From an uncultured Acidimicrobiales bacterium (GTDB lineage: Bacteria; Actinomycetota; Acidimicrobiia; Acidimicrobiales; SZUA-35): a DNA stretch of 64,000 nucleotides. Shown piece by piece: positions 1-64,000 of this stretch. How positions within the stretch are numbered: position 1 is the first letter of the stretch; each line of letters opens with the position of its first letter. Both the position numbers and the translations under genes were made by a program. The stretch spans positions 1-64,000 of the forward strand of contig CALAJQ010000023.1 in NCBI GenBank assembly GCA_937922785.1, read 5' to 3'. The notes under the pieces are model-generated. The model was not told the origin of the DNA. It was given only the letters and a program-made list of their open reading frames with translations, and did not search any database.

Positions 1-3000
1 GTTTGAGATCTCAGCCCAGTTAACAAATTCGCCTGGAGCAACCGAGTCGGCTGTCAAGGTGATGTCGACTGTGGTCGACGCTCCCGCAGCTAGTGGGCCA
101 CCGGTGAAGGTTGCCGTGTTGCCAGCACCCGGAGTCCATGCTGCGTCGTTCAGTGAGAAACCGGCAGGGATGTAGTCGGTCACTTCAAAGGTTCCCGCAT
201 CAACGCTGCCCTGATTGAACACAGTGATAGTGAACGTGACGTCGGAACCCTCTTCGATGATCCCATCAGCTGGATCACCAAAAGTGTCTGAGGTGTAAAC
301 CTTGGTCAAGGCCAAGTCATACAGCTCAACTGTTACCCCAGCCGGGTCGTGGTCATCCTCGTCACCACCAGAGTTGTCAGTAACGTTGTCGCCCGCAGCA
401 CCAGGGCCAGTTGGCTGAACATCGTTGGCTTGGTCGGTGTCGGGAGTCGAATCAGTGTCATCGCCATCGTCGGCCGAGATCTCGGCCCAGTTAACAAAGT
501 CACCGGGGGCAACCGAATCCGCGGTCATGGTGATATCGATTGTGGTTGACGTACCCGCAACCAGCGGACCACCGGTAAAGGTCGCTGTGTTCCCGGCACC
601 AGGAGTCCAAGCCGCATCGTTCAGGGCGAAGCCGGCGGGTAAGTAATCGGTCACCGTAAAGGTGTTTGCATCGATGCTCCCCTGGTTCTCAACCGTGATT
701 GTGAACGTCACGTCAGCGCCCTGCTGGATGACTCCATCAGCTGGGCCACCGTAGGTATCTGAGGTGTAGACCTTGGTTAATGCCAGGTCGTAGTTGGAAA
801 CCGATACACCGGCCGGGTCGTGGTCGTCTTCGTCGCCACCACTGTTGTCAGTAACGTCGTCGCCAGTGGCACCAGGACCAGTTGGCTGAGCGTCGTTGGC
901 TTGATCAGCATCGGGGGCCGAGTCAATATCATCGCCGTCATCAGAGCTGATTTCGGCCCAGTTGACAAAGTCGCCGGAGGCAGCGCCCGCGGTCATTGTG
1001 ATATCGATCGTCGTTGACGCTCCAGCGGCTAGTGGGCCGCCAGTAAAGGTTGCCGCATTACCGGCACCCGGTGTCCAAGCTCCATCGTTCAAAGTGAACC
1101 CAGAGGGGAGGTAGTCAGTCACTTCGAATGTGGTGGCGTCAATCGTGCCTTGGTTGAACACTGTGATGGTGAAGGTCACGTCAGCGCCAGGAACAATCAC
1201 TCCGTCGGTGGCATCACCCGAAGTATCAGAGGTATAGACCTTCGTTAACGCCAGGTCGTAGTTGGCTACCGACACACCGGCCGGGTCATGATCGTCTTCG
1301 TCGCCACCACTGTTGTCGGTAACGTCATCACCAGCAGCACCAGGACCAATCGGCTGAACATCGTTGGCCTGGTCAGAGTCCGGAGTCGAGTCAATATCGT
1401 CGCCCGAGTCGTTGGAAATCTCAGCCCAGTTAACAAAGTCACCAGCGGTCGCGCTGTCAGCTGTCAAAGTGATGTCGACTGTCGTAGAGGCTCCAGCCGC
1501 CAACGGCCCGCCAGTGAAGGTTGCCGTGTTGCCAGCGCCCGGGGTCCATGCCCCATCGTTCAGCGAGAAACCGGCCGGAATGTAGTCGGTCACTTCGAAG
1601 GTCGCAGCGTCGATACTTCCCTGGTTGAACACAGTGATAGTGAACGTGACGTCAGCACCGGTGGTGATTACGCCGTCAGCTGGCGCCCCAGAGGTGTCTG
1701 ATGTGTAGACCTTGGTCAACGCAAGGTCATATGACGAAGTGACGCCAATGTCCATGGTGTGGTCGGTGTTAGAGGCGGTGAAGTTGATCGTCGGGAGACC
1801 GTTCACGTCAACCGCATCAGAGTCATTTCCGTCATCGCTACCAGCGTTATCGACCGTTGTGATTGGGGTGTCTTCGTAAGCCCCGCCAGCAGCGAAGATG
1901 CCACCAGCGTCGTAGTTAACCTGAGCCAGCCGGATCTGATAGTCAAGATCGTTGCGGTCAAAGCCAGCAATGGCGTCGCTGTGGAAGTAGTACAGACCGT
2001 TCGCATCGGTGGTTGTTGTTGCAATCACGGTGCCTGAGTTGTCCAGAAGTTCGACTACAGCGCCAACGACCGAAACTTCGGCGGGATCGGCTATGCCGTC
2101 GCGGTCAGCGTCAACCCACACTCGGTTTCCAACCTCGATCGGGGCTTCGCCGCACAGGACCTGCACGTCGCCAATGCCTGCTGCCTTTTCAAACGAACCG
2201 ACGTCTACCGGGCTGCCAGGACCGCCGTCATAAAGACGGTACCCACGCACATGTTCACCGGCGTTATGGGTCGGCGTTGTTTCGTTCGCGAACCATTCGA
2301 GGCCACCGGACTGCCACGTGTTAGACGGGTTAATCGGATCGAAAGCGTTGGTTACAGAATACGGACGTCCCGGTATCTGGACCGGCGAGCCGAGGGCCGT
2401 CTCAGTGTGAGAGGTGCCGTAGTTGTCACCGGTGTAGAAGTAGTCCGCTCCGCTAGTCGGGAACGTGTAACTTGCGCCGGCAGCCTCGGCTCGGATTAGG
2501 TCACCAGAGCTCAGCGGCTGGGCCACTTGGTAGATCGTGCCGCCGCGCTGATAGAAGGCGTTCGAGCCCATCTGGTGGCCCCAGATGTCCATGATGCCGA
2601 TGATCAGGTCATCACCGTCCTGAGTGATATCAGAAACCAGCGGCTGCGGGTAGGCGACACCGCCACCAGGCCAGCCGGTAAAGTTCCGCGCGTAAGGGGC
2701 TTCACTAACCCACGGGTGCCAAGTAGCTAGCGCCTGGAAGTCGTTGGTGCCGTTTTGTGTGCCCCGTGATGTTGTTGGAATCGGTACATCCACAACCCAT
2801 GCGAAGCCGGTGCCTGAGAAGCTGTAGATTGCGGCTGAAAGTTGCGCCGGATCACCCAGAACTGGGCCGGTTGCTGCGTTCGCTGGGCCCTGGCCAACCG
2901 TTGTTGATTCGGCTGTACAGGTTGCTGAGACCAGCAGTGTTCCGTCATCGAGGAAACCAAGACCAAAGGGGCGCAGGTCAGGATCAGCACAAGGCGCTCC

Positions 3001-4023
3001 GAGAGCGGCGCTCGTGATATCGGTTCGTACCACGCCGGCACCATTGGCCGAACCATCGGCGTTGATTGGGATAGTGACCAGTTGCTTTTGTCCAAGGTCG
3101 ACCACATGCATCGTGTTTCCGTCATCAGAGACTGCGACGTCGCCAAGACCGGACTTACCAACATCATCGAAGGCGGCGAAGTCGTTCAGCCAGCCGTCTG
3201 TGTCTCCCGAATGTGGGTTAACCGCAGTTGGATCGGTTGTGTAGAACTCTGAAACTGTTCCTGCGGGGTCGATCCAATAGATCGTGGTCGGGTTGTCAGT
3301 CGGGCCAAGCTGGGTATGGCGCTTCACAAAGGAAGCTCCATAAATACTGCCGTCGTAGTTGGTAGCGATGCCATAAACCGAGCCAACTTCGCCGAGGGTT
3401 GCTTGAACAACATAAGGGTCGTCCTGGAAGCCACTACCTGCAGTTGATTGATTGTCGACAGCACCGTCGGGCAGCGTCACAATTGCAGCCATGTTGTCAT
3501 GGTCGGCGACGTTGCCAAAGAGGAAACAAGTGGTTGCCAGGTCGGGCTGGTTTTCACAGAACGAACCCGGCGCCCCAACGCCAGCGTTGCCCACCGAACC
3601 GGTGCCACACTCTGAGGCATCGTTCACGAACTGGGTTAGTGGACCAGAATCGGGGCCGATCGGACGTGACTCCCACCCGGCGTCAAGCCCGCTGAAGTCG
3701 ATACGAATCGGGAAGTCGTTCGTGTCGAGCCCTATCGTCCACGCTCCGTTCGCATCAGTCACTGCGCTCAGCTCTGTGCCATCTTCGGTTGTGATGGTCA
3801 CATCGATACCGGGAACCGGGTCGTCCAGCCAGTTGGCGTAGTCATCGGAAACGTGGCTGTAGTCCTCAGCCCGTTCGCCGTCTGCGTCATAGTCGTGGAA
3901 GACGAACCCGCCACAAGTCGTTGGAGCCGCTGCGGCTTGCTGGGTCTGAATGGTCAGTCCAGTGGCAGCAACAGCTACCACGAGAAGACTCATTGCCACG
4001 TTGGCGAACGCCCGGTTGATCAT
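1..4023 (-). CDS. Giant secreted SdrD-B/DUF11-repeat surface protein (C-terminus beyond the left edge)
   Basis: The reading frame opens at the ATG at 4023 and stays open for 1341 codons to position 1, so the C-terminus lies outside the window. Residues 1-33 are a Sec signal peptide (MINRAFANVAMS..., ending near QAAAA). A CGGFVFHDYDADG segment (SdrD_B-like, about 35-120) is followed by a roughly 500-residue domain resembling a beta-propeller. A second SdrD_B-like domain starts near residue 631 (GNRVWVDADRDG). From about residue 765 there are tandem DUF11 repeats, each opening with YDLALTKVYTSDT and containing FVNWAEIS, spaced 157, 156 and 157 residues apart. Asp-rich linkers (DNSGGDEDDHDPAG) separate them and suggest calcium binding. 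Such proteins are cell-surface adhesins or structural layers. The exact role is unknown and no anchoring signal is visible. Confidence 0.85.
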   Translation of the reverse strand, partial: MINRAFANVAMSLLVVAVAATGLTIQTQQAAAAPTTCGGFVFHDYDADGERAEDYSHVSDDYANWLDDPVPGIDVTITTEDGTELSAVTDANGAWTIGLDTNDFPIRIDFSGLDAGWESRPIGPDSGPLTQFVNDASECGTGSVGNAGVGAPGSFCENQPDLATTCFLFGNVADHDNMAAIVTLPDGAVDNQSTAGSGFQDDPYVVQATLGEVGSVYGIATNYDGSIYGASFVKRHTQLGPTDNPTTIYWIDPAGTVSEFYTTDPTAVNPHSGDTDGWLNDFAAFDDVGKSGLGDVAVSDDGNTMHVVDLGQKQLVTIPINADGSANGAGVVRTDITSAALGAPCADPDLRPFGLGFLDDGTLLVSATCTAESTTVGQGPANAATGPVLGDPAQLSAAIYSFSGTGFAWVVDVPIPTTSRGTQNGTNDFQALATWHPWVSEAPYARNFTGWPGGGVAYPQPLVSDITQDGDDLIIGIMDIWGHQMGSNAFYQRGGTIYQVAQPLSSGDLIRAEAAGASYTFPTSGADYFYTGDNYGTSHTETALGSPVQIPGRPYSVTNAFDPINPSNTWQSGGLEWFANETTPTHNAGEHVRGYRLYDGGPGSPVDVGSFEKAAGIGDVQVLCGEAPIEVGNRVWVDADRDGIADPAEVSVVGAVVELLDNSGTVIATTTTDANGLYYFHSDAIAGFDRNDLDYQIRLAQVNYDAGGIFAAGGAYEDTPITTVDNAGSDDGNDSDAVDVNGLPTINFTASNTDHTMDIGVTSSYDLALTKVYTSDTSGAPADGVITTGADVTFTITVFNQGSIDAATFEVTDYIPAGFSLNDGAWTPGAGNTATFTGGPLAAGASTTVDITLTADSATAGDFVNWAEISNDSGDDIDSTPDSDQANDVQPIGPGAAGDDVTDNSGGDEDDHDPAGVSVANYDLALTKVYTSDTSGDATDGVIVPGADVTFTITVFNQGTIDATTFEVTDYLPSGFTLNDGAWTPGAGNAATFTGGPLAAGASTTIDITMTAGAASGDFVNWAEISSDDGDDIDSAPDADQANDAQPTGPGATGDDVTDNSGGDEDDHDPAGVSVSNYDLALTKVYTSDTYGGPADGVIQQGADVTFTITVENQGSIDANTFTVTDYLPAGFALNDAAWTPGAGNTATFTGGPLVAGTSTTIDITMTADSVAPGDFVNWAEISADDGDDTDSTPDTDQANDVQPTGPGAAGDNVTDNSGGDEDDHDPAGVTVELYDLALTKVYTSDTFGDPADGIIEEGSDVTFTITVFNQGSVDAGTFEVTDYIPAGFSLNDAAWTPGAGNTATFTGGPLAAGASTTVDITLTADSVAPGEFVNWAEISN
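321..1731 (-). repeat. Tandem DUF11 coding repeats, about 470 bp each
   Basis: The codon for the Tyr of YDLALTK lies at 1731-1729, 1260-1258, 792-790 and 321-319, giving spacings of 471, 468 and 471 bp. Four repeat starts are visible and the last continues to the window edge. The copies diverge at synonymous sites, so the array is not a very recent amplification. Confidence 0.85.
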
Positions 4024-4232
4024 CTTAAGAAACCCACTGTCTAAATTTCTGGAGTGCTAAATACATCAATTCACATGCTCATTGACTATTCGCACTTCGG
4101 AATCGACAGACGATTTGTTAGCTCTAGGCTGCGAAAATGGGTCCACTAGCCCTGTTCGCTACCCCCTATCGCAAGACGTCACGACCAGACGTCGCGTCCG
4201 CGCCGTGAACGCGACGGACCAAATCACCTAAG

Positions 4233-4267
4233 ACGGCCGAAGTCTCGCTGGGTGAGACTTCGGCCGT
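4233..4267 (-). terminator. Strong stem-loop between the two leftmost minus-strand genes
   Basis: ACGGCCGAAGTCTC (4233-4246) pairs perfectly with GAGACTTCGGCCGT (4254-4267) across a 7-nt loop. It lies just downstream of the gene ending at 4274. The T-run (ATTTTCT) is on the plus-strand side, while the minus-strand exit carries only a weak CTTAGGTGATTT tract. Confidence 0.7.
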
Positions 4268-4273
4268 ATTTTC

Positions 4274-6841
4274 TCAAGAATTGCGGGCGGCACCACCGGC
4301 AATCAATTGGTTGCCTGTGCCAATGGGAGTCAGATTCTCGATCCGTGGCCCTCTGTAGTGATCGTAAAATCGGAGGTCATACTCGGTACTAGACAAGATT
4401 CTGCTAACTAGCTCGCTGGGAGCTTGGCCGTTCCGAAATTTCTCTTCCTCGACCGCTAGAACATCCGGCGATGGGATTCTTTCAAGCAGGGCGATGTAGG
4501 TACCAACAACTTGAACTCGGGCCGCCCATTGCGTTGCGTACTCTTTGGACTCACTGAAGTAGATCATCAACTGACCTCTACTGATCTGACCGCTTTCAAG
4601 CAAGCTGCGCCAATACGCGTAACCATCTGCGTCTGGAGTCCGGCCAAGGACGTTGGCGTAAACCAAGGTTATGAACTCGGTATCGCTTGTATCTCCATAT
4701 GTGTTGATGAACTCCTTAGAAAGCGTGAATTGGTCCGACACGCTGTCCATTGGATACCCACCCTGGCGCACACCCATCCAATACCTCAGGCCTTGGGCAT
4801 CGGGGAGCCGTCCGAAGTAGGCCTGGTAGAGCCGTATGTTCGGATCGGCGATATTGCGATACTCAGCTGAGGTCAACAACCCGGTGACGAAGCTGGTCTT
4901 AGTGCGCTTGCCAGAGTCCAGATCTGAGGACCAGTTCGATAGTTCCTGACCACTCGGTGAGCGACCTAAGAAGTCGTCATATTGCTGAATCACGAACTGC
5001 CTGGTGTCGTCGTTCGGGTGAACGATGAGTTCACCGATCTCGAACCAAACCGGGCGTTCCGGTACCTCGATGAACTCTCGGTAGGCCGAAGCTGGATCGC
5101 CGAAATCGTGGTACCGCCAGATCGCAGTCAGGTCAGAGTTCTCATCCTCTAGTGCTTCTAGGGAGCATCGGTCCCAATCGGCGTGACGAATCGAAAGCCG
5201 TGTCGGCTGGTCATAGACAACGGTGTGATCCATCCTGAATACCTCACCATGACGCCAGCAAATCAAGGTGATCTGTCTACTGTCGGTGAGCCCGCCGCCT
5301 GACCGGAACGGGTAGATCCATACTGGCAGTCCTTCGTTGTCAAAGGGCCGAAGTCCAAACGTCGCATCTCCGTTGAGTTCAACGCTGAAGTCACCACCTA
5401 GAAAGTCACGAACGACGCCGTCTACGACCGGGCCCCACGAACCGATGTATGTGCCTTGAATCGAGTGCCGAGCCCTGAGCCAACACGTTGAGCCCTTAAC
5501 AACCCTAAACGTCTCATTTAACGCGGCTGTCCCTTCGAAGCTCTGGGTGGCAAAGGGGAAGTATTGAATGGGTGCGCTGCAATCAACTGTTACTCGGCGG
5601 CTCTGAGCCGTGGTTTGCAGGTCAATCTCCAAGTTCACGAATTCTGGAGCGCCAACCACTTCGAACTCGAGCAGCTGCTTTGCGTTGATCTCCAGCGAGT
5701 AAGTGCCTGGCTCCATGTATGGCGGTCGAAACGACAGGCCACTCCCCTCGATCAGGACTTCCTTCATTTCGATACCGCTGAGCCCATTGCCGCTGGCTCC
5801 GACGAAGCCGACTGGTTCCATGCTCCAGAACTCAACGGCAAAGCGCTGATCGTCAAGAATGTGAAACTGCTCGTGAGACCTCGATTTCAGAACGGGACCG
5901 TCGCTGATCAGATAAATAGTGTCACCTGAATCGAGGTAGACGCCGTGGTTGTAGTCGCGAGCGTGACTTAACACTCGGTCTGGCATGAAAGGCAGGTCCA
6001 GGGTCCGTCGACCTTCGTCGCGACTGCCGTCACCGAAGAACACCGTGAGCGTCGACTCGCCCGCTGCCAACGGCACGACGTATAGCCGGGTGAACGCATG
6101 TCCAGCGGTCAGGTGAACTGAGTTCGCAGGTACTTCGTAAGTCTGGGACAAGTAATCGAACCGGGTATTCCATTCCTCCACGGTGTTGCCGGATCTTCTT
6201 AGGTATCCCGATGCAATGAACTCATCGGTGCCGGTGTGCAACTTGGGAATCTCGTTGGCAAAGCCCAGCACTTTGTATTGAGCTCCCTCGGAATTGGTGA
6301 CTAGCCCAATATGGGGCCCGGCAGCGCTTAGGTCGACGGGGTCGCCTACCTCCAACGGCCACTCATTCCCGGGTGTAATCCCAACGGGAATCCAGTACAT
6401 GACTGCGACCCGTTCGCCGTTGCGATTGCCAATCAGGAGCAAATGGCTCTGCAGGATGTGGCAGTCGACAATTGACTCGAACCCGAATTCGATAGGTGCT
6501 GAGTCAAAGACAACACCCTTCTCCCAGGAATCAAAGATGATCAGTCGCTGAGGCTCACAGAAAACGCTCTTTGAGGTTGAGTCTGCATGGGTAACTGACG
6601 GCATTCCCATGTCGGTGAAGGAAAAATCATCCCTCGAAACAAATCGCGCGCCAAAGTCAGTTTGAACGACAATGCCTTGGTCTTGAGTGGCAATGAGCTC
6701 CAAACCCGGACGAGAGACGCTCCAAACCGTTGCTGCATCCAGCACCGATTGCTGTTCGTCATCCAAAGCTGAGGCTGGCGCTAGTAACCCAACCCAGGCC
6801 ACGAGTGCGAGGAACATTCCAACGCCTAGTTTCCGCCACAT
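4274..6841 (-). CDS. Secreted protein with C-terminal DUF4214 domains
   Basis: 855 aa. A clear Sec signal peptide (MWRKLGVGMFLALVAWVGLL, cleavage after PASA near residue 25) shows export. Residues 26 to about 400 look beta-rich, perhaps a propeller, and about 400-600 look Ig-like with several Cys. I recognise neither. From about residue 610 there are four DUF4214-type units: FLGRSPSGQELSNW, YFGRLPDAQGLRYW, VLGRTPDADGYAYW and a degenerate LLERIPSPD. DUF4214 is a helical module of unknown function, frequent on exoproteins and sometimes linked to adhesion or S-layers. The gene is monocistronic, divergent from the DUF418 gene, and has a hairpin right after its stop. Confidence 0.85.
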   Translation of the reverse strand: MWRKLGVGMFLALVAWVGLLAPASALDDEQQSVLDAATVWSVSRPGLELIATQDQGIVVQTDFGARFVSRDDFSFTDMGMPSVTHADSTSKSVFCEPQRLIIFDSWEKGVVFDSAPIEFGFESIVDCHILQSHLLLIGNRNGERVAVMYWIPVGITPGNEWPLEVGDPVDLSAAGPHIGLVTNSEGAQYKVLGFANEIPKLHTGTDEFIASGYLRRSGNTVEEWNTRFDYLSQTYEVPANSVHLTAGHAFTRLYVVPLAAGESTLTVFFGDGSRDEGRRTLDLPFMPDRVLSHARDYNHGVYLDSGDTIYLISDGPVLKSRSHEQFHILDDQRFAVEFWSMEPVGFVGASGNGLSGIEMKEVLIEGSGLSFRPPYMEPGTYSLEINAKQLLEFEVVGAPEFVNLEIDLQTTAQSRRVTVDCSAPIQYFPFATQSFEGTAALNETFRVVKGSTCWLRARHSIQGTYIGSWGPVVDGVVRDFLGGDFSVELNGDATFGLRPFDNEGLPVWIYPFRSGGGLTDSRQITLICWRHGEVFRMDHTVVYDQPTRLSIRHADWDRCSLEALEDENSDLTAIWRYHDFGDPASAYREFIEVPERPVWFEIGELIVHPNDDTRQFVIQQYDDFLGRSPSGQELSNWSSDLDSGKRTKTSFVTGLLTSAEYRNIADPNIRLYQAYFGRLPDAQGLRYWMGVRQGGYPMDSVSDQFTLSKEFINTYGDTSDTEFITLVYANVLGRTPDADGYAYWRSLLESGQISRGQLMIYFSESKEYATQWAARVQVVGTYIALLERIPSPDVLAVEEEKFRNGQAPSELVSRILSSTEYDLRFYDHYRGPRIENLTPIGTGNQLIAGGAARNS

Positions 6842-7018
6842 GAGCCAGAAGGTACCAGGTTGCTCAAACGATCGATAGAGCCCTGGATGTAGCTAGCCGT
6901 CCAACTGGATAATTCAACATCGCCTTGGTCCGACGTTCCTGACGACTTCTGGTGCTGGCCGGACATACACCTAACAAGCGATAATGATCTTGCCCTTCCT
7001 CAGACGGCCAACCAACGA

Positions 7019-8179
7019 ATGACACTGACTCCCCCAACCGACTCGACACCTAAGACGCCACCTCCGCAAGGACCGGTGCAATCAGTCGAGCGAATGACCT
7101 CGCTAGATGCCCTCCGCGGGTTCGCGATCCTGGCGATCTTGCCGATGAACGCCCTCAGCTTCGGTCTTCACGATGCGGCCTACCGCAATGTCTCAGCCGA
7201 CGGCATCGCTCAACCTTTGGACTGGGTCTTCGGCTTGTTGTCGATGATTTTTGTTGACCAGAAGGCCATGGCACTTTTCTCGCTGCTGTTCGGTGTCGGA
7301 GTCGAAGTGTTTGCCAGCCGGGCTGCGGTAAAGGGCCGTCGAGTTGTGTGGCTCAGCCTTTGGCGGTTCTTTCTTCTGGCAATCATCGGCGTGGCCCACA
7401 TGTTTACCTGGGAAGGCGACGTCCTACTGCTCTACGCGCTGTGTGCCCCGATAGTTCTACTGTTTCGCATGGCTCCGCCCAAGCTCTTGGTCGGCCTGGG
7501 AGTATCGCTAAGCCTGGCGGGGGCCGTAACTGCGCCGTTTGCCCAGAACGCAATTTCTTCTGGGTCGGGCGGCCTTGACGACTACTGGACCACCGGCACC
7601 GGGACTACATCGGATGTCCTTGACCTGTGGTTTGTGGCCGATGGTTTCGGCCGAGCGTTAGGGCTGATGCTCATTGGCGTCGGCCTGTATCGGTTAGGCG
7701 TGGTCCAGGGAGCACGAGACAAGGACTACTACTCACGCCTGGCGGTGTGGGGCCTGGGAATTGGCACCACCATTACCGCCGCTGGAATTGCCTTTCGTCT
7801 TATCACCGACTGGTCCTCTGACTACGCTCTCACCGGCCACATCCCAACAACGATCGGCACTGTCCCGATGGCGCTGGGATACATGGGATTGATCATCAAC
7901 TGGAACCGAGGTTCGAGTCCGCTAGTTGAACGATTCCGCAACCTCGGCCGAATGGCTCTAACCAACTACCTGACCCAGACGGCTCTAGGGCTCACCACGC
8001 TCGGATATCTAGCTGACCGCGTCGACGTAACTAGAACCATGATCGTCGCCTGGTTCTTGGCCGTATGGGCGCTACAACTTTGGTGGTCAACCTGGTGGCT
8101 GGCTCGGTTCCGCTACGGGCCTTTCGAGTGGGCCTGGCGCTGCGCTACCTATCGCTCGCTACAACCGATGCTGCGTTAG
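7019..8179 (+). CDS. DUF418 family membrane protein (YeiB-like)
   Basis: 386 aa polytopic inner-membrane protein. The N-terminal RMTSLDALRGFAILAILPMN is the hallmark opening of the DUF418/YeiB family, related to acyltransferase_3-like heparan N-acetyltransferase folds. The C-terminus (GPFEWAWRC...YRSLQPM) matches the family's closing motif. About ten hydrophobic segments are visible. Family function is not established; a transport or acyl-transfer role has been proposed. The start is the ATG at 7019, and upstream TAATGAT-like sequence near 6980 could be a -10 region with a short leader. The next gene follows 30 bp downstream and may be co-transcribed. Confidence 0.85.
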   Translation: MTLTPPTDSTPKTPPPQGPVQSVERMTSLDALRGFAILAILPMNALSFGLHDAAYRNVSADGIAQPLDWVFGLLSMIFVDQKAMALFSLLFGVGVEVFASRAAVKGRRVVWLSLWRFFLLAIIGVAHMFTWEGDVLLLYALCAPIVLLFRMAPPKLLVGLGVSLSLAGAVTAPFAQNAISSGSGGLDDYWTTGTGTTSDVLDLWFVADGFGRALGLMLIGVGLYRLGVVQGARDKDYYSRLAVWGLGIGTTITAAGIAFRLITDWSSDYALTGHIPTTIGTVPMALGYMGLIINWNRGSSPLVERFRNLGRMALTNYLTQTALGLTTLGYLADRVDVTRTMIVAWFLAVWALQLWWSTWWLARFRYGPFEWAWRCATYRSLQPMLR

Positions 8180-8209
8180 TACTGTCGCCAGCAAAGGAGC
8201 GAGGCCCCC

Positions 8210-8458
8210 ATGAAAGACATCCCTGGAATTGATGAAGATGGCAATCCGAAGAATGGCCCGTTTGAAGTGTTCTTCAAGAACGGTGAACCCCGGGCAACAG
8301 GCGGCTTCGACGACGAAGGGCTAAGGCACGGCCTGTGGAAGCGATACCACGCCAACGGCCAACTTTGGGACGAAGGCCGCTTCGAACACGGCAAGAAAAA
8401 GGGCATCTGGAAGGTCTATGACGAATCGGGCGAGATCCTAAAGACTCAACGCTTCTAG
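8210..8458 (+). CDS. Small MORN-2 repeat protein (YwqK-like)
   Basis: 82 aa. Three short repeats of the MORN_2 type are visible: NGPFEVFFKNGEPRATGGF, HGLWKRYHANGQLWDEGRF and KGIWKVYDESGEI. Each has the G-W/F-xxY/F-xxxG pattern seen in YwqK-family antitoxin-like proteins. AAAGGAG at 8193-8199 lies 10 nt before the ATG. There is no signal peptide. Function is unknown; no toxin partner is adjacent. Confidence 0.75.
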   Translation: MKDIPGIDEDGNPKNGPFEVFFKNGEPRATGGFDDEGLRHGLWKRYHANGQLWDEGRFEHGKKKGIWKVYDESGEILKTQRF

Positions 8459-8519
8459 CTGTCGAGTGCTGCTGAACGCCAGGGTTAGCTGGTTAGACCT
8501 GCCGTCCTGATAGCGCGAT

Positions 8520-8743
8520 TTAGCGGGCTACAGAATCAGCGTCAGCCGGGGCTTCAACAGCTGGTCCGAGAATGCCCGGCCCACGTACTGCGTCTCCGGC
8601 GGCGCTGATCATCTCGAAGGCGGTCTCAGCGAGGTCTGCCGGGATAGCGGGTGACTGGCCAGCGGGTCCGGGCCGGCGACGTCAGCCTCGGCTTGTTCTG
8701 CTGGTGCTTCTCCACCAGTACACGTCGCCGCGACTCGTTTCAT
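8520..8743 (-). pseudogene. Small Ala/Glu/Pro-rich reading frame, apparently frameshifted
   Basis: On the minus strand an ATG at 8743 opens MKRVAATCTGGEAPAEQAEA..., then the natural-looking composition continues in another frame (AIPADLAETAFEMISAAGD...VEAPADADSVAR) to a TAA at 8522-8520. The switch lies near 8650. The two halves share an unusual Ala/Pro/Glu/Asp composition, which suggests one ancestral gene. There is no family recognition, and it could also be chance open frame. It fills the otherwise empty 8459-8776 interval. Confidence 0.3.
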
Positions 8744-8776
8744 TTGCCAGATCACATGGCCAAGGACCTCGATTGC

Positions 8777-9148
8777 CTAGCGGTGCTGATCGATCATGAT
8801 TGTGTTGCCATCAGGGTCAGCGATGATCAGATGAGCGGGACCTTCAGACGCATCGTCGGTGTTGGCTGAAGCGATGCCAACGCCAGCTTGTTCAAGACTG
8901 GCCCGAAGCTGACGAACATCTGTGAAGCCGTCAACTTCTTGGCCTACCCCGACCCAACCAGGGTTGAATGTCAGAATGTTGTTCTCGAACATGCCTTGGA
9001 ACAACCCAATTACGGTCGATCCGTTCGCCAAGATCGTCCAGGCTTCACCGTCACCGCCGACGGCCTCAAACCCAAGCTTGGAGTAGAACGCCAATGACGC
9101 TTGCAGATCTTTCACCGCGAGGCTTACCGAGAATGCTCCAAGATCCAT
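8777..9148 (-). CDS. VOC family protein (glyoxalase/bleomycin-resistance fold)
   Basis: 123 aa from the ATG at 9148 (MDLGAFSVSLAVKDLQASLA). A longer frame reaches 9241, but family start position favours this Met. VOC hallmarks are SVSLAVKDLQASLAFYSKLG at the start and ADPDGNTIMIDQH at the end, the latter typical of a metal-ligand Glu/Asp strand. Single-domain members work as dimers in metal-dependent isomerase, dioxygenase or binding roles. The substrate cannot be deduced. It lies 31 bp from the next minus-strand frame. Confidence 0.85.
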   Translation of the reverse strand: MDLGAFSVSLAVKDLQASLAFYSKLGFEAVGGDGEAWTILANGSTVIGLFQGMFENNILTFNPGWVGVGQEVDGFTDVRQLRASLEQAGVGIASANTDDASEGPAHLIIADPDGNTIMIDQHR

Positions 9149-9179
9149 GAACCGAACCCTAGCTCCAACTTGTAAGGCG

Positions 9180-9476
9180 TCAGCTTGTGAGGACGTCGCC
9201 TCTTTGGCCGAGCCCCAAAGCCGCCTCGAACAGTTTCTCATATCTTCCGAATATCTTCAGCTCAGATAAGGCCTGGGCATGCGCTGCCGGCCCAGCATCA
9301 GGCCGGTTGTTCCACGGCTGCATTGGTTCGCTCTCGGCCCATTGGTCGGCAAACGCTCGCAAGTTCGTGCCAACCACATCCTCAACGTCCTTACCGTCTG
9401 CCTCAGCACTAGCCAAATGATCCGAGAGTTCAGGCGAGGGTGCTTTGAAGCTGCTTAGCTGCCCCGCCTTTTCCAT
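9180..9476 (-). CDS. Small protein with PadR/DUF1048-like features, possibly a remnant
   Basis: 98 aa from the ATG at 9476. In the same frame the sequence is open up to 9575, and residues just before this Met read RIIYPLLTRMEKAGQL, like the wing region of PadR regulators. Downstream, SAEADGKDVEDVVGTNLRAFADQW resembles the DUF1048 motif (...GKsvlevtGedv..FcDel). The N-terminal recognition helix is missing and the frame overlaps the end of the upstream PhoX gene, so this may be a truncated regulator. Homology is uncertain. Confidence 0.4.
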   Translation of the reverse strand: MEKAGQLSSFKAPSPELSDHLASAEADGKDVEDVVGTNLRAFADQWAESEPMQPWNNRPDAGPAAHAQALSELKIFGRYEKLFEAALGLGQRGDVLTS

Positions 9477-9543
9477 CCGAGTTAGCAACGGATAGATAAT
9501 GCGGCTATTGGGGGAAAGGGCAGCCCGCTGAAGCTGGACAGGC

Positions 9544-11139
9544 CTAGCAGATTGCGTCGACCGGTTGCCCGGCAACCCAGTGGCGAACTAGATAGCCGGC
9601 GTCGTTACCGGACACATCAAAGGTCAAGCCAGCGGTCTGACCCAGGTAGCTCGAGTTACCGGCCCCATCTAGGGCTCGGATGAAGTAGTTGTTTGCGTCT
9701 TGGTCGTTCCAAGACAACACTCCCCCATCAAGTGAGCAGGCAAAGTCGGGAACGCCGCCTGGGTCACCCGGGCATTCTGCGTCGAATGGCTGCCCCAAAG
9801 ACCAGTACCGGACCACATAAGTCGCGTGTGTTCCAGAAACCGAGAAAGACAGCCCAGAGGTTGAACCTAGGTATGTGGAGTTACCCGCGGCATCCAGACC
9901 TCGGATGTAATAGGTGCCCACTCCCTGGTCATTCCAAGTGAGCTCGCCTTGATTCAACGAACAAGTGAACCCAGCGCCGACCGAAGTGCGGAACGGCCCG
10001 GTGATTTCATAAGTTGTGCCGGGACGTTGCGAACTGAGGTACATCCGTGTGCCGGAAGGGTCGAAGGCAACACCAGTGATTTCGGATCCGTCTTGTCCGA
10101 TAACCCGCATGAACGCGTTGGCTCCACCTTCGGGCGGGATCATTACCAGTTCCATGTTTCCGCCGTCTTCACACACGAACACATCGCCGGCTGTGGTCGC
10201 GGTGAGATTGTCAGCACCACTCAACACTGGTTGAGAAGAATTTGATCGCTTGTAGACCTGGTCCAGCTCGTTCGTTGCTGGCTGGTAGGTCCAAACGGTG
10301 TTGTCACCAGTAGTAGCGAAGTACAGCACTCCTTCGACGAAGAAGGCGCCCTCGCCCCGGTTGAAGACCTTCATTGTTGGAACCTGCGTGCGGGTCGGGT
10401 TGGCTTCGCCGCCGCCGGGTGTTGGCACTGTGGCCCAACCAAGCGCACCGTTGCTTTCAGTCATCACTTCAAGCACACCAGCCGACAGATCTGGGTAAGC
10501 CGTTGGCACGAACCGATAAAGACCACCGTCGGACCGGTCCTCAGTTAAATAGACGGCCTGACCTACTGGATCCACCACCGCAGCTTCGTGGTTGAACCGT
10601 CCCATCCCAGGATGCACAACCGCTGGACTCTGACCAGTCGGATCACACTCCCAAACTTCGCCGCCACCCTGCTCTTCACAACTCAGCCAAGTTCCCCATG
10701 GAGTGGGGCCGCCGCTGCAGTTACGTGAGGTGCCAGACAGAACGGTTTTGGCCTCGACGATTGTGCCGTCAGCTGCGAAGCGCACCATTGATGCACCGCC
10801 AGCGCCTCCGCCGATTTCAGCGTTGGAGACATAAATCCAGCCGCCGTCTCCGGCTGGGAAACACGCTCCGCCGTCAGGGGCCGCATGCCATACAAAGTTG
10901 GTGTTTTCTACGGTCTGGCCTGTAGTGGCAACGACCCGCGCCGAGAACCCTTTTGGCAGTCGGAGGCCTAACTCGTTCGGTGGTTCGAGCCACCCGTAGA
11001 CTCCACCGGCAGGAGCCGCGCCCACTTTTCCAGCAAGCACGAGGGGCGAAAAGACTGCCGCGCCTCCAAGGGCTGCAAGTTGCTTTAATACTGCGCGCCG
11101 GTTTATCGATGATTCCGCCATACCCAATTCTATCGCCAT
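9544..11139 (-). CDS. Tat-exported DUF839/PhoX-family protein with two C-terminal tandem modules
   Basis: 531 aa. The twin-arginine signal INRRAVLKQLAALGGAAVF (about residues 12-30) indicates folded export. NCSGGPTPWGTWLSCEE (140-156) is the core DUF839/PhoX motif that carries metal ligands in PhoX phosphatases, which use iron and calcium. After the propeller, about 390-531, two roughly 65-residue repeats occur (CSLNQGELTWNDQGVGTYY and CSLDGGVLSWNDQDANNYF), each ending in YVVRYW/YLVRHW. These modules are extra to typical PhoX. An internal start at 11121 (MAESSINRR) is possible. Activity as a phosphatase is inferred from family only. Confidence 0.85.
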   Translation of the reverse strand: MAIELGMAESSINRRAVLKQLAALGGAAVFSPLVLAGKVGAAPAGGVYGWLEPPNELGLRLPKGFSARVVATTGQTVENTNFVWHAAPDGGACFPAGDGGWIYVSNAEIGGGAGGASMVRFAADGTIVEAKTVLSGTSRNCSGGPTPWGTWLSCEEQGGGEVWECDPTGQSPAVVHPGMGRFNHEAAVVDPVGQAVYLTEDRSDGGLYRFVPTAYPDLSAGVLEVMTESNGALGWATVPTPGGGEANPTRTQVPTMKVFNRGEGAFFVEGVLYFATTGDNTVWTYQPATNELDQVYKRSNSSQPVLSGADNLTATTAGDVFVCEDGGNMELVMIPPEGGANAFMRVIGQDGSEITGVAFDPSGTRMYLSSQRPGTTYEITGPFRTSVGAGFTCSLNQGELTWNDQGVGTYYIRGLDAAGNSTYLGSTSGLSFSVSGTHATYVVRYWSLGQPFDAECPGDPGGVPDFACSLDGGVLSWNDQDANNYFIRALDGAGNSSYLGQTAGLTFDVSGNDAGYLVRHWVAGQPVDAIC

Positions 11140-11503
11140 GTCTCCGGCAGGTCCCAGGGTCCGCAGACCTAGCGCAGTGGAGAAACTGCCCAGAGCCTCC
11201 GCAGTTACCTTCCAGTAGTACCAATTGTGATTTCGGACTAGTTCTTGACTAGCCGAAACACTGGAATAACTCAGCCCGCCGCGGTGGCAGTCTTTTCGTA
11301 CTCAACGAAGTTGTCCATTACAGCGGCCTGAGCTCGCCTGGTCCGTCGACCAAAAGGACCCGAGCACGAAAGGTTCTATCAACCGCCTGGTCGCTACCTT
11401 CGCCGGAGCAATCAGCCCGCTGGTCATAGCCCTCATCCTCGGACTGAGGAACATCTGAAGCAGCTTGGGATCTCGCCACACGCTAGTGAATCCTACGGGG
11501 CAA
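11140..11503. other. Intergenic stretch between the two PhoX-family genes
   Basis: There is no convincing coding sequence in 364 bp; the small frames here lack family features. The only structure seen is the hairpin listed at 11231-11258. Confidence 0.6.
11231..11258 (-). terminator. Hairpin downstream of the second PhoX-family gene
   Basis: TTTCGG-a-CTAGT (11231-11242) pairs with ACTAGCCGAAA (11248-11258) with one bulged base and a 5-nt loop. It lies about 250 bp after the stop of the 11504-12769 gene and about 90 bp before the start of the next minus-strand gene. There is no T-run, so it could be a weak terminator or a regulatory inverted repeat. Confidence 0.35.
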
Positions 11504-12769
11504 TCAGAGTCCAGTAATCGCAACGGTGATTCCAGGGTCTTGGATATTGGCAAACAAGACCTGGCCATCAGGTGAGAAACACAGCCCCGCTATCTCATGT
11601 CCGTCGTACGCGCTGCGAGCAAGCGGCTCGATTATGCCATCAGCGCTAATCCGCTGAATGAGACATTCACCGTCATGATCTTCGGCGAAGTAGACACTTC
11701 CGTCGGGCGCAATTGTGATGTTGTCGGGATTCACCATATCGAGGCTCTCTGTGGCCTCGGCCAACACCGTCATGATGCCCGTTTCAGGACCGTCGCGAAG
11801 CTCAAAGATTTGGCCATTGCCGGCTACCCCTCCCTCGGTTGCGGCGAACACCAACCGATCTTCGTCGAACCAACAGCCCTCCCCACGCACAAAGATCGCC
11901 GCTCCGAGTTCCTGGCATTGAGGCGCAACGTCCATGCCGGCCAAAGGATCCGGCACGTCTATCCATTTCACCTGAACGCTGTCGCCAAGTCTCATTGTTG
12001 TGGTCGCAAAGACTCCCTGACCTGAAACTGCGAGGGCCTGGAGTCGCCCGTCAAATGGTCGATCCGCGCGGACCGGAAGGAAGCGGTACAAGCAGCTGCG
12101 GTCGTGATCCTCAGTTAGATAGCAGATGCCAGTTGCCCCATCGAAGCCGGCGGCTTCATGCAAGAACCGCCCGTACTGTTCTATACGCCGAGCAGGTTGT
12201 ATGCCAGTCGCCTCTGCGTCGCAGAGATAAACAAATCCGTGGCCGCCGTCATCGTCCAGGGTCTCCTCACATGACAGCCAGCCCATCGGGGTTAGCCCAC
12301 CGGCACAGTTCTTTCGCGTTCCCGACAGCACAAGATTGCTTTCAACCACGGTCAGCGTGGCCGGGTCCACCACCAACCTGGTGACTGCTCCAAGTGAGTC
12401 GGTTGAATAGGCTTCAGGAGGAACCGACGCCAGGTCATAAGCGCCGATTCCGTCGTCGTCGCCAATGTGCTTCTGATCGATTTCGTGATTGCGCATTAGG
12501 ATCCAGCGCCCATCTTTGCCTACGAAGCAACCCATGCCATCAGGGCGGGACGGGCTGACGAATCCGTCGCTCAGTAAGCTCTCGGCGGTGTCGAGGACCG
12601 TGGCACTGAGCCCGGCAGCCAACCCAAATGGGCTGCCCGGTTCAGGCACCAGCGCTGCCGCTTGGTCACGAGGCGCTCTGCCGCAGCCGAGCAAACTTAC
12701 AAAGGGAGCGGCGGCGAGGCCATAGGCGACATGGCGAAGAACTGTTCGTCGATCAATCGGTCTTGTCAC
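11504..12769 (-). CDS. Tat lipoprotein of the DUF839/PhoX family
   Basis: 421 aa. DRRTVLRHVAYGL (residues 6-18) is a twin-arginine signal and SLLGC with Cys29 is a lipobox, so this paralogue is predicted to be lipid-anchored outside the membrane. NCAGGLTPMGWLSCEE (154-169) is the DUF839/PhoX motif. Compared with its neighbour it lacks the C-terminal tandem modules and has a methionine in place of the W-G-T of the motif. Adjacent paralogues suggest an old tandem duplication followed by divergence of localisation. Confidence 0.85.
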   Translation of the reverse strand: MTRPIDRRTVLRHVAYGLAAAPFVSLLGCGRAPRDQAAALVPEPGSPFGLAAGLSATVLDTAESLLSDGFVSPSRPDGMGCFVGKDGRWILMRNHEIDQKHIGDDDGIGAYDLASVPPEAYSTDSLGAVTRLVVDPATLTVVESNLVLSGTRKNCAGGLTPMGWLSCEETLDDDGGHGFVYLCDAEATGIQPARRIEQYGRFLHEAAGFDGATGICYLTEDHDRSCLYRFLPVRADRPFDGRLQALAVSGQGVFATTTMRLGDSVQVKWIDVPDPLAGMDVAPQCQELGAAIFVRGEGCWFDEDRLVFAATEGGVAGNGQIFELRDGPETGIMTVLAEATESLDMVNPDNITIAPDGSVYFAEDHDGECLIQRISADGIIEPLARSAYDGHEIAGLCFSPDGQVLFANIQDPGITVAITGL

Positions 12770-12955
12770 GAATGCAATTGTTCCAAACTAGGACGCGGCG
12801 TAAGGGCGGGCTCCATTGTGCACGCTAATTATGAGGCAGGCAGCAATGATATTTCACCCGTGCTGGCCAGGGCGTCGTACCTATAGATTCGCCTTGGCGA
12901 AATGCACTAGTGTGAAAAGTGAGTGCATGTCGGAGCACAGACAGAAAGCTATGAA

Positions 12956-15211
12956 ATGATCGCGCGGACCACATTAGCGAGGACCCTTCTTGCCGTCGCA
13001 TTGACGGTAGGAATCGTCTCTTCAATTGACCAACCTGTTGACGCTGACTTTGAGGCCTCAGGCCAATGGTCAGACATCGTCACTTGGCCGTTGATTCCTT
13101 TACATATGGCGTTAACCCCCGATGGCAACGTGCAAAGTTTCGGTACTGACGGTGCTGGTGTTCAAGGTGGCAGCACTATTTTCGACGTTTGGGTTCCGTC
13201 TTTGGGCACAGGGGCGGCTTCGCACTCTGTGATGCCTAATAACATCCAGGACTCTGATCTCTTGTGTGCGATTCAAGTAATTGATCCTCTAAGGGATGTG
13301 ATCTTGACCGCAGGCGGCGACGTTCCGGGGGCCTACCCTCAGATTGGTTCGGCCAAGGTCACCAGCTACTCCACTGAAACCGGATACGAAGAATTGGAGT
13401 CGATGGAGTTCGCCCGCTGGTACGCCTCCGGGACCACACTTCCTGACGGTCGAATTCTGGTTGAAGCAGGGTCGATTGACGGTGTTGGCAACTTTGAACC
13501 CGGCGAGACAGGCACGGGAGTATTTGTGCCTGAGGTCTACACCTCTGGAGTTGGCTGGACCACTCTTACTGGCATCAACTCCGAGTACGCATACGGCACA
13601 GAGCAAAACCGCTGGTGGTACCCGCGCTCATGGGTTGCCCCAGACGGACGGGTTTTCGGCGTTTCCGGATCGGCGATGTACTACCTCGACCCAAGTGGAA
13701 CGGGCACGCTAACGCCCGCCGGCACATTTCCGGGAGACAACATCGGAGCCACCTCCACCGCTGTCATGTATCGGCCAGGCAAGATTCTCCAGACTGGCGG
13801 AGGGGCCTTTGACAGTGGAACGATCGATCAAGACGGATCAAAGTCGGCCACGCTGATCGACATCAACTCTGGTGCTCCAGTTATAAGCCACGCATCGCCA
13901 CTAACCCACGGTCGCCACTGGTCTACAGCCACTGTCTTGCCCGATGGCGACGTTCTTGTCACTGGCGGCTCGAAGGTAAACAACACTCTTAACGGCGTGG
14001 CCAAGCAACCTGAAATTTGGGATCCTGAAACTGATACTTGGACGGTGCTGGCAGCCGAGCAGAATGCTCGCTTGTATCACTCAGCAGCCATCCTTCTACC
14101 GGACGCCACAGTGCTGGTAGCTGGCGGCGGCGCACCTGGCCCCGAAACAAACTTGAATGGGCAAATCCTGTCCCCTCCGTATCTGTTTGACGGCGACCAG
14201 CTGGCTGCCCGTCCAGAGATTTCATCAGCTCCAGATCAAGTCCGCTACAACCAACAATTTGATATTCAAGTAAGCGCCGATGTCGAGAAGGTAACTTTCA
14301 TCCGGGCGGGTGCGGTCACTCACTCGTTCAACTCAGGCCAACGGTTCATGGAACTTGAGGTAACTGGCGAAGGGTCAACCCGGACAGTAACGGCACCAGC
14401 AAACGGCAACGTTGCACCTCCGGGGACCTACCTAATGTTTGCTATCGACGGAGACGGAACACCGTCAGTTGCCGCCCTGGTCGATATCGATCCAGGTGAG
14501 CCAGACCCTGATACACCAACCCCAACCGACGACCGCAGTGATGCAGTATTTGTAGCCGACGCATTCCAAGATGTGCTCGGCCGATCCGCAACTCCTAGCG
14601 AAGCCGCCGAGGCAATGAACACCCTTGCCACCGACGGACGAAGCCAAGTGCTGGCTGACCTTTTGTTGGACCCGTCAGCTGAGGGCCAGTCCCGAGCGGC
14701 AATTGCTCGGCTCTATAGGGCATTCTTCCTTCGGGAGCCTGACCTAGGTGGCTTCGACTATTGGTATCAGCAGTCAGTGCTTTTGGGTTATGACCCAAAC
14801 CCGATCTCCTATTCGTTCTCCATTCAACCTGAGTTCGCCAACCGCTATGGCGACGTCTCCAATTCCCAGTTCATAGATCTCGTCTACCTGAATTTGTTTG
14901 ACAGGACCCCTGACCCCGATGGAAAGGCGTATTGGCTGGACTTACTGGATCGGAATGAACTGAACCGTGGTCAAGTGATGATCTGGTTCTCCGAAGGTAA
15001 GGAGAACAAGCACAATGTCGACGGTCGTGTATTAACTGTCAACACCTACAGGGCGCTTCTTGGTCGAATGCCTTCCGACACCGAGGTAGCGGCTTGGCAG
15101 CATAAACTCAATCCACGCACTGGCACTCCAGCAGGGAATCCTGAGCGGGTTGTTGAGTTGATTGATGCCATAACGGCGACCCCGGAATACACACAGCGGT
15201 ACGCCAGCTAG
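12956..15211 (+). CDS. Galactose-oxidase/GlxA-like copper radical oxidase fused to DUF4214
   Basis: 751 aa from the ATG at 12956 (an in-frame ATG at 12923 would add 11 residues). Residues 1 to about 31 are a Sec signal. A kelch propeller plus a DUF1929-type C-terminal domain fills about 35-512. Family knowledge predicts a Cys-Tyr cofactor with two His and an axial Tyr, and all are visible: Cys104 (SDLLCAIQV), Tyr156 (FARWYASGTTLPDGR), Tyr374-His375 (ARLYHSAAILLPD) and His456 (GAVTHSFNSGQR). Residues 530-751 hold four DUF4214 units (LYRAFFLREPDLGGFDYW, VYLNLFDRTPDPDGKAYW flanked by degenerate ones). It probably oxidises a primary alcohol or aldehyde on an extracellular glycan, producing H2O2. 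The gene ends 4 nt inside the convergent gene. Confidence 0.88.
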   Translation: MIARTTLARTLLAVALTVGIVSSIDQPVDADFEASGQWSDIVTWPLIPLHMALTPDGNVQSFGTDGAGVQGGSTIFDVWVPSLGTGAASHSVMPNNIQDSDLLCAIQVIDPLRDVILTAGGDVPGAYPQIGSAKVTSYSTETGYEELESMEFARWYASGTTLPDGRILVEAGSIDGVGNFEPGETGTGVFVPEVYTSGVGWTTLTGINSEYAYGTEQNRWWYPRSWVAPDGRVFGVSGSAMYYLDPSGTGTLTPAGTFPGDNIGATSTAVMYRPGKILQTGGGAFDSGTIDQDGSKSATLIDINSGAPVISHASPLTHGRHWSTATVLPDGDVLVTGGSKVNNTLNGVAKQPEIWDPETDTWTVLAAEQNARLYHSAAILLPDATVLVAGGGAPGPETNLNGQILSPPYLFDGDQLAARPEISSAPDQVRYNQQFDIQVSADVEKVTFIRAGAVTHSFNSGQRFMELEVTGEGSTRTVTAPANGNVAPPGTYLMFAIDGDGTPSVAALVDIDPGEPDPDTPTPTDDRSDAVFVADAFQDVLGRSATPSEAAEAMNTLATDGRSQVLADLLLDPSAEGQSRAAIARLYRAFFLREPDLGGFDYWYQQSVLLGYDPNPISYSFSIQPEFANRYGDVSNSQFIDLVYLNLFDRTPDPDGKAYWLDLLDRNELNRGQVMIWFSEGKENKHNVDGRVLTVNTYRALLGRMPSDTEVAAWQHKLNPRTGTPAGNPERVVELIDAITATPEYTQRYAS

Positions 15212-16224
15212 GCGTGTGACGTTTCCGGGCCGGTAACACTCCATCGGTGACCAGACGGGTCAACGAACCATCCGATTCTAAACCCGTGTTGGTTTGCTGG
15301 CGCACGCTCGGCAGCGGCGCCTGCTGCAAGCGCGTGTTCATAGACGGCGTCACAATCATCAACGTGAATTACTAGCGCCATCGAAGTCGGTCCGCCATGG
15401 CCTGCAGGATGCACAAGGTTCATCTCCGGGAAGTCATCGGCCAGGTACAAGGTCTGACCTCGCACCGACAGTTCGGCGTGGCCAATGCGGCCGTCGTCCA
15501 TTTCGAACACTTCGCCTTGAGGTTCGGCCCCAAACACCTCCTGGTAGAACAGTAACGCCGACTTTGCATCGGCCACTGTTAGATATGGGATCAGTACGGG
15601 TTGTGATGATTCTGCTTCTGATGACACTGAGTCTGATGACACGGTTTCTCCTAAATGGTTGGTTGGTGCTGGTCTCGGTTGGGTTAGTGGCCAACCCTCA
15701 TCTGAAGGGCCGTTGACACGCAGATTGTCGAGCCTTTGTAGGGCGTCTTCGAGAGTCGGGATCGTGCCAGCTGGAACCCACCACGCCACTGTCATTGCCT
15801 CGTCATGGTGCTGAAACCATTCGCTCCGACGACGCAGATATGAGACGTGGTCGGTCTTATACATATAGTCCCGCAATGCCTCATAGCTAGTCCACACTGA
15901 CAAGTTCGATGCCAAGAGCGGATCGTCGGCACCTGGCACAGGTACGTTGCTAGACGGCCCGCCATCGTCTGTGGTCAGTCGCCAAACGAATCCTGGTGCC
16001 TCATCTGCGATTGCGTTGATTCGGTCTAGCGAATTTGCGAACTCGGTCATTGGCGCAGATTCCAACGGCGCTTTGAACGTTCCCAAATTGAGTTCAGCCA
16101 AGTGGAAGACACGCTTGGGTGTTCTGGCCTCAATCGCTTCAATCCTGGTGCGCAGCCGGTCTACAAATTCTCGCCGTGGCTGATCTACCGATGGTGCGGC
16201 GAGGTTGTTTAGTGGATCAGTCAT
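15208..16224 (-). CDS. DUF3291-VOC fusion protein
   Basis: 338 aa from the ATG at 16224, whose ATGACTGA overlaps the sigma-factor stop by 8 nt. The N-terminal half (about 35-190) is DUF3291-like: HLAELNLGTFKAPLESAPM, PGFVWRL, LSVWTSYEALRDYMYKTDH and WWVPAGTIPTLEDALQRL. A Ser/Glu linker leads to a VOC domain (about 210-338) with PYLTVADAKSALLFYQEVFG and WFVDPSGHRWSV, as in PhnB-like proteins. The overlap implies translational coupling with the ECF sigma factor, so the protein may be its regulator or main effector. No enzyme activity can be assigned. Confidence 0.8.
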   Translation of the reverse strand: MTDPLNNLAAPSVDQPRREFVDRLRTRIEAIEARTPKRVFHLAELNLGTFKAPLESAPMTEFANSLDRINAIADEAPGFVWRLTTDDGGPSSNVPVPGADDPLLASNLSVWTSYEALRDYMYKTDHVSYLRRRSEWFQHHDEAMTVAWWVPAGTIPTLEDALQRLDNLRVNGPSDEGWPLTQPRPAPTNHLGETVSSDSVSSEAESSQPVLIPYLTVADAKSALLFYQEVFGAEPQGEVFEMDDGRIGHAELSVRGQTLYLADDFPEMNLVHPAGHGGPTSMALVIHVDDCDAVYEHALAAGAAAERAPANQHGFRIGWFVDPSGHRWSVTGPETSHA

Positions 16225-16747
16225 CCCGCTCTCCCGTCTCTTCGTAACTTTTTCTAAAGGCCGCACGGGCCCTTGCAAGCAAACTCTCGGTGCTACGGAT
16301 TCCCCGGCCGAGCTGTTCGGCACATTCGGCAACTCCCAAGTCATCCAGATACCGCAGAACTAGAACACTTCGATAATGAGGTTTCAGACCCTGAAGAACT
16401 TGATGCGCACGAGCCTGATCAAGCACAACCTCCCATGGGTCAACCGGCTGAATCCGATCTGCCGCTTCGATTAGAGCCAGGGAACGCTCCTTCATGGCTT
16501 CCCGGCGCCAGTGATCGGTGAGCTTGTTCCGGGCAACAGTAACTAGCCACCCCACTGACAGCTCTTGTGGTTCTGGTTTCGCCAACACCAAGGCGGCTTG
16601 AACAAACGTTGCCGAAGTCAGCTCTTCGGCCAGCTGGGTAGAGCCACACCTAGAACGTAAGTACTGGTAGACCTCGGGAACCGCCAAGCCATACAGATCT
16701 GAAAGACGGCCATTGGCGCCCGAAGACTCAAGGTTGTTTGCCTGCAT
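16217..16747 (-). CDS. ECF-type RNA polymerase sigma factor
   Basis: 176 aa from the ATG at 16747 (a Met at 16777 would add 10 residues). Region 2 is recognisable as LYGLAVPEVYQYLRSRCG...AEELTSATFVQAAL, and region 4 as LQGLKPHYRSVLVLRYLDD, AECAEQLGRGIRSTESLLAR and ARAAF. Length fits a minimal sigma2-sigma4 protein. There is no adjacent zinc-binding anti-sigma gene. Instead its stop overlaps the DUF3291-VOC gene, so regulation by that partner or by promoter activity is possible. It is divergent from the TspO gene with 84 bp between starts. Confidence 0.85.
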   Translation of the reverse strand: MQANNLESSGANGRLSDLYGLAVPEVYQYLRSRCGSTQLAEELTSATFVQAALVLAKPEPQELSVGWLVTVARNKLTDHWRREAMKERSLALIEAADRIQPVDPWEVVLDQARAHQVLQGLKPHYRSVLVLRYLDDLGVAECAEQLGRGIRSTESLLARARAAFRKSYEETGERDD

Positions 16748-16831
16748 ACATAGTTTCCAACGAACGAGACAGGGCATCTCCGTCGATTTGATTGTAAATG
16801 GTTCCTAAGACGGTGCCAGACTCTAGGGGCC

Positions 16832-17218
16832 GTGTCATTCTTCGAATCCTTAACAAAGCCGTCTTGGATCCCACCTGATTGGGTCTTCCCGGCTGCATGG
16901 TTCTCGCTCTGGACACTTCAAGCGATCGCGCTAGTTGTCCTGCTGAGTTCGGACCGAAACGGCAGGAACCTCGCCCTTGGTCTACTTGGGGCTCAATTTG
17001 TCACCGCCGTGCTCTGGCAAGCGGTCATATTCGGACCTGGGCGGTTGACCCTTGCGGCCTGGTGGCTTGTACTTGTTCTGGTGCTAGTGGTCGCGGCAAC
17101 TGTGGCAGCGTGGCAGGTGTCCAAACTTGCCGGAGCACTAATTGCCCCGACGATCGTCTGGGTGTCAGTTGCCACAGTGCTTGGGTTCGCTTTGCTCAAG
17201 CTAAACCCCAACGCCTAG
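16832..17218 (+). CDS. TspO/MBR family membrane protein, lacking the usual first helix
   Basis: 128 aa from a GTG start. LTKPSWIPPDWVFPAAWFSL is the conserved TspO loop and second-helix entrance. Four hydrophobic helices follow. Typical TspO proteins are 150-160 aa with a first helix before this motif. Here the in-frame upstream sequence (open back to 16754) is not hydrophobic, so the first helix appears absent. TspO binds tetrapyrroles and is linked to oxidative or light stress. It is divergent from the ECF sigma factor. Confidence 0.75.
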   Translation: MSFFESLTKPSWIPPDWVFPAAWFSLWTLQAIALVVLLSSDRNGRNLALGLLGAQFVTAVLWQAVIFGPGRLTLAAWWLVLVLVLVVAATVAAWQVSKLAGALIAPTIVWVSVATVLGFALLKLNPNA

Positions 17219-17220
17219 CT

Positions 17221-17255
17221 GTACCGTTCCACTTACGTCTTCTCGACGGCCCACC
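17221..17255 (+). repeat. Direct repeat copy A (35 bp)
   Basis: This 35-bp stretch matches 18473-18507 at 32 of 35 positions; all three differences are transitions. It starts directly after the TspO stop codon. In copy B the sequence contains the ATG of the lipase gene (CTTATGTCTTCT); here that triplet is ACG. Confidence 0.8.
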
Positions 17256-17322
17256 GCCGAAGCAGAGATCGCTGAAGTGCGTTCTCGCTACCATCCGCGA
17301 TTCGTTCCAACAGAGTTCGCGC

Positions 17323-18372
17323 TTAGACGACGAGCAAAAAGACCGGAATAATCAGAAATGCGCCAACTGCAAGCGAGATCATCTCCCACGACGTCGCCCG
17401 GTCCCGGTCGCTGGCCGCCTGATCGAGATTCCCAGCTTCGAGGGCTACGCGAGATCGAGCAGCAAGTAGACATGCAACAATGCCAGCCGGGGCAAAGAAG
17501 AGAGTGGTGATCACAATCGCGAGAGTGATTGAAGGTCGCCCCGATGGCATTGTCGGTGAAGTCGTTTCTATCTGAGTCGCGACCAGAAGCGCAAACAACA
17601 CGATGTAAATCGTCCAGTCCGAAGCCAACAGAACTGCGTCACCGGCTACCCGGAAGTTCCCAGATGCCATTAGAAGGCATAGCCCAAGGCCCGACATCGA
17701 AGCGCAAACGACAATCAACTTTCGCATTACAAGGTTCGCTATTGGATACTGATGCCGAAAGATTATGGCCAGCCCTGACCCGGCGATAAGAGGTGCTTGG
17801 GAGGTTCCCCTCACTAGCACCAATCCAAACCTCTCCCAGGACCCAAGACCCCGACCAAGAGCGTCGCTGTACGCGAAAGCCACCGCCATGCCGAGCCCTG
17901 CTAGCGGGATCATCGGCGAACGGCCAACGCTTTCGCTCCGGAGAGCAAACAGAGCGAATAGAGCGGTGACCGCTGCGCGCCCTAGACCGCCCAGGAAGGC
18001 TGATCTCACCTGTTCGATGTAGTCGGCGCCGATCGGTATTCGCTGAGCCAATTCAAGACTCGCCATCAGGCTTGTCACCAGGACGAACAAGGCGGCCCAA
18101 CGAAGGTTGCGGCGCAGGATTGTGCCCGGTGTGTGTGTCCCGATGACGATTGCGACCGCCACCAAGATGGCATATCCGGGCCATCCTCGATTCGCGTTGC
18201 CACCTGACAATATCGATTGCTCGAACGAACCGTCGCCCACGACGACCGTGGCGATGATGCTAATTAGGTAGTGACCGACCAACCCAACGAGCAACAGCAT
18301 TGACGCCTGCTCGTATCTGTAGTGATCGCTTGACTCGACCAAGGGGGTATCCGGCTGCCCAAGAAATGACAT
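17323..18372 (-). CDS. Polytopic membrane protein of unknown family
   Basis: 349 aa from the ATG at 18372 (a GTG at 18399 would add 9 residues). About eight hydrophobic segments are visible, beginning with QASMLLLVGLVGHYLISII. Near the C-terminus, ARSRVALEAGNLDQAASDRD followed by a last helix resembles the small-helix motif of CD225/dispanin-like proteins, but I do not recognise the rest. The gene is inserted in opposite orientation between TspO and the lipase and is flanked by the 35-bp direct repeats, which suggests it arrived by a rearrangement. Confidence 0.65.
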   Translation of the reverse strand: MSFLGQPDTPLVESSDHYRYEQASMLLLVGLVGHYLISIIATVVVGDGSFEQSILSGGNANRGWPGYAILVAVAIVIGTHTPGTILRRNLRWAALFVLVTSLMASLELAQRIPIGADYIEQVRSAFLGGLGRAAVTALFALFALRSESVGRSPMIPLAGLGMAVAFAYSDALGRGLGSWERFGLVLVRGTSQAPLIAGSGLAIIFRHQYPIANLVMRKLIVVCASMSGLGLCLLMASGNFRVAGDAVLLASDWTIYIVLFALLVATQIETTSPTMPSGRPSITLAIVITTLFFAPAGIVACLLAARSRVALEAGNLDQAASDRDRATSWEMISLAVGAFLIIPVFLLVV

Positions 18373-18472
18373 GCTTGTATTGTCGGCGGTTGGGCCCACA
18401 TGCTGAGGATGCCGATTCTGGCGAGTGGTCGCCAGCGGGAGACCCCGGCTAGCTGTGGCCTCGCCGGTGGCG

Positions 18473-18507
18473 GTACCGTTCCGCTTATGTCTTCTCGACG
18501 GCCCGCC
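18473..18507 (+). repeat. Direct repeat copy B (35 bp), overlapping the lipase start
   Basis: This is the partner of 17221-17255. It spans the lipase start codon at 18487 and the first six codons. The 1.2-kb interval between copies contains only the minus-strand membrane-protein gene. Confidence 0.8.
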
Positions 18508-19776
18508 TTCTTACTACTTCTTGTTCTTGCTCTAGTCGCTGCGTCCTGCGGCGACAGCGAGACAAGCACCGAGTCGACAAGCGAGACATCAGCGCCCACA
18601 ACTAGCGCTGCCTCAGCCGAAGATCCCACGACCTCGGCCGAACCTGAGTCAACTACCACCACCGCAGCCTCAACAACCGAGGCTGAACCAGCGGCCGACG
18701 TATATGACGCCCCTGGCGATCTGGAGTTGCCGCTCGATCTTCCAGAAGCTGCTCCGGGCACGATTATCGATACCGAAGATCTAGACATCAGCTGGGCAGT
18801 AGGGCAGCGAATTGCCTATCACTCAACTTCAACCAGCGGCGAGAACATTGCTGTGACCGGCTTCGTCGCCTACCCAACTCGTGAGGCTCCGGTTGGCGGC
18901 TGGCCGCTAATTGCTTGGGCTCACGGAACGACCGGACTTGGCGACAGTTGTGCTCCGTCACATCAAGCCGAACGTGATGCGCTGGCCCAAGCACTGGTAA
19001 CTCTCGGTTTTGCGGTTGTTGCAACTGACTACGAAGGTTTGGGTACTCCGGGCACACATCCTTATGTTGTCGGCCCTAGCGAGGCCCATTCAGTGCTCGA
19101 TAGCGTACGGGCCGTGTTCGAATTGGGCCTGCCAGTTACCGATGAGTGGGTAGCATTCGGACACAGCCAAGGTGGCCACGCTGCCATGTTTACCGGCCAG
19201 CTTCAGCCAACCTATGCCCCCGAACTGAACATGATCGGTGTAGTAGCTGGCGCTCCCCCATCACAGCAAGAGACCCTTGGTGACGCACTAGTCGGTGGGG
19301 ACTTCCAGGGCTACCTGCCTATGACCGCTGCCGGGCTTGTTGCCGCCTATGACCAGCTTCAGCTAACTGACATCCTGTCGGCTGAAGCGATCGAACTAAT
19401 CGACGTGATCGAAACCGGTTGTACAGCTGACATCTTTGAGGTCTACAACCCTCTCGACTACGACGACGTTGCTATCGCCGAAGCGTGGGACTTGCCCGAG
19501 TGGCGATCAGTGTTAATCGAAAACGACACGAACCAGCTGCCCGTTGAAGCGCCGCTGTTTATTCTTCATGGCGGTGAAGACGAGCAGATACCGGTCGGGA
19601 CGTCGGCAACTTTGCTGTCTCAGCTGTGCGAGTTCGACGCCCAGGGCCCAACCATCCGAAAGGTCTACGAAGGTCAGTCTCACGCTGGGGTTCTAACCTC
19701 AGGCGCCGCGTTGCCCGATTTTCTAGCCTGGGTTAACGCCCGCTTCGCAGGTGAGCCCGCGCCAACTGACTGCTAA
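18487..19776 (+). CDS. Secreted lipoprotein lipase/esterase (alpha/beta hydrolase)
   Basis: 429 aa from the ATG at 18487; the longer frame from 18400 lacks a plausible start context. The signal MSSRRPAFLLLLVLALVAAS ends in a lipobox with Cys21, followed by a Ser/Thr/Glu-rich linker to about residue 75. The hydrolase domain shows an oxyanion segment WPLIAWAHGTTGLGDSCAPS, the nucleophile elbow FGHSQGGH with Ser227, an acid LHGGEDEQIPVG and the His of GQSHAG. The pattern is that of secretory lipases (LIP/prolyl-oligopeptidase-like). It probably hydrolyses extracellular esters while tethered to the membrane. Confidence 0.85.
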   Translation: MSSRRPAFLLLLVLALVAASCGDSETSTESTSETSAPTTSAASAEDPTTSAEPESTTTTAASTTEAEPAADVYDAPGDLELPLDLPEAAPGTIIDTEDLDISWAVGQRIAYHSTSTSGENIAVTGFVAYPTREAPVGGWPLIAWAHGTTGLGDSCAPSHQAERDALAQALVTLGFAVVATDYEGLGTPGTHPYVVGPSEAHSVLDSVRAVFELGLPVTDEWVAFGHSQGGHAAMFTGQLQPTYAPELNMIGVVAGAPPSQQETLGDALVGGDFQGYLPMTAAGLVAAYDQLQLTDILSAEAIELIDVIETGCTADIFEVYNPLDYDDVAIAEAWDLPEWRSVLIENDTNQLPVEAPLFILHGGEDEQIPVGTSATLLSQLCEFDAQGPTIRKVYEGQSHAGVLTSGAALPDFLAWVNARFAGEPAPTDC

Positions 19777-19798
19777 CTAACGTTGGCCTCGCAGAAGG

Positions 19799-21178
19799 TC
19801 ACGGAATGTCACGGAAGTGATCATCGAAGAAGGCCAGATAGTCCGCTGATCCGATCAGCTGATTTGCGGTTGCTGTCAGTCCGCCGGTTTGTTCTAGGTC
19901 GAGCAACGCAGCCTCGGCCTCAGTTGCCGTTGGCACCCTGCCGACCAACGTTCTATAGACCCCTTGGACTCGGTGCAACGATCTTGTGGCGTTTCTGTAT
20001 TCTTCGCTCTCGGCAAAGTAGAGAATGAGTTCTGGGCCAGTCAGTCCCTCTTCCATCAGACCGCCCCAGTAAGTGAATCCCTCGGCGTCAGGCTCACGCT
20101 TAAGAATGTTGCGGTAGGCAAGGGTGATGAACTGATTGTTCGACGTGGCGCCATAGCGAAGCTCGAACTCGCGGCTGGCAGCAAAGTTGACCGAGACTTC
20201 AAGCAGCGGCACGTCTTGGCTTCGCAGGTAGCGCCAGTATTCAAGGCCGCTCAAGTCTGGCGACCTGTCGAAGTAGGCCTCGTACAGTCGACTCATCTGG
20301 TTGGTTAGTCCAGAGATCTGCTCGTCGGCGGCTAAGGAATCTATGAGAACTCCTTTCTGGGCCGGGTCTGAAGTGATGGTTGGAAGCCAGTAGTTGACTT
20401 CGGCCGGTGTGGCCTCCCGGCCTGTTGCGCTCCGGATTGTGGCCTTTACGAAAGCTGTCGGATTTTCATCGGGATGCTCGAACCCGTCAATGAAAGAGGT
20501 GACGGTCGATCGCCAGTTCCTTTGTGAGTTTGGCTGCAATGATTCCTGCGCCGGGCCCTGCTCGAACGACACGTCGAATCGTGGGAGATGTTCGATGTCC
20601 CAAGAGCACTCTTCACCGTCGGGGGCAGTGAATTTGTGGGCCCCGTATGCAACTTCGCGCTCGAATCGAACCGTCTCGCACTGAAGGTTGGCTGGCCTAG
20701 TCCCAGTCTGGGCACCCGATCTGGTCACCACAAGCCAATGCACCGGAAGCGACAAGTCTTCGCCGACTTGGCCGCCGATGACTGTGTCTTCAGTGATCGG
20801 GAGTACCGGATATGACTGAGCGAAGGCGATCGGAGTTGCGCCAAACATCGGCCCAAACCGTGCTTGAGTGCCGTTCACCCAACAAAGGGCGCCCATGGGA
20901 ACTTGAAACGAAACAGTTGATGGCACCTGCACAACATCTACATACTGTGGGTCAACCGTCTCCTCGCACGCCACGCTCATTCGGCTAAGCAGCTGCCCGT
21001 TCTGGTCTTCACCGACCATATTCACAGTTATGGTCACCGACGCCTCTGCTTTGCTGTCAGCCTGGGCACCAGCATTCGGGACGTCGACTAGCACCACTGC
21101 GGGGACCAAGAGGACAAACGCCACCAGTTCGATCGCTACTAATCGCCAGCGGCCAAGTCGGGTTGCTTGTCGAATCAT
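19799..21178 (-). CDS. Secreted DUF4214 protein
   Basis: 459 aa. The N-terminus MIRQATRLGRWRLVAIELVA...NAGAQA is a signal peptide. Residues 45-215 form a domain with several Cys (VACEETVDPQ, LQCETVRFE, EECSWD) that I do not recognise, perhaps Ig-like. From about residue 235 the same four-unit DUF4214 block appears as in the genes at 4274 and 12956: a degenerate ATGREATPAEVNYW, then YFDRSPDLSGLEYW, ILKREPDAEGFTYW and LVGRVPTATEAE. Possibly co-transcribed with the upstream 21195-21593 gene (16 bp gap). Confidence 0.85.
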   Translation of the reverse strand: MIRQATRLGRWRLVAIELVAFVLLVPAVVLVDVPNAGAQADSKAEASVTITVNMVGEDQNGQLLSRMSVACEETVDPQYVDVVQVPSTVSFQVPMGALCWVNGTQARFGPMFGATPIAFAQSYPVLPITEDTVIGGQVGEDLSLPVHWLVVTRSGAQTGTRPANLQCETVRFEREVAYGAHKFTAPDGEECSWDIEHLPRFDVSFEQGPAQESLQPNSQRNWRSTVTSFIDGFEHPDENPTAFVKATIRSATGREATPAEVNYWLPTITSDPAQKGVLIDSLAADEQISGLTNQMSRLYEAYFDRSPDLSGLEYWRYLRSQDVPLLEVSVNFAASREFELRYGATSNNQFITLAYRNILKREPDAEGFTYWGGLMEEGLTGPELILYFAESEEYRNATRSLHRVQGVYRTLVGRVPTATEAEAALLDLEQTGGLTATANQLIGSADYLAFFDDHFRDIP

Positions 21179-21194
21179 AAACGACGAGTGTAGG

Positions 21195-21593
21195 TCAGAG
21201 GATGAAGGCCGCGGTCACGCCTACTTGACGGCCCACGGTGGTCACCTGCATTCGATCGGCAAGCTTGCCAGACGCCAAAGCTTCCGTGGTTCCGGCGGCG
21301 ATCTCCTGGCCAGCCTGACTCAGGACCCGGAGAAAAATCTCGGACCCATCTTGGCCGTAGCTGTATCTGATTTCTTGACCGACCGCTGATGCCCTAATCG
21401 CGCTAGTCAACAGGTCACCGAAAACCAGAACTACGTCGCTGGCCGTGAGGCTGTTAACACCTGGTCGTCGGTTAACCCAATCTCTTAGGTGCCCTACCGC
21501 CGGGTCGACCTCTGCCGGGTCGGTTGAGATCCACCCCGTCGTCCGCAGCGGTACTCGCGCTGAAACGCCTCTATCTATGGTTGCCAATTTCAA
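21195..21593 (-). CDS. Hypothetical protein, distantly anti-sigma-kinase-like
   Basis: 132 aa. SDVVLVFGDLLTSAIRAS followed by IRYSYGQDGSEIFLRVLSQAGQ resembles the N-box and following strand of HATPase_c_2 (RsbW-like) domains, where a Glu-Leu-xx-Asn-Ala motif normally sits. Here the Asn is replaced and no glycine-rich ATP lid is clear, so ATP binding is doubtful. Homology is weak. It lies 16 bp upstream of the DUF4214 gene, and no sigma factor or phosphatase partner is adjacent. Confidence 0.45.
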   Translation of the reverse strand: MKLATIDRGVSARVPLRTTGWISTDPAEVDPAVGHLRDWVNRRPGVNSLTASDVVLVFGDLLTSAIRASAVGQEIRYSYGQDGSEIFLRVLSQAGQEIAAGTTEALASGKLADRMQVTTVGRQVGVTAAFIL

Positions 21594-21834
21594 AGTCTTG
21601 CCGCCTGGTGTTTGACCCTTGCTTACTTACTGACGAATGAATAGCAACTAAGTCGCGACTCCATAGGCATTGGAGAACATCTGCCCAGAGGCGCCGGGTA
21701 AATGTGCCAGCTCGACCTGCGGCCGCCGGGTTCTCACACCGATCGGTGGAGCCGAGATGGATTTCTTTCGCGGGTTTCTCTGCAAGTTAGCTTTTTGCGC
21801 ATGACTGTCGTACCCCCTGACTATTGTGGTCTTT

Positions 21835-23130
21835 ATGGCAGGTGGGTCCCAGGCGGGGTTTCAACCAGAGGTTGCTGATGCAATGTTCTCCGACTTGGAG
21901 GACTGCCTACAACACGCGCCCGCCGCTACTACAACGGTTGGTTTGGTGGCGAAATACCGTCGCCGGCTCAACGCCATCGAAGCCCGGGTTCTGGCCGACA
22001 TGAAGGCTGCTGGCAACACTGATCGCAACAACGAATCAGCCGCCCGAGCAACCGGCTCGTCCAAGAAAGTCGCAGCGGCAGCTGCCAAACGAGCATCAGC
22101 TGTAGCTAACAATCGGTCACTTCTAAATGCCTTGGCCGAGGGTGACATTGGCGAGAGCGAACTCGATGCTATCGCTCACGCGGCTAGCGAGACTGACGGT
22201 GCCGGCGCGATGTCTGAAGAATTGTTCGACCAAGTAAAGGCAGCCGGACCTGACAAAGCAAATGCCGTCGCCCGCCAGTGGGTTGATGAACAAAAAGCCC
22301 AAGACGAACACGATGCTCGTTATGAACGCCAACGTCGAATGCGTAAAGTCAGCCGGTTCACTACACGCCGCGGAACCGCAGCCCTCATGGCCGAAGGCGA
22401 CGATGAAATGATCAACCAGATCGAAGGCTGGCTGGCAGACAAAGCCGACGAACTGTTCAAAGCTGATGGTGGACGAGACCTACCCACCCACAAACACCCC
22501 CGCACATATGACCAGCGACGGTTTGACGCCTTCGCCGAACTTATGGCCGGGGGCTCTACTTCCTCTGGCAGTTCCGACAGTTCGGGGTCAGCGACGTTTC
22601 ATGTAGTCACCTACGCCGCCGACTGGAATGACGATGGGCCAGCGAAGGGTTTCAATCTTGACGGCCGCCGGCTACCAACCGCTGTGCTGGAACGGATGTA
22701 TTGCAAAGCGGCGTTTGTTGGCACTGTGTTTGACTGCGAAGGCGAGGTGTTGTTCCACGGCCGAAAGAAACGACTAGCCACCTCAGCCCAAACCCGGGCC
22801 CTGATCGCCCGAGACCAAGGCTGTGTGCAATGCGGAGCCAACCCGAACCGGTGCCAAGCCCACCACCTGACACCCTTCAACTCCCCCAAGGCCGGCCAAA
22901 CCGATATCGATGCGATGGCGTTACTGTGCACCAGCTGTCACACCCAACTGCACGACAACAAACAAACCCTCTACTGGACCCACGGACCGCCCCGACGCGG
23001 CCCCACCCCACCCACCGGTGACAATCCAGACAGACACCTGCATGAGGTAACGAACACCCCAACGCGGGTCTGGAAAACAAGACCCGCAGCACCTAACGAA
23101 ATCGCAGCCAATCGGCGGCAGGCCGGATAG
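21835..23130 (+). CDS. HNH endonuclease of the DUF222 type
   Basis: 431 aa from the ATG at 21835 (a GTG at 21826 is possible). The helical N-terminal DUF222-like region (VGLVAKYRRRLNAIEARVLA..., about 30-240) is followed by a C-terminal HNH domain: RDQGCVQCGANPNRCQAHHL, then LLCTSCHTQLHD. This gives two CxxC zinc pairs and the catalytic HH...H. These proteins form large, often multicopy families in actinobacteria, and their biological role is unsettled. No phage or restriction partner is adjacent, and it does not appear to be part of a mobile element here. Confidence 0.85.
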   Translation: MAGGSQAGFQPEVADAMFSDLEDCLQHAPAATTTVGLVAKYRRRLNAIEARVLADMKAAGNTDRNNESAARATGSSKKVAAAAAKRASAVANNRSLLNALAEGDIGESELDAIAHAASETDGAGAMSEELFDQVKAAGPDKANAVARQWVDEQKAQDEHDARYERQRRMRKVSRFTTRRGTAALMAEGDDEMINQIEGWLADKADELFKADGGRDLPTHKHPRTYDQRRFDAFAELMAGGSTSSGSSDSSGSATFHVVTYAADWNDDGPAKGFNLDGRRLPTAVLERMYCKAAFVGTVFDCEGEVLFHGRKKRLATSAQTRALIARDQGCVQCGANPNRCQAHHLTPFNSPKAGQTDIDAMALLCTSCHTQLHDNKQTLYWTHGPPRRGPTPPTGDNPDRHLHEVTNTPTRVWKTRPAAPNEIAANRRQAG

Positions 23131-23142
23131 CAAATTTTACAT

Positions 23143-23176
23143 TTCATGATTCTTGACAAGGTCCAGTATTCATGAT
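23143..23176 (+). promoter_or_regulatory. Pair of TTCATGAT boxes over the furA promoter (candidate FurA operator)
   Basis: TTCATGAT occurs at 23143-23150 and again at 23169-23176, 26 bp apart and each containing the palindrome TCATGA. The boxes abut the -35 and overlap the -10 of the proposed furA promoter. Actinobacterial FurA proteins autorepress from sites at this position; that these boxes bind FurA is inference. Confidence 0.5.
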
Positions 23177-23181
23177 GTAGT
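23153..23181 (+). promoter_or_regulatory. Candidate sigma-70-type promoter for furA-katG, likely leaderless
   Basis: TTGACA (23153-23158), a 17-bp spacer, and TGTAGT (23176-23181). Transcription would start around 23188, essentially at the furA ATG (23189), so the mRNA would be leaderless. There is no Shine-Dalgarno sequence before this ATG, which fits. Confidence 0.55.
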
Positions 23182-23188
23182 CCAAGTC

Positions 23189-23617
23189 ATGAGCAGCGGG
23201 TTCACTGAGGCAACCACCCAGTTGTTGAGAGACAACGGCGTGCAGGTGACGGCTCAACGAATCGCAATTCTTGAGGCCGTCAAAGACTCCCCGCACGCAA
23301 CCGCAGATGAGTTGGCAGACGAAGTTCGCAATCAGATCGGCACCATCTCGAGGCAGGCCGTTTATGACTCGCTAAGTGTCCTCGTTGACAAGAACCTACT
23401 GCGCCGAATCCAGCCCGCTGGCTCGGCCGCTCGCTATGAAGATCGAGTCGGTGACAATCATCACCACATGATCTGCAGAGACTGCCGAACCATGCACGAC
23501 GTTGACTGCGCAGTCGATGAAGTGCCGTGTCTGTCACCGAGCGCAAGTCATGGCTTCGAGATAGACGAGGCAGAAGTCATCTACTGGGGACGCTGCCCTG
23601 CATGTCAGTCCCAGTAG
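23189..23617 (+). CDS. furA: Fur-family regulator (FurA type)
   Basis: 142 aa from the ATG at 23189 ([13 protein letters not shown]); the longer frame from 23153 starts inside the promoter. The winged helix covers [20 protein letters not shown] and [19 protein letters not shown]. The dimerisation domain keeps the metal ligands HHH, CRDC and the C-terminal CPAC zinc pair. Position 83 bp upstream of katG in the same direction is the classic actinobacterial furA-katG arrangement, in which FurA represses both genes and is released by peroxide or metal change. Confidence 0.92.
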
Positions 23618-23673
23618 TCCCGATCCGAAAAACCTGCAAGAAACAACAAAAAAAAACCCGTGAAAGAAACTAA

Positions 23674-25854
<2,181 letters not shown>

Positions 25855-25874
25855 GCAAACAGCAATACCCAGCT

Positions 25875-25922
25875 TTCTGTCATAGGTTTATCGGGCTATG
25901 GGCCGATAAACCTATGACAGAA
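25875..25922 (+). terminator. Perfect 20-bp stem terminator shared by katG and the convergent gene
   Basis: TTCTGTCATAGGTTTATCGG (25875-25894) pairs with 25903-25922 without mismatch across an 8-nt loop, followed by GCAGTTTTTGG on the plus strand. It starts 21 bp after the katG stop. The opposite gene's last codons and TGA (25882-25880) lie inside the stem, so the minus-strand message would stop within the hairpin. Confidence 0.9.
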
Positions 25923-26593
25923 GCAGTTTTTGGACTCGGTTGAACCGCCATATGACCAGTGCAGCCAAGAACGCTGCCGTAGACAATGTGACCCAAAAGG
26001 CTTAAGGCAATAGTTGCCGGAGTCAGCGCGAACAACTGAGACTGACCATCAGGAGCCACAATCAGTGTAATCACTAGGCCAGTCCATATCGCCAAGCCAA
26101 ATGCGACTCCGGCAACACGCTGTCGGACCCAATGGCCAGCGAGCGGGGCCACCATTTTGAACGCCATGCCCATTCCTGCGCCGTTGCCGAGATAGCGCCA
26201 TAGATAGCCGACTGTCCAATTGGTGTCGGGGTTATCGAACAGCCATATCCCAATCTTAGGAATGAAGTCAGGCCAACCGCCAAAGACCACAAACGGAATC
26301 CGGGTCATGTCATAGATCGTGACTGCAACGAGCCCATAACCGAGACCGCTAACCACCAACCGCCTGTATTGGGGATGGTTGCACGCAATGGCACAACCGG
26401 CCGTTATGGCCGCAGCCACCAAGATTGGCCCGCCGAAATTCAGTGGTACAAGACCCAGTATCGACAAAGCCAGCGACCCTATAGGAGCAAAGCCGAGCAA
26501 GAAATAGCTCAGCCGAATGCGAGTGTCAGTAGCACGAAGCGATGGACGATCCGACTGGGTACTAGATCCTTCATATGGCGAGATGACCGCCAC
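25880..26593 (-). CDS. Six-helix membrane protein of unknown function
   Basis: 237 aa. Six hydrophobic stretches are visible, starting at FLLGFAPIGSLALSILGLVP. Other notable segments are IYDMTRIPFVVFGGWPDFIP and the helix pair LWRYLGNGAGMGMAFKM and LLGHIVYGSVLGC. I do not recognise a family. The conserved-looking polar residues (H, R, D) in helices could suggest transport or an enzyme. It is divergent from the DppB-like permease and convergent with katG. Confidence 0.7.
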   Translation of the reverse strand: MAVISPYEGSSTQSDRPSLRATDTRIRLSYFLLGFAPIGSLALSILGLVPLNFGGPILVAAAITAGCAIACNHPQYRRLVVSGLGYGLVAVTIYDMTRIPFVVFGGWPDFIPKIGIWLFDNPDTNWTVGYLWRYLGNGAGMGMAFKMVAPLAGHWVRQRVAGVAFGLAIWTGLVITLIVAPDGQSQLFALTPATIALSLLGHIVYGSVLGCTGHMAVQPSPKTASVIGLSAHSPINL

Positions 26594-26716
26594 TTGTCCT
26601 CCTCTACGAGAAACTCAGCGGCACAACGGTGTGCCTATCTCTGGTTCGTCGCCGGGAGCCCCGTCGGTTCGCGACTCTGTCTGATTTTGCAGGCTGTTTT
26701 AGCGGGCTGGTTTTGC

Positions 26717-27703
26717 ATGATGTTTCTGCGGTCGCTAACACTGGCCACTGTGTTCGTGGCCAAATTACTTTTCCGAGCTGTCGGAACGATGGTTGTGACC
26801 ACACTGCTGCTGTTCGTGGGAATCGAGATTTCGATTCCAGGCGGATACCGCACCGTTGTGCTGCCGAACGGCTTTAACCCACAAAGCGCACGTCACAATG
26901 CAATCGTCGAAGAGTTCCACTTGGATGACCCGGTAATTGTTCGCTATCTACACTGGGTCAGCGACGCGGTCAGGGGTGACTTCGGCAAGTCAAACCGAGG
27001 GGCTGAAGGGGTTTTTGAAGCCATAATCCACCGCCTGCCAATCTCGCTAGAGATCGCCCTGGCCTCAATCACCTTGGCCGCCACCGCCGGAATACTGATC
27101 GGCGTCCTGGCCGCCTCCAGCAGAAACCCCCGCCGCAGCCGAGTACTGGCAGTCGTCATGGCAAGCGCCCAAGCAGTCCCTGTCTATCTATCTGCCACCA
27201 TCCTCATTTCGGTGTTCGCAGTCACGTTGCAGTGGTCGCGGGCTTCGGGTTGGGTAAGACTGACCGATTCTGTAAGCGGCAACCTCGGGGCGTTGGTCTT
27301 GCCAACGGTTGCCCTCGCCTTTGCCGAGATTGGCTATATCGCCCGAACTGTCAAGGCCGATGTCACTGCAGTACTACACGAAGACTATGTCACTTCGGCC
27401 ATGAGTAAGGGCATGAGCAGCCGCTACGTCCTGTTCCGACACGCTCTCAGACCTGCGTCACTTGGTGCCCTCAACGCGATTGGCGTAAATGTCGGCGCAA
27501 TGCTTTCGGGCGCTGTCTTGATCGAAATCGTGTTCGGACTGGGCGGCCTAGGACAACTGCTGTTCGAAGCAAGCTTTGCCCGTGATCTGTATCTGCTCCT
27601 CGGCCTGACCGTCTATTCGGTGGGAGTGTTTATCGTGATCAACACCATTGTTGACCTCGTCGTCTTTTGGGCTGACCCGCGCATCCGCCGATCGAGCCGA
27701 TAG
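26717..27703 (+). CDS. Lone DppB/OppB-type ABC transporter permease
   Basis: 328 aa from the ATG at 26717 (MMFLRSLTLATVFVAKLLFR); the 116 residues upstream in frame are not membrane-like and overlap the divergent gene. The binding-protein-dependent permease signature is clear: LPISLEIALASITLAATAG, the EAA-loop region YVTSAMSKGMSSRYVLFRHA and the ending FWADPRIR. This family imports peptides or nickel together with a DppC partner, two ATPases and a binding protein. None of these is next to it, so it must work with subunits encoded elsewhere or be a relict. Confidence 0.8.
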   Translation: MMFLRSLTLATVFVAKLLFRAVGTMVVTTLLLFVGIEISIPGGYRTVVLPNGFNPQSARHNAIVEEFHLDDPVIVRYLHWVSDAVRGDFGKSNRGAEGVFEAIIHRLPISLEIALASITLAATAGILIGVLAASSRNPRRSRVLAVVMASAQAVPVYLSATILISVFAVTLQWSRASGWVRLTDSVSGNLGALVLPTVALAFAEIGYIARTVKADVTAVLHEDYVTSAMSKGMSSRYVLFRHALRPASLGALNAIGVNVGAMLSGAVLIEIVFGLGGLGQLLFEASFARDLYLLLGLTVYSVGVFIVINTIVDLVVFWADPRIRRSSR

Positions 27704-27715
27704 CGACCCGAATTG

Positions 27716-27990
27716 TTAGCTCGATTGAACATCAGCCAAAGGACGACCGAGGATCATCGCCACGCGATAGCGGCCAAGGGTTGCTAACTCCTGGTTTACT
27801 TCGTTGTGAACATCTGAAGCTGCCTTGACCGAATCCCAGAGCCGCTTTGACCAATCGTGTGCTGGCTGGTTCTCCGCCAGGCCAAGCGCCTGGTGCGCCT
27901 CTGTGAGAGCTGTCGAGTAGCCGCCGCGGCTCGTTGCCCGGCATCCAACGCCAAAGCAACGGCAAGCTTCATCTGCTGCGTGCTCTCCAT
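27716..27990 (-). pseudogene. Small gene with an apparent frameshift
   Basis: The frame from 27990 reads MESTQQMKLAVALALDAGQR and then turns into Arg/Gln-rich nonsense. The adjacent frame picks up near 27920 with plausible sequence (TALTEAHQALGLAENQP, WSKRLWDSVKAASDV, ELATLGRYRVAMILG) to the stop at 27716. Joined, they make a protein of about 90 aa, largely helical, with no family recognised. A single indel in the run of GCC/GCG codons would explain it. It may be real decay or a sequence error. Confidence 0.4.
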
Positions 27991-28085
27991 TCAACAAGCA
28001 TATGATTCAGACCCTGATCCGACAAGTTCGACCCTCGCCGGGAGTGGGCCACACATCTCAAGTAGCGACTACTTCAAGCCCTTGA

Positions 28086-28646
28086 TCTCTACATGGTGGC
28101 AACGGTCCAGGAACTGCAGCCAACCAACTCTCCTACCCGTCTTCATTGGCGCTTGATGCCGACGGGTCGCTGTACATAACCGACCTTTCCAACAACCGCA
28201 TCCAGAAGCTAACCAGCGACGGAATCGTCACCACGGTCGCTGGAGGGAACGGCGAAGGGTCCGCTAACGATCAGCTAGATAGCCCCGAGGGTTTAGCTAT
28301 CGACGATAATGGTTTGCTGTACATCGGCGACACCTCCAACCATCGCGTTCAGAGGCTGGGTTCAAACTATCTCGAAGCCACAACACTCGAAGAGCTAACG
28401 CTAGCAACCAATTTCGAGCCCACTGATGCCGATCTCTTACGCCTTTACATTACGTTTTTCAACCGGCAGCCTGATCTTGGCGGCGCTAAGTATTGGCTGG
28501 GAATCCGCCGAGACGGATACAACCTACTCGAGATCTCGGGCTTCATGTCCGACAGCAACGAGTTCTCCAACAATTACAGCGGAACAACTGACGAACAATA
28601 CGTAGCGCGAAGCCAACCCCTTCCCAAAGGCCAGCTAGCTAACTAA
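28086..28646 (+). pseudogene. Truncated NHL-repeat/DUF4214 gene remnant
   Basis: The coding sequence begins right after an in-frame TGA (28083-28085): HGGNGPGTAANQLSYPSSLA, then NHL strands SLYITDLSNNRIQKLTSDG and LLYIGDTSNHRVQRLG. One DUF4214 unit follows (LYITFFNRQPDLGGAKYW), then the frame breaks off after about 25 more residues with an unrelated tail. Upstream, another frame contains STLAGSGPHISS, which looks like an earlier NHL blade. With no start codon (only TTG), no signal peptide and a cut DUF4214 block, this is best read as a decayed secreted propeller protein. Confidence 0.6.
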
Positions 28647-28675
28647 CAGAGCTCATCGAGGGTAGTCCAACTGGG

Positions 28676-29122
28676 CTAGCGGATCATCGTGCCGTAGCAG
28701 AAGACCTCAGCAACTGGAGACTTGCCACCTACGTCAGAGGTTTCAAACCTGACGTTGATGATGGAGGTCCCCCCTTGCTGGATCGCACTTTCGATCATCC
28801 GCAGTTGTGCCTGACGACGGCCATTTGTCATGACGCGCTGAAATCCCTTCACCTCGCCACCGAACAGCTGCCGGAAGCTAGCAAGAAATTGCTTTAAGTA
28901 GCCAGTGCCCATTACCACGTTGCCGGTTACAAGCACACCGCTGGCTGCTGTCGTGCCGCCGACTGGCTTGGAAAGGTCCATCACGGGAAAGGCGCCGATG
29001 GCGGCTTCGCGTTTGGAGAGGTCGGCCTCGAGTCGATTTTCCATCACAAGGCCCACAAGGCTGAGGACGCCGTAAAGGACGAACATGATTAAGAAGGGCG
29101 ACAGACCAAGCAGAATCTCCAT
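28676..29122 (-). CDS. YbjQ/UPF0145 family protein with N-terminal membrane helix
   Basis: 148 aa. Residues 3-27 (LLGLSPFLIMFVLYGVLSLV) form a membrane anchor. The rest is a YbjQ-type domain (DUF74): VLVTGNVVMGTG, FGGEVKGFQRVMTNGRRQAQ, MIESAIQQGGTSIINVRFET and VAEVFCYGT. YbjQ proteins form pentamers and were annotated as heavy-metal-binding by structure only. The ATG overlaps the stop of the upstream YbjQ gene by one base (TGATG), implying coupled translation. Confidence 0.85.
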   Translation of the reverse strand: MEILLGLSPFLIMFVLYGVLSLVGLVMENRLEADLSKREAAIGAFPVMDLSKPVGGTTAASGVLVTGNVVMGTGYLKQFLASFRQLFGGEVKGFQRVMTNGRRQAQLRMIESAIQQGGTSIINVRFETSDVGGKSPVAEVFCYGTMIR

Positions 29123-29442
29123 CAGTTCGGAGCCACCACAACCGCAGTGCCATAGGCATAAAGCTCAGCTGCGCCACCGGCGATGGCTGACGTCGTAAAG
29201 CGAACGTTGACAATAGCGTTCGCTTGCACAGCCACCGCCGCCGCAATCATGCGATTTGTTGCTTCGTTTCGCGACTCGTTCAGCAGCTCGGTGTAGCCAG
29301 TCAATTCGCCACCGACCAGATTCTTTAGACCTGCTCCAATGTCACGACCCAGGTGCTTTGCGCGAATCGTGTTGCCGCTTACAAGGCCCCTAGCCTCAAC
29401 GATGTTGTAGCCGGGGATCGTTTCAGTGTTTACAAGAAGCAT
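29122..29442 (-). CDS. YbjQ/UPF0145 family protein (cytosolic)
   Basis: 106 aa, full family length. Motifs are IPGYNIVEARGLVSGNTIRA, VGGELTGYTELLNESRNEA, MIAAAVAVQANAIVNVRFTT and ELYAYGTAVVV. The gene sits between a DUF4407 membrane-protein gene (30 bp upstream) and a membrane-anchored paralogue (1-nt overlap), so a hetero-oligomer at the membrane is plausible. Function is not established. Confidence 0.88.
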   Translation of the reverse strand: MLLVNTETIPGYNIVEARGLVSGNTIRAKHLGRDIGAGLKNLVGGELTGYTELLNESRNEATNRMIAAAVAVQANAIVNVRFTTSAIAGGAAELYAYGTAVVVAPN

Positions 29443-29472
29443 TTCAAAACACTAGTCGCCGAGTTCGCGGGG

Positions 29473-30762
29473 CTAACTGACCTCGGCGGAAACAGTGACC
29501 TGGCGTGGCTTGGTGACATCTGATGGCCAGTCCGATGTTGGGATCTCGCGAGTTTCATCCAAAGGAGATTCACGCAACGGAGATTCCTGCAACGGGGTTT
29601 CAAGAAGCTGACCGGTGTCAGCGTCAAACACTACGCCCGATCCATCCGACTCCGCCCCGATCAGCAGTGCAACGCGCCGCTGCGCCTGGTCGTTGGCCTC
29701 CGTGAGCGCAAGCGAGGACTTGGTCGCTAGAAGTCCGTCGTGTGCCCTGCGACCGCCCAACATCTTCACCAGCACGGCAACTGAATCCAGCAGAACTAGC
29801 ACCAGAGCTAGCGACCAGCGCCAGACGGGATCCACAATCGAATTGGCCCGCTCAATTCGGTCCCACAAGCCCAAAGCCACAGGCTCGGGACCAGAAGGCA
29901 GGCTGGCCAAGGCGACTTCAGCCTCAGTAGTGGCGTCGGAGATGGGCTGAGTGATCACGTCAAGGTCGGCGATGAGCGACGCAACCAATGGGCTGTTCTC
30001 TGCCCGGATCAATTCCCACGACTCCTTCAGAACCGGTACCGGATCACAAAGTCGGGTTGCTACGGGTCCGAAGCCTCCGCCTCGCTCATCACCGTTGCCA
30101 TCTACTTGCTCTTGCTGACACAGAGCTACCTGCGCCAAGTACTGGCTGTTCGCCGATTCGACCTCATTACGCAAAGTCTGAATCTGCTGGTCGATGTCGG
30201 CTCGCCTTGCGTCGACCTGAGGTTGAACCAGTGCAAGCTTGGCATCAAGGGAGTCATTGATTCGCGCCGTTTCAGACTCGGTGAAGGACTCAAATTCTGC
30301 TTGTGCTTCGGACTCTGCCTGATCGATCGCTTCAGAAGAGAACATCAGAGCTACCAAAGGCTCAGAAACCGTAAAGGCAATCCCTACGGCCAGCACAACC
30401 CGAAGTGTTCCGAGCGCAAGCGTAGATATCCACCCATATTTGGATTCCGGCGCTGGGTTTCTGAGGTCGACGGCGTTGTATCGGGGGCTGATAATCAGAC
30501 GATCGACTACCACCACAAGTGCGCCCCAGATGACACCCAGCAGGAGGAACCAACTATTGAAGCTCTGTGCCTGAGTCACGACGTGCAAGATGACCGTGAC
30601 CCCGGCAGTGCCCAACACGAATGGCACAAGCAGCGCAGCGCCCATCTTCGAGTACCAGCCACGCTCACTTGGGACCTCTGCCAGTACGTCTGCACTAGCG
30701 CCCGCCAACCAAGGGAAAAAGCGGGCGGACTTGGATCTAGCTTCGCCAAACTGATTCATCAA
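29473..30762 (-). CDS. DUF4407 family membrane protein
   Basis: 429 aa. N-terminal LAGASADVLAEVPSERGWYS and then paired helices (LLVPFVLGTAGVTVILHVV, WFLLLGVIWGALVVVVDRLI) and a third helix near 115-140 (LRVVLAVGIAFTVSEPLVAL) match DUF4407. About 145-225 is a long Glu/Gln-rich coiled coil that probably lies outside the membrane. A last helix (WSLALVLVLLDSVAVLVKML) comes near 325-345, and the tail has a short PLQESPLRESPLDET repeat. Function is unknown. It leads the three-gene YbjQ operon. Confidence 0.85.
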   Translation of the reverse strand: MMNQFGEARSKSARFFPWLAGASADVLAEVPSERGWYSKMGAALLVPFVLGTAGVTVILHVVTQAQSFNSWFLLLGVIWGALVVVVDRLIISPRYNAVDLRNPAPESKYGWISTLALGTLRVVLAVGIAFTVSEPLVALMFSSEAIDQAESEAQAEFESFTESETARINDSLDAKLALVQPQVDARRADIDQQIQTLRNEVESANSQYLAQVALCQQEQVDGNGDERGGGFGPVATRLCDPVPVLKESWELIRAENSPLVASLIADLDVITQPISDATTEAEVALASLPSGPEPVALGLWDRIERANSIVDPVWRWSLALVLVLLDSVAVLVKMLGGRRAHDGLLATKSSLALTEANDQAQRRVALLIGAESDGSGVVFDADTGQLLETPLQESPLRESPLDETREIPTSDWPSDVTKPRQVTVSAEVS

Positions 30763-30816
30763 AAGACCCTAGTTGTCAGGTTCGGGTGGTTTATCGCGCC
30801 CAACTTGGCCAGCCGA

Positions 30817-30845
30817 TTGACTTTCGGTTGTCGGTTGCGTAGATT
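30817..30845 (+). promoter_or_regulatory. Candidate promoter for the BMP transporter operon
   Basis: TTGACT (30817-30822), a 17-bp spacer and TAGATT (30840-30845) precede the solute-binding-protein gene by about 130 bp. It is the best -35/-10 match I see in the divergent intergenic region. Confidence 0.45.
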
Positions 30846-30855
30846 CCCGGGAATC
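30842..30855. promoter_or_regulatory. 14-bp perfect palindrome (candidate operator)
   Basis: GATTCCCGGGAATC is a perfect palindrome overlapping the proposed -10 box, followed directly by the smaller inverted repeat CGCTC-TTA-GAGCG (30856-30868). Its position suits a repressor operator for the transporter operon; the regulator is not identified. Confidence 0.5.
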
Positions 30856-30973
30856 GCTCTTAGAGCGGAAAACACCTACTCGCGAGACCCTAGGTCTATG
30901 CTTGCGGGGGATGAAAACAGTTCGAGTCCGGTCTGACAAGACATTGTCGACCTCAAACACAAATGGAGGGGTT

Positions 30974-32164
30974 ATGCGAAAGCGTTCCCTAGGAATATTC
31001 GGCGTCTTGCTCGCATTCAGTTTGTTTGCTGCTGCCTGCAGCGACGACGGTGCAACAGACACAACAGAGGCAACGGATGCACCCGCTGCCACCGACGCTC
31101 CGGACACCACCGAAGCGATGGAAGATGACACAGATACCCCAGATGACACCGAGGCCATGGAAGACGCCACCGGCGTCAAAGCCTGCCTAGCGACTAGCTC
31201 AACCGGTGTTGATGACCAAAGCTTCAACGCCAGCGCCTGGGAAGGCGTCGAGGCCGCCATGGCTTCGGGCGTCGCGACCAGCGAGTCAATCTTCTTGGAG
31301 CCTGGCGAAGTTTCTCAGTATCAAGCTGTGATCGATCAGTTCGTAGACCAAGGTTGCGAGCACATCGTGACCGTTGGCTTCGACTGGGGCGAGACAACCG
31401 CTACCAACGCTCTTGCCCAAGAAGGCATCACCTGGACCATGATCGACAACATCTTGAGCGACCCAGATACCTTCGCTCCACTCCAGTTGCCGAACGTGCG
31501 TGAGCTCGTCTACCAAACCGACGAAGCAGCCTTCGCTGCCGGTTACCTAGCTGCAGGCATGTCACAAACCGGCGTGCTTTGCACCTACGGCGGCGGCAAC
31601 TTCCCCACCGTGTCAATCTTCATGGACGGCTTCACTCGTGGTGCAGCCCACTACAACGAAGTTAAGGGCACTGATGTAACCGTGCTTGGCTGGGACTCAG
31701 ACGCTGGCGACGGCATCTTCACCGGTAGCTTCAGCGACATGGGCCTAGCCCGCAGCACTGCCGATGGCCTGTTCCAGGAAGGCTGCGACATGATCATTCC
31801 AGTTGGCGGCGCAATCAACTTGCCAGCTGGTGACGCGATCAACGATCTAGGAATCGACGCAGCACTTATCGGCGTTGACTCCGACGCCTTCTTCGCAATG
31901 GATCAGCAGTACGCATCGCTGTGGCTCACCACGGTAGAGAAGAAGATCGCTGACTTTGTAACAGATTCAATTTCCGAGCACGCTGCTGGATCTTGGGCAG
32001 CTGGCTCAGTTGTCGGCACCTTGGCCAACGGCGGCGTTGGTCTTGCCCCTTATCACGACTGGGACGACCGAGTGTCTGACGAGCTCCGCGGTGAAGTTGA
32101 GCAACTGCTTGCCGACATCACTGACGGAACCGTTAAAGCGGCTTTCACTCCAGTCGGTTACTAA
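30974..32164 (+). CDS. BMP-family (purine nucleoside-type) substrate-binding lipoprotein
   Basis: 396 aa from the ATG at 30974, preceded by GGAGGGG 2 nt upstream. MRKRSLGIFGVLLAFSLFAA leads into a lipobox Cys (AAACSDDG), then a Thr/Glu/Asp-rich linker to about residue 70. The BMP/PnrA domain starts KACLATSSTGVDDQSFNASA and keeps EPGEVSQYQ, CEHIVTVGFDW and IGVDSDAFF. Family members bind nucleosides or related purine and riboflavin compounds and deliver them to the ABC permeases that follow. It is the first gene of a four-gene operon. Confidence 0.92.
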   Translation: MRKRSLGIFGVLLAFSLFAAACSDDGATDTTEATDAPAATDAPDTTEAMEDDTDTPDDTEAMEDATGVKACLATSSTGVDDQSFNASAWEGVEAAMASGVATSESIFLEPGEVSQYQAVIDQFVDQGCEHIVTVGFDWGETTATNALAQEGITWTMIDNILSDPDTFAPLQLPNVRELVYQTDEAAFAAGYLAAGMSQTGVLCTYGGGNFPTVSIFMDGFTRGAAHYNEVKGTDVTVLGWDSDAGDGIFTGSFSDMGLARSTADGLFQEGCDMIIPVGGAINLPAGDAINDLGIDAALIGVDSDAFFAMDQQYASLWLTTVEKKIADFVTDSISEHAAGSWAAGSVVGTLANGGVGLAPYHDWDDRVSDELRGEVEQLLADITDGTVKAAFTPVGY

Positions 32165-32177
32165 CTAGCTAGTTGCG

Positions 32178-32213
32178 CTGGCCGCCTATCGGGTAATTCC
32201 GATAGGCGGCCAG
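32178..32213 (+). terminator. 15-bp stem-loop between binding protein and ATPase (partial terminator)
   Basis: CTGGCCGCCTATCGG (32178-32192) pairs perfectly with CCGATAGGCGGCCAG (32199-32213) across a 6-nt loop. It is followed by only CCATTTG, so read-through is likely. In ABC operons such hairpins protect the binding-protein message and keep it more abundant than the downstream genes. Confidence 0.7.
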
Positions 32214-32256
32214 CCATTTGATATCCGGTCTTTGATATCGGTCTGAAAGGGTCGTT

Positions 32257-33774
32257 TTGGAACTTGCACTCTCGGGCATCACCAAGCAGTTTCCCGGTGT
32301 GCTAGCCAATGACGACGTAAACCTTGAAGTCTCTGGTGGGGAGATTCTTGCCCTTCTTGGCGAGAACGGTGCTGGAAAAAGCACCTTAATGAACATCCTT
32401 TACGGGTTGTACACACCAACTGCTGGCGAGATCCGGATCGACGGTACGGCGAGGCAGTTTGACGGGCCGGGCGACGCGATCGAAGCGGGCATAGGCATGG
32501 TTCACCAGCACTTCATGCTGGTTCCTGTGTTTACAGTTGCCGAGAACGTCATGTTGGGCAATGAGCCCACAAAGCGTTTCGGATGGCTGGATCTGCAACG
32601 GGCTCGTAAGACCGTTCGCGAGATCTCGAGCCGCTACAACTTAGACGTAGACCCCGACGCAATCATTGAAGACCTACCAGTCGGGCTGCAGCAACGCGTA
32701 GAGATAATCAAAGTTCTCGCCCGTCAAGCAAACGTTCTGGTGTTCGACGAACCAACGTCTGTTCTAACCCCCACCGAAGTTGTGGGCTTCGTCGAAATCA
32801 TGAACGGTCTGAAGGCCGATGGGAAGGCCATCATCTTCATCAGCCACAAGCTGACAGAATCTCTCGAGCTCGCGGACAGGATTGTCATCATGCGGCGGGG
32901 CCGGACCGTGGCCGAGGTGACGCCCGCCAACATGGACGAGGAGAAGCTGGCCGAGCTGATGGTCGGGCGACCAGTTGACCTTGTTGTCAACAAGACGCCG
33001 GCCAAACCAGGCGAGGTGGTCCTGTCCGTTGAGAATCTTGTTGTCCTTGACGATCGCGACAAACGCATGGTTGACGGTGTGTCTTTCGAAGTCGCTGCGG
33101 GCGAGATCGTTGGCATCGCCGGAGTGCAGGGCAACGGCCAGACAGAAATTGTCGAAGCCATTACGGGCCTACGCCCATCACTAGGTGGTTACGTCAAGCT
33201 GAAGGGTGAAGACATCACAACTGCTTCTGCCCGCTCGATTCATAAGCGCAATGTTGCCCATGTTCCCGAAGACCGCCAGCGAAGCGGCCTCGTCTTGCCA
33301 TTTTCGGTTACCGAGAACATCGTGCTCGACTCTTATTACGAAGAGCCGATTTCTAACGGGGTCCGAATGGATTGGCCCGCCGCCCAAGAGCAGGCGACGC
33401 GTCTTGTAGAACAGTACGACGTGCGCACTCCCGGCATTGACGTCGCTGTGTCCACTTTGTCTGGAGGGAACCAGCAAAAGGTGATCGTAGCCAGGGAGTT
33501 CGATCGCGACGTCACGTTTGTGGTGGCGTCTCAGCCCACCCGGGGCATCGACGTTGGCTCGATCGAATACATCCACTCGCAAATCGTTGGAGAGCGAGAT
33601 CAGGGTGCTGCAGTCCTTATCGTCTCTTCTGAACTAGAGGAGATCATGGCTCTGTCGGACCGAATCATCGTGATGTTCGAAGGACGGATAGCCGGAGAGT
33701 TCGATAGCTCCGCAACACGGACCGAGATTGGTCTAGCAATGCTTGGAAGCCGACCAGAGGAGATCACGTCATGA
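32257..33774 (+). CDS. BMP-type ABC transporter ATPase with two nucleotide-binding domains
   Basis: 505 aa from a TTG start with GAAAGG upstream. Domain 1: Walker A GENGAGKST (35-43), Walker B VLVFDEPT, degenerate signature VGLQQ. Domain 2: degenerate Walker A GVQGNGQTE, a good signature LSGGNQQK and Walker B VVASQPTRGID. One complete and one degenerate site is typical for sugar/nucleoside-type double ATPases (YufO/NupB-like). It energises import through the two permeases; its stop overlaps the next ATG. Confidence 0.92.
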   Translation: MELALSGITKQFPGVLANDDVNLEVSGGEILALLGENGAGKSTLMNILYGLYTPTAGEIRIDGTARQFDGPGDAIEAGIGMVHQHFMLVPVFTVAENVMLGNEPTKRFGWLDLQRARKTVREISSRYNLDVDPDAIIEDLPVGLQQRVEIIKVLARQANVLVFDEPTSVLTPTEVVGFVEIMNGLKADGKAIIFISHKLTESLELADRIVIMRRGRTVAEVTPANMDEEKLAELMVGRPVDLVVNKTPAKPGEVVLSVENLVVLDDRDKRMVDGVSFEVAAGEIVGIAGVQGNGQTEIVEAITGLRPSLGGYVKLKGEDITTASARSIHKRNVAHVPEDRQRSGLVLPFSVTENIVLDSYYEEPISNGVRMDWPAAQEQATRLVEQYDVRTPGIDVAVSTLSGGNQQKVIVAREFDRDVTFVVASQPTRGIDVGSIEYIHSQIVGERDQGAAVLIVSSELEEIMALSDRIIVMFEGRIAGEFDSSATRTEIGLAMLGSRPEEITS

Positions 33775-35009
33775 CCGAATCTGGCAGCACCCCGAAGCCC
33801 GACAACGCCGATAAATCGAGTCAGCCCGACCCAGACCAGCCGAATTCGGAAGACTTTCTGAAGAACGCCACAGGCGTAGGTTCCTCGCTCAGGCAAGCAT
33901 TGCTGATTCCCGCCCTCGCCCTGCTTTCGGCTCTTGTTATTGGCGCACTCATCATCGCAGTCACCGATGTTGACAGTTTGAAGCTGTGGAGTTCTGATCC
34001 AGGTGAAGCGTTCAGCTCTACTCTTCGGGGAATCGGCAATGCCTACAAGGCGCTCTTTGTTGGTTCGCTAGGTTCGCGGCGAGCCATCACAGAGACCCTG
34101 TTCGCTGCAACGCCTTTGATCCTTGCGGGTCTTGCAGTTGCGGTTGGCTTTCAGGCTGGCCTGTTTAACATTGGGGCCAACGGCCAGATGCACATTGGTG
34201 GTCTGGTTGGCTTGTGGGTTGGGTTCAGCGTCTCAGCACCAACGATCATTCATATCCCGCTTGCCATCTTGGGCGCCATCGTTGGCGGAGCGCTTTGGGG
34301 CGGACTCGCCGGCTTGTTGAAAGCGCGCACCGGAGCGCACGAGGTCATCACGACCATCATGTTGAACTTCATAGCGCTGTTCATGGTCGACTACTTGCTA
34401 ACTGGAACACTGTTCCAGGCCCAAGGCAGGAACGACCCAATCTCCAAGCGCGCCGACACGACTGCACAGTTCCCAACGCTTTTTGACAACTATCGGGTTC
34501 ATATCGGTTTCCTAGTGGCCCTTGCAGCAGTCTGGTTTGTCTGGTGGCTGATGTATCGGTCCACGATCGGTTTCGAGTTCCGCGCTGTCGGGGCAAACCC
34601 GGACGGAGGCAAATATGCAGGCATGAACGTTGCCTGGGTCTATGTCGCTGTAATGGCGGTATCAGGAAGCCTGGCTGGTTTGGCCGGTGCTAACCAGGTA
34701 CTTGGGCTTGAGCCATACCGAGCATTCTCTGGATTTGCCGGCGACACAGGATTTGATGCAATCGCACTGGCGCTCTTGGGCCGGTCCCACCCAGTAGGCG
34801 TCCTTTTCGCTGGCTTGTTGTTTGGCGGGCTTCGTGCCGGTGGTCTTCAGATGCAAGGCACGGCGGGAATCCCGGTGGATCTCGTCCTGGTATTGCAAGC
34901 ACTCATTATTGTGTTCATCGCAGCGCCTGAGTTAGTCAAGGCGATATTCCGAATCAAATCCGTTGATGACGGAGCCAAGAGCACTGTGTCAACCGGGTGG
35001 GGCTCATGA
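33771..35009 (+). CDS. BMP-type ABC transporter permease, subunit 1
   Basis: 412 aa; ATGA overlap with the ATPase gene. After a charged N-terminal tail (about 1-40) there are about nine membrane helices. Family motifs are FNIGANGQMHIGGLVGLWVG, ARTGAHEVITTIMLNFIAL, FRAVGANPDGGKYAGMNVAW and FDAIALALLGRSHPVGV, matching YufP/NupP-type nucleoside permeases. It pairs with the following permease. Confidence 0.92.
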   Translation: MTESGSTPKPDNADKSSQPDPDQPNSEDFLKNATGVGSSLRQALLIPALALLSALVIGALIIAVTDVDSLKLWSSDPGEAFSSTLRGIGNAYKALFVGSLGSRRAITETLFAATPLILAGLAVAVGFQAGLFNIGANGQMHIGGLVGLWVGFSVSAPTIIHIPLAILGAIVGGALWGGLAGLLKARTGAHEVITTIMLNFIALFMVDYLLTGTLFQAQGRNDPISKRADTTAQFPTLFDNYRVHIGFLVALAAVWFVWWLMYRSTIGFEFRAVGANPDGGKYAGMNVAWVYVAVMAVSGSLAGLAGANQVLGLEPYRAFSGFAGDTGFDAIALALLGRSHPVGVLFAGLLFGGLRAGGLQMQGTAGIPVDLVLVLQALIIVFIAAPELVKAIFRIKSVDDGAKSTVSTGWGS

Positions 35010-36286
35010 CCGCCCAGATCGCCGCTGGCGCAACCGAAGAATCACTTCACCGTGCAACTCCTGAACAGCGCAGAGCACGGACGGTTGGCATTCTTCTGCT
35101 ACTTCTGGCCGCTTTTGTGCTTTGGATCTTTGGGCTCGGCGTTGAGAGCACCGACACATCAACGTTTAACCTGTCACTTCCAGGAGCCAAGTACGAGAAC
35201 ATCAAGTGGGAGGTCGACTCTCGCATGCTGTCGGCAATCTTGGCTGCTGTTATTGCGTTTCTGGGCGGGCTTGTACTCAGACGCACATACCTTCGGTGGA
35301 CCAACGTTGCGCTCGCTATCAGTCTTGCCTTAACTGCATTGTCGTTCCTTACTTGGGCCGCCGCTGGCAAGTCATTCAGCCTTGTGGGCATGCTGGTTTC
35401 AACGGTTGTTCTGTCCATTCCGGTAACCCTTGGTGCACTTTCTGGACTCATGTGTGAACGAGTGGCCGTGATCAACATCTCGATCGAAGGGCAGTTATTG
35501 ACCTCTGCCTTTGTGGGAACAATCGTGGGTTCGGCCGCCAACATCTGGATCGGATTTATCGCCGCAGTCTTGGTAGGCGCTTTGCTGGGGGCGGTTCTTG
35601 CTGTGTTGGCAATCCGCTATCACATCGACCAGATCATTGCCGGAGTGGTCATCAACATCTTCGCGCTCGGGCTGACATCCTTCCTTGCTCGCAGAGTCCT
35701 AACTGCCGCGCCAGAATTGAACTCGCCTGGCCGTTTCGCTTCAGCCAAGATTCCATTCTTCGGCGACATCCCGGTTATCGGCCCAATGTTCTTTGACCAA
35801 AACATGTTTGTTTACGCCACGTTTATTCTGGTCATCGTGATCCACTTTGGTCTGTTCTATACCCGTTGGGGTCTCCGATCGCGATCAGTTGGTGAGCATC
35901 CAAAGGCCGCAGACACCGTTGGCATAGACGTACACAAGACTCGCTATCGGAATGTGATTCTTGGCGGCTGTATCGCCGGTCTCGGCGGCGCCTTTCTCAC
36001 GTTGTCCCAGGTTTCACGCTTCGAGGAAAACCTTACGGCTGGCATCGGCTTCATTGGTCTAGCGGCCATGATCTTCGGCCGCTGGATGCCCTTCGGAGCC
36101 CTGGCGGCCGGCTTAGTGTTCGGGTTTGCCCGAGCATTACAACAGAAGCTTGGAATCCTCGGAACCCCAATTCCTTCTGAGTTCCTTTCGATGCTTCCCT
36201 ACATCGTGACGATCATCGTGGTGGCTGGAGTGGTTGGCAAGAGTCGACCACCAGCAGCCGACGGCCAGCCCTATATCAAGCAGTAG
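35006..36286 (+). CDS. BMP-type ABC transporter permease, subunit 2
   Basis: 426 aa from the ATG at 35006, which overlaps the preceding stop (ATGA); a GTG at 34997 is possible. Motifs are MCERVAVINISIEGQLLTSA, YHIDQIIAGVVINIFALGL, LRSRSVGEHPKAADTVGIDV and FIGLAAMIFGRWMPFGAL, as in YufQ/NupQ-type permeases. The last 11 bp overlap the convergent GST gene, so this operon and the demethylase-like operon meet tail to tail. Confidence 0.92.
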   Translation: MTAQIAAGATEESLHRATPEQRRARTVGILLLLLAAFVLWIFGLGVESTDTSTFNLSLPGAKYENIKWEVDSRMLSAILAAVIAFLGGLVLRRTYLRWTNVALAISLALTALSFLTWAAAGKSFSLVGMLVSTVVLSIPVTLGALSGLMCERVAVINISIEGQLLTSAFVGTIVGSAANIWIGFIAAVLVGALLGAVLAVLAIRYHIDQIIAGVVINIFALGLTSFLARRVLTAAPELNSPGRFASAKIPFFGDIPVIGPMFFDQNMFVYATFILVIVIHFGLFYTRWGLRSRSVGEHPKAADTVGIDVHKTRYRNVILGGCIAGLGGAFLTLSQVSRFEENLTAGIGFIGLAAMIFGRWMPFGALAAGLVFGFARALQQKLGILGTPIPSEFLSMLPYIVTIIVVAGVVGKSRPPAADGQPYIKQ

Positions 36287-36914
36287 CTGCGGGAAAGATT
36301 CCAGGCATCACCACAAACCCGGGAATTCTTTTGACCCTATCGGTCCAGCGGCGAATGGCTGGGTAAGGCTGACTAGAGACGCCGCCTTCTTCCGACAGCA
36401 TCACGTCGGGGAAGATCGCTATGTCTGCAATTGTCGGGTGGTCACCGGAGCAAATCCAATCCAAGCCCTCTTGCTCGCGAAACCAAAGGTGTTCTTCAAG
36501 TACGCGAAACAGCTTGTGGGCACCTGACCTGCACTCATCAATGTCAAACGGGTATCCCAGCGAATCATGAAGCCTTGCGGCAGAGGCAGTATTTGTTGTG
36601 CCTTCTGCAAACAGCAACCATTGTGCTGTCTCGCCGATCAGTTCGGGATCACTGGTCCGATACCAGTTGCCCGTCGGGTCATATTTGGCGGCGAGGTAGA
36701 TAAGGATTGCGTGAGCGTCGCGCAGTACAAATCCCCCATCATCAATCACCGGGATATGGCCAAGTGGGTTGACCTTCTTGAACTCTTCGCCTTTGTGCTC
36801 ACTGCCGGGAAAGAAATCGACCAGCACCGATTCAAACTCAACACCCAGAATGCTCATCAGGAGGCGTTGCTTATAGCAGTTGACCGAAAGCTCAAAGTCA
36901 TAAAGTTTGATCAT
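36276..36914 (-). CDS. Glutathione S-transferase-like protein (NdmE-like)
   Basis: 212 aa from the ATG at 36914, whose A is shared with the upstream TGA. The thioredoxin-like N-domain starts MIKLYDFELSVNCYKQRLLM and contains NPLGHIPVIDDG and a DAHAILIYLA segment; a helical C-domain carries DHPTIADIAIFPDV. In the Pseudomonas putida NdmCDE complex a GST-like subunit (NdmE) is needed structurally for the demethylase. Gene order, overlap and size here match, so a structural rather than detoxifying role is inferred. Actinobacteria usually lack glutathione, which supports that view. Confidence 0.82.
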   Translation of the reverse strand: MIKLYDFELSVNCYKQRLLMSILGVEFESVLVDFFPGSEHKGEEFKKVNPLGHIPVIDDGGFVLRDAHAILIYLAAKYDPTGNWYRTSDPELIGETAQWLLFAEGTTNTASAARLHDSLGYPFDIDECRSGAHKLFRVLEEHLWFREQEGLDWICSGDHPTIADIAIFPDVMLSEEGGVSSQPYPAIRRWTDRVKRIPGFVVMPGIFPAATA

Positions 36915-38629
36915 CAGAGATCCAAAACCAGACGACTCGATTTGGCTCTGGACACACACGTCATCAATCGCTTGCCAGTTCGTTTCTCGGTGTCGTTCAG
37001 ATAGACATCTTGATGATCAGGCTCCCCTTCGATCAAGTCGACCCCACATGTTCCACAGACGCCCTGTTCACACGATGAGGCCATCGAGATACCGGCGTTT
37101 TTCAGGACCTCCAGAATACTCTCACCGGGGCGAACCGGCAAGGTCACCGCAGAGCGGGCCAATGCGATTTCAAACTCCGAGCTTTGATCTTGTTGGGTCG
37201 GGTTGGCAAAGTATTCAAAGTGCACTGCATGGTCGGGCCACTCATTAGCACTGGCCGTAGCCCGCGCTGCGGTGAGCATGGGAGCAGGCCCGCACACGTA
37301 AAGATGTTTAGCGTCCGTATAGCTTGAAATCAGCCTTTGCAGTTGAGTGACTGTTTCGTCGGGATCAAGCGCTAGATGGTGAGTAACATTCGTGCCGAGT
37401 GCTTCCAATCGGTCGGCAAAAGCGATGTGATTCTGGGACCGGACGAAGTGATGCAACTCATATGGGAGCCCCTGATGATCGAGCGCCTGAGCCATGGCCA
37501 AGATTGGCGTGAGCCCAATTCCGCCGGCGATCAAAAGGGTGTGAACCGCATCTCGCCGCAATGGGAATCCGTTCCGAGGCTGAGATACCAACAGCTCATC
37601 ACCCACGACTACTTCTCCGTGCAGTGTGCTTGACCCGCCCGTCGACGTCGGATCCAGCTTGACGCCAATTGTGTATGCGTCAAGCTCTCCGGGAGCGTTC
37701 ACAACCGAGTACTGCCGCACCAGTGCATTCGGAAGGTGGAGGTCTATGTGCGAGCCCGGTTTGACAGTGGATAGTTGGCCTGACACTGCCTCAAGCTCAA
37801 AGCCAACCACATCGGTGGCCGTGTTCCACCTGCGACGGACGCGAACTGGCACAGCCGCTTGTCGATTTGTTGCCGAGCTGAGACCGATTGACACCTCGAC
37901 GGCGGGGTGAACTTTGAATGCGGCTGGTTCGGGTGCAGCCTGAACGCCTGCCGACTTTTCGATGCCGTCGCGAACGGCGCCTAACTCTGCGGAGTAGAAG
38001 CGAAGTACATCGATCTTCGCTTCGTCATCGGGCCGCTCGCTCAAGACTCCACGAACTACACAACGACGTTCGTCCACTGGCTGCACAAACAGCACAAGGT
38101 CAGAGTGCTTCGTGCTGTCTGCCAATGTTGGACACCCAATTTCAATGCGTTCCAAGTGTGAGATCGTCGTCTCGCTAGTGACCCACAAGTCAATTGGCCG
38201 AAGCGGGAAGGCTTGGCCGTCGTCCAGCACGTCGAGAACTTCCAGGTCAGCAAGAGAAGTCTCACTGTCTAGGGTGGTCCATATGAGACCGTAGCGTTCG
38301 ACAGCAACGTAGCTTCGAGCGCATGAAGAATGAGTGTTTGCATCTGCGGGGTGAGCGGGAATGTAAGTCACGCCACCGGTGCGATTGGCGTAACGCCACC
38401 CGTGGTACTGGCACACCAACTCCGCACCATCGTTTGTGCCAACCGAAAGCCTGACTCCGCGATGGAGGCACCGATTCTCCCAGATGTTTACAAAGCCATC
38501 GTCAGAACGCCAGACAGCAAATTCATATCCAAACAGTTGCCCCTGGTAGACGTGTCGGTCAACCAGATCACTGCTGCTGGCGATCGGATGCCAACCTGAC
38601 TTTGTGCCTGACAGAACCGTAACGCTCAT
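36914..38629 (-). CDS. Rieske-PDR reductase fusion (NdmD-like)
   Basis: 571 aa. An N-terminal Rieske domain has CLH (Cys54, His56) and CQYHGW (Cys73, His76). Residues 120-235 look like a shrunken oxygenase catalytic domain without iron ligands. Residues 260-570 are a phthalate-dioxygenase-reductase-like module: FMN motif RQYSVV (305-310), NADH site GGIGLTP (369-375), CGP (446-448) and a plant-type 2Fe-2S centre with Cys520, Cys525, Cys528 and Cys558. A reductase with an additional Rieske cluster is the defining feature of NdmD (about 588 aa). It would pass electrons from NADH via FMN and two clusters to the partner oxygenase. Its ATG overlaps the upstream stop by 4 nt. Confidence 0.88.
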   Translation of the reverse strand: MSVTVLSGTKSGWHPIASSSDLVDRHVYQGQLFGYEFAVWRSDDGFVNIWENRCLHRGVRLSVGTNDGAELVCQYHGWRYANRTGGVTYIPAHPADANTHSSCARSYVAVERYGLIWTTLDSETSLADLEVLDVLDDGQAFPLRPIDLWVTSETTISHLERIEIGCPTLADSTKHSDLVLFVQPVDERRCVVRGVLSERPDDEAKIDVLRFYSAELGAVRDGIEKSAGVQAAPEPAAFKVHPAVEVSIGLSSATNRQAAVPVRVRRRWNTATDVVGFELEAVSGQLSTVKPGSHIDLHLPNALVRQYSVVNAPGELDAYTIGVKLDPTSTGGSSTLHGEVVVGDELLVSQPRNGFPLRRDAVHTLLIAGGIGLTPILAMAQALDHQGLPYELHHFVRSQNHIAFADRLEALGTNVTHHLALDPDETVTQLQRLISSYTDAKHLYVCGPAPMLTAARATASANEWPDHAVHFEYFANPTQQDQSSEFEIALARSAVTLPVRPGESILEVLKNAGISMASSCEQGVCGTCGVDLIEGEPDHQDVYLNDTEKRTGKRLMTCVSRAKSSRLVLDL

Positions 38630-39495
38630 CGCCCATCACTAACAGCAGGCAACACGCCGTAGCGAAGACCCAACCCGCTTAGCCACCGACGATAGGCAAT
38701 GGAAGTTTTGTCGGAGCGGATCGGCGTTTCAACGGCGGGGTCAAGCGGCAGCCGTTTTGGGTGCTGGTTCTCCAGAATGGGTTTGTCTTGGCTGAAGATC
38801 AATTGTTGAAAGGCCTGAATCTGGCGATCATTACTTTCATCGTCGAGAAGGGACAGAACTAAGTGCGCCCTAGTGTTCTCCTCATCGACGGCCTGGCCGA
38901 AAATCACTATGGCGTCCCGCCTTGATTCGTCGATCGGACTCGACTTGTACAGAATCGAGCAGTACGGATGCGGTACCCGATAGGTGTATTCCATCAACAT
39001 TCCGCCCAGAGCGTTCAAAGCGCCCATCGGCTGGAAGAACTCACAACCGGTAGCTAACACCTCCTTGCCATCGTTCACAATCTCTACGGTGTAGTCCTTA
39101 ACTTCAGTGTGGGGTTCGATTCCGAGATAGCCGGTGTGCACATACGGAAAGTGACCCATGTCTAGAAAGTTCTCTACCGCTCGTGGAGCCGACGTGTGTA
39201 CGCCAACGCTCCCGGCCCAAACGTTGTGGCGGTCCGGCTCGTGAAACTCGTCGAACTCGAACAGCTCATCGGGTGGCGATCCCAACGAGGTCCACAGAAC
39301 CCCATATGCGTGCATCACCGGCAACTGATGTTGGGTTCCTCGCCACGCTTGAGGCAAACCCTGCGGACTCATTGCGTAAGACAACGGCTCGCCAAGCAGG
39401 CGGGTCTGGTACTCAACGCCGGCGGCTAGTTCGACAGTAGCGGCAACGGGATGCCACATGTCCAGGACGACTGGATCCGAGCATCTTTGCATCAT
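38626..39495 (-). CDS. Rieske-oxygenase catalytic subunit lacking the Rieske cluster (NdmC-like)
   Basis: 289 aa. The mononuclear iron site is intact: ENFLDMGHFPYVH (Asp112, His115, His120) and the third ligand Asp237 in SQDKPILENQ. The N-terminal Rieske region is cut to about 57 residues (WHPVAATVEL to GVLWTSLG) and contains no CxH or CxxH, so it cannot hold a 2Fe-2S cluster. NdmC of the 7-methylxanthine N7-demethylase has this property and length and takes electrons from the Rieske domain of NdmD. The C-terminal DKTSIAYRRWLSGLG is typical of the family. The actual substrate is unproven; N-methylated purines are the leading guess. Confidence 0.85.
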   Translation of the reverse strand: MMQRCSDPVVLDMWHPVAATVELAAGVEYQTRLLGEPLSYAMSPQGLPQAWRGTQHQLPVMHAYGVLWTSLGSPPDELFEFDEFHEPDRHNVWAGSVGVHTSAPRAVENFLDMGHFPYVHTGYLGIEPHTEVKDYTVEIVNDGKEVLATGCEFFQPMGALNALGGMLMEYTYRVPHPYCSILYKSSPIDESRRDAIVIFGQAVDEENTRAHLVLSLLDDESNDRQIQAFQQLIFSQDKPILENQHPKRLPLDPAVETPIRSDKTSIAYRRWLSGLGLRYGVLPAVSDGR

Positions 39496-39582
39496 CCACG
39501 TACCCCTCAGCGTCCCGACTCTGGATTCTATTCAGACTAATAGGCCAACGTTCGTCTCCGATATTCGCAGCCAGCACTATGG

Positions 39583-40821
39583 TTGCAGCACGTGATCCGA
39601 GCCCTTTGCAAGGTGCTGATGCACCTCTTCTTCTCCTCGATAAGAGTGCACAACCCCGACCGGTTTCCAAAGTCTGGCCCAGTACTGGTTGTAGCCAACC
39701 ACCACTCCAGCCTTGTAGATCCGGTTGCTCTGATTGCTCGACTTCCCCGCATGCCTCGTTTCCTGGCCAAGTCGGCGCTGTGGGACACCAAGTTTGCACC
39801 GCTGCGGCCCTTCCTCTGGCTTGCAGGCGCTATACCGGTTCATCGAACGACCGATGGCGGCGGTGACAACTCCAAGATGTTCGCTGCATCTCAGGCCGTG
39901 CTGGCCAACGATGGAGTCATTGCGGTATTTGCCGAAGGAGCGTCTCATGACATGGCAGGTCTGCTGGCTTTGAAAACGGGGTCTGCTCGACTAGCCCTAG
40001 GCACAGTTGCCACTGTTCAGATTGTTCCAGTGGGCCTGATCTATGACAGCCGCGCCAAGTATCGGTCCCGAGCCATGGTGTATGTGGGCAAGCCAATCCT
40101 AGTTGAAGGCAGTACCGACGGAGACCAAGATCGGGCTACTGTTTCGGAACTCACAGCAGAAATTGGTGAAGCTCTTAGCGCCGTTGCTCCATCTTGGGAC
40201 AGTTGGGAGGCCCACGACAATGCCCGGATCGCTGCAAGGGTTCTTTCCTATAGCGAACCCTCTCTCGACTACGCCCAAGTGCTGACCGCACTAAACGAAG
40301 CTGTTGACCAAGGCGGACCTGGGCCAGAGTCCATGGGACAAGCAGTCAGAGCGCTGAAGTCCGAGACCCAAAACCTTGGGCTGGATATCGAAACGGTCAT
40401 CGACCAGCCTGCCGGCTCGGCCAAAGACCTCAGTATGGGATGGATAGAGACAGCGGTCTGGACCTTGCCGGTAAATGCAGGGCGCTTCCTAAATCGCCCA
40501 CCATTCTTATTGATCCGCCTTTTGGCCAATACTCAAGATCTCAACTTTCAAGCCACCTTCAAGATTCTCGCAGGCGTCTTTCTGTACCCAGTGTGGTGGG
40601 CTGCTCTAGCCGCAGCGGCCTTCTATTGGTATGGCTCGGTCTTCGCCTTAGCAACATTCGTGCTAGTCCCACTGGCTGGCTATATAGCGGCCCGGAAAGC
40701 GGGGCGCCTTCGCCGACTTCGCAATCGCGAAACGTTAGGCGATGCCAAGGGCCTAGAACCAGCGAGAGACTGGGTAATCTCAACGGCCCGAAGCATTGTA
40801 ACCAAACCGCTCAGCGGCTGA
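39583..40821 (+). CDS. PlsC-like 1-acyl-glycerol-phosphate acyltransferase with C-terminal extension
   Basis: 412 aa from TTG at 39583 (a GTG at 39592 is an alternative). The acyltransferase HxxxxD box is NHHSSLVD, with GAIPVHRT, AEGASHD (EGxS-like) and IVPVGLIYD as the following blocks. Typical PlsC proteins are about 240 aa. Here about 170 extra residues include two hydrophobic helices (YPVWWAALAAAAFYW, VFALATFVLVPLAGY) and a basic tail. It probably acylates a lysophospholipid or related glycolipid at the membrane. It is divergent from the NdmC-like gene (87 bp). Confidence 0.85.
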   Translation: MQHVIRALCKVLMHLFFSSIRVHNPDRFPKSGPVLVVANHHSSLVDPVALIARLPRMPRFLAKSALWDTKFAPLRPFLWLAGAIPVHRTTDGGGDNSKMFAASQAVLANDGVIAVFAEGASHDMAGLLALKTGSARLALGTVATVQIVPVGLIYDSRAKYRSRAMVYVGKPILVEGSTDGDQDRATVSELTAEIGEALSAVAPSWDSWEAHDNARIAARVLSYSEPSLDYAQVLTALNEAVDQGGPGPESMGQAVRALKSETQNLGLDIETVIDQPAGSAKDLSMGWIETAVWTLPVNAGRFLNRPPFLLIRLLANTQDLNFQATFKILAGVFLYPVWWAALAAAAFYWYGSVFALATFVLVPLAGYIAARKAGRLRRLRNRETLGDAKGLEPARDWVISTARSIVTKPLSG

Positions 40822-40893
40822 CATGACATCGGCTCTGCGGCTAACATGACACTGAGGCTGGCACAACTCTGTGGGTGCCAAGCGTTTGAGCTC

Positions 40894-41889
40894 CTAGGCC
40901 CAGTCGAGCCGGTATTCCAGGTTATGGCCGACCTGCTCGGAGTACTCCTGGATCGACTTGCGGGCCAGCTTTAGAGTTACTGACGCTGGCAGCAGCCCGA
41001 TGATGCGACCAAACGGCGTTCGCTCTTCAGCGACAGCCGCCTTCTTTGCTTCGGGGAATGCGACCTCCACCTGAGCCTGGCGTTGGCTGGCGTGGTCCAG
41101 CAGATCAGACAGCGTTTGGAACATTTGCATCAAGGGGTCGGCTTGATGCGTTGACCAGTTCGCCGCGGGCATGAAATCGACGAAGTGCATCAGGTGATAG
41201 TTCAAGTCAATCCACAAGTCTTCTGCGTTGATCGTGAGCGGCTCATTGTCAATGACCCGGTAGCAGTGCAAGGCTTGAAGGTCGCCAATTCGATGCATGT
41301 TGTCTTGAAGTTCTTGCACCAGATCGTTGTTGTAAAGCAGCCGAAGGATCGACGGAAACGCCTCAACGTGGACCGCTTCGAAATCAGTTAGCAGCGCCTT
41401 TAGCTTGGGTATTTTGCTGGCTTCCATGGCGAACGTGTTGGTGGCGGTACCCAATATCGAATGCAGTAAGGCGACGTTCGGCGAGTGCTGGGGGTAGTAA
41501 CGAGCTGCGTAGTCGTGACAGAACACAAGGTGCTCCAGGAATGTGCCGTCAGCGTGTTCCATACTGAAGTCGCATTCCTGCACCATGAAGTCGATGAGTC
41601 GCTGATCAATCTTTGGTGCGGGCTGGGCTAGCTCGCCCTCAATATATGCCGCCTCAATTTGAGCTGCGACGGCCTTGTCCCACACGGGCTCCTTTGCCAG
41701 CTTCTCATCCATGAACTTGCGGGCGACTCCGGCAAGGCCACCAAAGATCGTGCGGCCCATGTCGAAGTTCTTCATGCGCTCAACACTTACGCGGCCGGCG
41801 TGATCAAACGCCCCGCCCTGTGAGATTGCAGCCTTGCGTTGCAGGTTGAGTGTTGCCTTTAGCTCGGCACTGTCAGTGCTCGTGTTCAT
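40894..41889 (-). CDS. Uncharacterised helical protein, possibly HD-like
   Basis: 331 aa from the ATG at 41889 with GGGGG just upstream; an in-frame GTG lies at 41898. The central part FLEHLVFCHDYAARYYPQHS and NVALLHSILGTATNTFAM resembles the H...H-D and LLHSxxGT pattern of DUF6817-type HD-like proteins. Conserved-looking His residues could bind a metal. The N- and C-terminal thirds are helical with no recognised family. It is monocistronic. The assignment is tentative. Confidence 0.6.
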   Translation of the reverse strand: MNTSTDSAELKATLNLQRKAAISQGGAFDHAGRVSVERMKNFDMGRTIFGGLAGVARKFMDEKLAKEPVWDKAVAAQIEAAYIEGELAQPAPKIDQRLIDFMVQECDFSMEHADGTFLEHLVFCHDYAARYYPQHSPNVALLHSILGTATNTFAMEASKIPKLKALLTDFEAVHVEAFPSILRLLYNNDLVQELQDNMHRIGDLQALHCYRVIDNEPLTINAEDLWIDLNYHLMHFVDFMPAANWSTHQADPLMQMFQTLSDLLDHASQRQAQVEVAFPEAKKAAVAEERTPFGRIIGLLPASVTLKLARKSIQEYSEQVGHNLEYRLDWA

Positions 41890-42126
41890 ATCCCCCACTT
41901 TTCTATACGTTCACGTTTGTATCCGTTGTCGCCCAGTCTAGGGCCTCTTGACCTATCAGATGTTCAGGAAGCATCGGTCATGGCTGCTTTGGCGATGGTC
42001 CGCCGTACTCGGTAACGCTCCGCAGGTGCGACCGCAGTGTCGTCCAACTAGAGAAGCCGCAACACAGTTCCCGGCCATCGGTAGTCTGGGTCAGCGGCCG
42101 CTGGCGGCTGGCACTAGTTTTAGTTG

Positions 42127-42711
42127 ATGGGTTCAGATACAGAGTCAAAGGCAGATGAGATCGGTTCGGTCGTGGCCGTTCACAGGGCAGCCGATTATCA
42201 ATTCTCAAAAGACACCGCACCATCAATCAACCTCATCGCTGGTCTCGGTGTTGAAGGCGACGCACACCTTGGCGCAACCGTGCAGCACCGGTCGCGGGTC
42301 GCCAGAGACCCCAGCCAGCCGAATCTTCGACAGGTACACCTCGTCATGTCAGAGCTTCTTGATGAGGTTCGAGCAGCGGGACATGAAATCAGCGAAGGTC
42401 AACTTGGTGAGAACATCACGACGGCCGGCATCGACTTGATCGGCTTGCCGGTCGGCTCGCTACTTCGCCTTGGCGATGACGCCCTCGTAGCACTCACTGG
42501 GTTGCGGAACCCGTGTCCGCAGATTCGCGATGTTGGCGATGGCGTGTTGGACATGATGTTTGTTGACGGAGCCCGATACGGCCGCCCCAACAAGAAAGTC
42601 GGACGAACCGGCGTGATGGGTGTCGTACTGACTCCAGGCCCAGTGAGTGCTGGCGATCCAATCGCCGTGCGATACCCGGCCGGGCAGCACACCCCGATGG
42701 AGCGCGTCTGA
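42127..42711 (+). CDS. MOSC domain protein
   Basis: 194 aa from the ATG at 42127 (TTG at 42124 also possible). The MOSC features are GLGVEGDAHLG, RQVHLVMSELLDE, GQLGENITTAGIDL, and the conserved cysteine in LTGLRNPCPQI. MOSC domains bind molybdenum cofactor or sulfur/metal clusters, and stand-alone members (YiiM-like) protect against hydroxylaminopurines. It is followed after 92 bp by the hydrolase cluster but probably transcribed separately. Confidence 0.88.
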   Translation: MGSDTESKADEIGSVVAVHRAADYQFSKDTAPSINLIAGLGVEGDAHLGATVQHRSRVARDPSQPNLRQVHLVMSELLDEVRAAGHEISEGQLGENITTAGIDLIGLPVGSLLRLGDDALVALTGLRNPCPQIRDVGDGVLDMMFVDGARYGRPNKKVGRTGVMGVVLTPGPVSAGDPIAVRYPAGQHTPMERV

Positions 42712-42802
42712 ACCATAGAGATCCACATGTGCCTTTGCGTGGCGTTCATCACCGAGTGTTACGAGCCGACAGCAGTCGGTTCACGGAACTACTCTCTGGC
42801 TA

Positions 42803-43549
42803 ATGATCGAGATTCTGGCAGTGGCTGGCAACGGCGGCAACTCTGCACGTTGGGCCGAGCTCCCGACACCTCTGGAAGAAGGCGTTCTGCTCACGCCCAT
42901 TAACTTGCCCGGATTCGATGGACGACCCCTCCCAATAGCGAATCCCACTGTGCACGACTTTGGCCAATGGCTATGCGACGAAGCCACATCTCGCAATCGT
43001 GATCATTCGATCATCGTTCTCGGTACAGGCATCGGCGCTTCTATCGCCTTGCAGACTGCCCAGCATTGCGAAGGCGTAGACGGTTACATCTTCCATGCTC
43101 CGGTCGGGCCAAATCTCGACACACGACTGCTTCCCAAGTTGATGAGGCCTTCTCTGATGCGCACGGCGGTTAAGAAGGCGATCGGTGGGCCAATTGGTCG
43201 GGCAATTCTTCGGCGACGGTTCTCTGAAACATTAACTAGTGAGGCGGTCGACAACTTCGGGCAGGGCTACCTCGACTGTGACGCCTTCGAAGTCATGTGG
43301 GACATCTTGACCGCCGAATGGTTTGATCACCTGCAACCCATCGCTAAACCTTCAATTCTCATTTGGGGAGCTGACGATGGCGTCCTAGGGGCCAACTTGG
43401 CTCATGGGTTTGAGTCAGTCCTGCCGAACGCTGAGGCGATAATCGAACAAGATTGGGCCCACTATCCGATGCTTGAAAATCCCGAGCACTTTGCTTCCAC
43501 AATGGCTGGCCTTGCTCGTTCTCTTGTGGCTGAAGGCGGGACACCTTGA
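42803..43549 (+). CDS. Alpha/beta-hydrolase-fold protein with Gly in place of the nucleophile
   Basis: 248 aa. The fold is recognisable from TPINLPGFDGRPLP, the elbow IIVLGTGIGASIAL and the late strand ILIWGADDGVLG, with WAHYPMLENPEHF supplying the usual His. At the elbow the canonical G-x-S-x-G reads G74-T-G76-I-G78, so the nucleophilic serine is glycine. The protein is therefore unlikely to be an ordinary esterase and may be a binding protein or use another mechanism. It overlaps the next gene by 4 nt (TTGA), indicating coupling with the PEP-utilising enzyme. Confidence 0.75.
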   Translation: MIEILAVAGNGGNSARWAELPTPLEEGVLLTPINLPGFDGRPLPIANPTVHDFGQWLCDEATSRNRDHSIIVLGTGIGASIALQTAQHCEGVDGYIFHAPVGPNLDTRLLPKLMRPSLMRTAVKKAIGGPIGRAILRRRFSETLTSEAVDNFGQGYLDCDAFEVMWDILTAEWFDHLQPIAKPSILIWGADDGVLGANLAHGFESVLPNAEAIIEQDWAHYPMLENPEHFASTMAGLARSLVAEGGTP

Positions 43550-45678
43550 TTATCCAATTGCTCGGATCGGGCACCTTGACTACGGCTGGCATCTCCTCCA
43601 AGGCGGCGCGCCTTGATGATGCAATTGTTGGAGGCCTCGCCGTGCCAACCGCTTCGGTCGTTCCTGACGGAGCCGACGCTTCCGAGGCATCTCTAGAACT
43701 ATCAGCACGCCACACTCGCAACGTCGCCGTTCGTTCTGCGTTTGGAGCCGAAGACCGTGACGACCAATCGTTAGCCGGGCACTTCGACTCCATTCTTAAT
43801 GTAAAGCCAGCTGTGGAATCACTTCGGGCTGCCATCGACAGAGTGAGGGCATCCGGCGGTTCGCAATATCGACGCGACGTCCTCGTAATGGACATGGTGA
43901 ATCCGAACCAGGCTGGCGTTGCGTTTAGCGAACCCGGCTGGTTAGACGATTTGGTCAACTACACCGACGGCCTTGGCGACGACTTGTTGTCTGGTGAAGA
44001 GGCCGGCAAGCGACTCGAACTTGACCGGCGACGCCGCGCCGAGGACACCGACGCCTGGCAAGGACGCCTGGCAGGCTTGCTAGACCAGTGCCGCAACTGC
44101 TTTGGAGATTCTGGTTGGGACATTGAATTTGCCGACGACGGAACCACCTGTTGGCTGCTACAGATTCGCCCAATCACTAGCTCTCCGCTGCGCAACGAGT
44201 GGTTTACACTCGCCAACCATCGAGAGATCCTTCCTGACCCGCCTTCGGTATTCATGACCAGCCTCATCGCCGAGGCCTCGCCTCAGCTAAGCGGGCCTCT
44301 CGGCATTCTTGACGGTGCCGCCGAAGGTCGCCGGTTCATAGAAGTCTTCGATCGGCGCCCCTACCTGAACCTCTCATTGCTTACTGACTTCCTCCGCAAG
44401 ATAGGCCTCCCAACCTCCCTAGTAGCTGATTCGCTAGGTGGTTCTGACGGCCGAAGCGTCCCTGCGGACCCGATGCATCTTGTGCGCCAAACACCAACGC
44501 TGGGGCGCATGGGGTTGCGGCAATTAGCTGCTGCTCGCACCGCCCGCCGAGTTGCCGAAACAATGGCTGCAGTCGAGCCATCGCCAGGAGACCGGTTCGG
44601 TCCGGTGGTGGAGGCGGCGTGCGCTAGCTACGTTGCGCTTGTTGACCAAATGGCATCGCTAGCAACCGCAATGGCGGTTCCTATATCGATCGTCGGCAAA
44701 GTAGGCAGCCTCGATTATCACCTTCGTAAGCAGCGCACTGCCGCCACGCAGATGCTTGATGACATTCACAGCCTCGCCAACCTTGTTCGCTCCAAGCCTG
44801 ACGTGCTGGCTCAGCTGGAACTCGGCCAGATTCCTGATGACGCCGGATTCAAAACAGGCTGGAACCAATGGCTATCAAAGCATGGTCAAAGAGGCCAGTT
44901 TGAAAGCGACCTTTCCAAGCCCCGCTACAGCGAAGACCCAACCCCAATCCTCAAGACCGTCGGCCGAATCGCAGCGACTAGCCGAACCGCTCCACCCGCG
45001 AGCTCGTCGTGGAAAGCTCTCCTGACCACTCCCCTATGGATTTTCGCTCGTGGCCCAATGTCGGCCCGCGAATCACTTCGGGCCGATGCGATGCATGCCT
45101 TCGCTCAGCATCGCAGCGACCTTGTTAGATGTGCGCTGGCAGCACAAGAAAGAGGAGCACTTCCGGCTGCTGAAGACATCTGGATGCTGACCACCGATGA
45201 ACTCCGTTCGCTCGACGAAGGTCACCAGATAACTGAGGCCCATCTGGCTGAAAGAACCGCAGACTTCGAAAGATGCGCTGCCATCGACGCCCCCGATATC
45301 CGGCAACGCTTTCATACCAGCGACTTAGCCGAGCTCAATGACAGCAACTTGACGGGTCTACCTTTGACCAGTGGACTGGTCGAAGGGGTGGCTTGGGTCC
45401 TGCGCGAACCAACTGCTGAACGTCCAACTGAACTTGGCGAAGCTGCCGCTGACCAGGTCATACTTATTGCGAGGTCTGTGGACGCGGGTTGGGTGCCACT
45501 CTTCGGCCAGGTCGGTGGTGTCGCTGTTGACATCGGCGGCGACCTCTCACACGGATCGATAATTTTGCGCGAACTCGGATTGCCCGCCATCACAAATACT
45601 CGTCGTGGCACATCAGCGTTCGCAACCGGCGACAGGGTCCGCTTAGACGCCCGAAGCGGAACACTGACCCGCATCTAG
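43546..45678 (+). CDS. PEP-utilising phosphotransferase (rifampin phosphotransferase-like architecture)
   Basis: 710 aa from a TTG overlapping the previous stop. The N-terminal ATP-grasp (PPDK_N-like) is compact: GISSKAARLDDAIVGGLAVP, RSAFGAEDRDDQSLAGHF, VLVMDMVNPNQAGVAFSEPG and WLLQIRPITS. A helical middle part (about 225-590) would hold the substrate site. The C-terminal swivelling domain is GGVAVDIGGDLSHGSIILRE with catalytic His669. The order ATP-grasp, substrate domain, His domain is that of rifampin phosphotransferase and PEP synthase relatives. The substrate is unknown, possibly a small molecule handled by the two flanking hydrolases. Confidence 0.8.
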   Translation: MIIQLLGSGTLTTAGISSKAARLDDAIVGGLAVPTASVVPDGADASEASLELSARHTRNVAVRSAFGAEDRDDQSLAGHFDSILNVKPAVESLRAAIDRVRASGGSQYRRDVLVMDMVNPNQAGVAFSEPGWLDDLVNYTDGLGDDLLSGEEAGKRLELDRRRRAEDTDAWQGRLAGLLDQCRNCFGDSGWDIEFADDGTTCWLLQIRPITSSPLRNEWFTLANHREILPDPPSVFMTSLIAEASPQLSGPLGILDGAAEGRRFIEVFDRRPYLNLSLLTDFLRKIGLPTSLVADSLGGSDGRSVPADPMHLVRQTPTLGRMGLRQLAAARTARRVAETMAAVEPSPGDRFGPVVEAACASYVALVDQMASLATAMAVPISIVGKVGSLDYHLRKQRTAATQMLDDIHSLANLVRSKPDVLAQLELGQIPDDAGFKTGWNQWLSKHGQRGQFESDLSKPRYSEDPTPILKTVGRIAATSRTAPPASSSWKALLTTPLWIFARGPMSARESLRADAMHAFAQHRSDLVRCALAAQERGALPAAEDIWMLTTDELRSLDEGHQITEAHLAERTADFERCAAIDAPDIRQRFHTSDLAELNDSNLTGLPLTSGLVEGVAWVLREPTAERPTELGEAAADQVILIARSVDAGWVPLFGQVGGVAVDIGGDLSHGSIILRELGLPAITNTRRGTSAFATGDRVRLDARSGTLTRI

Positions 45679-45698
45679 TCCGCCGTTAGCCTGGTCAG

Positions 45699-46490
45699 GT
45701 GCCGACAGCTTCGATCAATGACATAGAGATCTACTTTGAACGTTATGGACAGGGAACTCCGGTTCTGAACATCAGCGGTTCCGGTGGCGACCTTCGCAAT
45801 ACCAGGGCCGACCTCTCGCCGCTCAATGAGCACTTCGACGTCTTGCATTACGATCAGCGGGGCGGAGGCCAAACTTCGAAGCCTGACGTTGCCTACAGCA
45901 TGGCCGACTACGCCCAAGATGCGGCTGAGATGATCGTCCACGCAGGCTGGACCAAGGCACACGTGGTCGGCACCAGCTTCGGTGGCATGGTTGCACAACA
46001 CCTCGCCATCACCCGCCCAGAGCTTGTAGATCGCCTCGTTTTGAAATGCACGTCTCCTGGCGGACTGCTCCCGTCGTTTCCACTACAGATCCTTGAAGAC
46101 CTCGACGTTGAAGCTGCGCTTGAGTTGCGACTAGGCCTGTATGACAACCGCTGGGACCCAGGAGCCGACGATCCGATCCCGGGACTGGGCCGCATCTATG
46201 ACTGGATCGTTAAACAAGCCAGGCAAGAAAGATCAGCAGAGCTTGTGATTGGCTCTAGGCGTCAGATCGCAGCTCGAGCCGAGCACGACGTGTCTCGAAA
46301 GCTGGGTCGAATCAGAGCCGAGACTCTAGTGTGCGCCGGAGAGTACGACGACATGGCCCCACTGAAAAACAGCGTTGCCTTAGTTGAGAGTATTCCGAAC
46401 GCTCGGCTTCAAGTCTTTCAAGGTGGTCATTTCTTTTGGCTTCAGGATCTTGACGCGATGCCGGCCATCATTGAGTTTCTGGCTGCTTAG
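45699..46490 (+). CDS. Alpha/beta hydrolase
   Basis: 263 aa from a GTG start 20 bp after the PEP-utilising gene. It is complete: an oxyanion region LNISGSGGDLRNTRADLSPL, the strand HYDQRGGGQTSKPD, nucleophile elbow VVGTSFGGMVAQ (Ser), acid in VCAGEYDDMAP and His in QGGHFFWLQD. In contrast to the gene at 42803, the triad is intact. It is probably the third member of the same operon. It overlaps the convergent gene by 23 bp. Confidence 0.88.
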   Translation: MPTASINDIEIYFERYGQGTPVLNISGSGGDLRNTRADLSPLNEHFDVLHYDQRGGGQTSKPDVAYSMADYAQDAAEMIVHAGWTKAHVVGTSFGGMVAQHLAITRPELVDRLVLKCTSPGGLLPSFPLQILEDLDVEAALELRLGLYDNRWDPGADDPIPGLGRIYDWIVKQARQERSAELVIGSRRQIAARAEHDVSRKLGRIRAETLVCAGEYDDMAPLKNSVALVESIPNARLQVFQGGHFFWLQDLDAMPAIIEFLAA

Positions 46491-47196
46491 CCGGGACAGC
46501 GTTCGCATTGAAGTGTGCAATAAGCGCTTCGATCGCTTCGCTGGTTGCTGGGTCAGAGCTTGAGGCCATGGTCTGCTGACACCGCTCCAACATTTTGTAA
46601 AGCTTGCCGCTGCTAAGCGACCCCGGACGCGACAAGCCGGAGGTCTCCGCTAGGGCAATGCAGGTGCGGATCAGTTCCGGATTAACTACCGCTGTTCGGG
46701 GCGAAAGTAGCTTTTGCACCGCAATATGAGCTGAAGTAGGCAAGACGCCTTGGTTCTCTGGGCCGATCCGTTCGGTCAATATTGCGTCCAGCCGAGAGAT
46801 GACAATCGGGCCGGCCAGGTCTCTGATGGCCGGCACAAAGTCAATCGAGCGGTTGGCCAGGTGAGGAAGAACCTGATCGTTACCTAAACCGTCCGCAGTA
46901 TGGACAAATGCTTCGCGAATTCGCCCCGACGGATGCGCACTCAGAGCCCACAGCAGATTGATAGGACCCGTGCCAGAGACGGCGGCAACCACTGCCGGGT
47001 CAAGGCCGTCCCAAGTTTCAAACTTGCCTTGGACCTTCCTAATTGCGTTGTCCAACTCAATTGAAAGGCTATGGAGCCGCATCTCATCGGTGTTTGATCT
47101 GATTGAGTCCGTCCAAACCTGTTCAGCCGTCTCGAGGTCAGCGAGGGCCGCGTCGGCTCGCTTTACGTAACCGGCTGCGCGATCCTCAACTGCCAT
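46468..47196 (-). CDS. Uncharacterised helical protein
   Basis: 242 aa from the ATG at 47196; the longer frame begins inside the upstream gene. The N-terminal 70 residues look like a coiled coil (AALADLETAEQVW), followed by HEAT-like helical segments (LLWALSAHPSGRIREAFVHT, LPHLANRSIDFVPAIRDLAG). I do not recognise a family. It overlaps the maltokinase-cap-like gene by 11 nt, so the two are co-translated and may interact. Confidence 0.65.
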   Translation of the reverse strand: MAVEDRAAGYVKRADAALADLETAEQVWTDSIRSNTDEMRLHSLSIELDNAIRKVQGKFETWDGLDPAVVAAVSGTGPINLLWALSAHPSGRIREAFVHTADGLGNDQVLPHLANRSIDFVPAIRDLAGPIVISRLDAILTERIGPENQGVLPTSAHIAVQKLLSPRTAVVNPELIRTCIALAETSGLSRPGSLSSGKLYKMLERCQQTMASSSDPATSEAIEALIAHFNANAVPAKQPETQ

Positions 47197-47836
47197 TAAC
47201 TGTCTCCTGAGCAACAACGCTTGCTATTGCTATGGGTTCAGCCGACCCGGGCCAAGTGCCAGCTAGGCAACTAAGAGATGTTGCCGCACTCGAATCGACG
47301 ATGTGATGAACAGCCACCGTCATGGTGCCAACCGTGATGATCGTGTCAGCTCCAGAGCGAACAGCACCACCGAATGTGAGCTCTGGGACGATTGCGTCTG
47401 AGTCGCCGCTACCCAGCACGTGCACCGTGTTCTCTCGCTCGACAAGACCGTCACTTGTGAGAACCTCCAGCTTCACTTCGGACCCACCAGTGAGGATCGT
47501 CCGCATTAGCTCTGGCCCATAAACAGGATCGCCGCACGCGCTGTAAACCCACCTAGTGCCAAGTGCGGAGTGCTCGAGAGTACCTACCAACCATTCCTCG
47601 GCCCCTGCCAACGGTGCTGCCCGGTAGGTAACCGGAATGTGGATCGTCCGGCCGTCACCAGTCGCCAACAGATGGGCTTCAATCCCAACCTCACCGGCAG
47701 GATCGTCAAATCGATAGGCACCCAAGACAGCTAGTTCGGACCCCTCAGCAATATCTAACCCCGAGACTGTTGGAAGAAAGGCCGACAAAAGTTCCAGCTT
47801 GGAAGGGTTCAGTTGAGCCTGGTGAAGAATCGCCAT
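47186..47836 (-). CDS. Maltokinase N-terminal cap-like (CG0192-type) protein
   Basis: 216 aa. The opening MAILHQAQLNPSKLELLSAF and the blocks LGAYRFDDPAGEVGIEAHLL, IHIPVTYRAAPLAGAE, VGTLEHSALGTRWVYSACGD match stand-alone cap-domain proteins (CG0192-related) of actinobacteria, related to the cap of maltokinase. There is no kinase domain here. It probably has a regulatory or carbohydrate-related role. First gene of a two-gene operon with the helical protein. Confidence 0.8.
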   Translation of the reverse strand: MAILHQAQLNPSKLELLSAFLPTVSGLDIAEGSELAVLGAYRFDDPAGEVGIEAHLLATGDGRTIHIPVTYRAAPLAGAEEWLVGTLEHSALGTRWVYSACGDPVYGPELMRTILTGGSEVKLEVLTSDGLVERENTVHVLGSGDSDAIVPELTFGGAVRSGADTIITVGTMTVAVHHIVDSSAATSLSCLAGTWPGSAEPIAIASVVAQETVNGS

Positions 47837-47956
47837 TGGCGAAACCTAGCAGGGACTCCACTTCCTATGGCCTAGTTTTCCTATGGCCCAGTTGCTAGTT
47901 GAGCCGCACGTTGAGGTAGGTCTTCAGGTGAGCTAGCAATATGCCGATACCTAATC

Positions 47957-48262
47957 GTGGTTCACAACGCAACAGCACAAAGACAGGGCAATGACCGAGC
48001 TTTTGACGGACTAGACGAGCGCATCGACCGGCTCGCCCTTCTCTGTGAAGCAATGTGGGAACTGCTCTGCGATGCGGGCGCTACGCCAGATCAACTGGCC
48101 AACAAGTTGAACGAACTGGATTCTGCCGATGGCCGTAAAGACCTGAAGCGAAGCAAGATGCCAACGCGCTGCGATTGCGGAGCCATGGTGCCCGCATCCG
48201 CCAAGATGTGCCAGTTCTGTTCGGGCCCGCCTCCAAGCAGATCTTTCTTTGATCCCGTCTAG
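47957..48262 (+). CDS. Small protein with C-terminal zinc ribbon
   Basis: 101 aa from a GTG. The N-terminal half is helical (LDERIDRLALLCEAMWELLC). The C-terminus RCDCGAMVPASAKMCQFCSG has a CxC...CxxC pattern typical of a zinc ribbon. No ribosome-binding site is evident before the GTG, so the start is uncertain. It converges with the YchJ gene with 8 bp between stops. It may be a small nucleic-acid or protein-binding factor. Confidence 0.6.
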   Translation: MVHNATAQRQGNDRAFDGLDERIDRLALLCEAMWELLCDAGATPDQLANKLNELDSADGRKDLKRSKMPTRCDCGAMVPASAKMCQFCSGPPPSRSFFDPV

Positions 48263-48270
48263 AAGCACAG

Positions 48271-48663
48271 CTATTCGGTATGGACACCGTCGGTATAGAC
48301 CCACCGGCCCTCAAACCGTCTAAAACTGCTGCGTTCCCTCAAGACCTGCAGACCTGTCTCGTCTGAAAATCGGGCGACGAACTCGACCATTCCCGTCTGG
48401 TGTTTCGGCCCACCCATCTCACAGCCAAGCACTTCCAGTCCAAGCCACTTGCGATCAGGCGAGAAACCAATTCGAGATGGTCTCGTTTTGGGGTCCCAGG
48501 ACTGAAGCAAATATTCGTGAGCGGCTGTGCAGTATGCGGAGTAGCGAGACCTCATGAGATCTTCTGCCGTGGCCGCAGGAACTCCATTTTCCACAATTGG
48601 CTGACAACACAGCGGATAGCTTCGTTCTCGTCCACAAAAGCACGGACGGCCGAAAGTAGTCAT
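48271..48663 (-). CDS. YchJ family (UPF0225) protein with SEC-C motif
   Basis: 130 aa from the ATG at 48663 (MTTFGRPCFCGRERSYPLCC). The N-terminal CFCGRERSYPLCCQPI is a SEC-C zinc motif. The following PAATAEDLMRSRYSAYCTAA, YLLQSWDP, WLGLEVLGCEMGG and VEFVARF are conserved through the YchJ family, whose fold is NTF2-like. Function is unknown. Confidence 0.88.
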   Translation of the reverse strand: MTTFGRPCFCGRERSYPLCCQPIVENGVPAATAEDLMRSRYSAYCTAAHEYLLQSWDPKTRPSRIGFSPDRKWLGLEVLGCEMGGPKHQTGMVEFVARFSDETGLQVLRERSSFRRFEGRWVYTDGVHTE

Positions 48664-48791
48664 AGTCCCATTGAACCATGCCGAGACCCACACAAATACA
48701 TTCGATTCAGCGTCTTGATTTGAAATAGATCTTCGAATTGCTTGTTGAAGAAGGTTAAAGGTGGCTTAAGCAGAATCCGTACTTATTAGGT

Positions 48792-51700
48792 ATGACTACC
48801 CGTCCAACAAAGCAAGCCCCAAAGAAACATCCCCTGAATCGTGGGCTCTACAGCTTGATTGCCCTGACCTTAGCTGCCGCACTATGCCTGGGCGTTTCTC
48901 CAGCTTCAGCCGAACCCGGCGATCCGGTGATCACGACCAGCACATCGGTGTCTGGTGACCCCGGAGTCATCATCAAGCCTTTCGCCGATGCAGAAATCGA
49001 TGGCGTCGGCACCATGACCGGCATCACCCTTCGTATCACTAAGAACCTCGATCCAGCAGTCGACCGTATGGCCCTCGACGGCAGCCACGCAGGGATCACA
49101 GCTACCTATAACACCACAACCGGGTTGTATCGCCTCCGGGGAACCGCGTCCATTGCTGCATACCAAGCAGCGCTGCGCGACGTTACCTACACCCAGACTG
49201 TTCCAACCGAAGGAACCCGGGACTTCACCTTGGTGGCTGGCACTGCGATCTATTTGCCGTTGACCAACAACCTTTACGAATACGTGCCTCATGGTTCCAA
49301 CATCACATGGACCGAGGCTCGAGCAGCAGCCCTTAGCCGCACAATTGGCCCATTTACTGGCCACTTGGCAAACCTGACCCAACAAGCTGAGAACGATGTC
49401 GCTGTCATCGAACTTCAAGGCAACACCTGGATTGGTGCGTGGGACCAGGGAACAGAAGATCGGTGGGAGTGGGCCGATGGCCCTGAAGCCGGCCTTCACT
49501 TCTACCAAGGACGAGGCAACTCAGGCGGCGCAGCCGTTGACGACAACTACAACAATTGGGCATCTGGCGAACCCAATGACTACGGGTCCGGCGAAGACTA
49601 CGCCCACATGTTCCAAGGCAGCGGAACCTGGAACGACTATCCAGACTCACTTAACGTCTTGGGTTATCTGGTTGAGTACGAGGTTGACGACATTGGCCGA
49701 GTCGCCAACCTCGTGCGCCTACTAATTGCGGTCGACTCCGATGATGATGGAGTATCCGACGACGATGAAGGCGAACAGAACACCGACCCCAACGATCCCG
49801 ACGACGTTCTAGACACCGATGACGACGGCGTCCCTGACTCGGTCGAAGAACAGGATGGAACCGATCCGGAGGACCCCGACGACTTCCAGGACACCGATGG
49901 TGATGGCCTTCCGGACTACACCGAGTCAAGGGAAGGTTCGAACCCACTTACTGGCGACACTGACGATGACGGTGTTGGCGACGGCACTGAAGTGGAGGAC
50001 GGCACCGATCCTTCCGACGACAACAGCTACACCGATACCGATACCGATGGTGTTCCAGACGAAGTAGAGACCGAGCAAGGTACTGATCCCACCAATCCCG
50101 ATGACGCTCTCGATACCGATAACGACGGAGTACCCGACTACTTCGAAGAGCGCTATGGCACCGACCCTGACGTCTCAGACACTCCGCCCGATACTGACGA
50201 CGACGGACTGAATGACTACGCAGAAGATCAGGCCGGTACTGACCCAAACAACCCTGACTCAGATGGCGACGGAGTTTCAGACGGTCAGGAAACGGTTGAC
50301 GGCACTGATCCGCTAGATGACACCGACTTTGTCGACACCGACAACGACGGCGTCAGCGACGCTCAGGAAAACACCGACGGAACCAATCCAGCAATCGCCG
50401 ACTCTGACGGCGACGGTACAAACGACGGCGACGAAAAGTCCGACGGAACAGACCCTCTCGACGTAACTGACTTTGTTGACACCGATAACGACGGCGTAAG
50501 CGACGGCCAAGAAGAAACCGACGGCACCAACCCAGCAGAGGCGGACTCCGACGGAGACGGCACCTCTGACGGCGACGAAAAGTCCGACGGAACAGACCCT
50601 CTCGATGACACCGACTTTATTGACTCCGACGAAGACGGCGTCAGCGATGGCCAAGAAGAAACCGACGGCACCAACCCAGCAGAGGCGGACTCCGACGGAG
50701 ACGGCACCTCTGACGGCGATGAAAAGGCTGACGGGACCGACCCGCTAAACGACACTGACTTTGTCGACACCGATAACGACGGCGTAAGCGACGGTCAAGA
50801 AGAAACCGACGGGACAGATCCAACCCTTGCTGATACAGACGGTGACGGCACCAACGATGGCGACGAGAAGGCCGATGGTACTGACCCGCTGGACGACATC
50901 GACTTTGTTGACTCCGACGAAGACGGCGTCAGCGATGGCCAAGAAGAAACCGACGGAACCAACCCAGCTGAGGCCGATACTGACGACGATGGAGTGGACG
51001 ATGGTGTCGAAAAGGCGGATGGAACCGACCCCACTGACCCAGACTCCGACGGCGACGGCGCTACCGACGGCGACGAAAAAGCCGACGGGACCAACCCGTT
51101 TGATCCGGACTCCGACGACGATGGAACGTCTGACGGTGACGAAAGGGAAGACGGGACCAATCCATTGGACGACACCGACTTTGTCGACACCGACAACGAT
51201 GGCGTAGGCGATGATCAAGAGGAAAGCGACGGGACCGATCCCAATAATCCAGACTCCGATGGAGACGGCACGTCTGACGGAGATGAAAAAAGCGACGGCA
51301 CTAACCCAACTGACGATACTGACTTTGTCGACACCGACAACGATGGTCTTGGCGACGGCAAAGAAGCCGCAGAAGGTACTGACCCCAACGACGCCGACAG
51401 CGATGACGACGGCGTGAGTGACGGCGACGAGGTTACCCAGGAGACCGATCCAAGCCGAGCCGACGACTACAAAGACACCGACAATGACGGAGTTCCTGAC
51501 ACCGTTGAGGTTGCAGAAGGATCTGATCCGTCAGATCCAGACTCGTTTGCCGATGAGGATAACGATGGCGTATCGGACTACGCCGTCCAGCGAGGCGCAA
51601 CACCTAACAACTGCCTTCCTTGGTTAGAGGGAGCTCGGGTCCGGGGCGACGATGTCGCTCAGCTGTACATCGCCTATTTCAACCGACTTCCTGACTCTGC

Positions 51701-51980
51701 AGGTCTTACCTACTGGCACAACTTGGTCGAGAGCGGAACAACCGTTGAAGAGGTCGCGGCCTACTTTGCCTCGACGGATGAGTACAAGAACCTCTACGGA
51801 GCAGTTAGCACCGAGAGCTATGTCTCAAGCGTCTACGCAAACGCTCTTTGCCGCATCCCCGACGAAGTAGGGCTTCCCTACTGGTCTGGCCTGATCGATC
51901 AGAACGAACTCACTCGGCACGGAATGGCTATATGGCTAGTTCAAAACCTTGAGTTCGAGCGGCTCGTCGAGGCACGCTGA
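48792..51980 (+). CDS. Giant secreted C-type-lectin / TSP3 calcium-repeat / DUF4214 protein
   Basis: 1062 aa. A signal peptide ends near residue 41 (GVSPASA). About 42-155 is a beta domain. About 160-300 is a C-type-lectin-like domain: TWTEARAAALSRTIGPFTGH, LQGNTWIGAWDQG, NNWASGEPNDYG and the closing WNDYPDSLNVLGYLVEYEV; the EPN motif suggests mannose-type sugar binding in lectins. Residues 315-935 are thrombospondin type-3 Asp-rich repeats (DxDxDGxxDGxE) that bind calcium. Two DUF4214 units close the protein (YFNRLPDSAGLTYW, ALCRIPDEVGLPYW). It is a likely extracellular stalk displaying a sugar-binding head. Confidence 0.9.
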   Translation: MTTRPTKQAPKKHPLNRGLYSLIALTLAAALCLGVSPASAEPGDPVITTSTSVSGDPGVIIKPFADAEIDGVGTMTGITLRITKNLDPAVDRMALDGSHAGITATYNTTTGLYRLRGTASIAAYQAALRDVTYTQTVPTEGTRDFTLVAGTAIYLPLTNNLYEYVPHGSNITWTEARAAALSRTIGPFTGHLANLTQQAENDVAVIELQGNTWIGAWDQGTEDRWEWADGPEAGLHFYQGRGNSGGAAVDDNYNNWASGEPNDYGSGEDYAHMFQGSGTWNDYPDSLNVLGYLVEYEVDDIGRVANLVRLLIAVDSDDDGVSDDDEGEQNTDPNDPDDVLDTDDDGVPDSVEEQDGTDPEDPDDFQDTDGDGLPDYTESREGSNPLTGDTDDDGVGDGTEVEDGTDPSDDNSYTDTDTDGVPDEVETEQGTDPTNPDDALDTDNDGVPDYFEERYGTDPDVSDTPPDTDDDGLNDYAEDQAGTDPNNPDSDGDGVSDGQETVDGTDPLDDTDFVDTDNDGVSDAQENTDGTNPAIADSDGDGTNDGDEKSDGTDPLDVTDFVDTDNDGVSDGQEETDGTNPAEADSDGDGTSDGDEKSDGTDPLDDTDFIDSDEDGVSDGQEETDGTNPAEADSDGDGTSDGDEKADGTDPLNDTDFVDTDNDGVSDGQEETDGTDPTLADTDGDGTNDGDEKADGTDPLDDIDFVDSDEDGVSDGQEETDGTNPAEADTDDDGVDDGVEKADGTDPTDPDSDGDGATDGDEKADGTNPFDPDSDDDGTSDGDEREDGTNPLDDTDFVDTDNDGVGDDQEESDGTDPNNPDSDGDGTSDGDEKSDGTNPTDDTDFVDTDNDGLGDGKEAAEGTDPNDADSDDDGVSDGDEVTQETDPSRADDYKDTDNDGVPDTVEVAEGSDPSDPDSFADEDNDGVSDYAVQRGATPNNCLPWLEGARVRGDDVAQLYIAYFNRLPDSAGLTYWHNLVESGTTVEEVAAYFASTDEYKNLYGAVSTESYVSSVYANALCRIPDEVGLPYWSGLIDQNELTRHGMAIWLVQNLEFERLVEAR
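50328..51480 (+). repeat. 144-bp tandem coding super-repeat in the TSP3 stalk
   Basis: The Phe codon of DF(V/I)D recurs at 50328, 50472, 50616, 50760 and 50904, exactly 144 bp apart (48 aa, two TSP3 units), then at 51180 and 51324 after a 276-bp step. Neighbouring copies are nearly identical in DNA, suggesting recent expansion by recombination or slippage. Confidence 0.9.
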
Positions 51981-52038
51981 CTTGCAGTTAGGGTCCGACC
52001 CTGGTTGCTGACTAAGGTTTCTCGGTGAGCGTTTCCGG

Positions 52039-53442
52039 GTGCTAGGCCAGTACAAGTATCGGGTCATGGCGGTGTACATCGTCGGCCTGATGATGACAAT
52101 CATCGACGGAACAGCCGTCAACGTTGCCCTGCCAACCCTGGCCGAGGAGTTCGGGGTTCCGAGCACCGAGATCGAATGGGTCGCATTGTCCTACCTTCTC
52201 ACCCTGGCAGCAGTCATACCTGCTGCCGGGTGGTTGGGCGACCGGTTCGGAACCAAACGAATGTTTGTGCTGGCCCTCGCAACCTTTGTGCTGGGCTCGG
52301 CACTGTGTGGTGCTTCTCAGTCACTGAACCAACTGATTGCCTCCCGCGTGGTGCAGGGTTTGGGGGCCGGGCTGATCACTCCAATCGGCAGCGCGATGCT
52401 GTACCGAGCGTTCCCACTTGCCGAGCGAGCAACGGCCACTGTCGGAGTGCTAAGCGTTGCAGTCGTCGCCCCTGCGGTGGGGCCAGTCATCGGTGGCCTA
52501 CTGGTGGACAATGCATCGTGGCAATGGATCTTTCTGATCAACCTCCCAATCGGTGTGATCGCATTGGCCCTCGGTTGGCTCTGGTTAAGAGAAGAGAAAC
52601 TTGAGGCTGCCGGTTCCTTTGACCTGGGAGGCCTCGTCCTGTCTGCGACTGGTGTCTCAGCGCTCATCTTTGCCCTGAGCACCGGACCGGACTTTGGCTG
52701 GAGTTCAACCATCATCCTTAGCGCTGCGATCGTCGGCACCTTCGCCCTAGCTGTTCTCATAGTGCTGGAGCTACGCCTCGATCAGCCAATGCTTGCGCTG
52801 CGCTTGCTGGCCAATCGCATGTTCCGCACGATCAACATTACGGCGTCGATGGTCTATGCCGGCTTCTTCGGGTTCATCTTCGTGCTCCCGCTGTACCTTC
52901 AAGACCTTCGAGGGTTCTCGGCTACTGAGTCCGGAATCAGCCAAGCCCCACAAGCGGTTGGCATTTTCTTGATCTCCAACCTTATTGGAAAGCGAATGTA
53001 CAAAGCCATAGGTCCGCGGCGACTACTGATGGTTGGCTCAGCCCTCACTGCTGCGGTAACGGGCGGATTCGCCTTCTTCGACTTGGACACCCCGCTTCGC
53101 CTAATCATGATTGGTTCCTTGGCCCGGGGCATGTGCATCGGAATGGTGTTTGTGTCAATCCAAACCGCTGTCTATGCAACAATTTCAAACGCAGACACCG
53201 GACGCGCAGCGTCGGTCTTCAACACTCAACGCCAGTTCTCATTTGCTGCAGGAGTTGCCTTGGGCGCAACGGTCATCGCCAGTCGAATTGATGCGCTTGG
53301 CGGTGAGTCTGCGCCTGCCGCGGACTTACTAGGCGCATATCGATGGGCGTTTGTTGTCCTTGGCTTAGTGATGGCTCCGGCAGTTCTGGCTGCGTTTTTT
53401 GTGCATGATTCAGACGCAGCCGCTACCCGAGGCTTGGCTTAG
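52039..53442 (+). CDS. MFS drug/solute exporter, DHA2 (14-helix) family
   Basis: 467 aa from a GTG. The first helix ends IIDGTAVNVALPTLAEEF, the classic DHA2 motif. The helix 2-3 loop is GWLGDRFGTKRMFVLAL, and the antiporter motif C region is APAVGPVIGGLLVDNASWQW. This places it with EmrB/QacA-like proton-driven exporters. The substrate is unknown. It starts 58 bp after the lectin-repeat gene and no regulator is adjacent. Confidence 0.9.
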   Translation: MLGQYKYRVMAVYIVGLMMTIIDGTAVNVALPTLAEEFGVPSTEIEWVALSYLLTLAAVIPAAGWLGDRFGTKRMFVLALATFVLGSALCGASQSLNQLIASRVVQGLGAGLITPIGSAMLYRAFPLAERATATVGVLSVAVVAPAVGPVIGGLLVDNASWQWIFLINLPIGVIALALGWLWLREEKLEAAGSFDLGGLVLSATGVSALIFALSTGPDFGWSSTIILSAAIVGTFALAVLIVLELRLDQPMLALRLLANRMFRTINITASMVYAGFFGFIFVLPLYLQDLRGFSATESGISQAPQAVGIFLISNLIGKRMYKAIGPRRLLMVGSALTAAVTGGFAFFDLDTPLRLIMIGSLARGMCIGMVFVSIQTAVYATISNADTGRAASVFNTQRQFSFAAGVALGATVIASRIDALGGESAPAADLLGAYRWAFVVLGLVMAPAVLAAFFVHDSDAAATRGLA

Positions 53443-53451
53443 TCTGACCCG

Positions 53452-54228
53452 TTAGCTCACAACAAAGCTGACTTGATGCCCCATTGAGTCTGCAAGCGCA
53501 TAGGTGTGTTGTGGCATAACATCGAACGGCGCGGTCAGTCCGCCAGTGAAGACGATCTCACCTCGGTCTAAGGCCAAGCCTTCTTCGGACAATTGCCGAA
53601 CCAACCAGGCAACAGCTTCTGCAGGAGACCCCATGGCCTGTGATGCTTCCCCGCTCCGTGATTCGCCCCCATCGTCGAAGCTCACTTCAATCGCAGCCAA
53701 ATCAACCCCTTCCGGCAGCTCCCAAAACTCACCCAGGCAGACAGCAGCGCACGACGAGTTGTCTGCGGTGTTGTCCAAGGCATCAAAGTTGAAGCTTGGA
53801 AATCTCGGATCCACTACCTCAAGACCGAGCGCCCATTCACCACCCGCTTCGATTACTTCACTTGCCGACATCGTGGGGCTTGTGAGTTTCTCTGGGCAAC
53901 GCCAAAGGAGTTCGGGTTCCACCTTGGGATGAATGTACTTAGCTAAGTTCAGTTCTGTTCTGAGCACTTGGGAGTTCCAAAGCGTGCCCCAGTTCGGCCT
54001 GTTTACACCGAGAGCAAGCCGCATTGCTTCCGACGTCCAGCCAAGCTTCCAGCCAATTTGGCTCTCGCCCGCTGATCTGCGCAGCTCGTCAGTTGACCGA
54101 GCAATGGCACGAGCAAAGTCCCAATCGAAGCCATGCACTCGTTCACTCAGGAGCTCGACTGGCACGCCGGTCTGCACTGCGTTATACAACTCGACGGCGA
54201 ACTCTTCAGCGGAACCCATTGCCGACAA
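53452..54228 (-). CDS. 2-keto-4-pentenoate hydratase/oxalocrotonate decarboxylase family (MhpD-like)
   Basis: 258 aa. Motifs are SQIGWKLGWTSEAMRLALGV, a metal-binding VEPELLWRC segment, EWALGLEVVDPRFPSFNF and DRGEIVFTGGLTAPFDVMP. The family hydrates or decarboxylates 2-oxo acids from meta-cleavage of aromatic rings with Mg2+. There are no other aromatic pathway genes nearby, so the physiological substrate is open. It converges with the MFS gene with 9 bp between. Confidence 0.85.
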   Translation of the reverse strand: MSAMGSAEEFAVELYNAVQTGVPVELLSERVHGFDWDFARAIARSTDELRRSAGESQIGWKLGWTSEAMRLALGVNRPNWGTLWNSQVLRTELNLAKYIHPKVEPELLWRCPEKLTSPTMSASEVIEAGGEWALGLEVVDPRFPSFNFDALDNTADNSSCAAVCLGEFWELPEGVDLAAIEVSFDDGGESRSGEASQAMGSPAEAVAWLVRQLSEEGLALDRGEIVFTGGLTAPFDVMPQHTYALADSMGHQVSFVVS

Positions 54229-54339
54229 ATCTACCAGTGCCGCAGAAGCCGTTTTGCGGTGTTAAGTGGCACCTAAACAAACGAACCCGACCATGGGTGA
54301 AGGGGTGAGTCCTGTAAACGCGTTTATTCTCAGAGGATC

Positions 54340-55269
54340 GTGGCCATTTTGAATAGAGCACAAACAAACTCAACAGTACGTATTGCTGTTCTCGCGCTTT
54401 TGTTCGCCTTATGCACAGCTTGCACCTCGGGCGAAGACCCTGCAGACGCAGTCTCCAGTTCGATCGCGGTCACCACCACAGCCTCAGAGGTTGAGATTGC
54501 GCCAGCCGACCCCGTCGAACCTGGCAGCGACGGCGAGTCCGTCGACGAGAGCGAAGGCTCCACGCCCACTACATGGGCGGAAAGACCAGAACTGACTCCG
54601 AGCAATCTCCGCGCTACAACTCTGAACCCAAGACTAATCGTGCTCGAATGGGATGAAATCGCCGGAGCTGAGAGTTACGCCGTCTATCGAGACGACCTCT
54701 TCGTTGAGAGAACAACCGACGGCCGCCTTGAAGATCGTGTCAGTCCCGATAACAGCTACACCTATGTGGTTATTGCCGAATACTCTGATGATCTGACGGG
54801 TGTGGCCCAGATCTCGCTAAGCACACCACCTGAAGATGAAACTGACAGCTCGATAGAAACAGTTATCCAAGATGCTCAGTCTGATATCCGCTCACTTGGT
54901 CTGGGCCCTATTGCGTACTGGACCGCTACGCCGATTTGTCAGAGCTGTAGCTACGCGCAGAAGACCATCACCGCAGTGCGGCTTCAATTGCCCGGTGATT
55001 TCTGGGGCTTGCCTGCAGAGCATCCAGGTGTCATGAATCCTGAATCGGTCCACGAGTTCCTGCTTGAGGCGCTCGCGAACGGCAAGACGGTCGAAGCAGA
55101 GTTTGCCGATAACGGGGTCGCAACCTATTGGACAGTTGACGATTACGGCATGGAGTCGGACTGCTTCATGTATGACACGGCGCCACCCGACCAGGTGGTT
55201 GAAACCAAGCAAGCCGATCCAGCGAGAATAGACAGCCATTGTGGTTTCGTTGGGCTTGAGGAGCCGTAG
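54340..55269 (+). CDS. Lipoprotein with fibronectin type III-like and DUF6174-like domains
   Basis: 309 aa from a GTG. The signal ends in a lipobox (LCTAC, Cys28), then an acidic linker to about residue 80. About 86-165 is fibronectin-III-like (PSNLRATTLNPRLIVLEWDE, SYAVYRDDLFVE, NSYTYVVIAE). The last 120 residues contain YWTATPICQSCSY and VATYWTVDDYGMESD, resembling DUF6174. Extracytoplasmic and of unknown role. The palindrome AAACGCGTTT at 54315-54324 lies just upstream. Confidence 0.75.
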   Translation: MAILNRAQTNSTVRIAVLALLFALCTACTSGEDPADAVSSSIAVTTTASEVEIAPADPVEPGSDGESVDESEGSTPTTWAERPELTPSNLRATTLNPRLIVLEWDEIAGAESYAVYRDDLFVERTTDGRLEDRVSPDNSYTYVVIAEYSDDLTGVAQISLSTPPEDETDSSIETVIQDAQSDIRSLGLGPIAYWTATPICQSCSYAQKTITAVRLQLPGDFWGLPAEHPGVMNPESVHEFLLEALANGKTVEAEFADNGVATYWTVDDYGMESDCFMYDTAPPDQVVETKQADPARIDSHCGFVGLEEP

Positions 55270-55292
55270 GTTGAGGGCAGCCCGGCTACCGA

Positions 55293-56006
55293 TCAGGAAT
55301 CGCTGACGAGCAGGCGCTGGCGTTCGGGCATTGCCAACGAGCTGAGTTGTTGGGCGGTCTCGTCGAAGTTTGCCGGATCTAACCATCGTTCAAACTCATC
55401 TCTGATGGCAGGCCATTCCGTGTCAATGATGGAGAACCAAGCAGTGTCTCGATTTCGACCCTTGTAGAAAAGGTGCTGCCGAAACAGTCCTTCGAACTGA
55501 AATCCGAATCGAAGAGCGGCAGAACGAGAAGGTCCGTTCAGCGAATCACACTTCCACTCATAACGGCGGTATCCGTTCTCAAACGCCCACTTCATCATCA
55601 AGTACATGGCTTCGGTTGCAACACGAGTTCGCTGCATAGCGGGACCAAAGTGAATGTGCCCCACCTCGATTACACCAAACATCGCGGTAATCCGCAGAAA
55701 GCTGGCCAGCCCTACGGGATCAGCTCCTGCGAAAATTGTAAAGAAGGCGGGATCTTCACTGGAGGTCTGGCGAGTCAACCACTTGGTGAACCCTTGCTCG
55801 GACTCGAAAGGCCCGTAGGGCAAGTAGGTCCATGTCGTGGCTGGTGCGTTCACAAACTGCTTATAGAGCGACGCAGCGTCGCGGGCCGAGTCCATTCGAC
55901 GCAGCGAGCAATAGCTTCCCAATAGCTCGATTTGTCCAGGCAGCGGAACGTCAATTGGATCTAGTGGCGAACCAACAGGCTGACCGAACTCATTAGTCCC
56001 AGGCAT
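55293..56006 (-). CDS. GNAT family N-acetyltransferase (RimJ/RimL type)
   Basis: 237 aa from the ATG at 56006 (MPGTNEFGQP); a Met at 56048 is less likely. Features are SYCSLRRMDSARDAASLYKQ, FFTIFAGADPVGLASFLRIT, VIEVGHIHFGPAMQRTRVAT (acetyl-CoA loop region) and ALRFGFQFEGLFRQHLFYKG. Such proteins acetylate an amino group on a protein or small molecule. It converges with the lipoprotein gene. Confidence 0.88.
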   Translation of the reverse strand: MPGTNEFGQPVGSPLDPIDVPLPGQIELLGSYCSLRRMDSARDAASLYKQFVNAPATTWTYLPYGPFESEQGFTKWLTRQTSSEDPAFFTIFAGADPVGLASFLRITAMFGVIEVGHIHFGPAMQRTRVATEAMYLMMKWAFENGYRRYEWKCDSLNGPSRSAALRFGFQFEGLFRQHLFYKGRNRDTAWFSIIDTEWPAIRDEFERWLDPANFDETAQQLSSLAMPERQRLLVSDS

Positions 56007-56083
56007 GCAGACAGTATGGTCGCAGCTGAGAGGACACAGAAAGTTCACTTAGGGATTGGGCTTCGTCTGGCGATAACCCATCT

Positions 56084-56962
56084 ATGGCAGAAAAACCCTC
56101 CGCTGCGCTGACCGCGTCTTCCCTTATTGCCCTTATTGCAATCGCCCTGATTGCAAGCGCATGCACAACTTCTTCTGATGACTCAGCCTCCCCTGATGGC
56201 TCGGCGTCTACCAGCGTTGCGGCCAACGAAACTACTTCTACCGAGCCTGCCCCAACATCCACCACCGCCGTTGCCGTCTCGACAGAGTCTTCGGCATCTG
56301 AATTTTCCACGACGGACACCACAACTGAAGAAGCTGTCGCACCAACCGGAATTCCATGCCCCGACGGAACTCGAGAGGCCGGATTCGTAACGGGAGTCTT
56401 CGAGTTCGTGAACCTGAGGGACAGACCAAGCAGCTCCTCCGACGCCATCACCGAATTGCCTGCCGACTCCCTGCTGGAGACCGTCAAAGACACCGACACG
56501 TGGGGCGACGATCGGCAGTGGATCGCCGTTGTTAACGAATACGACAACTGCGGATGGGTAGCTAACGAATATATAGGGGGCAGCGACGGCAAGCTTCTCG
56601 CCTTCATTAGCGCCGACGAATACGTTCGCCGAGCGCTCTTTGGCCTGGGAGCAGAGGCGTCCCACGCCACATTTAGCCAAGACGGCGCCGAGGCACCCGA
56701 GGTTCCTCTCGATGACTCTGGGTTATCGGCTGCTGTCGCAGAGCTTCGCCAGATTGGAACCGATAACCCAATGGCCACCGTGCGGCCAGACGCATCGGTT
56801 GAAGTGGACGAAGGCGCTCCTGACGGTGTCGGTTGCATCTTTGGCGACGGGTTGTTTTGCCAAGTAGAGGTGCTGAACGAAAGCGGCGAAGTGATCGCAG
56901 TGGTAGGCGTTGGCTGGTACGGCGATGGCATCACAGGCGCGGACGTCACGCGCGTTCGGTAG
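56084..56962 (+). CDS. SH3-domain lipoprotein
   Basis: 292 aa. MAEKPSAALT...LIASAC is a lipoprotein signal with Cys27, followed by a long Ser/Thr/Glu linker to about residue 90. About 95-170 is a bacterial SH3-like domain (EFVNLRDRPSSSSDAITELP, WIAVVNEYDNCGWVANEYIG), which often binds peptidoglycan. The remaining 120 residues are not recognised. It is divergent from the GNAT gene. Confidence 0.8.
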   Translation: MAEKPSAALTASSLIALIAIALIASACTTSSDDSASPDGSASTSVAANETTSTEPAPTSTTAVAVSTESSASEFSTTDTTTEEAVAPTGIPCPDGTREAGFVTGVFEFVNLRDRPSSSSDAITELPADSLLETVKDTDTWGDDRQWIAVVNEYDNCGWVANEYIGGSDGKLLAFISADEYVRRALFGLGAEASHATFSQDGAEAPEVPLDDSGLSAAVAELRQIGTDNPMATVRPDASVEVDEGAPDGVGCIFGDGLFCQVEVLNESGEVIAVVGVGWYGDGITGADVTRVR

Positions 56963-57037
56963 ATCAACGCATTCTCTGAGCCCTCAAACTACATCCACAC
57001 CTGTACACCTAGCTGGATCGCGTCTATTGTTGAGGCG

Positions 57038-57622
57038 ATGGCCGCACCCGCTGCAGTAGAAGCCCTGAGGGCACAGGGATCTGGCCTTGGTCTTGCCAAT
57101 GGCGCTGTTCACCTGGTGAACCACGATCCACGCTGGAGTTCCTACTTTGCTGAGCTAGCAAGTGAGATATTGGTTGCGATTGACCACAGCCGAGCTCAAG
57201 TTGAACACGTTGGATCCACTTCGGTACCCGGTCTCAGCGCCAAGCCGTTGTTGGACATCGCCGTCGGAATACCCCAGCCAATCGACAATGAGGCAGCTAT
57301 CACTGCGCTCGAACCGATCGGCTTTGAGTTTCAGCAAGATCTTGGCATCTACGGCGGCCTCTTCTTCACCGTCTCGGCATCACCGACTTCAAGAGTTGCC
57401 CACCTCCACGTCGTTGATATCGACGATTTCCAATGGCGTTGGTACCTGGCTTTCCGCGACGGCCTGCGATCGGACCCTAGGCTGGCAAGCGAGTACGAAA
57501 CAGTCAAACAAGCGGCCGCCCAAGCAAATCCCGGAGACCGAGATGCCTACACCAAGGCGAAGTTCGATTGGGTCTTGGCAACAGTGAATCGACTCGACAG
57601 ATCGGTCACTCAAACAGATTGA
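57038..57622 (+). CDS. GrpB/UPF0157 family protein
   Basis: 194 aa. The family core VEHVGSTSVPGLSAKPLLDI (about 67-86) belongs to a nucleotidyltransferase-like fold. HLVNHDPRWSSYFAELASEI and HLHVVDIDDFQWRWYLAFRD are further conserved blocks. Function is unproven; some relatives are linked to coenzyme A metabolism or resistance. It overlaps the convergent PhyH remnant by 13 bp. Confidence 0.88.
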   Translation: MAAPAAVEALRAQGSGLGLANGAVHLVNHDPRWSSYFAELASEILVAIDHSRAQVEHVGSTSVPGLSAKPLLDIAVGIPQPIDNEAAITALEPIGFEFQQDLGIYGGLFFTVSASPTSRVAHLHVVDIDDFQWRWYLAFRDGLRSDPRLASEYETVKQAAAQANPGDRDAYTKAKFDWVLATVNRLDRSVTQTD

Positions 57623-58319
57623 TAGATCAGCGGCCACTTTCGGCTTTGCATTGGGGCGCCGACAGTGAACGCTTCATCTTCATCTGGAAGCAGCGCCGGA
57701 TCCTGGAAGACACCCTGCCTTAGGGTCATCCGGGCATCGGTGCCGATGTAGCGAGCTGAGTAGGCGACCCGCCGCTTGTTAGGAGAATTGTTGCCTCCTG
57801 AAGAGTGAACCGCGCGTGAGTGAAACATCACTGCGTCACCAGGTTCGTAACTGAACTCAAGCACGCCGTGAGCCTCTGGGTCTTCATGAAATGGCGGTGG
57901 AGGATGATCAACAAACTGATCGCTGGCGTCGACGGCCAACGCGCCTCGTTCCCCTACATCTTGGCTCAACGACTTGCCGTCGAAGCCGTTCGGTCGGTAG
58001 AACTTGTCCGCCCGATGGCTGCCCGGCACAAATTTCAGAGCGGCAGTTTCGGGTGTGCAGTGCACAAGGCTTAACCAGAATGAAACGATGTGTTCGCCTT
58101 CTACCGGCCAGTACGGAACGTCCTGATGCCAATAGTGATCATCAACTGGAGTCGCAGGGTCGAACACGAAGACATGATCGAAGAAGAACCGGGCCGACTC
58201 TGACTCCATAGCCCGAGCAGCATTCGGACGGCCTGCTCTGGTCCAATCAGGCCCGGCAGCTTGACCACGCCCTGGCGGCGATAGGTCGCAAGCTCTTCAT
58301 CAGTTACGGGCCTAACCAC
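57610..58319 (-). pseudogene. Broken phytanoyl-CoA dioxygenase-like (PhyH) gene
   Basis: The N-terminal frame starts at 58319 with MVRPVTDEELATYRRQGVV and runs through LPGLIGPEQAVRML, typical of PhyH enzymes. Near 58215 coding sense moves to the next frame (AARAMESESARFFFDHVFVF), which continues to the stop at 57610 with the iron ligands intact: HYWHQD and FHSRAVHSSGGN. About 60 residues normally found between these parts are missing. An internal deletion with loss of frame is the simplest reading; a separate start at 58209 could still give a shortened 199-aa protein. Confidence 0.65.
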
Positions 58320-58381
58320 CTAACTCAAAGTAGCTGACATTAGAGGCGCCGCGAAATCTCGACCCGTGCCCCACGCCCGAC

Positions 58382-59137
58382 ATGTCAGAATGGTTCATGA
58401 GCCTGCATCTCTCTTCGCTGTGTTTTAACACGAACAATCCGTTGAAGGTGGCCCGGTTCTGGGCCGAAGCATTGGGCTGGGAGATTGACAATCCAGACGA
58501 CGAAGTTATAGGCCTCATCCCGAACGACGGCACCCGATTCATGCTTGACTTCTGCCCCGTTCCTGAAACGAAGACCGGCCAGAACAGCATCCACCTAGAC
58601 CTGACAACAACATCACTCGCAAACCAAGCCGAGATGGTAGACCGACTGATCAATGCAGGCGGCAAGCACATTGATATCGGCCAGACACCCGAAGAAGGTC
58701 ACTTCGTCTTGGCCGACCCCGAAGGCAATGAGCTGTGCATCGTGGAACCTGGTAACAACTTCCTTGCTGGAACCCAGACCCTCGGCGCAATCAACTGTGA
58801 CGGCTCGCCCGAGGTTGGCTACTTCTGGAGTGAAGCGCTCGGTTGGCCTTTGGTTTGGGATCAAGATCAAGAAACCGCAATACGCGCCCCTGACGGCACG
58901 GGGCCATTGATTACCTGGAGCGGTCCGCCGTACATGCCCAAGCGCGGACTCGACCGCCTTCATATCGACGTCGCTCCCGGTGCAGATGGAAACCAAGAAA
59001 AGGAAGCTGAGCGGCTTATAGCCCTAGGAGCCAAGCGGCTAGACATCGGTCAGGGCGAGGTCAGCTGGATCGTCATGGCCGACCCCGACGGGCACGAATT
59101 CTGCATCCTCACACCCCGAACACCAATCGACAGCTAA
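58382..59137 (+). CDS. Two-domain VOC family protein
   Basis: 251 aa from the ATG at 58382 (another Met at 58397). Two glyoxalase-like halves repeat the same pattern: LSSLCFNTNNPLKVARFWAE with VLADPEGNELCIVE, and LGAINCDGSPEVGYFWSEAL with VMADPDGHEFCILT. Each has the late acidic metal-ligand strand. This is typical of actinobacterial glyoxalase_6/hydroxylase-like proteins of unknown substrate. Confidence 0.87.
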   Translation: MSEWFMSLHLSSLCFNTNNPLKVARFWAEALGWEIDNPDDEVIGLIPNDGTRFMLDFCPVPETKTGQNSIHLDLTTTSLANQAEMVDRLINAGGKHIDIGQTPEEGHFVLADPEGNELCIVEPGNNFLAGTQTLGAINCDGSPEVGYFWSEALGWPLVWDQDQETAIRAPDGTGPLITWSGPPYMPKRGLDRLHIDVAPGADGNQEKEAERLIALGAKRLDIGQGEVSWIVMADPDGHEFCILTPRTPIDS

Positions 59138-59149
59138 GGACTCGTGAGT

Positions 59150-59204
59150 TTCTGGCGGTGTAGCCAGTCAAACACTTCGATTCTGGCGGTGTAGCCAGTC
59201 AAAC
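59150..59204. repeat. Two 24-bp direct repeats with internal hairpin
   Basis: TTCTGGCGGTGTAGCCAGTC-AAAC occurs at 59150-59173 and 59181-59204, 31 bp apart and identical. Each contains CTGGC-GGTGTA-GCCAG, a small inverted repeat. Confidence 0.85.
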
Positions 59205-59216
59205 CCGGCTGTTTCT

Positions 59217-59306
59217 CAGGTCAGTTGCGAAGTGGTGGCTGGTAGCCAGGTCGGTTCGGAAGTGGTGGCTGGTAGCCAGGTCAGTTGCGGAGTGGTGACC
59301 GGCAAC
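59217..59306. repeat. Three tandem 30-bp repeats with internal hairpin
   Basis: Units at 59217-59246, 59247-59276 and 59277-59306 begin CAGGTC(A/G)GTT and contain AGTGGTGGCTGGTAGC. Joined to the next unit they form TGGCT-GGT-AGCCA. The third unit has diverged and its last base is the end of the DSD1-type gene's stop codon. Confidence 0.85.
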
Positions 59307-60325
59307 TACCAATGCCGAAGATCCACTGGCCACTGGTCTACAAGTGTTCCTTCGTTTGCAAGATCACCGTTTATAAGCCACATGTTCTCGTGCTTGGCAA
59401 CGGTCGGGTCAACGTGACCTGGATGCAGCACGACGCGATCTCCAACCGCAAAGTCCGAAAGATTGTCGGGTCGGAGGGTGACGTGTTCGTCCGAACAGAA
59501 CAACACTTTGCCGGGACCATCCCAGGTCGGTGAGCCGTGGTCCATACCAAACGCCTTAAGACCAGCGTTTCCGATGATCCAACCCTTAGGGCTAACCGAG
59601 ACGATTGTCGCCACAACAGCAAGAGCTTGTTCAAACGGCAGATCGAGCTCTGAGTAGTGCGTATCCATTAGGCAGTAGCTCCCGGCTTGAAGTTCGGTGC
59701 ACCAGGTGTTTGTATCGAACGTCCCGGTTCCTCCTGCCGACACAATGTCGCCGCCGATTTCAGCATGTGCTGCCGCCAGAATTTCCATGGCCTGGCCGAC
59801 TTTGTCAATTCGTTCGGCGCGATCGACAGTCATCATGAGATGGCCTTCGTACCCCATGACTCCCCTGACCTCAAGACCGGCCTTGCGCGCCCTTTCAGCC
59901 AAACGGGCGCCTTGAACCTTGTCGCAACCGCATCGGGGCAGGCCGACGTCAATGTCGATTAGAACCGACCGGACCCCGCCCGCTACAGCAGCATCCAAAA
60001 TGGCGTCCGAATCCACAGCCACGGTCACGTTGGCATCGAGCTTTCCTAGACGGGCGAGGTCCAGCGACTCGTTCGCCAAAAGTAAGTCATGGCCGAGCCC
60101 TGCTTTTGCCATGCCCTCAATCTCAGCCGGGGTGGCGGCGCAGAAGCCGCGGTGGCCTTGATCGGCCAACCTGCGGGCCACCGAGGTTGACTTAAAGGCC
60201 TTCACATGAGGCCGCAGCTGGGCGTCGGGCCTAATTGCATCCATGGCCGCACAGTTTTTGTTGAAGGCGTCGACGTCAACTACAAGCGCTGGTGTAGGCA
60301 GGTCTGAGGCAATCGAATATTCCAT
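59306..60325 (-). CDS. DSD1-type PLP enzyme (D-threonine aldolase / D-serine dehydratase family)
   Basis: 339 aa, fold-type III (alanine racemase N-domain). The PLP lysine is Lys42 in RPHVKAFKS. Conserved blocks are GFCAATPAEIEGMAKAGLGH, LIDIDVGLPRCGC, MGYEGHLMM, VSAGGTGTFDTNTWCTELQA and the metal-site region LHPGHVDPTVAKHE. The family cleaves or dehydrates D-beta-hydroxy amino acids with a divalent metal. The upstream VOC gene is 23 bp away and probably co-transcribed. Confidence 0.87.
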   Translation of the reverse strand: MEYSIASDLPTPALVVDVDAFNKNCAAMDAIRPDAQLRPHVKAFKSTSVARRLADQGHRGFCAATPAEIEGMAKAGLGHDLLLANESLDLARLGKLDANVTVAVDSDAILDAAVAGGVRSVLIDIDVGLPRCGCDKVQGARLAERARKAGLEVRGVMGYEGHLMMTVDRAERIDKVGQAMEILAAAHAEIGGDIVSAGGTGTFDTNTWCTELQAGSYCLMDTHYSELDLPFEQALAVVATIVSVSPKGWIIGNAGLKAFGMDHGSPTWDGPGKVLFCSDEHVTLRPDNLSDFAVGDRVVLHPGHVDPTVAKHENMWLINGDLANEGTLVDQWPVDLRHW

Positions 60326-60348
60326 AATTTGCTGCTGGCGGGAGTTTG

Positions 60349-60774
60349 CTACTGGCGGGCCGGGTCGAAGATGATCTCCATGACGTGGCCGTCGGGATCT
60401 TTGTACGCCAACAGGTCAGCACCGCGAAAGTCTTGGACATCGCCAGTTGTCGCGCCCAGCTTTATCAACCGCTCCCGAATCGAAGCAAACGCGGCCGCCG
60501 ACTCTGCGTGCATAGTCACGTGGTCTAGGCGGAGGTCACGCTGGAGGAGTACCGCTGGCGTATCGGCCAAGGCTTCGCCGATGTTGCCTGACTCAACTAT
60601 CTGAACTTGGACCTCACCGATTTGGTAGAACGCAATGCGCCCGACGGGAGTCTCCATCGGGTGACCAGGTGCCGGCTCTAGCTCGAATGCGTCCCGGTAG
60701 AACGAGACCATGCGATCAAGATCGTTTGTTGCGGTTGCGATGTGATGGACTGATGAAAGAAGGCTCATGGCCAC
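60349..60774 (-). CDS. VOC family protein (glyoxalase-like)
   Basis: 141 aa. The start MSLLSSVHHIATATNDLDRM places the first His ligand as in glyoxalases; VQIVESGN, LDHVTMHAESAAAFASIRER and LLAYKDPDGHVMEIIFDP complete the fold with the terminal Glu. It is first in a two-gene unit with the PLP enzyme, hinting that both act on a related 2-oxo or amino acid, but this is inference. Confidence 0.87.
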   Translation of the reverse strand: MAMSLLSSVHHIATATNDLDRMVSFYRDAFELEPAPGHPMETPVGRIAFYQIGEVQVQIVESGNIGEALADTPAVLLQRDLRLDHVTMHAESAAAFASIRERLIKLGATTGDVQDFRGADLLAYKDPDGHVMEIIFDPARQ

Positions 60775-60842
60775 TTGTCCCCTGTCTAGACGGCACGGGT
60801 AAACCTACAACGTGCCCGCCCGTTACGGCGAATGCCTTTGAT

Positions 60843-63800
60843 TCAGGAGATGGTCGAGGTCGACGCCGCAGGCTTGACTGCTACTTGACGCAATCGCCGA
60901 GCTTTGTCCTGGTAGGCGGCAAGGTCCGAGGAATGCAGAAGGTCTGACAACTCACAAGGTCCGACCGCCGTGGCCGTTCCGTAACTGAAGCTTGCCTCAA
61001 CCAGAGTTCCATCACTTGAGCTAAGTAAAGACGTCCGCAATCGATTTAGCGCTTCATCAAGTTCAGCAAGATCGATTGGAGTGTCAGACTGAATGGCCAA
61101 CATGAACTCGTCACCACCCAGCCGGATCACAGTTGTGCGATCCACGTGCTTTGGCTGAAGCTCTGCCAACCCGGTTGCGACCAACTGCAAAAGGCGGTCA
61201 CCAAAGGAATGCCCGTAGCTATCGTTGACAAGCTTGAACCGATCCATGTCGGTGGAGACCACCGCGGAATGACTCCGCGGTCCCAGCTGCTGCATTTCAA
61301 CCGCCAGGGTCTCCAAGACTTTGCGGTTACCAACTCCGGTGAGCGGATCTGTCTTGGACAAGACTCGCAGATCCCTGAATCGGCTCAAAGCCACTTGCAC
61401 GGTCTTGGTTGCCAGAAGAAGTGCCGCCATAATCGTGCCAATAATTGCCACCCGAATAACAAGACCCACCCGTCGATGGTGCGCTCGTAGGCTTTGGGTT
61501 TCAGCTACGAAGTCAGCGAGCCGGGCATCTGACACTTCTCGCATCTGCGACACAACCGAACGCTCAACACTAAGCAGATCATCAGCACTCTCGATGGGTG
61601 CGGCCTCGTCCGATGGCCACTGCCGAATCCACTGGTCCTGGTCCCACAATTGACTCTCAGCCAGAATCGAGTTCAGATCGTCCAGAGTCTTCTGCTCGTG
61701 AGCTGACGCCAAGTCGGTGTCGATTACGCCATCGACCAACGGATGATCCTGGTCAGGACCCAGCCATCCCCCGTCAAGTTCAACAACCGATTGGGCGTCA
61801 AGGGCCCATTCGCAGACTGATGCGGCTCGGGTAAGTTCTCCAGAATCCTTAGCATCAGTGTCATAGCGAGTGATCAGTGACTCGAATACAACAAACGTTG
61901 CGGCCTGATCTAGCCAAAGAACCTCAGAGACGCTCTCAAGCACCGTCGTCGGCTGCTGAGGGGCCGCTATCCCGTCAAACTGAATGTCGGCGGAGAGGCC
62001 ATACAAAACCTGAGCGTCACGAGGCTCGGCCAGATCATCACTTGCGCTTGCTAACAGGCTAAGCAATAGCCGGGCTTCGTTGGCTGACTGGTCATCTCCG
62101 TCCGCCAGCTGCTCAAGCCTCGGCTGAACCGATTGCAATAACTCGGTGCCTGCGATTTCGGCTTCGACCAACGCAGGACTAAGCGCAGCATCAAAGGGGA
62201 CGGCCAAAGCCAGTGTCAGTTCGTCTAGCAGAGCCCGGACGATAAGAACCCGTTCTCGAATAACCTGCGATTGGCGCGCTTGATCTTGAGAGTCGTTCAA
62301 GGCCGTGTTCGCTCTACCCAGGCCTACAGAAAGCCCGTAGCAGAGCACCAAACTGCAGATCGTTGCGGCTAGCCACCAAAACGGAGCGAAACCCGAGGCA
62401 TGCACCCGAGAACTAGGCAAGGGTGCTGTGTCAGCTCCGAAGGTTGGATCAGACCGTCCAGACTTGAATAGCGGCCTCAGCGGGCCAATCGTGGCTATTG
62501 CTTTTATGGGCCGGGCAATCGAGGTTTTTGCTTCTTCGATGTCTTCCGATGCGCTTTCAGCGGCAGAGGTGCGGAGCTCGGCGGAAACCGTGGTGCCTAC
62601 TCCGACCTTCGACTGGATTGACAGAGTTCCGCCGGCCTTTGTTGCGCGCGACTTCATGATGGACAACCCGTAGTGCCCTAGGTTCTCGCCCGACTCCCTC
62701 CCCATGCCGACTCCGTCGTCGGCTATCACGATGGTTGGCGTTGGATTCTGCCTAACAGTTACCGTGACGTTCTTTGCCTTGGCATGGCGGTAGATGTTGT
62801 TAAGTGCCTCTTCCACAATCCGGTGAACCGCCAGAGTCTCTTCGGGATTGAGGTCAACTGCTTCCAGTCTCGCCACAACTGGGATGGAGCTTCGAATCGA
62901 AAACTTCGAGATTGCGGACTCGACCAAGCTTGAAACTGGCGTCGCTTCGATTTGCTCTGCGTTGGGTTCACTTACAAGCGAACGCATCGCCCCTTGGGAA
63001 GTGTCTACTGCAGCTTGGATTTTTTCCAGAATGCCAAGCAACGGATCTTGAAATTCTACCTTTCTCCGGGCCGCACTAGTTAGTAGCGACGCACTGCTAA
63101 GAGCCTGAATTGCGGTGTCGTGCAGCTCCTGCTCAAGCCGTGCGCGTTCAGACACAACAGCGGCTCTTTGAGCATCCGTAGTGCGCTGCAATGCCGAATA
63201 CGAAGAGGCGGCTAACGATGAAATGGCTCCCAGCCGGCTTGAAACCTCAGGGGCCAACAGGTTGTCAGACCGACTCTCAACCAAAAGCACACCGACGGTG
63301 CGGCCGTCGACAACCATTGCGCCCGCGCTTGCAGACATTGCCGGGCCGATATGACTTCCGGGCCCACAGGAACTGGTCGCTCCGTTCAACGTGCCAGGCG
63401 CAAGCAGGCTTGAAAGCCAGGAGAAGTCAAGGGTGGCCTCAGCTGCCGGGCCAGTTACGAACCCTCGTGCCCGATCAAGCTGACGAAGCTCATAATGCCC
63501 GTCTGGGCCGAACAGCAATACAGCCGCCAGGTCTACCGACAGAATTTCTCTGGTTGTAATGCAGACCTCATGCATGAGGCTGTCGACATCGGGGGTCGTC
63601 GCAAACGAGACCGCCATATCCATCATCGCTTCTTGAAGTTTCCGGCGATCAGTTATGTCCCAGAAGCTCCCAATCAACCCAATAACCGTGCCGTCGGCCG
63701 ATCGTAAAGGAACCTTGTTCGTTTCGAGCCACCGGGTCGCTCCACTGGCTGTAACAATGGGCTCTTCGATCAGAGTGGCAGCGCGCCCAGTCGACATTAC

Positions 63801-64000
63801 GCGCTGATCCCAGTTAACGAAAGAGGCGGCGGTCGCAGGACCCCAAGGCATGTCTTCGTCAGTTAGTCCGATTATCGAGTCAATGTCGGCGCCAACGTAG
63901 TTTGCAAAGGCCTGATTGCAGGCCACGAATCGCGAAGAGGTGTCCTTGATGAATATCGGCGTCGGGATCGAACCTATGACGCTGCGAGCCACGTCAGTCT
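60843..64000 (-). CDS. Hybrid PAS-GAF-histidine kinase fused to a membrane GGDEF diguanylate cyclase (N-terminus beyond the right edge)
   Basis: At least 1049 residues, open to the window end; numbering from the Met at 63992, which may be internal. PAS about 5-115 (PTPIFIKDTSSRFVACNQAF, ending SFWDITDRRKL), GAF about 130-270, HisKA_3 with ERARLEQELHDTAIQALS (His291), HATPase about 385-475 with N-box VEEALNNIYRHA and G-box ADDGVGMG. After a linker come helix 1 (about 536-556), an extracytoplasmic stretch of about 290 residues, helix 2 (about 845-865), and a GGDEF domain with DPLTGVGNR, DMDRFKLVNDSYGHSFGD and RLGGDEF (959-963). One uninterrupted frame joins a NarL-type kinase to a cyclase, so it may sense redox or small ligands and signal through both phosphotransfer and c-di-GMP. 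Confidence 0.88.
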   Translation of the reverse strand, partial: TDVARSVIGSIPTPIFIKDTSSRFVACNQAFANYVGADIDSIIGLTDEDMPWGPATAASFVNWDQRVMSTGRAATLIEEPIVTASGATRWLETNKVPLRSADGTVIGLIGSFWDITDRRKLQEAMMDMAVSFATTPDVDSLMHEVCITTREILSVDLAAVLLFGPDGHYELRQLDRARGFVTGPAAEATLDFSWLSSLLAPGTLNGATSSCGPGSHIGPAMSASAGAMVVDGRTVGVLLVESRSDNLLAPEVSSRLGAISSLAASSYSALQRTTDAQRAAVVSERARLEQELHDTAIQALSSASLLTSAARRKVEFQDPLLGILEKIQAAVDTSQGAMRSLVSEPNAEQIEATPVSSLVESAISKFSIRSSIPVVARLEAVDLNPEETLAVHRIVEEALNNIYRHAKAKNVTVTVRQNPTPTIVIADDGVGMGRESGENLGHYGLSIMKSRATKAGGTLSIQSKVGVGTTVSAELRTSAAESASEDIEEAKTSIARPIKAIATIGPLRPLFKSGRSDPTFGADTAPLPSSRVHASGFAPFWWLAATICSLVLCYGLSVGLGRANTALNDSQDQARQSQVIRERVLIVRALLDELTLALAVPFDAALSPALVEAEIAGTELLQSVQPRLEQLADGDDQSANEARLLLSLLASASDDLAEPRDAQVLYGLSADIQFDGIAAPQQPTTVLESVSEVLWLDQAATFVVFESLITRYDTDAKDSGELTRAASVCEWALDAQSVVELDGGWLGPDQDHPLVDGVIDTDLASAHEQKTLDDLNSILAESQLWDQDQWIRQWPSDEAAPIESADDLLSVERSVVSQMREVSDARLADFVAETQSLRAHHRRVGLVIRVAIIGTIMAALLLATKTVQVALSRFRDLRVLSKTDPLTGVGNRKVLETLAVEMQQLGPRSHSAVVSTDMDRFKLVNDSYGHSFGDRLLQLVATGLAELQPKHVDRTTVIRLGGDEFMLAIQSDTPIDLAELDEALNRLRTSLLSSSDGTLVEASFSYGTATAVGPCELSDLLHSSDLAAYQDKARRLRQVAVKPAASTSTIS

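Follow-up and report, generated by a model that had tools for sequence, protein, structure and literature searches.

Rieske oxygenases known from purine metabolism include NdmA and NdmB, which N-demethylate methylxanthines, and HpxD, a molybdenum-free xanthine hydroxylase; each carries its own Rieske domain. The closest described counterpart of the locus reported here is NdmCDE of Pseudomonas putida CBB5, which combines a Rieske-less oxygenase, a reductase with an extra N-terminal Rieske domain, and a GST-like third subunit, according to the accessible part of a 2015 review (PMC4408171). The same text counts 18 organisms that carry homologous ndmCDE clusters, Sinorhizobium and Mesorhizobium being prominent among them, and the accessible part of a more recent article states that in May 2026 the NdmCDE complex had no solved structure (PMC13237722). 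The architecture and its rhizobial homologues are already known; added here are complementary domain remnants and a gene neighbourhood of BMP transporter, guanine deaminase, and class III formaldehyde dehydrogenase (FrmA).

The window, by which we mean the whole 64,000-nucleotide stretch of DNA analysed, contains the same architecture, encoded by three overlapping minus-strand ORFs in the row order C-D-E:
38626..39495, minus strand: C, Rieske-less oxygenase subunit, NdmC-like, 289 aa (VanA_C match, AlphaFold2 model)
36914..38629, minus strand: D, Rieske-reductase fusion, NdmD-like, 571 aa (Pfam matches, relatives)
36276..36914, minus strand: E, GST-like protein, NdmE-like, 212 aa (GST match, relatives)
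C and D overlap by 4 nt. The ORF list gives E as 227 aa from a GTG; homologues begin at the ATG at 36914, a start that makes E 212 aa long and lets its start codon share one base with the stop codon of D. Gene calling by codon usage at 89 loci recovered C at 88, D at 81, and E at 78, and most of these loci follow the C-D-E order; stretches L120-L122, on which a caller trained on window genes missed known C or D genes, are left out of the counts. This recurrence indicates that the trio is more than a chance arrangement. The first-pass annotation had described an overlapping minus-strand trio of NdmCDE architecture and gene order in a likely member of the Acidimicrobiia. The ORFs and their overlaps match that description, the architecture and order are borne out by domain matches and the relatives' loci, and the taxonomic assignment is supported because a same-family genome (G013, locus L010) is the Acidimicrobiales MAG of locus L059.

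A Pfam search with C returned VanA_C (E-value 5.5e-19) and no Rieske family at an E-value of 0.1. The elements of this subunit that matter for catalysis and origin are:
39286..39456, minus strand: C residues 14-70, apparent Rieske-domain shell without cluster-binding loops (colinear with D 13-50 and 113-122; strands in the model)
39151..39153, minus strand: C His115, iron ligand, kept in 126 of 127 C sequences
39136..39138, minus strand: C His120, iron ligand, kept in 127 of 127
38785..38787, minus strand: C Asp237, iron ligand, kept in 127 of 127
Counted among the 127 sequences are that of the window, those of five relatives from the family, of which two are identical to named loci, and one C that is part of a fusion; a full-length Rieske oxygenase of L024 and any C-family gene shorter than 240 aa were left out. 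Asp112 is also kept in all 127 aligned sequences, and the CxH..CxxH motif occurs in a single one, the divergent paralogue L108_3432. The three iron ligands lie where they were placed at first pass, which had also noted the missing Rieske ligands. The AlphaFold2 model of C (pLDDT 90) aligns along the whole of SxtT (272 residues, Z 28.9, rmsd 2.3) and gives Z 22.4-23.1 against NdmA and NdmB. The two positions altered in the NdmA 'QL' mutant are N and F in NdmA itself, Q and L in NdmB, and Q230 and F234 in C.

In D, Pfam matches to Rieske (7e-17), NAD_binding_1 (7e-7), and Fer2 (6e-14), together with the alignment of residues 262-571 to phthalate dioxygenase reductase (PDR), agree with the domain composition read from the sequence at first pass; the GST-like character assigned to E is confirmed by a GST match. 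D is arranged as follows:
38345..38593, minus strand: D residues 13-95, Rieske [2Fe-2S] domain, C54xH56 ... C73xxH76 (Pfam Rieske 7e-17)
37949..38203, minus strand: D residues 143-227, apparent oxygenase catalytic-domain remnant without iron ligands (sequence pieces, profiles, model)
37202..37867, minus strand: D residues 255-476, flavin and NAD domains, PDR type (Pfam, PDR alignment, model)
36917..37177, minus strand: D residues 485-571, plant-type [2Fe-2S] ferredoxin domain (Fer2 match)
Of 82 D-family genes, 79 carry the Rieske motif; the exceptions are one fusion and two genes that were called short. Near the Rieske loops the D model is weak, with blocks below pLDDT 60. The ferredoxin domain of the window D scores nearly alike against CYP116B46 (77.6 bits), NdmD (75.9), and PDR (75.7). 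For the family profile, NdmD ranks first only with L024, a P. putida plasmid trio, included; a claim that, of the solved ferredoxin domains, that of NdmD stands closest to the family held with profile A8 and was dropped, as it fails once this single row is removed.

Comparison of the two large subunits suggests how the split may have arisen. Judged by sequence and models, C and the N-terminal ~230 residues of D seem to be what remains of a single Rieske alpha-subunit, each keeping what the other has lost: C apparently lost the cluster loops, and the D N-terminus apparently lost the iron site. BLASTP of C against D found three colinear pieces (C14-51/D13-50, E-value 2e-4; C64-73/D113-122, 0.07; C189-259/D171-248, 0.006), and hhalign paired the two at 98% (E-value 2.7e-13) with two large opposite gaps. 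The C profile and the D N-terminus profile also share the same best solved proteins, SxtT and SxtDIOX (GxtA), at ~1e-42; these are one-piece alpha-subunits with both metal sites, unlike the window proteins, and differ in substrate. The D model aligned with SxtT in Foldseek over 292 columns with a TM of 0.52 by target, but at an rmsd of 9.3, and the 50 VIA-align matches listed for it comprised no oxygenase, those shown being reductases; the oxygenase likeness of D accordingly comes from this Foldseek alignment and from sequence profiles. An HMM of the D remnant detected 26 of 125 C proteins at an E-value of 0.01, missing the window's own C (E-value 13), whereas it detected none of 125 reversed, 375 shuffled, or 1075 neighbouring proteins. 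A higher figure of 105 of 127 C proteins was discarded, as the D set behind it contained a Variovorax C-reductase fusion. If C and the D N-terminus are such remnants, neither should function alone. The earlier proposal that D supplies the cluster absent from C is supported at the level of sequence.

A genome scan confirmed at least 525 relatives of C. The full trios nearest to the window are rhizobial and actinobacterial (C up to ~60%, D up to 55%, E up to 73%), whereas the Ndm-like Pseudomonas trio L024, which stood in for CBB5 NdmC and NdmE in this comparison and whose ferredoxin domain is NdmD-like (123.8 bits, next 63.2), reaches 44%, 36%, and 50%, respectively. By sequence, the window trio falls outside the Ndm-like Pseudomonas branch. 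The first-pass annotation had named best homologues beyond the Ndm clade with unrelated pairing as an outcome that would refute it; the first half of this holds, but the three-way pairing is conserved. The trio had also been considered an undescribed system. The idea of a demethylase with its own substrate is supported, but the system is not exceptional, given its at least 525 C relatives and the rhizobial ndmCDE homologues mentioned in the accessible part of PMC4408171. Sinorhizobium and Mesorhizobium homologues match the window at 58-59% (C), 51-53% (D), and 67% (E) and likewise have a BMP transporter alongside; unlike in the window, the transporter is divergent with a GntR gene, and these loci often carry additional C paralogues and, on the downstream side, guaD or frmA. 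The C proteins closest to that of the window, L030 (a solo C, up to 70%) and L031, have no D or E within 8-10 kb on either side, and their D lies on other contigs.

Downstream of the trio, and absent from the first-pass annotation, a BMP-family ABC transporter (30911-36286) lies tail to tail with E:
30911..32164, plus strand: BMP/PnrA-type substrate-binding protein (Pfam Bmp 3.5e-31)
32257..33774, plus strand: ABC transporter ATPase with two ATPase domains (Pfam; top NCBIfam a putative B6 transporter, below cut-off)
33771..35009, plus strand: ABC transporter permease 1 (BPD_transp_2)
35006..36286, plus strand: ABC transporter permease 2 (Pfam; its end lies 11 bases within E, convergent)
The transporter is convergent with E and outside the trio's operon. 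The window ORFs include no purine enzyme next to the trio.

The neighbourhoods of relatives were compared with control stretches by tblastn at 1e-20. The 80 genome loci were the best 80 of at least 525 C relatives and are mutually related; as controls, three actinobacterial genomes, of lineages other than most cases, supplied 40 stretches, each 20 kb long. In this setting the BMP binding protein and the permease each lay near C in 42 of 80 loci, guanine deaminase in 11, and FrmA in 12, all against 0 of 40 controls. Any purine-type marker was found in 47 of 80 loci (10 of the 17 actinobacterial ones) and 3 of 40 controls. The NCS2 (xanthine) permease (4/80 vs 1/40) and XdhB (4/80 vs 3/40) were not above control, so their counts are not used as support and only their operons are considered. 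By gene family, the 89 loci held BMP (52), guanine-deaminase-type amidohydrolase (17), FrmA (13), and FrmB (7); 32 were free of markers, including all 16 Devosia loci. Of the 13 loci with FrmA, 12 have it immediately after E. Three of five amidohydrolases tested passed the guanine deaminase cut-off (L022, L069, and L044). The Nocardioides locus L044 is a single operon of PbuX-family permease, XdhA, XdhB, XdhC, GuaD, C, D, and E. The BMP transporter and guanine deaminase recur beside C in differing gene orders, requiring 15 and 9 changes, respectively, on a quick C tree.

These data argue that the trio is probably an NdmCDE-type split Rieske N-demethylase of imported methylated purines, with 7-methylguanine and 7-methylxanthine as candidates. 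The arrangement of domains and conserved ligands suggests an electron path in which NADH would reduce the D flavin, electrons would pass through the D ferredoxin domain to the D Rieske cluster, and from there cross between subunits to the mononuclear iron bound in C by His115, His120, and Asp237, where Asp112 probably serves as the bridge; subunit stoichiometry is likewise a matter of prediction. The iron would activate O2 and hydroxylate the N-methyl group, which would depart as formaldehyde. E may be a GST fold that was co-opted for a structural role. The gene neighbourhoods make an N-methylated purine the most likely substrate, either as the base or as the nucleoside once cleaved, presumably imported by the adjacent BMP-family transporter. 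The purine and its methyl position are both inferred; methylated guanine (for example 7-methylguanine from RNA turnover) or 7-methylxanthine would be demethylated and passed to guanine deaminase and xanthine dehydrogenase. The purine-breakdown genes adjoining several relatives suggest that the enzyme helps to recycle methylated purines, for instance RNA leftovers.

A plain 7-methylxanthine N7-demethylase, performing the last step of caffeine or theobromine breakdown as in P. putida CBB5, would share the three-part architecture, and the NdmD-like L024 aligns with all three window subunits. Other trios nevertheless resemble that of the window more closely than L024 does, the family ferredoxin profile without L024 is no nearer NdmD than CYP116B46 or PDR, and no ndmA/ndmB-like gene adjoins. 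In contrast to NdmCDE, the trio adjoins a BMP transporter and its relatives adjoin guanine deaminase or XDH genes, and a xanthine product would not require the deaminase; we consider this reading unlikely. Purine-ring hydroxylation of the HpxD type, without demethylation, would also suit the purine neighbourhood. HpxD-annotated records are ~28% identical to the catalytic part of C, no lower than the 22-26% of NdmA, so that identity does not decide between them. C lacks the Rieske domain typical of HpxD, the position of FrmA right after E and its absence from all controls speak against hydroxylation, and the L044 operon already contains xanthine dehydrogenase genes, all of which makes an HpxD-like activity very improbable.

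The enzyme might instead demethylate a non-purine N- or O-methyl compound (a plant betaine, another N-heterocycle, or a xenobiotic), its purine neighbours being incidental or lineage-specific. The marker-free loci would fit, as would the transporter, whose ATPase and permeases score best, below cut-off, with a putative vitamin B6 transporter family, and the nearest solved relatives, SxtT and SxtDIOX, which by their titles act on saxitoxin-type compounds. Against this stand the recurrence of BMP transporter and guanine deaminase in differing gene orders, with the changes that they need on the C tree, and the absence of either from the controls, and we regard a non-purine substrate as improbable. 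Riboflavin catabolism was rejected as a parallel, since the Rieske enzyme there is built differently, as a four-part dioxygenase (accessible part of PMC12746152), and a literature check of trigonelline catabolism gave no lead.

A broader extension of the split N-demethylase reading is possible, though we hold it tentatively and think it somewhat doubtful: a widespread undescribed pathway for RNA-derived methylguanine, with BMP or NCS2 import of nucleoside or base, demethylation by C-D-E, then guanine deaminase and XDH, in which C-D-E would be two complementary half-dead alpha-subunit copies plus a GST scaffold and NdmCDE a late specialised offshoot. The literature matches listed, from coverage that leaves out most subscription papers, include neither bacterial 7-methylguanine demethylation nor a Rieske enzyme beside guanine deaminase, and in the accessible part of a Streptomyces study 7-methylguanine serves solely as an inhibitor (PMC7674942). 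If true, the N-demethylase reading would bring a split Rieske oxygenase that depends on a GST, familiar from pseudomonads that feed on caffeine, into purine breakdown in many bacteria of soil and sea, name a testable route for methylated guanine, and account for the Rieske cluster on the reductase by complementary loss after duplication.

C is present in 6 of 39 genomes of the family, its own genome counted. When 396 genomes were sampled from the whole phylum, one, again its own, gave a D match at 1e-60, scoring in the genomes shown being limited to three candidates or fewer. The absence of NdmA/B noted at first pass holds beside the trio, where no window ORF is ndmA/ndmB-like, but the genome does encode, besides its one C (E-value 1e-136), weakly similar Rieske oxygenases on other contigs (E-value 4e-16 or worse). 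Other contigs of this genome also carry a guanine deaminase homologue (E-value 2e-123) and XDH-like genes.

The trio is encoded by three minus-strand open reading frames that overlap successively end to end, with genes for a transporter of the BMP type (a family of ABC-transporter substrate-binding proteins) beyond the last:

38626–39495, minus strand: C, the oxygenase subunit, 289 aa
36914–38629, minus strand: D, the Rieske-reductase fusion, 571 aa
36276–36914, minus strand: E, the GST-like protein, 212 aa from the ATG used by homologues or 227 aa from an upstream GTG
30911–36286: BMP-type transporter genes, tail to tail with E and ending 11 bases inside it

Family searches assigned C to the VanA_C catalytic domain, with no match to any Rieske family. 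D contained, in this order, a Rieske, an NAD-binding and a 2Fe-2S ferredoxin family, and E matched GST. The Rieske-less oxygenase, Rieske-bearing reductase and GST-like protein of the first-pass annotation are thus borne out. The C residues it singled out, His115, His120 and Asp237, are correct and are kept in 126, 127 and 127 of 127 aligned C sequences, a set that leaves out one full-length Rieske oxygenase of the Pseudomonas putida plasmid locus L024 and C-family genes below 240 aa. Asp112 is likewise kept in all 127, and a Rieske motif occurs in one, a divergent paralogue. The sole replacement of His115, by Arg, lies at L097:5101-6000, on an Acidimicrobiaceae contig. An NdmCDE-type architecture and electron path are very probable. 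Judged from this anatomy, electrons would pass from NADH through flavin and ferredoxin to the Rieske cluster of D and then to the iron of C, where O2 would serve to hydroxylate an N-methyl group that leaves as formaldehyde.

C and D resemble complementary halves of one protein. BLASTP of C against D residues 1–255 gave colinear pieces at C14–51/D13–50 (E 2e-4), C189–259/D171–248 (0.006) and C64–73/D113–122 (0.07), along with further pieces no better than chance, one of which broke the order. Profile comparison matched C to D at 98% (E 2.7e-13) and opened one large gap in each direction, two in all: the cluster-binding loops are absent from C and the iron-ligand segment from D. The first solved structures matched by both profiles were the one-piece Rieske oxygenases SxtT and SxtDIOX (about 1e-42), for D mainly because its Rieske domain matched, the catalytic domain contributing a second, weak stretch. 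The predicted model of C (pLDDT 90.1, pTM 0.89) aligned with SxtT end to end over 272 residues (Z 28.9, rmsd 2.3); that of D (pLDDT 80.8, pTM 0.57) gave an alignment of 292 columns with an E-value of 5e-14, a TM-score of 0.52 (normalised by target length) and an rmsd of 9.3. At E 0.01 an HMM of the D remnant matched 26 of 125 C proteins, the window's own C not among them; it hit no sequence in the control sets of 125 reversed, 375 shuffled and 1075 neighbouring proteins. Because of these sequence, profile, model and remnant matches, we read C and D as copies of a single duplicated alpha-subunit, each of which then lost one metal site, an order of events that we infer.

The likeness to NdmCDE, the 7-methylxanthine N7-demethylase of P. 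putida CBB5, holds for architecture and for homology of all three subunits, but not for the branch. L024 was taken as the Ndm-like anchor because its ferredoxin domain matches NdmD at 123.8 bits, far above the next solved chain (63.2 bits). The window proteins are 44% (C), 36% (D) and 50% (E) identical to those of L024, and closer to rhizobial trios (58–59%, 51–53% and 67%). NdmD is no nearer to the window ferredoxin domain than CYP116B46 or phthalate dioxygenase reductase, and the same holds for the family ferredoxin profile without L024. Passages of a 2015 review record homologous ndmCDE clusters of unknown function in 18 organisms, Sinorhizobium and Mesorhizobium predominating once the closest few are set aside (PMC4408171). 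These comparisons place the window trio outside the caffeine branch. At the two positions of the NdmA 'QL' mutant, the alignments place N and F in NdmA, Q and L in NdmB, and Q230 and F234 in the window C; this third combination would fit, without proving, another methyl position.

Named species genomes were scanned with a 17-row alignment of C. One scan confirmed at least 525 relatives, and the hosts of the best 80 retained were Alphaproteobacteria, Granulosicoccaceae, Arenicellales and Actinomycetota, the last comprising Acidimicrobiia, Nocardioides, Pseudonocardia, Streptomyces and Saccharopolyspora. These 80 loci, eight annotated plasmid loci and the window made up the 89 loci examined; a ninth plasmid locus, Roseicitreum L027, in which neither D nor E adjoins the C-like gene, was excluded. 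With genes identified from their codon usage and clustered on similarity, C was found in 88 of 89 loci, D in 81 and E in 78, the one locus lacking a separate C being Variovorax L028, where C is fused. C is present in 6 of 39 genomes of the window's own family, its own included, and D adjoins C in each of five retrieved relatives. On a quick C tree, with inner branches open in 45 of 124 cases, the window clusters with the Acidimicrobiia loci L030 and L031 (SH-aLRT 100), and the P. putida plasmid sequence sits on a long branch away from this group. Two or more C genes occur in 30 of 89 loci; L023:4040-14438 (S. meliloti 1021 pSymA) carries one D, one E and three C paralogues with a BMP transporter, GlyA and FrmA (class III formaldehyde dehydrogenase). 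Such paralogues may differ in methyl position.

Some relatives are re-sorted. L025:11339-13487 (Rhizobium brockwellii plasmid) has a standalone Rieske protein of about 215 aa, a Rieske-less oxygenase and a GST in a row, followed by an amidohydrolase and a BMP transporter in a cluster annotated without a reductase; L029 shows the same three-way split. L028:11307-14454 (Variovorax paradoxus plasmid) encodes a BMP binding protein, a standalone Rieske protein, a 604-aa oxygenase-reductase fusion and a GST. A self-sufficient Rieske system has so far not been identified, according to passages of a 2025 review (PMC12445004). In L057:10891-12100 (Pseudonocardia dioxanivorans CB1190) D seems truncated, its Rieske half running into an OHCU-decarboxylase-like piece, and its reductase part was not found at the locus.

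Neighbouring genes were compared by tblastn (1e-20), with the same marker proteins, between the 80 genome loci and 40 control stretches, each 20 kb long, drawn from three actinobacterial genomes. The loci are related and many contigs are short, so none of the counts in this comparison represent independent trials. Any purine-type marker was found in 47/80 loci versus 3/40 stretches. The BMP binding protein and permease each occurred in 42/80 versus 0/40, guanine deaminase in 11/80 versus 0/40 and FrmA in 12/80 versus 0/40; the NCS2 purine permease (4/80 versus 1/40) and the xanthine dehydrogenase subunit XdhB (4/80 versus 3/40) were not enriched. A marker was present in 10 of 17 actinobacterial loci. 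Looser gene families placed a purine-type marker in 57 of the 89 loci, though near C in none of 16 Devosia loci (L065, L067, L073 and others), BMP in 52, amidohydrolase in 17, FrmA in 13 (immediately after E in 12), FrmB in 7, NCS2 in 5 and XdhB in 4. On the quick tree these labels require, gains and losses combined, 15 changes for BMP, 9 for amidohydrolase, 7 for FrmA and 3 for NCS2. The ATPase and permeases of the window transporter scored best with a putative vitamin B6 transporter model, below cut-off, so a purine is one candidate cargo among others.

Individual operons were examined with curated models. Of the amidohydrolases run, those of L022 and L069 passed the guanine deaminase cut-off, that of Nocardioides immobilis L044 fell one bit short of TIGR02967 and passed PRK09228, and those of L025 and L097 did not reach the cut-off. 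FrmA of L036, FrmB of L032, XdhB and XdhC of L044, and PbuX of L095 and L104 passed theirs; XdhA of L044 stayed under its own. L044 carries, on one strand, a PbuX-family permease (assigned by similarity), XdhA, XdhB, XdhC, GuaD, C, D and E. In Streptomyces L095, Pseudonocardia L104 and Saccharopolyspora L107, PbuX comes after C-D-E and is accompanied by an OHCU-decarboxylase-like stretch, recognised by Pfam in L095 and by tblastn or a weak model match in the other two. L097 has an amidohydrolase and C-D-E beside an Indigoidine_A gene of the PsuG type, an aldolase, RpiB and a gene that resembles pseudouridine kinase but scores below cut-off. L030 and L031 combine C with a BMP transporter and ribokinase-like and nucleoside hydrolase genes, and D lies on other contigs of those genomes. 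The window's genome holds a guanine deaminase homologue on another contig (E 2e-123, 48%) and several xanthine dehydrogenase-like genes. We regard the trio as a real NdmCDE-type system, for which purine catabolism is a better reading than caffeine breakdown. Purine N-demethylation is its probable function; methylguanine as the main substrate is a tentative suggestion.

In E, the GST motif 'ESNAI' of the best solved match aligns with 'RDAHAI', and a loop of the N-terminal domain is missing from three of seven actinobacterial E rows (L095, L104 and L107). Most Actinobacteria use mycothiol rather than glutathione. All three points fit the structural role proposed for NdmE in passages of two papers (PMC13237722, PMC4408171).

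Two further window genes were noted. Near C, 40894–41889 (minus strand) encodes a 331-aa protein with zero Pfam matches at 1e-5. At 57610–58209 (minus strand) a short gene encodes a 199-aa member of the PhyH family (Pfam 1.7e-22); excerpts of PMC12709175 describe demethylation of 2'-O-methyl nucleosides by some PhyH relatives from bacteria.
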